Positions 1-33,494 of a stretch of DNA of 33,494 bases are shown in pieces. Within the stretch, counting starts at the first letter, position 1. The number at the start of each line of letters is the position of its first letter. The stretch spans positions 1 to 33,494 of the forward strand of contig CAJXUL010000009.1 of assembly GCA_913060615.1 (NCBI GenBank). Direction: 5' to 3'. The notes under the pieces were generated by a model, which worked only from the letters and a program-made list of their open reading frames with translations, was not told the DNA's origin and made no database searches. This DNA is from an uncultured Gammaproteobacteria bacterium. Its GTDB lineage: Bacteria; Pseudomonadota; Gammaproteobacteria; Pseudomonadales; Azotimanducaceae. The position numbers and the translations under genes were made by a program.

Positions 1-49
1 ACGAGATAGGAGTCCGTCTCGTGGGCTCGGAGATGTGTATAAGAGACAG
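1..49. other. Nextera P7-side adapter, i7 index and transposon end (artefact)
   Basis: Synthetic sequence. Positions 1-7 are the tail of the P7 oligo, 8-15 (AGGAGTCC) match the i7 oligo I remember as N705, 16-30 are the Nextera read-2 adapter and 31-49 (AGATGTGTATAAGAGACAG) the Tn5 mosaic end. Genomic sequence begins at about position 50. Confidence 0.98.
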
Positions 50-66
50 GGTGTAAAGGGCGCTTC

Positions 67-94
67 ATATTACGAACTGCATATTACGAACTGC
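67..94. repeat. Perfect 14-bp tandem duplication at the selO stop codon
   Basis: The unit ATATTACGAACTGC occurs twice in direct tandem (67-80 and 81-94). The second copy supplies the last codons and the stop of selO. It lies only 17 bp from the adapter junction, so it could be a real slippage duplication or an end-of-contig assembly artefact. Confidence 0.85.
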
Positions 95-1646
95 AAGAGA
101 GCATTGAACAACCGGCCTTATTGCGTGCCCACTCAGGTCTCTTCTCAGCGAGGTGCTCATACTCAGGTTGTTCGTCGTAAGGATTTTTCAGTGCGCTGAG
201 CAATTCATCCACTTTGGAGTAATCGCCGTTCTCCGCACTATCGATGGCGATCTGGGAAAGGTAGTTGCGCAATACATACTTAGGGTTGGTTTGGTTCATC
301 AACACGGCTCTAGCTTCTGCGCTTTGGCCTTGGTTCTTGGCCACCTGTAGGTAATCCGCCAGCCAAGTTTCAACTTGGGTTTTGTCGGACTCATTCACAA
401 GCTCTGGTGTGTAGTAACAGTGTTCCAGTGCTGTGAAGGATTGCTGGGTTTCCTCGGTAACATCGGCCAATGCGCGAAAGAACAGTGTCATATCGGTTTC
501 ACTGATGGTCAATAAAGTCAGCAGACGATCAACAATACCTTTGTCGTACTCGATTAGGCCAAGTTTGGCGGTCATGGTCTTTTGCCAGCCGCCTTCGTAT
601 CTTGTCACATAGGCGGTTAGCGCGTCCTCTAAAGGTTTAGAGTCACCTATTAACGGCAGTATTGCGTTGGCCAACTGCATCAAATTCCATTGACCAATGG
701 CAGGTTGCTGTCCGTAACGATAGCGGCGCTGGCCAGCGTCTGTAGTGTTTGGCGTCCAGTCTGGGTCAAAACCCTCAAGCCAACCGTATGGGCCGTAGTC
801 GATGGTCTCACCTATGATGGACATATTGTCGGTATTCATAACGCCGTGAACAAACCCGACACGCATCCAGTGCGCCATAAGGTCAGCAGTGCGATTACAC
901 ACTTGCTCGAACCACGCAATATAGGTGCCTTTGGCATCCACCGCTAAATTATCTAACTGTGGAAACTCTCTTTGAATAACGAAATCTGTGAACTCTTTTA
1001 AAAGGCCTAGCTCCTGGCGCGCAGCGAGCATTTGAAAATGACCGAAGCGCATAAATGAACTGCTTAACCTGCAAACCACAGCGCCTTTCTCAGGGGCTGC
1101 ATTGCCGTCGTACAACATATCTCGCACCACATCTTCACCGGTAGTGATGAGGGACAGTGCCCGGGTTGTGGGCACGCCCAAGTAATACATGGCCTCCGAG
1201 CATAGGTACTCTCTAAGTGACGAGCGCAATACCGCTAAGCCATCGGCGGTTCTGGAAAACGGCGTGGGCCCCGCACCTTTTAATTGCAGCATTAGGTGCG
1301 TGTCGCCTAATGCAACCTCGCCGAGGTTGATGGCCCGTCCATCGCCTAGCTGCCCTGCCCAATTGCCAAACTGATGACCGCCATAGCAGGTTGCATGAGC
1401 GTCCATGCCCTGGAGCTGTTCGTTCCCAGCAAATACCTGCAAAAATGCTTCGCTGGCGCAATCTTCGCTGCTTAAGCCCAGCAGTTGGGCCGCATCTTTA
1501 GAGTAGTGAAGCAGCGTTGGTGCGCTGACCGGGGTTGGATTAACCCTAGCAAAAATAGCGTTTTTAAGTTGTTTACGCTGTGAGCCGGTGTCGGCGTCAG
1601 CTGGCATTTGGGCGGTGAACTGGTTATCAAAGTTGAGTGATTTCAT
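84..1646 (-). CDS. selO: Protein adenylyltransferase SelO (YdiU/UPF0061)
   Basis: SelO is a pseudokinase-fold enzyme that transfers AMP from ATP to Ser/Thr/Tyr of proteins, linked to redox-stress responses. The 520-residue product shows the family signatures in order: GGHQFGNWAGQLGDGR (89-104), LKGAGPTPFSR (about 122-132), HGVMNTDN (267-274) and DYGP (283-286, the DFG equivalent). It ends in Cys-Ser-Ser, where E. coli has its redox-active Cys and some eukaryotes a selenocysteine. It is slightly longer than E. coli SelO (about 478 aa). An AAAGGG lies upstream of the start. The stop codon sits inside a 14-bp tandem duplication. The gene is complete despite the nearby contig end. Confidence 0.95.
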   Translation of the reverse strand: MKSLNFDNQFTAQMPADADTGSQRKQLKNAIFARVNPTPVSAPTLLHYSKDAAQLLGLSSEDCASEAFLQVFAGNEQLQGMDAHATCYGGHQFGNWAGQLGDGRAINLGEVALGDTHLMLQLKGAGPTPFSRTADGLAVLRSSLREYLCSEAMYYLGVPTTRALSLITTGEDVVRDMLYDGNAAPEKGAVVCRLSSSFMRFGHFQMLAARQELGLLKEFTDFVIQREFPQLDNLAVDAKGTYIAWFEQVCNRTADLMAHWMRVGFVHGVMNTDNMSIIGETIDYGPYGWLEGFDPDWTPNTTDAGQRRYRYGQQPAIGQWNLMQLANAILPLIGDSKPLEDALTAYVTRYEGGWQKTMTAKLGLIEYDKGIVDRLLTLLTISETDMTLFFRALADVTEETQQSFTALEHCYYTPELVNESDKTQVETWLADYLQVAKNQGQSAEARAVLMNQTNPKYVLRNYLSQIAIDSAENGDYSKVDELLSALKNPYDEQPEYEHLAEKRPEWARNKAGCSMLSCSS

Positions 1647-1835
1647 GTGCCCAGATTACCCTTTGCTAGGATCTAAAACGAGAATTTAAGTGTGAATTTG
1701 TTTTCAAGCGTATTGGTTAGAAGTCAATGCGGTGGCGCTGCACAGTCTATTCGTCATTGTGTATCCAGTCTGCCACGTTGTTAGCTTAAGAGGCACGCAG
1801 GATGCACTGAGCTCTTTAGCCGCTAATTGCTGGTT

Positions 1836-2390
1836 TTACTCGTTTAGGGCTTTGCGCATTTTGATAACCACATTGTCAGATCCATTGGCGCCCTTGGAAG
1901 TCTCTCTGCTGATTTCAATATAACCGCGCACCAAATATAAAGGTTCTCCTGCCAAAGTAGCGCCAAGTTCTATTGTTTGAAAGCCGGCTTCGATTGCTGC
2001 CTGCTCGCCTAAATCTAACAACAAACTACCTATGCCTTGTCGTGTCCAGCCTGGGTGGGTATACATTGCACGGATCCGTGCAGGGTCTGTCTTAGGATTG
2101 CTTAAGCTATCGTCTCGGCCCACGGTATGATCGCCGCCATAAAGGGTTTTGCGCTTGCCCCAGCCTCCGCAGCCTACCAGTAGGTTGTCCCCCTCGTGAT
2201 TCACTTCAATAACAATATAGGTGCCATCAGCGATCAAAGACTGGTCCATGCCCATAGTCTCTTTAGCCGATTCAATTTCCGCAGCATTGAGAAACGACTT
2301 CATGTTTTCTGTAATAGAAAGCCGCATAAGGTCGACGATCGCAGGAATGTCGGCGGGTTGGGCAATGCGGTGTTTTAGTTCTATCGGCAT
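1836..2390 (-). CDS. GNAT-family N-acetyltransferase
   Basis: 184-residue protein with one Gcn5-related acetyltransferase domain. The acetyl-CoA pyrophosphate-binding loop (motif A) is visible as RQGIGS at 117-122, after the strand RIRAMYTHPGW. A C-terminal beta-strand region LYLVRGYIEI fits motif B. This fold moves an acetyl group from acetyl-CoA to an amine, but nothing here fixes the acceptor. It is separated from selO by 189 bp with no convincing gene, and is transcribed away from the P450 gene. No clear Shine-Dalgarno precedes the ATG. Confidence 0.85.
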   Translation of the reverse strand: MPIELKHRIAQPADIPAIVDLMRLSITENMKSFLNAAEIESAKETMGMDQSLIADGTYIVIEVNHEGDNLLVGCGGWGKRKTLYGGDHTVGRDDSLSNPKTDPARIRAMYTHPGWTRQGIGSLLLDLGEQAAIEAGFQTIELGATLAGEPLYLVRGYIEISRETSKGANGSDNVVIKMRKALNE

Positions 2391-2623
2391 AGTTGAAAAA
2401 GTAGTTATGAATAGGCGTTAGAAAAAATAGTTACACTAATTGTTGGTTTTGTGGCTTCCATTGGATTTTAAGTACAAGTAGGTTGCAGTCAAGGAGCCGA
2501 TGCAAACTATATGATAATTTGCTTTTAGGAGCGGTTAACCGTAGACAATGCCGCCAACTTTGGCGCTCGATAGCTACTCGCACCAAATTCTTTCAGGGTG
2601 TATTGTCGGTTGAGAGGAAAACG

Positions 2624-2628
2624 AGGAG
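2624..2628 (+). promoter_or_regulatory. Ribosome-binding site of the P450 gene
   Basis: AGGAG six bases before the ATG at 2635. It fixes this start for the P450 reading frame. Confidence 0.75.
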
Positions 2629-2634
2629 ATCAAC

Positions 2635-3873
2635 ATGTCAGAGTCAATTGCACAGGATTATTCATCGATAGCAGATATTCCCCTTGAGGATATCGATGTT
2701 AGTAGAGCCGACCTATTTCAGTCGGATACGCATTGGGAATATTTTGCCAGGCTGCGTAAAGAAGCGCCGGTACATTATTGTAAGGACAGCCTTTTTGGCC
2801 CTTATTGGTCGCTGACTCGGTTTAACGACATCATGGCCATGGAGAAAAATTACCAAGATTTTTCTTCTGACTCTGGGATTGTTTTGGGCGATCGGCCCGC
2901 AGATTTTGAAACAGCAAATTTCATCGGCATGGACCCGCCCAAGCACGACGCGCAACGAAAGACCGTTCAAGGGGTTGTCGCGCCAATGAATTTGGCCAAG
3001 TTAGAAGGCACCATTAGAAGTCGCGCGGAGACCATTTTAGATTCGCTGCCTATTGGCGAGACTTTCAATTGGGTTGATCTGGTTTCGGTAGAGCTGACTA
3101 CGCAAATGTTGGCAACAATATTTGATTTTCCGTTTGCTGAACGGCATAAGCTCACTTATTGGTCAGATATGGCCACATCCGGCGAGTTAGGTGGCGGCCC
3201 CACACCAGAGCCTGTGCGCCGAGCGGCCCTTCTTGAATGCCTAGAATATTTCACCAAACTTCGAGACGAGCGAGCCACGCAGCCAGTTAAGTCGGATTTA
3301 CTCTCTATGCTGGCCCACGGCAAAGACACGCAAAATATGCCGTCAATGGAGTTTTTGGGTAACCTGATTTTGCTCATCGTAGGCGGTAATGACACCACTA
3401 GAAATTCTATTTCTGGCGGTGTTCTTGCACTGAATCAAAATCCCGGTGAATACGACAAACTCCGTGCTGATACTTCACTAATTCCAAACATGGTTTCCGA
3501 AATTATTCGCTGGCAGACGCCTTTGGCCTACATGCGCCGCACAGCATTGCGCGATGTAGAGTTTGGCGGCCAGCAAATGAAAAAGGGCGACAAAATCGCC
3601 ATGTGGTATGTCTCAGGCAACCGTGATGGCGAGGTCATAGACCAGCCTGATCGCTTTTGGGTAGACCGACCTAATGCGCGTCACCACCTAGCTTTTGGCT
3701 TTGGTGTACACCGCTGTATGGGCAATCGTTTGGCTGAAATGCAGTTACGGGTGCTTTGGGAAGAAATTATGAAGCGCTTCAAAAAAATTGAAGTGGTAGG
3801 TGATATCGAGCGCGTGCAATCCAGTTTTGTGCGCGGCTATGCCAGCATGCCGGTGCAGGTACACCCCTGGTAG
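2635..3873 (+). CDS. Cytochrome P450, CYP153-like (alkane/terpenoid hydroxylase type)
   Basis: 412-residue soluble bacterial P450. Visible motifs: DPPKHD (100-105), the I-helix oxygen-activation motif GGNDTT (250-255), the K-helix EIIR (289-292) followed by WQTPLAYMRR, and the haem loop FGFGVHRCMG with ligand Cys361. From memory, the stretches around QGVVAP, LLIVGGNDTTRNS, IIRWQTPLAYMRR and NRLAEMQLRVLWEEI closely resemble CYP153, a family that hydroxylates medium-chain n-alkanes terminally and also some terpenes and fatty acids. CYP153 enzymes need a ferredoxin and ferredoxin reductase, and neither is encoded here, so electrons must come from partners elsewhere. It leads a same-strand series with the SDR and symporter genes (gaps 115 and 101 bp). 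P450 identity is certain, the subfamily likely, the substrate inferred. Confidence 0.93.
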   Translation: MSESIAQDYSSIADIPLEDIDVSRADLFQSDTHWEYFARLRKEAPVHYCKDSLFGPYWSLTRFNDIMAMEKNYQDFSSDSGIVLGDRPADFETANFIGMDPPKHDAQRKTVQGVVAPMNLAKLEGTIRSRAETILDSLPIGETFNWVDLVSVELTTQMLATIFDFPFAERHKLTYWSDMATSGELGGGPTPEPVRRAALLECLEYFTKLRDERATQPVKSDLLSMLAHGKDTQNMPSMEFLGNLILLIVGGNDTTRNSISGGVLALNQNPGEYDKLRADTSLIPNMVSEIIRWQTPLAYMRRTALRDVEFGGQQMKKGDKIAMWYVSGNRDGEVIDQPDRFWVDRPNARHHLAFGFGVHRCMGNRLAEMQLRVLWEEIMKRFKKIEVVGDIERVQSSFVRGYASMPVQVHPW

Positions 3874-3988
3874 CATCCTTTTAGGCCATTGCTCTTAGCT
3901 TTCTAGCATGGTTTTTTGCTGGTAGGTAAGGGCACGAGCTAGAGTCAAAAAAACTAGATAGAAATTTCCGTATTGGTAAGGCAGTAGT

Positions 3989-4765
3989 ATGGCGTTGACA
4001 GAATTAAGTCGCTCAATAGAAGGCATGGTGGCCATTGTCACCGGTGCAAGTTCAGGCATGGGCGCAGCTACGGCAAAGTTATTTGCCGCTCAAGGGGCCA
4101 AAGTTGCAGCGCTTGATATCAATCAGGACGGACTTGCAGCGGTGGTTGATGAGATCAAAGCGGCGGGCAAAACCGCCCATGGCTGGACATTAGATTTATC
4201 TGATAGCGCAGCCATTGATGGGGTCATAGGCGAAGTAGCCGCCCACTTCGGTGGCATAGATATTTTGATCAACAATGCGGGCATTTCAATTTTCACCCCC
4301 ATCGATGGTGAGGATTATGACAACGCGTGGGATAAAACGTTCGCGGTTTTATTAACTGCTCAAACTCGCACCATTCGCGCGGCCTTGCCGCATCTGCGGC
4401 AGTCCACTAACCCTAGAATTATCAATATTGCTTCAACCGAAGGCTTAGGTGCCACTAAGTTTGGCAGTCCTTATACCGCAGCGAAACATGGCGTAATCGG
4501 CTTAACTCGTTCCCTAGCTGTAGAGTTGGGTGGTGAAGGTATTACCGTTAACTGTATTTGCCCCGGTCCTATAAATACCGGCATGACTCAAGCCATTCCG
4601 GATGACCAAAAAGCTGTTTTTGCGCGACGCCGTGTGGCATTGAAGCGTTATGCAGAACCTGAAGAAGTGGCTCATGGCACGCTGAATTTTGCTTTGCCTT
4701 CGGCGAGCTTTATGACAGGTGTTGCGCTACCCGTAGATGGTGGATTGACCATCAAGAATGCTTAG
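3989..4765 (+). CDS. Short-chain dehydrogenase/reductase (classical SDR)
   Basis: 258-residue classical SDR with a complete catalytic set: nucleotide-binding TGASSGMG (18-25), NNAG (95-98), Ser149 and YTAAK (Tyr162, Lys166) at the canonical spacing. Asp43 at the end of the second beta-strand favours NAD(H) over NADP(H). The C-terminus has the usual VDGG turn. It lies 115 bp behind the P450 gene on the same strand, so oxidation of the alcohol made by the P450 is a reasonable inference. The sequence does not prove the substrate. A weak AAGG precedes the ATG. Confidence 0.9.
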   Translation: MALTELSRSIEGMVAIVTGASSGMGAATAKLFAAQGAKVAALDINQDGLAAVVDEIKAAGKTAHGWTLDLSDSAAIDGVIGEVAAHFGGIDILINNAGISIFTPIDGEDYDNAWDKTFAVLLTAQTRTIRAALPHLRQSTNPRIINIASTEGLGATKFGSPYTAAKHGVIGLTRSLAVELGGEGITVNCICPGPINTGMTQAIPDDQKAVFARRRVALKRYAEPEEVAHGTLNFALPSASFMTGVALPVDGGLTIKNA

Positions 4766-4866
4766 ATTTTCTTCGCATTCTTGGAGCGCTATTTTGCCGG
4801 CTACCTTGTCTTTGCAATGTTGTTAAAGCTCAGATTTATTGGGCTAATAAAGGGCGAGAAATATAG

Positions 4867-6297
4867 ATGACATCCTCTATTCCTAGTAATAAAGCGCCAA
4901 GCAATAAAGTTTCGTGGTCAACCACCTTGGCCTTTGGCGCACCTGCTGTAGGCGCCGGCTATATGTATTTGCTCCTTAGCTTATACGTTATGAAGTTTTC
5001 AACTGACGTGCTGTTGATCGCCCCGGGCGTGATGGGCGCCATCTATAGCCTGTCGCGTATTTGGGACGCGATATCTGATCCGCTAGTAGGTTATTTTAGC
5101 GACCGAACTTCCAGCCGCTTGGGTCGCCGGCGCACTTGGATATTAGCCAGCTGCCTGCCCATATCGTTAGGCTTCTACATGGTATTTGCGCCCCCTATGT
5201 CCTTCGATACCGCCGCATTGACCTGGTGGATGGCAGTGGCAATTATATTTTTCTATTCAGCTATGACGCTGTTTTTTGTCCCTCATATGGCGCTAGGAGC
5301 TGAATTGACAACTGACTACCATGAGCGCAGCCGCCTTTTTGGTATGCGTCATTTGTTTTATACCATTGGCTCAATCATCTCTCTTGCGACTATGTACTTC
5401 CTCATTACCGAAGAGTTTAAACCCAATGGCGATGTGCGCGGCTTAGCCGAAGACTATGCATTGTTAGCCGTTGTGGTTATGAGTGTGTTGGTGATCTACG
5501 CGGTGACCCAATTACGCGAGCGACCAGAATTTCAAAATAGAGTGCAAGGCAGCCCGATTAAGGCCTTTCGTGATATCTGGCATAACCCGCATGCGCGGTT
5601 ATTAATCGTTGTGACCTTTATTGAACACGTTGGATCGGCGGCCATTGCCGCCCTAACATTGTATGTAACGCACTACGTTGTAGGCGCGCCAACTTGGGCG
5701 CCCTTTGTCATATTGGCATATATGGTGCCAAGCAGCTTGTCAGTGCCCTTGTGGCTACCGTTGTCGAGGCGCTATGGCAAAATTCGCGTATGGATTTTTG
5801 GCATGTTGCTCACCGGCGTGTCCTTTGGCGGTATGTTCTTTTTGCCCTTCCTCGACACGGTAGAAGAACGCTTGTGGCTGATTATGATTATGGCTGCGTT
5901 CGCGGGGCTGGCTGCTGGGTGTGGCGGCACCATTGGGCCTTCTGTTCAAGGTGATGTCATTGACTACGACGAGCATGTCACGGGGGAGCGTAAAGAGGGC
6001 TCTTATTTTGCTGCATGGAATTTTGTTTATAAAAGTGCCTTGGGCATTATGCTTTTGATGACGGGTTTTGCTTTGGAGTTTTCTGGCTTTGTGCCTAATC
6101 AAGAGCAGACTATGGAGGTGCAGTTGGTGATGGTCGGGCTGTACGGACTATTTCCGTTAGTCTGCTACGTTGTTGGCGCAATACTGTTTAGCCGCTTTAA
6201 GCTCGACGAAAAGGCCTACCAAAAGATCAGAGAAGATTTAGATGAACGGGCACTGGCGCGTTCATCTGAATCTGAGTTTGGCTCTGCGCGAGCCTAA
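4867..6297 (+). CDS. GPH (MelB-type) cation symporter, MFS superfamily
   Basis: 476-residue inner-membrane protein with about 12 hydrophobic segments. The glycoside-pentoside-hexuronide/MelB signature is clear: Asp67, Asp71 and Asp79 in WDAISDPLVGYFSDR, followed by GRRRTW (86-91), and a second-half signature GDVIDYDEHVTGERKEGSYF. MelB-type carriers couple Na+ or H+ to uptake of sugars, but many GPH members in catabolic clusters move other small solutes. Given the P450 and SDR upstream, import of the pathway substrate or a conjugate is an inference. It converges with the crotonase gene; a stem-loop separates them. Confidence 0.88.
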   Translation: MTSSIPSNKAPSNKVSWSTTLAFGAPAVGAGYMYLLLSLYVMKFSTDVLLIAPGVMGAIYSLSRIWDAISDPLVGYFSDRTSSRLGRRRTWILASCLPISLGFYMVFAPPMSFDTAALTWWMAVAIIFFYSAMTLFFVPHMALGAELTTDYHERSRLFGMRHLFYTIGSIISLATMYFLITEEFKPNGDVRGLAEDYALLAVVVMSVLVIYAVTQLRERPEFQNRVQGSPIKAFRDIWHNPHARLLIVVTFIEHVGSAAIAALTLYVTHYVVGAPTWAPFVILAYMVPSSLSVPLWLPLSRRYGKIRVWIFGMLLTGVSFGGMFFLPFLDTVEERLWLIMIMAAFAGLAAGCGGTIGPSVQGDVIDYDEHVTGERKEGSYFAAWNFVYKSALGIMLLMTGFALEFSGFVPNQEQTMEVQLVMVGLYGLFPLVCYVVGAILFSRFKLDEKAYQKIREDLDERALARSSESEFGSARA

Positions 6298-6302
6298 CTA
6301 AG

Positions 6303-6327
6303 CGCACGCAGTTGTTAGCTGAGTGCG
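6303..6327 (+). terminator. Stem-loop between convergent symporter and crotonase genes
   Basis: CGCACGCAG (6303-6311), 7-nt loop, CTGAGTGCG (6319-6327): a 9-bp stem with one mismatch, followed by TTTGTG. The T-tract is short, so this is a candidate only. Confidence 0.4.
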
Positions 6328-6336
6328 TTTGTGCCG

Positions 6337-7131
6337 CTACGCGCCAATAAAGTTACCAGGGCGGCGCTCGCCTACTGCTTTTACCCCTTCGCGGTGATCA
6401 GCGGTTTGTTGCAACCGGTGTTGTTCCAAACCTTCGTGGTCAGTTTGTTTTTGTACTGCCTCTGCAATCCCTTGGCGCATGGTTGCGCGCACAGAAACTA
6501 CCGCTAAAGGCGCATTTTCTGCGATCTCGGCAGCTAGCTTAATGGCCTCAGCGCGAAGATTTTCTTTGTCTGTAATGACATCAGCTAAGCCAATATCAAA
6601 GGCCTCTTGGCCGCTGATTCTGCGCCCTGTCAAAAACAGCATGCTGGCTTTTTGCTGACCGATGAGGCGCGGTAACGTATGCGTCAAACCAAAGCCTGGG
6701 TGAAAGCCCAATTTCACAAAGTTTGCTGTGAAACGTGCTTCTGGGCAAACCACGCGAAAGTCTGGCATTACCGCAAGACCAAAACCGCCGCCTACCGCCG
6801 CGCCTTGTATTGCGCCAATTACTGGGGTTTTGGTGTCGAATAATCTCACTGCAGCGGCATACAGCGGATTGCCTTCTTCAACCTTGCGGTCGGCGCGTTC
6901 TTCATTGCGTGAAGTACTGCCAAAGTTGTTGCCGGCACAAAAGTGTTTGCCTTCCGAGCACAAGACTATGGCTCTAACGTCATTGCTAGCGTCCATTTTT
7001 TCGAAGGCGTCGGCTAAATCTTTAATCATTTGGGTATCGAAAAAGTTATTGGGGCCCTTCTGAATTTCAACCACTGCAACGTAGTTGTCGATAGTGATGC
7101 CTATACCTTCGTAATTCATTTCTTCGCTCAT
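6337..7131 (-). CDS. Enoyl-CoA hydratase/isomerase (crotonase) family protein lacking both classical catalytic Glu
   Basis: 264 residues from the ATG at 7131, chosen because GGGGAG lies just upstream; the frame stays open to 7200 without another good start. The crotonase fold is shown by HFCAGNNFG (about 63-71), GAAVGGGFGLAVMPD (110-124) and LTGRRISGQEAFDIGL. The oxyanion-hole region GGG is present. The two glutamates used by hydratases (rat E144 and E164) align with Gly118 and Phe138, at the correct 20-residue spacing. It therefore probably does not hydrate enoyl-CoA in the usual way; isomerase, hydrolase or C-C bond chemistry is possible. It is divergent from the MBL-fold gene at 7251. Confidence 0.88.
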   Translation of the reverse strand: MSEEMNYEGIGITIDNYVAVVEIQKGPNNFFDTQMIKDLADAFEKMDASNDVRAIVLCSEGKHFCAGNNFGSTSRNEERADRKVEEGNPLYAAAVRLFDTKTPVIGAIQGAAVGGGFGLAVMPDFRVVCPEARFTANFVKLGFHPGFGLTHTLPRLIGQQKASMLFLTGRRISGQEAFDIGLADVITDKENLRAEAIKLAAEIAENAPLAVVSVRATMRQGIAEAVQKQTDHEGLEQHRLQQTADHREGVKAVGERRPGNFIGA

Positions 7132-7250
7132 GCTAACTCCCCAATATTTCGTGATTTTTTCTAAGCACAAGATGTTTGACCATAAACTTGGAATTTGCAA
7201 CGCTGGTCACTCATTAAAATTGTGTAATTATAGTCAGTGAGGGGGCGATT

Positions 7251-8168
7251 ATGTTGAAGTGGCAGATTGGCGATGTAACAGTAACGCAAATTGTAGAGCT
7301 GACAACAGCATCCCTTGGGCCGCATTTATTACCTCAGGCCACCCCCGAGCGGATGCAAGCCGTGCCTTGGTTGGCCCCCTTTATTGATGCAACAGGGCGC
7401 ATTATTTTGAGTATGCATGCCCTAGTGATTGAAACACCGAGTCGCACAATTGTTGTTGATACCTGTATTGGGAATGACAAATCTCGCAGCTATCCGCGCT
7501 GGAATATGATGCAAGGAGATTTTCTGCAGCGCTTCATTGCCGCAGGGTTTGCCCCTGAGAAAATAGACGCTGTTTTGTGCACTCACATGCACGTAGACCA
7601 TGTGGGCTGGAATACTCGGTTAGTGGATGGTGCTTGGGTGCCCACATTTCCCAATGCAGATTACTTATTTGCCGAAGAAGAGTGGGCTTATTGGCGCACC
7701 GAGGAACAGGAGTATGGTCCCGTTATAGAGGACTCTGTAGCGCCTATATTTGCTGCGGGTTTGGCAAAGTTGGTGGCGTCCAATCATCAGGTTTGCGCCG
7801 AAATTCAGTTGGAGCCGACACCTGGACATACCCCAGGGCACGTCAGTGTTCATATCGCCTCAAATGGCGAAGAGGCGGTGATTACCGGCGACATGATTCA
7901 TCACCCATGCCAGATAGCCCACCCCGATTGGTCCTCAACTGCGGACGAAAACAAAGCTAATTCTGCCACCACGCGCGACTTATTTTTAGCGAAATACTCA
8001 GACCGGCCGGTACTCATTATTGGGACGCATTTTGCTGCGCCAACGGCGGGGTATATTGTTGCAGAGGCAGATTTGGCAGCACAAGGCTTGGCCGAAAAAG
8101 GTGACGCAGAAAAGGATTTGCCGGACCGAAGCAGGGCTCAAGGTGTAGCTTATCGCCTAGATTATTAA
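7251..8168 (+). CDS. MBL-fold metallo-hydrolase
   Basis: 305-residue metallo-beta-lactamase-fold hydrolase with a full dinuclear zinc site: HMHVDH (112-117), His193 in PGHTPGH, Asp214 in TGDMIHHP and His260 in GTHF. No signal peptide is visible, so it is probably cytoplasmic. This subgroup includes lactonase-like and esterase-like enzymes; hydrolysis of a lactone or ester intermediate would suit the island but is inferred. The ATG follows the strong purine run GAGGGGGCG. It shares a 119-bp divergent promoter region with the crotonase gene. Confidence 0.9.
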   Translation: MLKWQIGDVTVTQIVELTTASLGPHLLPQATPERMQAVPWLAPFIDATGRIILSMHALVIETPSRTIVVDTCIGNDKSRSYPRWNMMQGDFLQRFIAAGFAPEKIDAVLCTHMHVDHVGWNTRLVDGAWVPTFPNADYLFAEEEWAYWRTEEQEYGPVIEDSVAPIFAAGLAKLVASNHQVCAEIQLEPTPGHTPGHVSVHIASNGEEAVITGDMIHHPCQIAHPDWSSTADENKANSATTRDLFLAKYSDRPVLIIGTHFAAPTAGYIVAEADLAAQGLAEKGDAEKDLPDRSRAQGVAYRLDY

Positions 8169-8197
8169 GTTAGCCTTGTCGGGTTTTAGTTGGCAAT

Positions 8198-8221
8198 GAG
8201 GACAGCGCATTTGCTGCCCTC
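8198..8221. terminator. Stem-loop between convergent MBL and membrane-protein genes
   Basis: GAGGACAGC (8198-8206), loop GCATTT, GCTGCCCTC (8213-8221), a 9-bp stem with one A/C mismatch. It sits in the 65-bp gap between convergent stop codons. No T-tract on either side, so it is at most a weak bidirectional terminator. Confidence 0.35.
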
Positions 8222-8233
8222 AAACAAGATGTG

Positions 8234-8806
8234 TTAGCTGCTGCGTAGTCGGGAGAAATCGCCGTTTGCGGCCTTGCGCGCTAACCCGATGCCTGCGAAA
8301 CCTATGCCGCCAAAGATGACGTTGGCCAAAATGCCTTTAAGCAAAAAGGGTAGGCCGGCCATGTAACAGGTCATCCAACCTTCAAGCGTGTTTGGGTAGA
8401 ATCCAAGTGCTATTGGGGTGGCGTTAGATACGATATAAAAAACCACCGCGCTGAGTACCGCCGCACAGCCAAAGGTTGGCACAGAAATTTTCTTCCTTGC
8501 GGGGGAGAGTACTGGCGTCAGTGACCAGGCAGCGGCTAAGTGAGCTAGGTAAACAAAGGCCATGGCGGCAATTTGGTAGGTGCCGTTCATTAGGTCAAAG
8601 GCAACCACCGTGAGCAGAACCGGTATCGGCAAGAGGTGCCGTGGTAATAACGCCGCTGCCATCATGCCTATAGCGCCCACGGTAGAAAGGCCGGCGCTGT
8701 GAGGGACTAGGTGGGAAATCACGCCTAAAGCGGTCAAGACCAGCAGTACGCTTATTGTCTCGCCGCGCTGTTCGCGCAGTGTCTTCCAAATATTTAATAA
8801 ACTCAT
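8234..8806 (-). CDS. DUF6580-like integral membrane protein (ECF S-component-like)
   Basis: 190 residues with about five to six hydrophobic segments and short loops. The segment FYIVSNATPIALGFYPNT, followed by CYMAGLPFLLKGILAN, resembles DUF6580 putative transport proteins, which look like the substrate-binding S component of energy-coupling-factor transporters. No ECF ATPase or T component is encoded in this window. It stands alone between convergent and divergent neighbours. Membrane location is well supported; the family assignment is from memory and the substrate is unknown. Confidence 0.7.
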   Translation of the reverse strand: MSLLNIWKTLREQRGETISVLLVLTALGVISHLVPHSAGLSTVGAIGMMAAALLPRHLLPIPVLLTVVAFDLMNGTYQIAAMAFVYLAHLAAAWSLTPVLSPARKKISVPTFGCAAVLSAVVFYIVSNATPIALGFYPNTLEGWMTCYMAGLPFLLKGILANVIFGGIGFAGIGLARKAANGDFSRLRSS

Positions 8807-9064
8807 TTGTTAACTCGGTTTAACTCAATGCTGTTAGAGATTGCTGGTTGCGAAAAATTGCTTTCCAAATTGCTTTCAATGCTGCAGCTTTGAAAAGAAA
8901 ATTGCATCCTCGTCAGCGTATTCTAATCCCCCGAGCTTTTGATGTCCCGCCATTATTCTCTTCATACCATGAAAATCCCGCATGAAAATATTTTCAGTGG
9001 CAATGCTGAGTGGCAATGCTGCATGAAACGACCCAGTGCCAGTCTGCTATGATGTTAGTTCAAT

Positions 9065-9070
9065 AGGGGA
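9065..9070 (+). promoter_or_regulatory. Shine-Dalgarno deciding a GTG start
   Basis: AGGGGA lies 5 nt before GTG at 9076. An ATG overlaps at 9074 but opens only a seven-codon frame (M-W-P-A-K-T-Y-stop), so the GTG is the start of the MFS gene. Confidence 0.7.
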
Positions 9071-9075
9071 ACGAT

Positions 9076-10344
9076 GTGGCCAGCAAAGACATATTGAGTG
9101 CACTGGCAGTGCCTAATTTTCGCTGGTTGTGGGTAGGCAGCCTGGGTTCTTCTTTTGCCATGAATATGCAGATCATTGCCCGGGGTTGGTTGGTGTATAG
9201 CCTCACGTCTTCGGCCATGGACCTGGCCTGGGTGACCTTATCTTTCATGCTGCCTTCGGTTTTATTCTCACTGTATGGCGGTGTGCTGGCAGACCGTTTA
9301 TCAAAGCGCAAGGTTATAGTCTGTGCGCAATCATTGAACTGCCTAGCCACTTTGGTCATGGCAGCAATCATCTTTTCTGAAGCTGTAACGTTTTGGGATT
9401 TTATTTGGTTCGGCTTCTTCAACGGCACAATTTTGGCGTTGTCCATGCCCTCTCGCCATGCCTTTGTACCTGAACTCATTCCAGAAAAATTGATATTCAC
9501 GGCTATGGCGCTGAATACCACCGGCTGGAATTTATCGCGCATTATTGGTCCTGCCTTCGCTGGACTACTCATTGCTTGGCTCGCCGGCGGCGACAAAACC
9601 TCTTCTTACGGGGTGGGCATTGTCTATTTGGTCATTGCCGCCCTCTACCTTATGTCAGCGCTGACTGTGCTGCGGGTAGATCGTCCTGGCTTAGCGTCCC
9701 AGCAAGGTAAGACCGGTACTTTTAACGAAATGCGCGAAGGTCTGCTCTATGTGGGCCAACACCCCAAGGTTTTCGCGCTGATTATTTTGTCCATTGTGCC
9801 TTTTCTCTTTGGTATGCCACTTAACACATTGCTGCCAGCCTTTAACGAAGATGTGTTGGGTGGTCATGCGGACAGCTTGGGTTTGCTCATTTCAGCCATG
9901 GGTGCCGGCGCCATCATTGGTTCCATTTTAATGGCGGGTATGGGCGACCTAAAACGCAAAGGCCTATGGCTACTTTTGAGTTGCGGTGCTTGGGGTGTGT
10001 TGACCGCTTTCTTCGGCTTAACCCAAAGTTCCATTGCGGCCATGCTGGTGATTGCATTGATAGGGCTGCTCAGCAGTTGGAATATGTCGTTAAATCGCGG
10101 CATGTTGCAGATGACTGTAGACGACAATATGCGTGGGCGTATCATGAGCATTGATATGATGTCACATGGCCTTATGCCCCTTGGTGTATTCCCCATCAGT
10201 TGGGTTGCCGAAGTTTATGGCGTAGGCAGTGCGCTTATGGTCAGTGGTAGCGTTTTTGTGCTGTTGACGCTGCTAAGTTTTTTGTGTTTGCGCTCTGTCA
10301 GAGGTCTAGTAGGGGCCCCAGTAAAAGAGCCAAATCACGCCTAA
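9076..10344 (+). CDS. MFS transporter, EntS/MFS_3-type exporter
   Basis: 422-residue inner-membrane protein with about 12 hydrophobic segments. The opening NFRWLWVGSLGSSFAMNMQ is typical of MFS_3 (EntS-like) exporters. MFS motif A is seen as GGVLADRLSKRK (about 68-79), and a second-half DDNMRGRIMS motif is also usual for this group. Members export siderophores, drugs or small metabolites. It starts with GTG. Its stop codon lies inside the first unit of a 13-bp tandem repeat, and 176 bp separate it from the downstream amidohydrolase. Confidence 0.9.
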   Translation: MASKDILSALAVPNFRWLWVGSLGSSFAMNMQIIARGWLVYSLTSSAMDLAWVTLSFMLPSVLFSLYGGVLADRLSKRKVIVCAQSLNCLATLVMAAIIFSEAVTFWDFIWFGFFNGTILALSMPSRHAFVPELIPEKLIFTAMALNTTGWNLSRIIGPAFAGLLIAWLAGGDKTSSYGVGIVYLVIAALYLMSALTVLRVDRPGLASQQGKTGTFNEMREGLLYVGQHPKVFALIILSIVPFLFGMPLNTLLPAFNEDVLGGHADSLGLLISAMGAGAIIGSILMAGMGDLKRKGLWLLLSCGAWGVLTAFFGLTQSSIAAMLVIALIGLLSSWNMSLNRGMLQMTVDDNMRGRIMSIDMMSHGLMPLGVFPISWVAEVYGVGSALMVSGSVFVLLTLLSFLCLRSVRGLVGAPVKEPNHA

Positions 10345-10402
10345 AAGTAACGCCTAGAAGTAACGCGTAAAAGTAACGCGTAAAAGTAACGTGTGAAAAG
10401 TC
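10338..10402. repeat. 13-bp tandem repeat array at the 3' end of the MFS gene
   Basis: Units of consensus CGCSTAAAAGTAA start at 10338, 10351, 10364 and 10377, with a degenerate fifth unit at 10390. The first unit contains the TAA stop of the MFS gene. Units 3 and 4 are identical; units 1 and 2 differ by one or two bases. The period is not a multiple of three. Confidence 0.9.
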
Positions 10403-10520
10403 ACAAACGAAGGTGCCATATAGTTTGGCTTGTCTACCTTTAGTCTGGGCTTTGCGCGTACACAGTTCAGCTTAAAACGGTGTAAGACCGTAAACTTGCT
10501 TTTTAATTGAGGGTGCGCCC

Positions 10521-12389
10521 ATGCAGTGGGATCTAATTGTCCGCAACGCAAAGGTTTTTGATGGTTCTGGACGTCCCGGACGCCAAGGCGATATTGCTGT
10601 TAAAAATGGCAAAATTGCTGCCTTGGGTGGGCGCCTACCTACCAGTGCAACAAAATCCATCCATGACGCAGACGGCCTTTGGCTGACTCCGGGCTTGCTA
10701 GATATTCATACTCATGAAGATTTGGAAGCCGAGTTAGATCCGGGTTTGCCTGAAGTAGTTCGGCACGGCACCACCAGTGTCATTGTTGGCAATTGCAGTA
10801 TTGGTCTGGCTTTCGGGGCTCAGCGTAGTGAACGCCAAGACCCTATAGTCGACTGCTTTGCTCGCGTGGAAAATATACCCAAAACCGTTTTAGCAAAAAC
10901 TGCAGATAAAGCTGTGTGGACTACGCCTCGAGAATACTTAGAGCACTTAGATGAGCTGCCGTTGTCGGCAAACATGGCGCCGTTTTTGCCGCATTCTATG
11001 CTGCGTATTGAGGTGATGGGCCTGCAAGACAGTATTAGTCGTCAACCCACGGGCACAGAGTTGCTTCGAATGACGGGGATTTTAGAAGAAGCATTGGAAG
11101 ACGGTTACATGGGGATGTCTACCGATGGCCTGCCGTTACACTTTTTGGCCAATGAGCCAAATCTCGAAAAACGCATACCCACTCAATACGCCAGTTTTGC
11201 AGAATACAAAGCCCTCACTGACGTGCTTCGTAAGCATGACCGGGTGTGGCAAATGACCCCGGCCACAGACGATGGTCTGCTGACCACGCGCTTGTTTATG
11301 CTCAGCAGTGGCAGAATTTATGGCAAGCCGCTTAAAGTCACCGCATTGGCAGCAATCGATAGCGTCAATAACCGCATGAATAAATCTCGTGCGCTACTTT
11401 TTGCGAATATGCTCAATACCAATTTTTTGCAGGGTAACTTTCGCATGCAGGCGTTGAGTGCGCCGTTCCGTATTTACTCTGAGGGCGCGGTGAGTCCTCT
11501 CGCTGAGGCAGATCCGTTGTTGCGTCGCTTAATTGCAACGGAACTCGAAGATGTTGCTAAACGCCGTGACATTCTCAGTGAGCCCGAATTCGTTGCAGCC
11601 TTTCGTGAGATGTGGATGCGCGGCAAGAGTGGTTTTAACCTGGCCCATTTGCGTCGGATCTTGCGCATAGAGAACGAATTTCTCACCCGCGACCTTAATG
11701 ATATGGTTATTTATCGGTCCGTGGTGACGCCCTGGTTAGATCAATCTATGGCTTGGATTTACCAACGCTATGTTGCTTGGTTGGGTGTGGCGGAAATCAT
11801 TGAAGATGCAGAGGAACTCCGTGCATTTGAGGCCATGGGCAAAAATATTGCAGATGAGGCTGGGTTCTTTTTAGCCCTGCTGCATCATTTTGATCGTGAC
11901 TTGCACTGGCATTATGTGGCGGCAAATAAAGACCCGGAGGTGATCAAACAGTTATTGTTACACCCCAAACTTCTGCCGGGCTTCAATGACAGCGGTGCGC
12001 ATGTGACCAATATGGCATTCTTTGACGGTAACCTGCGCGCACTGAAAATTGGCCTGGAAGATTCTGAAGAGGTCTTCAGTCACATGGTCAGTCGACTGAC
12101 TCAAGAGCCCGCAGAATTTTTTGGCTTAGATGTTGGGCGCTTAGAAGTGGGCGCTCGTGCGGATATGGCTCTGTTCAATCCAACCAACTTGGCAAAGTAC
12201 GATGGTGAGGCCAGTGTCCAGTACCAATATCGAGACGTCTTCGACTGCCATCAACTTGTTAACAGGTCAGATGGTGTCGTGGGTGGTGTCTATGTGGGCG
12301 GTGAGCGTGTTTGGCAGGGTGATCAGTACACTGAAGTGCATGGGAAAAAGTCTTTGGCCGGTGCGTTGCGAGTTAAGAGCCGAGGCTAG
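10521..12389 (+). CDS. N-acyl-D-amino-acid deacylase-type amidohydrolase (amidohydrolase_3)
   Basis: 622-residue amidohydrolase of the D-aminoacylase superfamily. The N-terminus has the beta-sandwich start DLIVRNAKVFDGSG, then the metal motif DIHTHED (His63, His65), GNCS with Cys92 (a zinc ligand in D-aminoacylase) and GFNDSGAH (Asp490). The ALFNPTNLAKY region and C-terminal strands complete the fold. It is longer than D-aminoacylase (about 480 aa). In the region where D-aminoacylase supplies two more zinc His ligands (about 235-280), I see MTPATDD and ALAAID with no obvious His, so metal content and reaction may differ. Similar large proteins are common beside P450, SDR and acyl-CoA dehydrogenase genes in marine and actinobacterial genomes. 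The substrate is unknown. Confidence 0.85.
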   Translation: MQWDLIVRNAKVFDGSGRPGRQGDIAVKNGKIAALGGRLPTSATKSIHDADGLWLTPGLLDIHTHEDLEAELDPGLPEVVRHGTTSVIVGNCSIGLAFGAQRSERQDPIVDCFARVENIPKTVLAKTADKAVWTTPREYLEHLDELPLSANMAPFLPHSMLRIEVMGLQDSISRQPTGTELLRMTGILEEALEDGYMGMSTDGLPLHFLANEPNLEKRIPTQYASFAEYKALTDVLRKHDRVWQMTPATDDGLLTTRLFMLSSGRIYGKPLKVTALAAIDSVNNRMNKSRALLFANMLNTNFLQGNFRMQALSAPFRIYSEGAVSPLAEADPLLRRLIATELEDVAKRRDILSEPEFVAAFREMWMRGKSGFNLAHLRRILRIENEFLTRDLNDMVIYRSVVTPWLDQSMAWIYQRYVAWLGVAEIIEDAEELRAFEAMGKNIADEAGFFLALLHHFDRDLHWHYVAANKDPEVIKQLLLHPKLLPGFNDSGAHVTNMAFFDGNLRALKIGLEDSEEVFSHMVSRLTQEPAEFFGLDVGRLEVGARADMALFNPTNLAKYDGEASVQYQYRDVFDCHQLVNRSDGVVGGVYVGGERVWQGDQYTEVHGKKSLAGALRVKSRG

Positions 12390-12444
12390 GTTTTAGGCAC
12401 TGAGGCCGGGCCGAGAGCAGGTAGTTCTAATCAGGCAGGGCAAG

Positions 12445-12476
12445 GGCGCAAATCTAGAGTAATCCAGATTTGCGCC
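12445..12476. terminator. Perfect 11-bp hairpin between convergent genes
   Basis: GGCGCAAATCT (12445-12455), 10-nt loop, AGATTTGCGCC (12466-12476). It lies between the convergent ends of the amidohydrolase and acyl-CoA dehydrogenase genes and is probably a bidirectional transcript end. Neither side has a run of T. Confidence 0.55.
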
Positions 12477-12488
12477 AAGTAGATATCT

Positions 12489-12502
12489 AACAAATATTTG
12501 TT
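12489..12502. repeat. 14-bp perfect palindrome just after the dehydrogenase stop
   Basis: AACAAATATTTGTT is perfectly self-complementary and lies immediately 3' of the stop codon of the minus-strand acyl-CoA dehydrogenase. Read on the minus strand, CTAACA...TGTTAG can also form a hairpin, so it may help end that operon's transcript. Confidence 0.5.
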
Positions 12503-12503
12503 G

Positions 12504-13664
12504 TTAGTCTTTAGGCTGACCTAATAGACGTTCAGCAATAATGTTGCGTTGAATATTTGGCGTACCACCACCAATCACCACATTCGGCCAGTTCAAAGCT
12601 GATTTAGACCATGTGCCTCCATCTACGGCGCTTTCGCCGCCACGCAACTGTAAGCCGGCCTGACCCATTAGCTGTACTGCGAAGTCATCTATCTCAATTT
12701 CCAAGCTTGCGCGATGCAGCTTATTAACCGAAGTCTCCGAAGTCAGCGGTTCACCCTTAATTTGCTTTGTCAGGTAGCGCAGACCATTAAACTTCATGGC
12801 TGCAACTTTCATTTCAAAGCGCGCAATGGTACGTCTTACTTTGGGGTCATTGCTGGCAGGTTGGCCCTGTTTGCTAGTGGTTTTAACCAACTCTTTCAAG
12901 TTTTCTAGTTTCTCAAACATTTGTGTCACCTCACCAATGCTAGAGCGTTCGTTAGCCAATGCAGACACGGTTACATTCCAACCTTCGCCTTCAGCGCCAA
13001 GTCGGTTTTCTACCGGCACTTGGACGTCGGTGAAGAAGATTTCTGCAAAGTGTTTGTCGCCTGCCATATTTTGTATGGGGCGAACTTCCACGCCTGGCGC
13101 ATCCATTGGCACTAAGAAACAAGTAATGCCGTCGTGCTTAGATTCAACATCAAATTTTGTGCGGGTGAGCAAAATAATCCACTGTGACCAAGGCGCGCCG
13201 GTGGTCCAGATTTTTTGTCCATTGACCAAATAGTGATCGCCCTTAAGTTCCGCCTTGCACTGAATAGCGGCCAAATCAGAGCCATGGTTAGGCTCAGAAT
13301 AGCCAGTACACCAAGTGACTTTACTGTCCAAAATGTCAGGGATGAATTTGCGTTTTTGCTCTTCGGTACCGTATTGCATAATGCCTGGGCCCACCCAAGC
13401 TAGGCCCATCATTGAGGTGCCCAGTGGTGGCGCTTTGGCCAACGCCATTTCTTCACGCAAAATGGTTTGCTCTATGAGGCCACCTTCGCTGCCGCCAAAT
13501 TCTTTTGGCCAAGCAAAGCCAACCCAACCTTTGGCGCGCACTTTTTCTAGCCAGTTAGCGAGAAAGTTTTTGTCGCGCTCTTTCTTGGGTGGCAGGTTGT
13601 CGCTGATAAAACTGCGTACTTCTTCACGAAATGATTGTTCGCTTGCGGTGTAATCAAAATCCAT
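12504..13664 (-). CDS. Acyl-CoA dehydrogenase, catalytic-type subunit (FadE29/ChsE2-like)
   Basis: 386 residues from the ATG at 13664, chosen because AGGAGG sits 6 nt upstream inside the end of the preceding gene and the ATG overlaps that gene's TAA (TAATG). FAD and substrate motifs are visible: WCTGYSEPNHGSDLA (117-131), WTTGA (153-157) and GGGTPNIQRNIIAERLLG near the C-terminus. The classical Glu of medium-chain enzymes is replaced by Gly there, but Glu239 in LANERSS aligns with the helix-G catalytic base of isovaleryl-CoA dehydrogenase and of FadE29-type enzymes. With the upstream paralogue it likely forms an alpha2beta2 enzyme that desaturates a bulky or branched acyl-CoA. No electron-transfer flavoprotein gene is present. 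Confidence 0.92.
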   Translation of the reverse strand: MDFDYTASEQSFREEVRSFISDNLPPKKERDKNFLANWLEKVRAKGWVGFAWPKEFGGSEGGLIEQTILREEMALAKAPPLGTSMMGLAWVGPGIMQYGTEEQKRKFIPDILDSKVTWCTGYSEPNHGSDLAAIQCKAELKGDHYLVNGQKIWTTGAPWSQWIILLTRTKFDVESKHDGITCFLVPMDAPGVEVRPIQNMAGDKHFAEIFFTDVQVPVENRLGAEGEGWNVTVSALANERSSIGEVTQMFEKLENLKELVKTTSKQGQPASNDPKVRRTIARFEMKVAAMKFNGLRYLTKQIKGEPLTSETSVNKLHRASLEIEIDDFAVQLMGQAGLQLRGGESAVDGGTWSKSALNWPNVVIGGGTPNIQRNIIAERLLGQPKD

Positions 13665-14767
13665 TACAAACCTCCTAAGGTTGCGATTCGGTCCATGTGA
13701 TAATCGGAGTCGCCGTACATTGGGCGAGCCCATTTAGATCTCTTCAAATAAAGTTGTGCGTCGTATTCTGCAGTGAAGCCGATTGCGCCATGTAAACCCA
13801 CGCCGTCGATGCCAATTTGTGCAAAGGCATCCGAGGCATAACCTTTTGCCAAAGACACAGCTTTTGCCAACCCTGCAACATCGTCATCTACAGACCACGC
13901 CGCATAGTAGCTTAGCGAGCGATAGCTCTCTAAATCTACATACATATCAGCAAGGCGATGTTTCACGCCTTGGTATTGACCAATAGGCTTGCCAAATTGG
14001 ATACGCTCTTTGGCATAGCTGCTGGTCATCTCTAAAATGGCTGCGCCAGCACCGACCATTTCCGCAGTGGTCGCAACCGCGCCGCAGTCGGTTAAAAATG
14101 CCAATTGCTCTTCGCTCATTGGTAGCAAGAAGTCTGCGCTGATAGTCACGCCGTCAAGATTCACACTTGCCATTGGCTTGGTGGTGTCCATGGTCGGCTG
14201 GTGGGTAATCTTGACGTTGTCTTTAGCCACTGCGGCTAGGGCTAAACCGTCAGGTCCATTGACCGCCAAAAGCAAATAGTCTGCGGCAGCGGCGTCGTTA
14301 ACGAAGGGCTTAGTGCCTTTCAGCACGTAGCCATCTTCGCTGGCATGGGCTTCGGCGGTAATCGCTTTGGGATCAATCCAATTAGCTTCGTCGTACAAGC
14401 CAATGGTGCAAATGGCAGAGCCTGACGCCATGGCTGGAAGCCAATCGCTCTTTTGCTTGTCGTTGCCACAAGTTAGTACAGCGGCACTGGCCAATGCTTG
14501 AGAAGCAATGGGCAGTGGGCATAAGCCCTCAGCGGCTGCTTCAAGTACCACAGTGAGGTCGATCCATTTAAGACCCAACCCGCCGTGTGCTTCGGGAATG
14601 GTTAAGCCTAACCAGCCCAGATCTGCTATCTGCTGCCACAGGGCGCTGTCGAAACGGCTCTCGCTGGCTGCGATTTCTCGCACCTTAGGCATTGGACATG
14701 CCTCTTTAATAAACCGCTCAACTTGATCTCTGAGCAGGCTTTGTTCTTCTGTAAAACCAAAGTTCAT
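13664..14767 (-). CDS. Acyl-CoA dehydrogenase, likely non-catalytic partner (FadE28/ChsE1-like)
   Basis: 367-residue acyl-CoA dehydrogenase homologue. It has the N-terminal helical domain, a middle beta domain and the C-terminal FAD-contact motifs YAKERIQFGKPIGQYQGVKH and GLHGAIGFTAEYDAQLYLKR. Neither usual catalytic Glu position carries Glu: the helix-G site aligns with Gly, and the C-terminal site reads MYGDSDYH. This matches the partner subunit of heteromeric steroid side-chain dehydrogenases (FadE28-FadE29 type), where one subunit gives the base and the other completes the FAD site. Its TAA overlaps the ATG of the next gene by one base, so translation is probably coupled and subunit amounts matched. 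It lies 33 bp downstream of the SDR. Confidence 0.9.
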   Translation of the reverse strand: MNFGFTEEQSLLRDQVERFIKEACPMPKVREIAASESRFDSALWQQIADLGWLGLTIPEAHGGLGLKWIDLTVVLEAAAEGLCPLPIASQALASAAVLTCGNDKQKSDWLPAMASGSAICTIGLYDEANWIDPKAITAEAHASEDGYVLKGTKPFVNDAAAADYLLLAVNGPDGLALAAVAKDNVKITHQPTMDTTKPMASVNLDGVTISADFLLPMSEEQLAFLTDCGAVATTAEMVGAGAAILEMTSSYAKERIQFGKPIGQYQGVKHRLADMYVDLESYRSLSYYAAWSVDDDVAGLAKAVSLAKGYASDAFAQIGIDGVGLHGAIGFTAEYDAQLYLKRSKWARPMYGDSDYHMDRIATLGGL

Positions 14768-14800
14768 ATTTTTATCGCTCTATAAAAGTGAAGGGCGGGG

Positions 14801-15676
14801 TTAAGCGCCGCGTAATGGATTGACCGGTGGCCAATTTTCTTTGCTGGCGAGAATTTGCTCACCAATTTCTGCTACGTCCCAAACTTCGCCGCTGGCACTA
14901 CGCTGGGCGATAGGCGTTACCTGCCAACTCAGCAGTGAGACGTTGTTGCCGGCAACCAGCCATTGTCTGCCGCTGACATCTTTCGCTTCATCTGTACACA
15001 GCCAAACCACAGGAGGTGAAACAGCTTCAGGAGGAAAGTCTTCCTGGATGTCTTCGGGCAGGATATCTGTTGTTAGACGTGAGGTGGCCGTAGGCGCCAA
15101 GACGTTAACGGTAATACCGTACTTTATACCTTCTAGCCATAAGCAACGCATAAAGCCAGCAATGCCCGCTTTGGCAGCACCGTAGTTGGTTTGTCCAAAG
15201 TTACCCAGCAAGCCTGAGGTAGAGCTAGTCATAATGATGCGCCCACCAGTGCCTTGCTCAATCATTTGATCATAGGCGACCTTGGAGACCAAGTAAGTGC
15301 CGCGCAGATGCACGTCCATAACCACATCCCACATATCGTCGGTCATGTTTTTGAAAGACTTATCTCTTAGAATGCCAGCATTGGCGATAAGGATGTCGAT
15401 TTTGCCAAAGCTGTCTATAGCTGCTTTGACCATGCCTTCAGCGTCAGCTCGGGATGTGACCGAGCCATAATGCGCTACAGCTTCGCCGCCAGTTGCATTG
15501 ATTTCATCAACCACGCCATCTGCCATAGATGCGCTGGCCCCAGTGCCATCTCGAGCACCGCCCAAATCATTCACTACGACTTTAGCGCCTTCTTTGGCCA
15601 GCAGAATTGCGTGGGCGCGACCCAAGCCGCCACCTGCACCGGTGACCAATGCAACCTTACCGTCTAACATTCCCAT
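14801..15676 (-). CDS. SDR, 3-hydroxyacyl-CoA dehydrogenase type (MFE-2/17beta-HSD4-like)
   Basis: 291-residue SDR with TGAGGGLG (12-19), VVNDLGG (34-40; the Asp favours NAD+), NAG (99-101), Ser152 and YGAAK (Tyr165, Lys169). The NDLGG motif and long C-terminal extension resemble the dehydrogenase domain of peroxisomal multifunctional enzyme 2 and mycobacterial SDRs that oxidise 3-hydroxyacyl-CoAs of steroid side chains. It is the first gene of a three-gene minus-strand operon with two acyl-CoA dehydrogenases, which supports a beta-oxidation role. AGGGAG precedes the chosen ATG by 6 nt; a second in-frame ATG is two codons later. Confidence 0.9.
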   Translation of the reverse strand: MGMLDGKVALVTGAGGGLGRAHAILLAKEGAKVVVNDLGGARDGTGASASMADGVVDEINATGGEAVAHYGSVTSRADAEGMVKAAIDSFGKIDILIANAGILRDKSFKNMTDDMWDVVMDVHLRGTYLVSKVAYDQMIEQGTGGRIIMTSSTSGLLGNFGQTNYGAAKAGIAGFMRCLWLEGIKYGITVNVLAPTATSRLTTDILPEDIQEDFPPEAVSPPVVWLCTDEAKDVSGRQWLVAGNNVSLLSWQVTPIAQRSASGEVWDVAEIGEQILASKENWPPVNPLRGA

Positions 15677-16182
15677 ATCATTCTCCCTTTAAATAATCTC
15701 TTTCGTGCGCAATTTACTAAGCAAATTAGAGTTCTATGCAAAGCCCAAATTCCGCGTCGACCTTAATTTTTGGATCATCCAATAAGTATCCGCTCTGATA
15801 GATTTGCCTGTAATGGCGAAGCGGTCGTCTGTTCAGCAGTGACACAGCCCAAATAATATTGGCTAGGGGTGAGCGGCTGCTATGTTGTGACGGATCCCCA
15901 CTGCCCCCCTAAATTGGATGCAGCACTTATATACGGAGCCAGATATTAGCATTGAAAAAAGCCAAAGTAGAATGCTGTCCGGATGCCTTACCTCCAATGA
16001 ATAATTTCCCAATATTTCAGGCCGCCTGATTTTCTCACAGCTGTTAGGCCGGCTAGGCAGCCGTTGCAGATAACTAGCTGTCTCCCACAGCCCTTAACCT
16101 GCGCAGCATTTGGTGCTACAACTGACGCTTATCAATCTTCACAGATTAGAGTTAGTTTGAGTTAGTTAGAGCTTGGGAGAGC
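15677..16182. promoter_or_regulatory. 506-bp divergent intergenic region, no gene seen
   Basis: Separates the minus-strand SDR/dehydrogenase operon from the plus-strand SDR, so it should hold promoters for both. I see no supported ORF or RNA gene. At 16149-16171 a 10-bp unit GAGTTAGTTW is tandemly repeated, just before the start of the plus-strand SDR. No clear operator palindrome was recognised. Confidence 0.5.
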
Positions 16183-16941
16183 ATGAATATGGATGAACTA
16201 TTTGATTTCACCGGTAAGGTGGCTTTGGTAACGGGTGGCAGTCGTGGACTGGGTAGAGAAATGGCTTTGGCATTAGCCGCGCGCGGTGCCGATGTGGTGA
16301 TCACCAGTCGTAAAGCCGATGCCTGCGCCAGTGTCGCAGCCGAAATAGAAACTATGGGGCGACAAGCCTTGGCATATGGCTGTCATGTTGGTCACTGGGG
16401 CGAGATTGATGCAATGGTTGAAGCGGCCTACGAGCGTTTTGGGCGCATTGACATACTCATTAACAATGCTGGCATGTCGCCCTTGTACGACAAACTCTCT
16501 TCAGTCAGTGAAGAGCTGTTTGATAAGGTCATAGGGGTTAACTTAAAAGGCCCGTTTCGCCTTATGGCCAATGTGGGTGAGCGCATGGCGGAAGGCGAGG
16601 GCGGCAGTATTATAAATATCAGCAGCGTTGCCTCTCTCTCACCGTCGCCTGCCTCGGAACCGTACGGTGCTGCAAAATCAGGTTTGAATGCGTTAACGCG
16701 TTCTTTTGCTTTTGCCTTAGGGCCAAATGTTCGCGTCAACGGTATTGCTGCGGGGCCATTTTTAACGGATATTTCTAAAGCCTGGGACATGCCTGCTTTT
16801 GAGCGCAGAGCGAAATCTACCCAAGCGCTTGGACGTGGCGGCAGACCTGATGAAATAGTCGGTGCAGCATTATACTTGGCCAGCAGTTCTGCGAGTTTCA
16901 CCACCGGCACCGTAATTCGCGTAGATGGCGGTTCTGTTTAG
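16183..16941 (+). CDS. Short-chain dehydrogenase/reductase, likely NADP-type
   Basis: 252-residue classical SDR. It has TGGSRGLG after strand 1, NNAG, a Ser in INISSV and YGAAK with usual spacing, and the C-terminal RVDGG turn. Ser-Arg-Lys after the second beta-strand (TSRK) suggests NADP(H) preference, unlike the other two SDRs here. GGGAG at 16175-16179 is only 3 nt from the first ATG but 9 nt from the in-frame ATG at 16189, which may be the true start. It is monocistronic. A ketone/alcohol step in the island's pathway is likely; the substrate is not determinable. Confidence 0.9.
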   Translation: MNMDELFDFTGKVALVTGGSRGLGREMALALAARGADVVITSRKADACASVAAEIETMGRQALAYGCHVGHWGEIDAMVEAAYERFGRIDILINNAGMSPLYDKLSSVSEELFDKVIGVNLKGPFRLMANVGERMAEGEGGSIINISSVASLSPSPASEPYGAAKSGLNALTRSFAFALGPNVRVNGIAAGPFLTDISKAWDMPAFERRAKSTQALGRGGRPDEIVGAALYLASSSASFTTGTVIRVDGGSV

Positions 16942-16959
16942 TTTTATAGTCTTTTGACC

Positions 16960-17002
16960 AAGGCATAGCCTTTTACCTAGGACATAGCCTTTATTTTAAG
17001 GC
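16960..17002 (+). terminator. Tandem AAGGC/GCCTT hairpins after the SDR
   Basis: AAGGC-ATA-GCCTT followed by TT (16960-16974) and a second GCCTT-TATTTT-AAGGC (16987-17002). The sequence ATAGCCTTT occurs twice. It lies between the convergent SDR and ATP-grasp genes and is a plausible bidirectional terminator with short stems. Confidence 0.4.
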
Positions 17003-17041
17003 CAATTGGGTCAGTGTTAGAGACAACTTGGTTGGGCATTT

Positions 17042-17929
17042 TTAGCTTAAAAAATGCTCAACAGCCTGCACAACTTTTGCCCCAAAGTCTTGTTTGTACA
17101 ACCGGTTCAATGTGCCCAGCCCGCCTGGATTGGCAATGTTCACTTCCATCAGCCACTGGCCCACTGTGTCTATAGACGCAAAACCGATGCGTTTGTCGAC
17201 TAGGTTTTGTTGAATGTTCGCAACCAGTTTAGCCGCTGGTCCTTCAAGTAGGATTTTTTCAGCGTTGGCCATTTGTGCCAAATTGGCATGCAGCCCATCT
17301 GTAGGTTTGCGTAGATAGCTGCCAATTATCTCTCCGCCTACCACCAATGTGCGTATTTCACCTTGGATGATTTCCGGCAAAAAGCGTTGTAGGCAAAAGT
17401 AGTTGCCGGGAGATTGTGCAAAAATCTTAGCCAGTAGTGGGCCCTGCTCTGCATTGATGACTTGTACGCCCCTGCCGAAACTGCCTGCCATAGGTTTGAG
17501 CACCCATGACCCTTGCCCGGCGGATAATACCTTCAGGAAGGTGCTAGGATTATTCGATATATGTGTTTCTGGGCAGTGTTCAGCCCAGGCACTTTTACCG
17601 TGCTGTAAAATTTGTGTAGAGATAGGTGTAATGAGTCGGTCGGGTGCAATGCTATCGAGCAGTCCGCTGCGATCCAAAAATCCGTTTTGGGGTCCAAAAC
17701 CCACAGGCCAAATAAGGTCATAGTGCGCTGCTAAGTTGCTAGCTAACTTTATACCTTGGGGTCCAAGGCCCAGGGCGTCGTGGGTTGTGCGCGTAACCTC
17801 CCAGCCACAATCTTCAAATGCCTTGGGCAGCAATATATGATTTTCTTCTACGTTTTCATCCGCCGTGGTTGTGACGACGGCTTCAGTTGTTGACGGCGTG
17901 ATAAGAAAAATAATTTTTTTCTGTGTCAT
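17042..17929 (-). CDS. ATP-grasp ligase, glutathione-synthetase (GshB)-like
   Basis: 295 residues from the ATG at 17929. A longer frame reaches a TTG at 17986, but its first 19 residues look non-conserved. ATP-grasp features are clear: the glycine-rich loop KPMAGSFGRG (145-154), QRFLPEIIQGEIRTLVVGGE, HANLAQ (like GNLA of GshB) and the metal-binding EVN (262-264) followed by NPGGLGTL. These fit a GshB/RimK-type enzyme forming an amide bond between a carboxylate and an amine using ATP. A true glutathione synthetase would sit with gshA or elsewhere, so this may be a paralogue with another substrate. The start has only an A-rich leader and no good Shine-Dalgarno. Confidence 0.75.
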   Translation of the reverse strand: MTQKKIIFLITPSTTEAVVTTTADENVEENHILLPKAFEDCGWEVTRTTHDALGLGPQGIKLASNLAAHYDLIWPVGFGPQNGFLDRSGLLDSIAPDRLITPISTQILQHGKSAWAEHCPETHISNNPSTFLKVLSAGQGSWVLKPMAGSFGRGVQVINAEQGPLLAKIFAQSPGNYFCLQRFLPEIIQGEIRTLVVGGEIIGSYLRKPTDGLHANLAQMANAEKILLEGPAAKLVANIQQNLVDKRIGFASIDTVGQWLMEVNIANPGGLGTLNRLYKQDFGAKVVQAVEHFLS

Positions 17930-18114
17930 ATGCTTTTTTTCATGATTTTTTTGCGCGCCTCGCATATATGTCTGTTGGGTCGCCAAGTAGGTTTTTTTAA
18001 CCTCTTTTTTGCGTGAGTTTGAGGTGTATCAAGCGCGTCTATAGATAGTTTGAATATTGGTGTTCGCATTTGATCTCGTTTGGACCTAAAATTTTGTTTC
18101 TTAACTAATCAACG

Positions 18115-19173
18115 ATGACCAGCAATATGCCTAATCAGAGTCTTCCAGACTACAGTCTTTCGCCGGAACAAGTGCCCTTGGTGGGCAGCTTAGCTTTGGA
18201 TGATACGGAGCGCACTCAGTTAAAGGCGCAAATTGCGCAAAAGCTAGAGGCGCAAGGCGCTGTGCTAATCGCCCATTATTATGTAGATGGCGATATTCAA
18301 GATCTTGCCGAGCAGACCGGTGGCTTTGTTTCCGACTCATTGGAAATGGCGCGTTTTGGGCGCGATCACAAGGCCGACAATTTAATCGTAGCTGGTGTGC
18401 GCTTTATGGGTGAAACGGCGAAAATTCTGTCGCCAGAAAAGCGCGTATTTATGCCCACTCTGAACGCTGAGTGTTCGTTGGACTTGGGATGTCCACCTGA
18501 AGATTTTGCTCAATTTATCCAAGCTCACCCGGATCATACGGTGGTGGTCTATGCCAATACGTCAGCCAAGGTAAAGGCTTTGGCTGACTGGGTGGTAACC
18601 AGTAGCTGTGCTTTGGAGATTGTTGCAAGTCTGAAAGCCAATGGCGAAAAAATCTTATGGGCACCGGACAAGCATTTGGGTGCTTATATTCAGGCCCAGA
18701 CTCAGGCGGATATGTTGCTTTGGAGTGGCGCCTGCGTTGTCCACGAAGAATTCAAAGCTAAGGCGTTGACTGATTTACTGCGGGTATACCCTGAGGCTGG
18801 GATACTTGTGCATCCTGAGTCACCTGCAGCAGTGATTGATATTGCTGACGCGGTGGGTTCCACCAGCGCCATAATCAAAGCGGCAAAAGAGTTACCTAAC
18901 GAGACTTTTATTGTTGCTACCGATAGAGGTATTTTTCACAAGCTGCGTCGAGAAAACCCAAGTAAGACCTTTATTGAAGCTCCCACCGCTGGCGACGGTG
19001 CAACCTGTCGCTCTTGTGCTCATTGCCCTTGGATGGCTATGAATGAGTTGCGGAATTTAGACCGACTATTAACAGATACAGCTTATCGTTCAGCTAATGA
19101 GATCCACGTTGACCCTGAATTGGGGTTGCGGGCAAAAATGCCTTTAGATCGTATGCTGGCTTTTCAGGCTTGA
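18115..19173 (+). CDS. nadA: Quinolinate synthase NadA
   Basis: 352 residues. NadA condenses iminoaspartate with dihydroxyacetone phosphate to quinolinate in NAD biosynthesis, using an oxygen-sensitive [4Fe-4S] cluster. The three cluster cysteines are Cys120, Cys207 and Cys304, each exactly seven residues later than E. coli Cys113, Cys200 and Cys297. The surrounding motifs [20 protein letters not shown] and CPWMAMN are conserved. Other active-site blocks are [17 protein letters not shown] and HPESP. It is divergent from the ATP-grasp gene and converges with bepA. No obvious Shine-Dalgarno is seen before the ATG. Confidence 0.98.
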
Positions 19174-19195
19174 TTGCCAACGGATTCAAAGTCTG

Positions 19196-19211
19196 AGGTC
19201 TCTGAAGACCT
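19196..19211. terminator. Short hairpin between nadA and bepA
   Basis: AGGTCT-CTGA-AGACCT, a perfect 6-bp stem with a 4-nt loop, fills the 39-bp gap between convergent stop codons. No T-tract on either side; a weak candidate. Confidence 0.35.
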
Positions 19212-19212
19212 G

Positions 19213-20733
19213 CTAGCTATTGGCTCTGCGGATTTCAGTCCGCAGGTCTTGAATCTTTTGTGTCAACTTAGCCTCTAGCTGAAAATTGTTGTCATCGACT
19301 AAGCGCTGGGCATATTCCAGGTGCTGAATAGCCCTGTGGTAGGCGCCGTTCAAATAAAAATACTCGGCTCTGGCTAAGTGTACGCCCGTGACGTTGCCCG
19401 CCAAGCCAGATGTTTCCGCCAGTTCATACCAAACGTTGACATCATTGGGCCTGCGTTTGGCTTGGTTCTCCAGCAACACTTCAGCATCCATAAAATCTTC
19501 CGTGGCTATTTTGCTTTGGGCTAAGAGCATTTCTAGGGGAAAATTTGCTGGATATAGTTGCAGCGTAGCTTTAAGCAAACGCTGAGCTTCCGCGTGTCGC
19601 TCCGCATTGATCAGCGCGTCAGCCAATGCGCCCGTATACAAGACACTGCGCGGATTTTGCCGATAGAGGTTTTCTACCAATTGCACTGCTTCGGCGTGCT
19701 CTTTGTTCTTGCTTAGTGACAGCGCTAAGGCGTACTGGATGGTTAGATCTTGAGGGTCGTCTTCAAGCTTATTTCTGTAAGTTTCAATTTCTGCGCCCGG
19801 GGTTGTGACGTAATGCTCTCTGGCTCTAGCGCGCATAAGTTGATAGTCGAAATCATCTCTTTGGTTTTCTGTATTGTCTTCCAATTGCACCTGATCAGCA
19901 TATTTGCGTGCCTGATTCTTAGCATCACTTATTCGAGTTTCTGATAACGGGTGGGTGAGCAAAAATTCAGGGGGGCGTCTGGTAAACCGGTAGGCTCTTT
20001 GCATTCTTTCGAACATGCGCGACATAGCTTCAGGGTCTCGATTGGCGCGGGCTAGCGTGTTCAGCCCAATGCGGTCCGCCTCTTGTTCCCGGTCCCGGCT
20101 GAAGCGCAGTTGCTTAGACTGACCTACGGCTTGCACGGTTGTTAGAGCCGCTAAACCTGCATCGGTGCCGCCAGCAGCGCCGACTAATACTGCGGCGAGC
20201 AGTCCAACCAAGTTTGGTATAGCCGATGTTTGGCGTGCCTCAATGCCGCGAGCGAAATGTCGTTGGCTCAGGTGGGCCATTTCATGAGCCATAACCGAGG
20301 AATACTCATCGCTGTCCTGGGCATATATAAGTAGCCCCAAATTGATCCCAATAATGCCGCCAGGCGCAGCAAATGCATTGATGTTTGGATTATCAACCAC
20401 CACAACGGTGTTCAAGGCGGACTGTAGGCTCGAATATTGAGCCAACGTGGACATATGTTGTTCAACGTAATATTGAATAAGCACATCTTTCGACAATGGC
20501 AGTGCAGCGTGCAGTTGCTTTAAAAATATCTCACCGATCTGTTGCTCCATTTGCGGTGAAACAAGGCGCGAAGAACTATCGCCAAGGCTGGGCAGATCGT
20601 TCGCTGCAGATGCACTTAGCGCCGGTACAAGCAATAACGCGGCAATGGTGCTTCTTTTAATAAAGGGTCGAGCAATGCGTCGAACAAGGCAGCAAAATAG
20701 GCTGGGATTTGAGGTCGTGTTTAGTGCGTTCAT
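19213..20733 (-). CDS. bepA: Periplasmic M48 metalloprotease/chaperone BepA (YfgC)
   Basis: 506 residues from the ATG at 20733. An open frame reaches 20934, but that would overlap the divergent tusA-like gene, and the ATG at 20733 is followed by a proper signal sequence (cleavage near ASA, about 43). The M48 zinc motif HEMAH (150-154) and downstream REQEAD (third ligand Glu) are intact. The C-terminal half is a tetratricopeptide-repeat region. BepA degrades or assists stalled LptD/BamA-complex assembly in the periplasm. E. coli BepA is about 487 aa. Divergent from tusA-like/perM and next to nadA, an order also known in Pseudomonas. Confidence 0.93.
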   Translation of the reverse strand: MNALNTTSNPSLFCCLVRRIARPFIKRSTIAALLLVPALSASAANDLPSLGDSSSRLVSPQMEQQIGEIFLKQLHAALPLSKDVLIQYYVEQHMSTLAQYSSLQSALNTVVVVDNPNINAFAAPGGIIGINLGLLIYAQDSDEYSSVMAHEMAHLSQRHFARGIEARQTSAIPNLVGLLAAVLVGAAGGTDAGLAALTTVQAVGQSKQLRFSRDREQEADRIGLNTLARANRDPEAMSRMFERMQRAYRFTRRPPEFLLTHPLSETRISDAKNQARKYADQVQLEDNTENQRDDFDYQLMRARAREHYVTTPGAEIETYRNKLEDDPQDLTIQYALALSLSKNKEHAEAVQLVENLYRQNPRSVLYTGALADALINAERHAEAQRLLKATLQLYPANFPLEMLLAQSKIATEDFMDAEVLLENQAKRRPNDVNVWYELAETSGLAGNVTGVHLARAEYFYLNGAYHRAIQHLEYAQRLVDDNNFQLEAKLTQKIQDLRTEIRRANS

Positions 20734-20839
20734 GACTCGATAGTACGCTATCTGAACTGTTAGGAAAGTTGTGCAACAAAAAAAGTCTAGAATTGCGGCC
20801 CAGTGGGCTAAATTCACAAGTCTGTGGTACATTTCGCGC

Positions 20840-21136
20840 ATGAAAAAGATGGATGATATGAGCAACTCTAACTCAACTGGTGCAACGCCCGTACCGAACT
20901 CCGAACTAAAAGTGGACACAGACTTAGACCTCAAAGGTTTAATGTGCCCAATGCCGCTGCTGAAAGCTAAAAAGGCGCTTAATGAGCTGCAGCCGTTACA
21001 AACTTTACGTGTGCAAGCTACTGACCCCGGCTCCGTAAGGGACTTTTCTGTGTTTGCATCTCAAAGCGGGCATGCACTGATGTCGTCTACCGAAGAAGAC
21101 GGAATTTTTATTTACCTGATACAGAAAAAAGCATGA
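20840..21136 (+). CDS. TusA/SirA-family sulfur-carrier-like protein
   Basis: 98 residues from the ATG at 20840; ATGs at 20849 and 20858 are also in frame and 20858 (92 aa) is equally plausible. The family motif CPMP (Cys36) lies in DLKGLMCPMPLLKAKKAL, with the usual beta-alpha-beta-alpha-beta fold and C-terminal FIYLIQKK strand. TusA proteins carry persulfide sulfur. The homologue in this position in Pseudomonas aeruginosa (PA1006, from memory) affects molybdenum cofactor and nitrate metabolism rather than tRNA thiolation. It overlaps perM by ATGA, so the two are translationally coupled. Confidence 0.9.
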   Translation: MKKMDDMSNSNSTGATPVPNSELKVDTDLDLKGLMCPMPLLKAKKALNELQPLQTLRVQATDPGSVRDFSVFASQSGHALMSSTEEDGIFIYLIQKKA

Positions 21137-22224
21137 ACTTTTTAAACATAATTAGCGGCTGGTTGAACCGATACTTTTCTCAGGAAGATGCCGTTTATTT
21201 GGTGTTGGCCTTGGGCGTTATCATGGCCTTGCTCTATACACTTGGTGGCGCCTTGGCACCGGTGCTCACGGGACTGGTGATTGCTTTTTTATTAGAAGGG
21301 CTGGTGACGCGCCTGCAAAGTATGCGCGTGCCGCGAATTTTGGCGGTAAATATTGCCGTGTTGCTGTTTGTCAGTTCAGTGATGGCCATTGTTGTTCTCA
21401 TTGTGCCGCTGCTTTGGCAGCAATTGCAGAGCTTGGGGCGCTTAGTGCCTACATTGGTTACACGCCTGCAAGAAGGTTTGCTCAATTTGGCTGAGCGATT
21501 TCCTGAATATGTGACTCAGACACAAGTAGCTGCAATTGTTGAGCAGGGTGCTCGTGAATTAGGTAACGTCAGTGGCACTATTCTTGAAACCGCGTTCTCC
21601 CAAGTTTTTTCTGTTTTTGGCCTGCTAATTTATTTGGTCTTGGTACCTATTTCGGTATTTTTTTTGCTGAAGGATAAACATGCGCTTATGGCATGGGTGG
21701 TTTCTACGCTGCCAAAAAAACGTCCACTGCTAGATTCTGTTGGTTTAGAGATGAACGCCCAATTGGGTAATTATGTGCGCGGCAAGGTGTTGGAAATTTT
21801 AATAGTGGGTAGTGTCACCTTTCTGACCTTTATTCTCTTTGGCCTAAATTATGCCGCACTGTTGGCAGTGATCGTTGGTTTGTCGGTACTTATTCCCTTT
21901 GTCGGCGCAGCCGTGGTGACCCTGCCAGTGTTCGCCGTGGCGGTTTTGCAGTTTGGTTGGTCGTTAGACCTTGGCTGGATCATGTTGGCCTACATGTTTA
22001 TTCAATTTTTAGATGGCAACGTTTTAGTGCCGTTGTTGTTCTCCGAGGCAGTAGACCTGCACCCAATCACCATTATTATTGCGGTCCTTGCCTTCGGTGG
22101 CATTGGCGGTATCTGGGGTGTGTTTTTTGCTATTCCATTGGCCACATTGATAAAGGCAATTTATTCAGCCTGGCCCGATTTGAATGAAGCGCCAGGCGAA
22201 GACCAGAATGAGATGCCCACTTAA
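21133..22224 (+). CDS. perM: AI-2E family (PerM-type) transporter
   Basis: 363-residue inner-membrane protein with about seven to eight hydrophobic segments. The C-terminal family signature is seen in QFLDGNVLVPLLFSEAV and the GGIGGIWGVFFAIPLATLIKA region, as is the PISVFFLLKD segment. AI-2E/PerM members include the AI-2 exporter TqsA and Na+/H+ antiporters; the exact role here is unknown. Its ATG overlaps the TGA of the tusA-like gene. The pairing with bepA and a tusA-like gene is a conserved neighbourhood. Confidence 0.9.
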   Translation: MNFLNIISGWLNRYFSQEDAVYLVLALGVIMALLYTLGGALAPVLTGLVIAFLLEGLVTRLQSMRVPRILAVNIAVLLFVSSVMAIVVLIVPLLWQQLQSLGRLVPTLVTRLQEGLLNLAERFPEYVTQTQVAAIVEQGARELGNVSGTILETAFSQVFSVFGLLIYLVLVPISVFFLLKDKHALMAWVVSTLPKKRPLLDSVGLEMNAQLGNYVRGKVLEILIVGSVTFLTFILFGLNYAALLAVIVGLSVLIPFVGAAVVTLPVFAVAVLQFGWSLDLGWIMLAYMFIQFLDGNVLVPLLFSEAVDLHPITIIIAVLAFGGIGGIWGVFFAIPLATLIKAIYSAWPDLNEAPGEDQNEMPT

Positions 22225-22304
22225 CCGCTCTGGGCTTGAATGTTCAGCGCTTAACTTAGGCAAAAAACAAGCGACTTTAGAAAAAATAAAACAGGACCAG
22301 TGCG

Positions 22305-24899
22305 ATGAAACCATTACACAGCTTTTTGACGCAAATTTTCGTGCTCAGTCTTTACACGACCATTGCTTTGGCCGGGTGTGGTGAGGCAAAAGTAGACGCA
22401 TCTGTTGCGGCTGCCGCAGCGGCAAAGATTGCAGCGGAAGCTGACAAGGACGCAATTAAAACCATAGAAGCTGTTACCAAAGACGACGAAGTCATTGCTG
22501 GTTTCTTCACGCTATATCGTAAGCCAAGTGACGGTTCGGTCCACCTTCGCATCAAGGAGGATCAGCTCGGTAAGGAATTTATTCATACTGTTACACTAGG
22601 CGACGGTGTGGTGGAAGGCGGGCATTTTCGCGGCCAATACCGAGACAATAAAGTGCTCAAAATCACACGTCACTTTGATCGCGTTGAGTTTGTGCAAGCA
22701 AATACCCTGTTCTATTTAGACCCGGAAAGCCCTTTGAGTCGTGCCGCAGACGCTAATGTGCCAGGTGCAGTTTTAGCCGTAGCTAAGGTTGTTGCGGAAG
22801 ATAAAGTCAGCGGTGATATTTTGGTGGACGTGGGCGGCGTATTTCTAGGCGAAGCCCTGAGTCAAATCAAGGCCTCACCTCGGCCTGACGAAAAGCCGGG
22901 TAAAGCGTTCACGCTAGGCAAGCTGAATAAAGATCGATCAAAAATAGTTAAGCTCGCTAGCTATCCAGATAATACTTTGGTTGTCACAGATCTGGTTTAC
23001 GAAGACCAGGCGCCCAAAGTACAGGGCGGCGAAGATGTCACCGACAGTCGCTATGTCAGCGCTATTATTCAGCATAATTTTATTGCTATGCCAGCAGCCG
23101 AATATCAACCACGCAGGGACGATTATCGCGTTGGTTTTTTTACCGATCGTATAACCGACCTAACCAGCCGTGACGCAGCCCCCTACAAAGATGTAGTCAA
23201 TCGCTGGCATTTGGTTAAGCAAGATCCTACGGCAAAAATTTCAGATCCGGTGAACCCTATTATCTGGTGGATTGAAAACACCACGCCGTATGAATTTCGT
23301 GATCTTATTAAGACCGCAGGTCTGAGTTGGAACAGTGCTTTTGAGAAGGCAGGGTTCAGCAATGCCATTCAAATAAAAGTACAGCCAGATGACGCCACTT
23401 GGGACGCCGGAGACATTCGCTACAATGTATTGCGTTGGACCTCGTCGCCAACGCCGCCTTTTGGTGGTTACGGTCCGTCTTTTTCAAATCCGCGCACAGG
23501 CCAAATTATCGGCGCTGACATAATGTTGGAATTTGCCTATTTGACCAGCCGCCTGAAGATTAAAGAGTTGCTGCAGCCAACTCCGAGCCATTCTCAGTCA
23601 ATGGGTAAACACGGCAAGTATTGTGATTTGGGTTATCAGATGCAGGCAGACTTTTTGTTTGCCGACCAAGCCCTGTTAATGAGCAGCGCCCCTGACGCTC
23701 TGCGTGAGCAGTTGATAAAAGACAGCATATACATGCTAACGCTGCATGAAATTGGCCACACCTTAGGCTTAACGCACAATATGCGCGCCAGCCAGCTTTT
23801 GCCCGATGTTTTTGACCCTGTGGCAGTGGCCGAAAAAGGGCTTTCCGCATCGGTTATGGACTACGAGGCGGTGAATGTTGCGCCAAGCAATAAGCCGCAA
23901 ACGTTGTTTTATCAAAACCGCCCCGGACCTTATGATGACTGGGCCATCACTTATGCCTATTCTGAATTTACCGGTGCTGATGAAGCTCAGCGCCTTGAAG
24001 AAATTTTGGCCCGAGCCAGCGAGCCTCAACTGACTTACGGTAATGACGCTGATGACATGCGTAGTCCTGGGCGTGGTATTGATCCGCACATTAATATTTA
24101 CGATCTTAGCAGTGATGCCATTGGCTACGCTGAGCAACGTTTAGAACATTTAAAGGCTGTGCAAGTGCAGCTTGCCGATTCCTACCAAGGCGCAAGCTAT
24201 CAAAAGCTGTATAACAATTACGTAGTACTGATGAATCAGTTTAAACGCTCTTCTGGAGTGGTTTCTCGATATGTTGGCGGTGTGCATATTAATCGCCTAC
24301 CGCCGGGTAGCTCTGATCTTTCACCTTATGAACCTGTTTCTGCCGCGCAGCAGCGGCGGGCAATGAAAGTGCTCAATGACCACATTTTTGCGCCCAATGT
24401 GCTTCAGTTATCTCAACCGTTGTTTAGCCAGTTGCAACGGCAGCGCAGGGGCTTTGACTTCTATGATGACCCTGAAGACCCGAAGATTCATGCAATGTTT
24501 TTGTCAGTGCAAAAAAATGTACTGGCGCATTTGCTGCACCCTAAAACTTTGCGGCGTGTTACCGACTCTAGTGCTTACGGCAATGAATATCAGCTCGGGC
24601 AAATGATGAGCGATCTGACCCAAGGTGTTTTTGCCGCAGATATGGCAGGAAATGTGAGTAGTTTTCGCCAATATCTGCAAATTGAACTGGTTACTCGTCT
24701 AGCGCAAATACTCAACGATGGTTCGGGCAAGTTTGATGCCTTAGCGCGCTCGGCGGTATTGGTACAGCTTGAGGATTTGGCTGCAAGTATCAAAGACAAG
24801 GCTCGCGCGTCGAGCATAGTTGGTTTAAATACGTCCACCCAAGCTCATGTAAGATACCTCGATCGCCTGTTGCGTAAGAGTTTGCTCATAGAGCATTGA
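22305..24899 (+). CDS. Zinc-dependent metalloprotease lipoprotein (DUF5117-type metzincin)
   Basis: 864 residues. The N-terminus is a lipoprotein signal with lipobox LAGC (Cys25), so it is probably anchored in the outer or inner membrane facing the periplasm. The extended zinc motif HEIGHTLGLTHN (His481, Glu482, His485, His491) and a downstream Met-turn SVMDYE (Met518) mark a metzincin-like protease of the DUF5117/DUF4953 group. An Ala/Lys-rich linker follows the lipid anchor, then large beta-rich N-terminal domains. Physiological substrates are unknown. It sits between perM and dapA, 80 bp after perM, where Pseudomonas carries bcp and gcvR (from memory). AGGA precedes the ATG. Confidence 0.9.
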   Translation: MKPLHSFLTQIFVLSLYTTIALAGCGEAKVDASVAAAAAAKIAAEADKDAIKTIEAVTKDDEVIAGFFTLYRKPSDGSVHLRIKEDQLGKEFIHTVTLGDGVVEGGHFRGQYRDNKVLKITRHFDRVEFVQANTLFYLDPESPLSRAADANVPGAVLAVAKVVAEDKVSGDILVDVGGVFLGEALSQIKASPRPDEKPGKAFTLGKLNKDRSKIVKLASYPDNTLVVTDLVYEDQAPKVQGGEDVTDSRYVSAIIQHNFIAMPAAEYQPRRDDYRVGFFTDRITDLTSRDAAPYKDVVNRWHLVKQDPTAKISDPVNPIIWWIENTTPYEFRDLIKTAGLSWNSAFEKAGFSNAIQIKVQPDDATWDAGDIRYNVLRWTSSPTPPFGGYGPSFSNPRTGQIIGADIMLEFAYLTSRLKIKELLQPTPSHSQSMGKHGKYCDLGYQMQADFLFADQALLMSSAPDALREQLIKDSIYMLTLHEIGHTLGLTHNMRASQLLPDVFDPVAVAEKGLSASVMDYEAVNVAPSNKPQTLFYQNRPGPYDDWAITYAYSEFTGADEAQRLEEILARASEPQLTYGNDADDMRSPGRGIDPHINIYDLSSDAIGYAEQRLEHLKAVQVQLADSYQGASYQKLYNNYVVLMNQFKRSSGVVSRYVGGVHINRLPPGSSDLSPYEPVSAAQQRRAMKVLNDHIFAPNVLQLSQPLFSQLQRQRRGFDFYDDPEDPKIHAMFLSVQKNVLAHLLHPKTLRRVTDSSAYGNEYQLGQMMSDLTQGVFAADMAGNVSSFRQYLQIELVTRLAQILNDGSGKFDALARSAVLVQLEDLAASIKDKARASSIVGLNTSTQAHVRYLDRLLRKSLLIEH

Positions 24900-24929
24900 T
24901 TGATAGTTTAAAAGAAAGGCAGAAAAGAC

Positions 24930-25046
24930 GGCGAGAAATGGCGGAAAAATATGCGATATGTGGTGTTAACCAGTGACTCAGAGCTTGTTACCTACACCAC
25001 TGCTGCGTACCATTTCGCCCTTACTAAAACCACATAGGCGAACCTT
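24930..25046 (+). ncRNA. Structured 5' leader of dapA (candidate cis-regulatory RNA)
   Basis: An inner stem pairs GTGGTGT-TAAC (24960-24970) with GTTA-cct-ACACCAC (24987-25000). An outer stem pairs GGCG..AAATGG (24930-24941, 2-nt bulge) with CCATTTCGCC (25010-25019). The 3' outer arm TTCGCC (25014-25019) can instead pair with GGCGAA (25037-25042), which overlaps the AGG ribosome-binding site at 25036-25038. The alternatives are mutually exclusive. There is no T-tract, so control of translation rather than termination would be expected. No known riboswitch class was recognised. Confidence 0.45.
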
Positions 25047-25937
25047 ATGCTGACAGGGAGCATTGTTGCCCTAGTTACCCCAATGCGCGACAACGGCGAC
25101 ATAGATTGGGTGGCTTTGGACAGCCTTATAGAGTGGCATATTGAAAGTGGCACCCACGGTATTGTGCCCATGGGAACTACTGGCGAATCAGCGACATTAG
25201 ATACCGATGAGCACTTGCAGGTGATCAAACGCACCATCGAAGTAGTCGCAAAGCGAGTGCCAGTTATTGCCGGCACCGGCAGCAATTCTACGGCTGAAGC
25301 CATTCACCAAACTCAGGAAGCCCAAGCGCTGGGTGCAGATGCCTGTTTGTTGGTAACCCCTTACTACAACCGCCCAACTCAAGAAGGCTTGTACCAACAT
25401 TACAAATCCATATCTGAAGCGACCACTGTGCCGATTGTATTGTATAACGTGCCGCCTAGAACCGGCTGCGATATGGGTGCAGAGACCGTAGCAAGACTGG
25501 CCAACTTTTCTAATATCGTGGGTATTAAAGATGCTTGTGGCGACGCCACTAGAATTTCAGCCATTAAGAGCGCGCTAACAGGGCCGGCTCAGGACGACTT
25601 TTTTCTGCTATCAGGTGAAGATGCGCAAACTTTAGAAATGATGACCTTAGGCGCGGCAGGCACTATTTCTGTCACTGCTAATGTGCTGCCTAAATTGATG
25701 TCAGAATTTTGCACCAGTTATTTGCAGGGTGACCATGAGCGAGCGCAAAATTTAGACGCAAGGTTGCAACCTGTGCATGATGCTCTGTTCCTAGAGTCAT
25801 CGCCAACCCCAACAAAATGGATACTCAGTGAATTAGGCCGCATGCAAGGGGGTATTCGTTTACCGCTCATTCCATTGAGTGTTCAACATCACGAAAAAGT
25901 GCGTGACGCCGTAATTACAGCCGGAGCAGCTGAATGA
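25047..25937 (+). CDS. dapA: 4-hydroxy-tetrahydrodipicolinate synthase DapA
   Basis: 296 residues. DapA condenses pyruvate with aspartate semialdehyde in lysine and diaminopimelate (peptidoglycan) synthesis in the cytoplasm. All key residues fall at E. coli numbering: Thr44 and Thr45 in GTTGES, Tyr107, Tyr133 and Arg138 in YNVPPRT, and Schiff-base Lys161 in GIKDA. The start is ATG 25047, after a structured leader and a weak AGG. The final TGA overlaps the ATG of bamC (ATGA). A dapA-bamC pair is usual in gammaproteobacteria. Confidence 0.98.
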   Translation: MLTGSIVALVTPMRDNGDIDWVALDSLIEWHIESGTHGIVPMGTTGESATLDTDEHLQVIKRTIEVVAKRVPVIAGTGSNSTAEAIHQTQEAQALGADACLLVTPYYNRPTQEGLYQHYKSISEATTVPIVLYNVPPRTGCDMGAETVARLANFSNIVGIKDACGDATRISAIKSALTGPAQDDFFLLSGEDAQTLEMMTLGAAGTISVTANVLPKLMSEFCTSYLQGDHERAQNLDARLQPVHDALFLESSPTPTKWILSELGRMQGGIRLPLIPLSVQHHEKVRDAVITAGAAE

Positions 25938-27049
25938 AATTAATAAGTGTTTTATTGCTCGCCTGTCTGAGCACAAGTTGTGGTTGGTTTGGTGGTGGAG
26001 CCCCTGAGGAAGAGTCATACATAGATACTAAGCCGCTGCCGCCTTTACAGATCCCGAGCGATCTAGACGACAGCGTAGTGAAGAACCCTATTCCGGTGCC
26101 GGTTATTCCAGAGCAGCGTAATGCATCGTTTTATCCGAACAGACCACCACTACCGGATGCGCTTTACGCCAGCGATAATCGTGACGAAGTGCGCTTGCAA
26201 GCATTGGACGGACGTAATTGGTTGGTAGTGCCTGAACCGGCCACTACAGCTTGGCCAAAGATGAAACAGTTTTTTGCTGACAACGGCATTGTTTTAGAGT
26301 CGGATAGACCAGAGGTAGGACGTCTTAATACCGCATGGTTAACCATAGAAGATAAAGATTACCGAGATGTAGTGCGCACGCTGTTGCGTAACAACAAGCG
26401 CGGTGAAGACGCGAGTTCTGAAACTTATAATGGCAAAGATAGATTTCTCATTCGCGTAGAGCAGGGTCTGCAGCCGCAGTCTACTGAAGTACATATTCGT
26501 CATGAGAGCGATGTGCAAAGTGAAATTGCAGCAGACGATGTGGTTTTCCTTAACGATCTACAGTCAAATATGAGCACAGTCGAACGCAGCTTACTGAATG
26601 AAATTGGTGGCTATATCGCAGCTCGGGTTGCTGAGACAACGGTTTCCAAAGTAGCTCTGCAAATTGGCGCTAGTGCAAAAACCGATTTGTCGCGTAATGC
26701 TGACGGTGTACCAGTGCTGAAACTTTATCTTGACCGTACGCGTGCATGGGCAACATTGGGTCAAGCAATGAAGAATGCTGATATACAAGTAAACAAACAA
26801 AACAGCGAAACCGGTGAGTACGACGTGACCATTGCTACCGAGCTATTTTCTGGCGAGGCAAGTAGCGGCGTTTTGTGCCGAATTACTTTTTCTTGTGATA
26901 ACGAATCAAGACGGGTAAACGCGCTGATCCAAATGTCAGAGGAAGGCGACAGCGTTTTTAATGTCATTGTTATGCAAGACGGCGCGCCTATGGGTGATGC
27001 TGATAAAGCGCAGAAGATTCTCGTACTGATCAGAGAATTCGCCACTTAA
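25934..27049 (+). CDS. bamC: Outer-membrane assembly lipoprotein BamC (NlpB)
   Basis: 371 residues. BamC is a lipoprotein of the BamABCDE complex that inserts beta-barrel proteins into the outer membrane. The signal peptide ends at Cys16 (LSTSC followed by GWFGGG, as in Pseudomonas-type BamC). Two helix-grip domains follow; WLVVPEPATTAWPKMKQFF (about 95-113) and the repeated pattern ARAWATLGQAMKNADI in the second half match the family. ATGA overlap with dapA upstream and TAATG overlap with the MBL gene downstream indicate one tightly coupled operon. Confidence 0.95.
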   Translation: MKLISVLLLACLSTSCGWFGGGAPEEESYIDTKPLPPLQIPSDLDDSVVKNPIPVPVIPEQRNASFYPNRPPLPDALYASDNRDEVRLQALDGRNWLVVPEPATTAWPKMKQFFADNGIVLESDRPEVGRLNTAWLTIEDKDYRDVVRTLLRNNKRGEDASSETYNGKDRFLIRVEQGLQPQSTEVHIRHESDVQSEIAADDVVFLNDLQSNMSTVERSLLNEIGGYIAARVAETTVSKVALQIGASAKTDLSRNADGVPVLKLYLDRTRAWATLGQAMKNADIQVNKQNSETGEYDVTIATELFSGEASSGVLCRITFSCDNESRRVNALIQMSEEGDSVFNVIVMQDGAPMGDADKAQKILVLIREFAT

Positions 27050-27837
27050 TGGGCGGTTTTGCATCCTTAGGCAGTGGCAGTCGTGGCAACGGTACGCTGG
27101 TTGCTATTGGCGATGCGATTTTTTTGGTCGACTGTGGCTTTAATCGTAAGCAAGCCGAGCAGCGTTTAGCGCGGCTAGAAATGAGTCCCGGCGACATCAC
27201 TGCCATTTTGGTCAGCCATGAGCACAGTGATCATATTGCCGGTGTGGCCGGGTTATCCCATCGTTACGCCATTCCCGTTTACGCATCCCACGGCACATTA
27301 AAAAGTAGTCCTCAGGATTTTCAGTGCAATGCCTTCGACGGCGATGCGCCATTTGAAGTTGAAGGGGTGTTGATTAATCCGGTCAGGGTGCCTCACGACG
27401 CCCGAGAGCCTACCCAATTCGTTTTGTCTAAGGATGCTACCAAAATAGGTGTGTTGTCCGACCTTGGTAGTGTGACGCCCCATGTGGTGAAACAATTTGA
27501 GCACTGTACGCATTTGCTTCTAGAAGCAAATCACGATCGTAATATGCTTTTTGCTGGCGCCTATCCACCTGCTTTGAAACGTCGGGTGGCGGCAGATCAT
27601 GGACACCTCTCCAACGCCCAGGCCCGAGACCTGTTGAAATTGTTAGCACATAAAGACCTGCACGTTGTGATAGGCCATGTCAGCGCCCAGAACAATGCCG
27701 TTAGTTTGGTCGACGAAATGTTTGCAGAGCTTCAAGATGAGCTGGCAAGTTTGGTTGTTGCCACGCAAAACGAAGGCTTTGACTGGATTGGCCAGAAACC
27801 ACTAACGCGGCAAATTTCCTTCGACAAGGTGATTTGA
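27049..27837 (+). CDS. MBL-fold hydrolase, WalJ/YycJ-like
   Basis: 262-residue metallo-beta-lactamase-fold protein. The opening ASLGSGSRGNGTLV is typical of the YycJ/WalJ group, followed by the zinc motif SHEHSDH (His57, His59, Asp61, His62). The metal-binding DCGF and HVSAQN regions are also present. YycJ of Gram-positives is a DNA exonuclease-like MBL protein; a nuclease role here is inferred. An MBL gene follows bamC in Pseudomonas too (from memory). The ATG shares one base with the bamC stop (TAATG), so translation is coupled. Confidence 0.9.
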   Translation: MGGFASLGSGSRGNGTLVAIGDAIFLVDCGFNRKQAEQRLARLEMSPGDITAILVSHEHSDHIAGVAGLSHRYAIPVYASHGTLKSSPQDFQCNAFDGDAPFEVEGVLINPVRVPHDAREPTQFVLSKDATKIGVLSDLGSVTPHVVKQFEHCTHLLLEANHDRNMLFAGAYPPALKRRVAADHGHLSNAQARDLLKLLAHKDLHVVIGHVSAQNNAVSLVDEMFAELQDELASLVVATQNEGFDWIGQKPLTRQISFDKVI

Positions 27838-27945
27838 ACAACGACTACAGTTATTGTTTGAATATCTTGATGGTCGAAAAACAGCGGGACGCGCGCAAGT
27901 AAGATGGCCGGCCCCGCAAATTTACATACAGATCACTCATAAATA

Positions 27946-27966
27946 GGTCACTCAGAGACAGTGACC
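27946..27966 (+). promoter_or_regulatory. Hairpin/operator-like repeat before the CnoX-like gene
   Basis: GGTCACT (27946-27952), 7-nt loop, AGTGACC (27960-27966), a perfect 7-bp inverted repeat ending 21 bp before the ATG. GRTCACTCA is also directly repeated at 27931-27939 and 27946-27954. It may be an operator or a leader stem-loop; the ribosome-binding AAGGA follows at 27973. Confidence 0.4.
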
Positions 27967-27987
27967 CAGTAAAAGGACTCTTTATTC

Positions 27988-28839
27988 ATGGAAGTTAACG
28001 CGCCAATCCACGTTACCGTCGAATCGTTTCAAGCGGACGTTATCGACAAATCGCAATCTATTCCCGTAGTCGTACTATTTTGGGCCGAGCAAATTCCGCT
28101 GTCTGTGCAAGGCAAAGCGCTGCTCGAACAATTGCTCACTGAGTATCAGGGTAAATTCATATTGGCCTTATCCGACGTGTCTATTGATCAAAGTTTGGCT
28201 CAGCGCCTGCAGGTACAAGGTTTACCGAGTATTCGTGTAATTCATCTAGGCCAAATGGCTGAACAAATCGATGGCCCGGCAGATGAAGCTCAGCTCCGCA
28301 CCATTTTGGATGGGCTTACTGAATCAGCGGCGGACGCTCTTAAGGGTGACCTAGATTCAATGCTGGCATCCGGAGACTTCGCCAGTGCAATTGCAGTATT
28401 GCAGGAGAGCATTCAAGAAGAGCCCAAAAATCAATCACTGCGGGTAGAGCTGGCAGACGCTCTTGTGCGCAAGGGTGACGTAGACGATGCGCGCACAGTG
28501 CTAGCGTCTATTCCTGAAGGCACGAAGGATCTTGAGCGACCTCAGAACAGACTTGAGTTTGCTGAGGAGGTAGCGGCCATGGATTCTTTAGATACGCTCC
28601 AGCAAGCAATTAGCGGTGCACCTGATGATCTTGAAATTAGGTACCAGTTGTCAATTGTGCAGATTGTCGCTGAGCATTATGAAGATGGACTGGACAGTTG
28701 CATGGAAATTTTGCGTGCTGACCGTGAGTTCCGCGAAGATATTGGTCGGCTGACAATGATTAGGGTGTTTAACATGCTGGGTAAGGGCAACGAGATCGCC
28801 GGCAAGTATCGCCGTAAGATGTTTAACCTAATGCACTGA
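27988..28839 (+). CDS. CnoX/YbbN-like thioredoxin-fold TPR chaperone
   Basis: 283 residues. An N-terminal thioredoxin domain (about 1-110) is followed by a helical tetratricopeptide-like region. The C-terminus (REFREDIGRLTMIRVFNMLG, then KYRRKMFNLMH) matches the YbbN/CnoX family. The thioredoxin active-site position reads W32-A-E-Q-I-P-L-S39, with no cysteine, and the whole protein has a single Cys outside this motif. It cannot act as a thiol oxidoreductase through a CxxC pair, so a holdase role that hands clients to GroEL or DnaK is the likely function. Transcribed alone after a 150-bp gap. Confidence 0.9.
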   Translation: MEVNAPIHVTVESFQADVIDKSQSIPVVVLFWAEQIPLSVQGKALLEQLLTEYQGKFILALSDVSIDQSLAQRLQVQGLPSIRVIHLGQMAEQIDGPADEAQLRTILDGLTESAADALKGDLDSMLASGDFASAIAVLQESIQEEPKNQSLRVELADALVRKGDVDDARTVLASIPEGTKDLERPQNRLEFAEEVAAMDSLDTLQQAISGAPDDLEIRYQLSIVQIVAEHYEDGLDSCMEILRADREFREDIGRLTMIRVFNMLGKGNEIAGKYRRKMFNLMH

Positions 28840-29105
28840 TGGGTAGTTTGTGTTGTTAGTTTTTTGGCGGATTTCGGTGGTTTTTTGCGCTTCAATTAGG
28901 CATATGGGCGATTGATAAATTTAGCGAATATAATTGACCGAGATGTAGTTAAAAAACACTAAATCTGCTGTATCGCCGCAGCTTAAAAATATTGTCACCA
29001 TTTTTCCAACGTGTAAATTTCGTGGCAACTCTAGGCGAATTAAGGGAAATTTATTGCCGGTAGGGCTTTGCGGGTTAGTAACCACTTACATGCAAACGGA
29101 TTGCT

Positions 29106-29114
29106 TTATGCACA
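29106..29114 (+). promoter_or_regulatory. DnaA box (TTATGCACA)
   Basis: Exact match to the TTATNCACA consensus. It lies about 70 bp upstream of the IHF site. Confidence 0.6.
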
Positions 29115-29184
29115 TTAGAAAACAAAACTATGATAAGTCGCAACATGGCGGCGAACGTTCAATCTAAATAGCATGATATGTGCT

Positions 29185-29197
29185 TAAGTAATTGATT
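29185..29197 (-). promoter_or_regulatory. IHF consensus site
   Basis: TAAGTAATTGATT; on the minus strand AATCAATTACTTA fits WATCAANNNNTTR with no mismatch. A weak DnaA-like 9-mer (minus strand TTAAGCACA, 29179-29187) overlaps it. AT-rich sequence runs from here to about 29255. Confidence 0.5.
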
Positions 29198-29281
29198 TTA
29201 ATAATATTTATTAGATATTTGTAATCGGTCTTATTTTTAACTTTGATAATTGGCGGTCGATATACAGTGTAATGCCACAAG

Positions 29282-29316
29282 TTATCCTCAAACTTATCCA
29301 CAGGTTGCGTGGATAA
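29282..29316. promoter_or_regulatory. Cluster of three DnaA boxes
   Basis: TTATCCTCA (29282-29290, plus, one mismatch), TTATCCACA (29294-29302, plus, perfect) and TTATCCACG (29308-29316, minus strand, one mismatch). Spacers are 3 and 5 bp. Three such 9-mers in 35 bp are very unlikely by chance. Confidence 0.75.
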
Positions 29317-29370
29317 AAAAGCCACCCCATAGCAAGGGTTTAGCATCATGTGGGTCGCCTAGTAACATCT

Positions 29371-29455
29371 CTGGACTTTTGCAAGAAATTTCGTTCATTC
29401 GTTCAGAAGGTCCCTCTGGCCAATAAAAAACCCAAAACTGGATTTTGCAAGAAAA
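29371..29455 (+). repeat. Pair of direct repeats upstream of the ligase gene
   Basis: CTGGACTTTTGCAAGAAA (29371-29388) and CTGGATTTTGCAAGAAA (29439-29455) differ by one deleted C and are 68 bp apart start to start. They lie 105-189 bp before the ligase start and could be paired regulator-binding sites. Confidence 0.6.
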
Positions 29456-29559
29456 ACAACTGAGAAATACGCATTTGCCGTAAGTTTTAGGCATTATCAA
29501 TGAGTGGCGTTGAGTAGCGCGCTAATGGTCTAAATAATCGGATAGGAGGATGTAGGCTG

Positions 29560-30960
29560 ATGTCAGATACAAGTTCAGAAACGGGCAATATTGACGCCGA
29601 GACCTTGCAGCAAAAACTCAGTCACTATGCTGACCGAGGGGTTAGTCAGGTCAAGTTGGGCCTTACCGACATTGATGGCGTGATTCGTGGCAAATATGTG
29701 GGTATCGACAAGTTTATTAGCCTGCTGAAAAAACAGGGTGGCTTTTGTGACTGTATCTTTGGCTGGGATGTGGATGACCAACTCTACGACGCGGGAACCT
29801 ATACGGGATGGCACACCGGATTTCCCGACACAAGTTTTCGCCTATTAGTGGAAACTGAGCGTTGGTTGCCTGATGAAAATTGCCCCTATTTTATTGGCGA
29901 GTTTGTAGGTGTTAATGGCACCGACCACCCTTTGTGTCCTCGTACGCGGCTAAAAAATGTGCTGGCTGAATATGCAGCCATGGGACTCAGCGTTCGCTCC
30001 GGCTTTGAATACGAATTTTTTGTCTTTGCTGAAACGTCGCATAGCGTGCGCGACAAAGGTTATCGCGGACTCACACCACTGACCCCCGGTAATTTTGGCT
30101 ACTCAGTATTGCGCTCCTCGGTAGAGTCCCAGCGCTTTAATGCACTGCTAGATTACTGCCGGGCTATTGAGTGCGATATTGAAGGACTGCACTGCGAGAC
30201 CGGCCCCGGTGTTTGGGAGGCGGCGCTTAAGTCTAAAGTAGGTATTCAGGCAGCGGACCGCGCAGCTTTGTTTAAAACATTTACCAAAGTGTTTTTTCAA
30301 CGCCAAGAGCTCATAGCCACGTTTATGGCCAAGTGGTCTATGGACTATCCCGGCCAGAGCGGACATTTCCATTTCAGCGTTGCTGATGATCAAGGCGCCA
30401 ACCCATTCTTTGACCCTAATGGTGAGCGGGGCATGTCATTATTGCAGCGCCAAGCTGTTGCCGGTCTACAGCGGTATTTACCCGAATTCCTCTCACTGCT
30501 GGCTCCCACTATTAATAGTTACACACGCCTAGTTAAAGGTGCTTGGGCGCCTACTGCGGCAACCTGGGGTATTGAAAATCGTACAACGGCCATTAGGGTA
30601 ATTCCTGGTGATAGCGGTAGTCAGCGCATTGAATGCCGGGTGGGTGGTGCAGATGGCAACCCCTACCTTGCTGCAGCTGCCATGCTCAGCGCCGCTTTAG
30701 AAGGTATTAGGCAAAACCTCGATCCCGGGCAACCGACCCAAGGGAATGCCTATGATGTAGAAGATAACTTGCCGGTTGCTGCCAAGTTCTCCACCAACCT
30801 TGGGGACGCAGCGAATGCCTTGGATACATCAAGTGTTGCAAGAAGTTATCTGGGCGATGAATTTGTAGATCACTTTGTGATGAGCCGCCATTGGGAAGTG
30901 CGTGAATATCAGCGCAGTCTGAACAGTTGGCAGCTAGAACGTTATTTCGAGATTATTTGA
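29560..30960 (+). CDS. Glutamine-synthetase-family ligase (gamma-glutamylamine synthetase type)
   Basis: 466 residues with the GS fold. Metal and nucleotide motifs: GFEYEFFVF (two Glu ligands), EGLHCETGPGVWEAAL (Glu pair), GQSGHFHFSV, GIENRTTAIRV and RIECRVGGADGNPYLAAAAML. In place of the ammonium-site DGSS loop of housekeeping GlnA it reads FGWDVDDQLYD, as in PuuA/GlnA3-type enzymes, so it probably glutamylates an amine rather than making glutamine. No adenylylation-type Tyr motif was recognised. It overlaps the next gene by TGATG. The substrate (polyamine, alkylamine or other) is unknown. AGGAGG lies upstream (from about 29546), a strong ribosome-binding site. Confidence 0.9.
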   Translation: MSDTSSETGNIDAETLQQKLSHYADRGVSQVKLGLTDIDGVIRGKYVGIDKFISLLKKQGGFCDCIFGWDVDDQLYDAGTYTGWHTGFPDTSFRLLVETERWLPDENCPYFIGEFVGVNGTDHPLCPRTRLKNVLAEYAAMGLSVRSGFEYEFFVFAETSHSVRDKGYRGLTPLTPGNFGYSVLRSSVESQRFNALLDYCRAIECDIEGLHCETGPGVWEAALKSKVGIQAADRAALFKTFTKVFFQRQELIATFMAKWSMDYPGQSGHFHFSVADDQGANPFFDPNGERGMSLLQRQAVAGLQRYLPEFLSLLAPTINSYTRLVKGAWAPTAATWGIENRTTAIRVIPGDSGSQRIECRVGGADGNPYLAAAAMLSAALEGIRQNLDPGQPTQGNAYDVEDNLPVAAKFSTNLGDAANALDTSSVARSYLGDEFVDHFVMSRHWEVREYQRSLNSWQLERYFEII

Positions 30961-31748
30961 TGAGTTTACATATCGGCATTCTGCAAACCGATTCGGTATT
31001 AGAGCACCTGCAGCCTGTGCACGGCGATTATCCGAACATGTTTATGGACCTGTTCCTAGAGCAAGACCCGCAGATTAGGTTTACCAATTATGTCGTCCAA
31101 GAGGCCATTCCGGAAACGGTTGAGTGTGATGCATACATTGTCACCGGCAGTCGTCTGAGTGTGTATGACGACGAGCCGTGGATCTTTGAATTGGCCCAGT
31201 TTATCGCCCGTGCCTTAAACCAGCAGAAAAAGCTCATTGGCATTTGTTTTGGGCATCAATTGATGGCGCACTTTTTCGGCGGTCTTGTAACGCCGGCACC
31301 TGCCGGTTGGGCCGTGGGCATACATACAAGTCAAGTGGAAAAGCGCGCGTGGATGCAAGGTGGCGCTCAAGACCTCAGCTTGCTTTCTAGTCATAAGGAC
31401 CAGGTTCAACAACTGCCTGAATATGCCGAGCTATTTGCCAGCAATGATTTTTGCCCCATGGCTGGATTCACTATGCTTAATCAGGTCATAACTATTCAAG
31501 GTCACCCAGAGTTCAATAAAGATTACGCTCGGGCCTTGATGACCCATAGGGAAGACATATTAGGCGAACGAGTTTATTCGCAGGGTATAGATAGCCTGGC
31601 GCAAGAGACGCACAGCGAAATCTTTGTACGCTGGGCGCTTTATTTTGCTCGACCGAACGTTTCAACCTATGCGCCCCAAGTTTCCTGGACAGCAACTAAA
31701 CCAAGCAGCACAAATGGTTCAGCACTGGCGAACGAGGCAGACCTTTAG
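30960..31748 (+). CDS. Class I glutamine amidotransferase (GATase1)
   Basis: 262 residues from the ATG at 30960, which shares its A with the TGA of the ligase gene; an upstream in-frame start at 30927 lies inside that gene and is unlikely. The triad is visible: Cys in GICFGHQLMAHFFGG, and His and Glu in QGHPEF. It belongs to the GMP-synthase-type GATase group (COG0518), not the PuuD group. With the GS-like ligase it could cleave gamma-glutamyl amides or release ammonia for a partner, which fits a gamma-glutamylation route of amine use. That role is inferred. Confidence 0.9.
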   Translation: MSLHIGILQTDSVLEHLQPVHGDYPNMFMDLFLEQDPQIRFTNYVVQEAIPETVECDAYIVTGSRLSVYDDEPWIFELAQFIARALNQQKKLIGICFGHQLMAHFFGGLVTPAPAGWAVGIHTSQVEKRAWMQGGAQDLSLLSSHKDQVQQLPEYAELFASNDFCPMAGFTMLNQVITIQGHPEFNKDYARALMTHREDILGERVYSQGIDSLAQETHSEIFVRWALYFARPNVSTYAPQVSWTATKPSSTNGSALANEADL

Positions 31749-31750
31749 CC

Positions 31751-32239
31751 ATGAGCCAAAAGGTGCCTTCAGGATTTAGCGCCTATCTGCGCCGGGGTGC
31801 GCAACTGCTGAGCAATCCAAATGGGCTTAAGCGGTTGGTTGTGCAGGCGGCCAAAAAGCTCAATGGCAGCGGTAGCGAAAAAATCAAAGCCGTAGGCGAG
31901 CAGTTGGGTCTTCTGATTGATTTGCTCAAGGCCTATATTGCCGGCGACTATCGAGACATCTCTACACAAGCCATCGCCAGTGTTGCCGGCGCCATTATCT
32001 ATTTCGTGGTGCCGCTAGACGGTGTGCCGGACTTTTTATTCGGCTGGGGGTTTATCGACGACGCAGCAGTCATAAGTTATGTCATTGCTCAGTTGAGTAC
32101 CGAGCTTGAAAGCTTCAAACAGTGGCGAGACGCCTCATCCAACAAGCCCACACCAGAAATTGAGCAGCCCACCACTGCATTGCAATTGCCGAATGAAACC
32201 CAACAACAAGATAACGACCCCAAAAGTGATAACGACTGA
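31751..32239 (+). CDS. DUF1232 (YkvA-family) membrane-associated protein
   Basis: 162 residues. The DUF1232 core AIIYFVVPLDGVPDFLFGW, followed by FIDDAAVI (about 77-104), is unmistakable and includes the conserved Asp-x-x-Pro-Asp and Asp-Asp. One or two hydrophobic stretches suggest membrane association. The tail from about 130 is Gln/Asp/Asn-rich and disordered. It starts 2 bp after the GATase stop and overlaps the start of the next gene, so it is in the same operon. Function is unknown. Confidence 0.88.
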   Translation: MSQKVPSGFSAYLRRGAQLLSNPNGLKRLVVQAAKKLNGSGSEKIKAVGEQLGLLIDLLKAYIAGDYRDISTQAIASVAGAIIYFVVPLDGVPDFLFGWGFIDDAAVISYVIAQLSTELESFKQWRDASSNKPTPEIEQPTTALQLPNETQQQDNDPKSDND

Positions 32240-33218
32240 AATTTGCCGAGCACTCTGTTTCTCGCAAAGCCCTGCTCGCAAAAGTAACCTAGGTGCGCTC
32301 TGGCTGATCGCTGCGATTTATTTACAGCTGGGGGCGGGCCTAGTTAGTGCCGCAGATATCCAGTCGACTAACCAAGGCGCTAAGCCTATTTTTGCTAAAG
32401 ATCTATTTGCCTTAGATCTATTTGCCTTAGATCAGGGGTCGTTGATTGCTCATGCAATGGCCGGTAGCTGGGAATACGGTGTGTATTTGCTGGGTTTGCC
32501 CGTAGGTCTGAAGGCTCGAGTTGAGGTTCAGTGGGATGGCCGCCAAGTTAAAGCGACAAGTCAGGTACAGCATTTTTTGGCAGCGAATAATCACCAGTCA
32601 GTTTTTTCTTTCCCCAACTGCGACTACCGCCTACAAAGCTATCAAAACAGTGGCTTTAGTCCCGGTTGGCGTTTTGCTGATGCAGTGGTATTTGATTGGT
32701 TGGAAAAGAAGATCCGTTATCAAGGGATAACTCAGGGGCCGAAAACGCCAGATGCCCAGCCGCAGTCAGTAACATTGCCCTTAGATGACGCAATCTATGT
32801 AGATAAGCTCAGTCAATTCGCTGCGCTTGCTTGTGTCTTGGCGAAGAACGACAAAAATACAAAGCAGGCTCTCCCACAGAACATTCCATCGAGCATTCTA
32901 CCGAGCACTTCACCGAGCACTTCACCGAGCATTCCATTGAGCATTCGATTGAGTTATGTCGATGACACTATTGGCCGTTATAGGTTTCTGGTCGATCAAT
33001 CTGCTGCACAAATGTCAGTCGCCGGCCAGACCATTAGCGTTATTAAGGTTCAATCTGAGCCCTACGATTATGTGCAAGGCAGTGTGCATCGTCGGGTGAC
33101 CTATTGGCTGGCTCCTTCGCTGGGCTACTTGCCGGTAAAAATTTCTACCAAATTAAGCGGCATGAAGTTAACTGTGAAAATGTTGAAGACCTCTGGACCG
33201 CAGCCAGCGATGTTGTAA
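32193..33218 (+). CDS. DUF3108-like secreted protein with internal tandem repeats
   Basis: 341 residues from ATG 32193; an in-frame GTG at 32226 is an alternative. Neither start has a good ribosome-binding site, and both overlap the DUF1232 gene. A hydrophobic stretch, LGALWLIAAIYLQLGAGLVSA, looks like a signal peptide ending before AD. The body resembles DUF3108: GSWEYGVYLLGLPVGLKARVEV, VFDWLEKKIRYQG, DAIYVDKLSQF and VTYWLAPSLGYLPVKIS. Two repeats interrupt it: DLFAL twice near the mature N-terminus, and a Pro/Ser/Ile-rich stretch (NIPSSILPSTSPSTSPSIPL) in the domain middle. Periplasmic or envelope location is likely; function is unknown. Confidence 0.8.
   Translation: MKPNNKITTPKVITTEICRALCFSQSPARKSNLGALWLIAAIYLQLGAGLVSAADIQSTNQGAKPIFAKDLFALDLFALDQGSLIAHAMAGSWEYGVYLLGLPVGLKARVEVQWDGRQVKATSQVQHFLAANNHQSVFSFPNCDYRLQSYQNSGFSPGWRFADAVVFDWLEKKIRYQGITQGPKTPDAQPQSVTLPLDDAIYVDKLSQFAALACVLAKNDKNTKQALPQNIPSSILPSTSPSTSPSIPLSIRLSYVDDTIGRYRFLVDQSAAQMSVAGQTISVIKVQSEPYDYVQGSVHRRVTYWLAPSLGYLPVKISTKLSGMKLTVKMLKTSGPQPAML
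32400..32429. repeat. 15-bp perfect tandem duplication in the DUF3108 gene
   Basis: GATCTATTTGCCTTA twice (32400-32414, 32415-32429), encoding a duplicated DLFAL. It is in frame and just after the predicted signal peptide. Confidence 0.9.
32879..32950. repeat. 12-bp minisatellite inside the DUF3108 gene
   Basis: About six units of consensus GAGCAYTYYACC in frame (from 32879, 32891, 32903, 32915, 32927 and 32939). Units at 32903 and 32915 are identical. Each unit encodes four residues of the PST/PSI pattern, making a Ser/Pro/Ile-rich linker. Confidence 0.88.
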
Positions 33219-33222
33219 AAGG

Positions 33223-33257
33223 CTCAGCGTTGGCTAGCTTGTTCTAGCCAAACTGAG
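33223..33257. terminator. Bidirectional terminator between DUF3108 and pspC-like genes
   Basis: CTCAG-cgt-TGGCTAG-CTTGTT-CTAGCCA-aa-CTGAG: a 7-bp perfect stem extended by a further 5 bp across a small internal loop, between convergent stop codons. TTGGTTTTG follows on the plus strand and TTTTAC on the minus strand. Confidence 0.65.
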
Positions 33258-33278
33258 TTGGTTTTGTCTTCTGCCTTT

Positions 33279-33448
33279 TTATACCTTTTCGTCAGCAGGC
33301 TCTTCGTCAACACGAAATGAGTCAACTTGCGGGTTGGGGTTGTCAAACATAAGCCAAGCAATTAGATAAATTGCGATGGTGAGTTTGGCAAAGAACAAGC
33401 CACTGATAATTGCACATACTCGCACCAGTTGCGGTGCCAGATTATGGG
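33279..33448 (-). CDS. PspC-domain protein, 3' end only (cut by contig end)
   Basis: The last 55 codons and stop of a minus-strand gene; the 5' part is beyond the contig end. The translation contains PQLVRVCAIISGLFFAKLT followed by IAIYLIAWLMFDNPNP, the second half of a PspC domain: the LVRV entry, one transmembrane helix and the YLIAWLM exit before a Pro. An acidic tail, VDSFRVDEEPADEKV, follows. PspC proteins sense or regulate envelope stress at the inner membrane with PspA/PspB. This may be PspC itself or a small PspC-domain protein. Beyond 33448 the frame would run into adapter. Confidence 0.75.
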
Positions 33449-33494
33449 CTGTCTCTTATACACATCTGACGCTGCCGACGAATAGAGAGGTGTA
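33449..33494. other. Nextera P5-side adapter and i5 index (artefact)
   Basis: CTGTCTCTTATACACATCT (33449-33467) is the inverted Tn5 mosaic end, then GACGCTGCCGACGA (to 33481), the index complement ATAGAGAG (33482-33489; S502 as I remember it) and GTGTA of the P5 oligo. Confidence 0.98.

What the first reader, a model, noticed from the sequence alone, without database searches (positions are those of the whole stretch)
28840..29559. DnaA-box cluster plus IHF site and AT-rich tract in a 720-bp gene-free region
Seen directly: a perfect TTATCCACA and two one-mismatch boxes within 35 bp (29282-29316, the third inverted), another exact TTATNCACA match at 29106, a perfect IHF consensus at 29185-29197 and an AT-rich stretch between IHF and the cluster. 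Known: oriC carries DnaA boxes, IHF and an unwinding element; datA and DARS sites that tune DnaA activity also use clustered DnaA boxes, some with IHF. Inference: this is a replication-origin-like or DnaA-regulatory locus. Against a standard oriC: flanking genes are a CnoX-like gene and a GS-like gene rather than dnaA, gidA or rpmH, and no GATC was found. A datA/DARS-like element, or DnaA control of the downstream ligase operon, is therefore at least as likely.
Basis: partly seen in the sequence, partly recalled or inferred. Interest (0 to 1): 0.78.

Follow-up and report, generated by a model that had tools for sequence, protein, structure and literature searches.

The report
DnaA-IHF replication control element, not origin
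A short non-coding stretch in a marine bacterium carries a precisely spaced set of sites for the replication initiator DnaA and the DNA-bending protein IHF; it is not the replication origin, but looks like a cousin of the E. coli loci that switch DnaA on or off.

Summary
They form one conserved element (29074-29316): dyad GTTAGTAACCACTTAC, box A (+), 79 bp to a perfect IHF site, 97 bp to weak box B1 (+), 12 bp to perfect box B2 (+), 14 bp to inverted box B3. Boxes A, B1 and B2 recur at near-fixed spacing in 57 of 80 related loci, the IHF site in 49 of those 57, also where flanking genes differ.

It is not oriC: in the window's own genome GC skew switches at dnaA on another contig, and relatives show no switch at the element. 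A simple promoter role is unlikely: in L014 it lies between convergent ORFs.

Against E. coli loci measured here, B1-B2-B3 (12/14 bp, last inverted) equals the DARS1/DARS2 core; box-IHF-box in one direction with 97 bp after IHF is datA-like. It is neither exactly: A-IHF is 79 not 65 bp, B3 is missing in most relatives, and no Fis gene passed the cut-off in 37 genus genomes. Most likely an IHF-looped DnaA-regulating locus of the datA/DARS class, a new variant. Its biochemical output is untested.

The parts
29074..29089 (.). 16-bp dyad GTTAGTAACCACTTAC (consensus GTTAGYNNNNRCTAAC), site for an unknown factor
   Evidence: within 3 mismatches 28-43 bp upstream of box A in 40 of 54 elements; same search downstream: 0 of 54
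29106..29114 (+). DnaA box A, TTATGCACA, exact TTATNCACA
   Evidence: within 1 mismatch at 180-198 bp before B2 in 57 of 80 loci
29143..29148 (.). short conserved block (ACATGG), function unknown
   Evidence: A, ATG invariant in the 21 loci with 188-bp spacing
29185..29197 (-). IHF site, AATCAATTACTTA on minus strand
   Evidence: 0 mismatches; within 1 mismatch at this place in 49 of 57 loci, elsewhere 0-7 of 57 per 13-bp offset window
29198..29217 (.). AT-rich flank of the IHF site
   Evidence: AT-rich consensus after TTGAT in related loci; role inferred
29282..29290 (+). weak DnaA box B1, TTATCCTCA (position of DARS box III)
29294..29302 (+). perfect DnaA box B2, TTATCCACA (position of DARS box II)
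29308..29316 (-). inverted DnaA box B3, TTATCCACG (position of DARS box I)
   Evidence: 1 mismatch; inverted box at +14 with up to 2 mismatches in 25 of 87 core instances, 0-6 at other offsets 9-31
27988..28839 (+). left neighbour: thioredoxin/TPR protein (CnoX-like); context, not part
29560..30960 (+). right neighbour: glutamine synthetase-like ligase; context, not part

Best explanation
A chromosomal DnaA-control element of the datA/DARS class, away from oriC. IHF binds 29185-29197 and bends the DNA so that DnaA on box A meets DnaA on the weak-strong tandem pair B1-B2; all three boxes point the same way, as in datA. The looped complex changes DnaA's nucleotide state or holds DnaA back, tuning when oriC fires. 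I think the output shared by the orthologues is datA-like (inactivation or sequestration of DnaA), because it is boxes A, B1, B2 and the IHF site that are kept everywhere. In this species the inverted box B3 completes a DARS-type head-to-head core, so a reactivating output is a close second. The dyad probably binds a further factor, perhaps doing the job Fis does at DARS2. Shown: sites, spacing, conservation, not at the skew switch. Inferred: protein binding, looping, output.
For: Spacing A-IHF 79 bp in 32 of 49 and IHF-B1 97 bp in 25 of 49, ranges 76-80 and 95-100. E. coli datA measured the same way: box(+)-65-IHF-97-box(+), IHF in the same orientation; published minimal datA needs an IHF site between boxes 2 and 3, a low-affinity box 7, all essential boxes in one direction (PMC5742627, passages). 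E. coli DARS2: IHF-87-box III-12-box II-14-inverted box I; DARS1: 12/14 as well. Pattern with box A, IHF core and B2: 56 of 206 family genomes, 19 of 37 genera, reversed control 0 of 206. Element persists with other neighbours: RmuC and DUF4212/SSF genes (L047, L230), convergent ORFs (L014). Skew excludes oriC. Own genome encodes IHF-beta (153 bits, over cut-off), an IHF-alpha fragment running to a contig end (81 bits) and an Hda-like protein (162 bits, under its cut-off of 195).
Against: A-IHF is 79 bp, not datA's 65. 23 of 80 loci lack the element, partly because GS relatives further off were included or contigs end. 8 of the 57 lack an IHF match within 1 mismatch; the window's four closest relatives have 1 mismatch there. 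No DnaA or IHF binding, hydrolysis or nucleotide exchange was tested. In G058 (L052) box A is missing and the skew is too noisy to place the origin well.
Confidence: 0.72

Rival explanations
1. DARS2-type reactivator: ADP-DnaA on the head-to-head boxes B2 and B3 (II and I) is made to release ADP, helped by IHF; box A regulates.
For: B1-B2-B3 has exactly the 12/14-bp DARS core geometry of E. coli DARS1 and DARS2, and IHF lies on the box III side in the same orientation, 97 bp away against 87, one helical turn more. Inverted box at +14 (up to 2 mismatches) in 25 of 87 core instances, against 0-6 at other offsets; in 10 of 54 loci an inverted box sits at +23 to +25 instead. Head-to-head boxes I and II are called essential to DARS (PMC10380432, passages).
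Against: B3 is absent in the close relatives L003, L004, L005 (5, 3, 5 mismatches) and 37 of 54 loci have it at neither position, while A, B1 and B2 stay. DARS2 needs Fis (PMC4245941, passages), and no Fis gene passed the cut-off in 37 genus genomes.
Confidence: 0.3
2. Passive DnaA titration site: clustered high-affinity boxes only soak up DnaA.
For: Two perfect and two one-mismatch boxes; DnaA titration on the chromosome is documented in E. coli (PMC12371093, passages).
Against: Titration does not need a positioned IHF site, fixed spacing, fixed orientation or a dyad.
Confidence: 0.12
3. Transcription control of the GS-like gene by DnaA and IHF.
For: Element lies upstream of the GS-like gene in most loci that have it, 48-280 bp or so from B2.
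Against: L014: between convergent ORFs, 2.4 kb from GS; L047, L048, L053, L058, L059, L065, L066: 2-3 kb away with genes between; L032, L034, L035, L045: GS without the element. Promoter scan of the region near background: 5 found, 2.4 +/- 1.7 expected.
Confidence: 0.1
4. Chromosomal replication origin.
For: DnaA boxes, IHF site and AT-rich tract together.
Against: Skew switch at dnaA in the own genome (-0.057 left, +0.060 right of G000:C1 about 19.7 kb) and in G018 (between 3.80 and 3.895 Mb; dnaA 3.843 Mb, element 4.504 Mb); uniform skew over 378 kb of G004:C22 and 16 samples along 702 kb of G007:C15.
Confidence: 0.02

Closest known systems
datA of E. coli (DDAH locus)
   Same: IHF site between DnaA boxes that point the same way; IHF-to-next-box 97 bp in both; same IHF orientation; a weak-strong box pair 12 bp apart
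   Different: box-to-IHF 79 not 65 bp; the weak-strong pair lies after IHF, not before it; extra dyad; extra inverted box in this species; different neighbours
DARS2 of E. coli
   Same: three-box core 12/14 bp with the last box inverted, IHF on the box III side in the same orientation
   Different: IHF to box III 97 not 87 bp; distal box A is direct at 79 bp from IHF, while the distal box of DARS2 is inverted at 98 bp; no Fis gene over the cut-off in the genus; inverted box not kept in relatives
DARS1 of E. coli
   Same: same three-box core; third box mismatched only at its last base in both
   Different: DARS1 needs no IHF (PMC4585315, passages); this element has IHF and box A
Pseudomonas aeruginosa second putative origin
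   Same: a further DnaA-box region away from the main origin in the same order; known to me only from reference titles and recall
   Different: not compared here

Membership tests
oriC | at the GC-skew switch | tested here: not met
oriC | autonomous replication / unwinding | not testable with these tools
   needs experiment
datA | IHF site between DnaA boxes of one direction | tested here: met
   A, B1, B2 all (+), IHF between
datA | spacing box-65-IHF-97-box | tested here: not met
   79 and 97
datA | promotes DnaA-ATP hydrolysis | not testable with these tools
   needs biochemistry
DARS | three-box core, boxes I and II head to head (12/14 bp) | tested here: met
   in the window
DARS | core conserved in orthologues | tested here: not met
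   inverted box at +14 in 7 of 54, at +23 to +25 in 10 of 54, neither in 37 of 54
DARS2 | IHF site near the core | tested here: met
   97 bp from B1; E. coli 87
DARS2 | Fis present in host and Fis sites in place | tested here: not met
   Fis over cut-off in 0 of 37 genus genomes, 19 of 21 genomes of other families; no recurring Fis consensus near box A in 54 loci
DARS | ADP release from DnaA | not testable with these tools
   needs biochemistry

The most novel reading that the evidence does not exclude
In a marine lineage that has lost Fis, one element fuses a datA-type loop (box A - IHF - B1/B2) with a DARS-type head-to-head core, and a new dyad-binding factor replaces Fis. Gain, loss or one-turn shift of the inverted box toggles the locus between inactivating and reactivating DnaA from species to species.
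Probability: 0.25. Interest if true: 0.8.

Novelty: new variant of a known kind. Interest (0 to 1): 0.6.

Why it matters
datA and DARS are known mainly from E. coli; reviews say DARS-like sequences occur in many proteobacteria (PMC10380432, passage). This element gives dozens of natural spacing and box variants across a lineage without a detectable Fis, so the rules that decide whether a DnaA-IHF complex inactivates or reactivates DnaA become testable by comparison. The dyad points to an unidentified partner.

Tried and rejected
Origin: rejected by skew. Gene regulation: disfavoured by synteny. Rfam: no match at gathering score in the window. Conserved small ORF over box A: seen by eye as a 25-codon frame in the window, broken by stops in the alignment of the nearest relatives, so dropped. 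Fis sites near box A: no offset had 4 or more consensus hits in 54 loci. Chromosomal position as a guide: G018 660 kb from dnaA, G058 unclear, so not used. The dyad as a genome-wide operator: exact sites are few (G000 2, G018 3, G004 2, G007 1, G016 1, none in G025, G078, G020) and the reversed control gives similar numbers (G018 5, G004 1, G025 1); only in G004 and G018 is one of them at the element, so it is not a large regulon. Strict pattern with boxes A, B1, B2: 12 of 341 order genomes, some of them probably unrelated box clusters (L217, L218, L221). Exact DARS-type core: 5 of 369 class genomes; the window itself does not match that pattern because B3 ends in G.

Literature: searches are listings; passages only were read of PMC4245941, PMC10950094, PMC4585315, PMC8682772, PMC5742627, PMC10380432, PMC12371093 and PMC4285127. 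In these I saw no description of this element; most listed papers were not opened, and subscription papers are not held.

Full report
Observation. The window as a whole has no excess of DnaA boxes (27 against 31 expected); the triple within 26 bp is rare for a 720-bp region (2 of 4000 simulated) but not for 33 kb (5 of 200). So the window alone proves little; relatives decide.

Conservation. I fetched 80 loci, the best of 210 relatives found by the GS-like gene. Box A, B1 and B2 at the same spacing occur in 57 of 80; 49 of these 57 have an IHF match with at most 1 mismatch at the same place, against 0-7 of 57 in other offset windows. A to B2 is 183-192 bp (188 in 21 of 57), A to IHF 76-80 bp (79 in 32 of 49), IHF to B1 95-100 bp (97 in 25 of 49). 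Among 30 genus loci fetched with the CnoX-like gene, 19 show the exact pair within their short flanks; some of the other 11 carry it further away (G007, G018, G030). A pattern of box A, IHF core and B2 hits 56 of 206 family genomes in 19 of 37 genera, reversed control 0 of 206.

A fourth part. About 30 bp upstream of box A lies a dyad, GTTAGYNNNNRCTAAC, within 3 mismatches in 40 of 54 elements; the same search in a downstream region gives 0 of 54. The window copy has 1 mismatch. It is kept (0 mismatches) in L014, where the element is not upstream of GS. The E. coli regions fetched have none at the corresponding place.

Not an origin. In G018 (4.65-Mb contig, 40 samples of 20 kb) skew turns from minus to plus between 3.80 and 3.895 Mb, at dnaA (3.843 Mb); the element is at 4.504 Mb. 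In the window's own genome the contig with dnaA has skew -0.057 left and +0.060 right of it. G004:C22 (19 of 19 stretches positive) and G007:C15 (16 of 16 samples positive) show no switch at the element. G058 is noisy and its element lacks box A, so I do not lean on it.

Not tied to one gene. The usual place is between the CnoX-like and GS-like genes. In L047 and L230 the neighbours are RmuC on one side and a sodium:solute symporter on the other, with DUF4212 identified in L230; L053 and L065 have ORFs of like size there. In L014 the element lies between convergent ORFs. Where CnoX and GS abut (L032, L034, L035) or nearly so (L045) there is no element between them.

Comparison with E. coli, measured with the same scan. 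datA: box(+) 65 IHF 97 box(+) 12 box(-), with a 2-mismatch box 12 bp before the first, which I take to be box 7. DARS2 (found in the rppH-mutH region, flipped): IHF 87 box III 12 box II 14 inverted box I. DARS1: 12 and 14, last inverted. Window: A 79 IHF 97 B1 12 B2 14 inverted B3. The second half is a DARS core, the first half a datA-like box-IHF-box arrangement. An inverted box exactly at +14 is found (up to 2 mismatches) in 25 of 87 core instances, against 0-6 at offsets 9-31; 82 of 87 have a box A, and the 87 include a few probably unrelated box clusters. Ten of 54 loci have the inverted box at +23 to +25 instead, one turn further; 37 of 54 have neither. The window and L002 have it; L003, L004, L005 do not.

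Host factors. IHF-beta is over its cut-off, IHF-alpha is a fragment at a contig end, an Hda-like protein is present under its cut-off. Fis: over cut-off in 0 of 37 genus genomes (best 74 bits, in a 490-residue frame of G032) and in 19 of 21 genomes of other families in the order. DARS2 needs Fis (PMC4245941, passages), so a plain DARS2 mechanism is unlikely here.

Verdict. A datA/DARS-class element and a member of neither by the tests made. I commit to an IHF-looped DnaA complex regulating DnaA, class-level confidence 0.72; for the output I lean to datA-like because the invariant parts are those datA needs, with DARS-like close behind for this species because of B3. Binding, looping and output are inferred.

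Noticed in passing
L235, L236, L251 and hemF loci L300-L312: A second element type next to the 3' end of the hemF gene (coproporphyrinogen oxidase): boxes 162-164 bp apart with IHF 65-66 bp after the first, the E. coli datA spacing. At hemF it is seen in G018, G009, G005, G007, G384 and, G031; 153 bp in G025; no IHF match at 0 mismatches in G005 and G007. Not found there in G000, G016, G078, G257, G532; G020 not testable (contig end). In G018 it lies at 1.085 Mb, by the terminus-type skew switch.
   Followed up: partly
L209 (G257:C33), B2 at 2352, 1910, 1501, 1067: Four copies of the element in tandem, about 410-440 bp apart, beside the CnoX-like gene; two of the four lack a recognisable box A.
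   Followed up: partly
genus genomes G000-G036: No Fis gene over the cut-off in 37 genomes, against 19 of 21 in other families of the order.
   Followed up: partly
window 1-50 and 33448-33494: Both contig ends carry AGATGTGTATAAGAGACAG with flanks that look like Nextera sequencing adapters (recalled); the exact TTATACACA 'boxes' at 34 and 33456 are adapter artefacts.
   Followed up: yes
L293-L297: Exact DARS-type cores in 5 of 369 class genomes, one beside priA (L297), one beside a tRNA synthetase (L293).
   Followed up: partly
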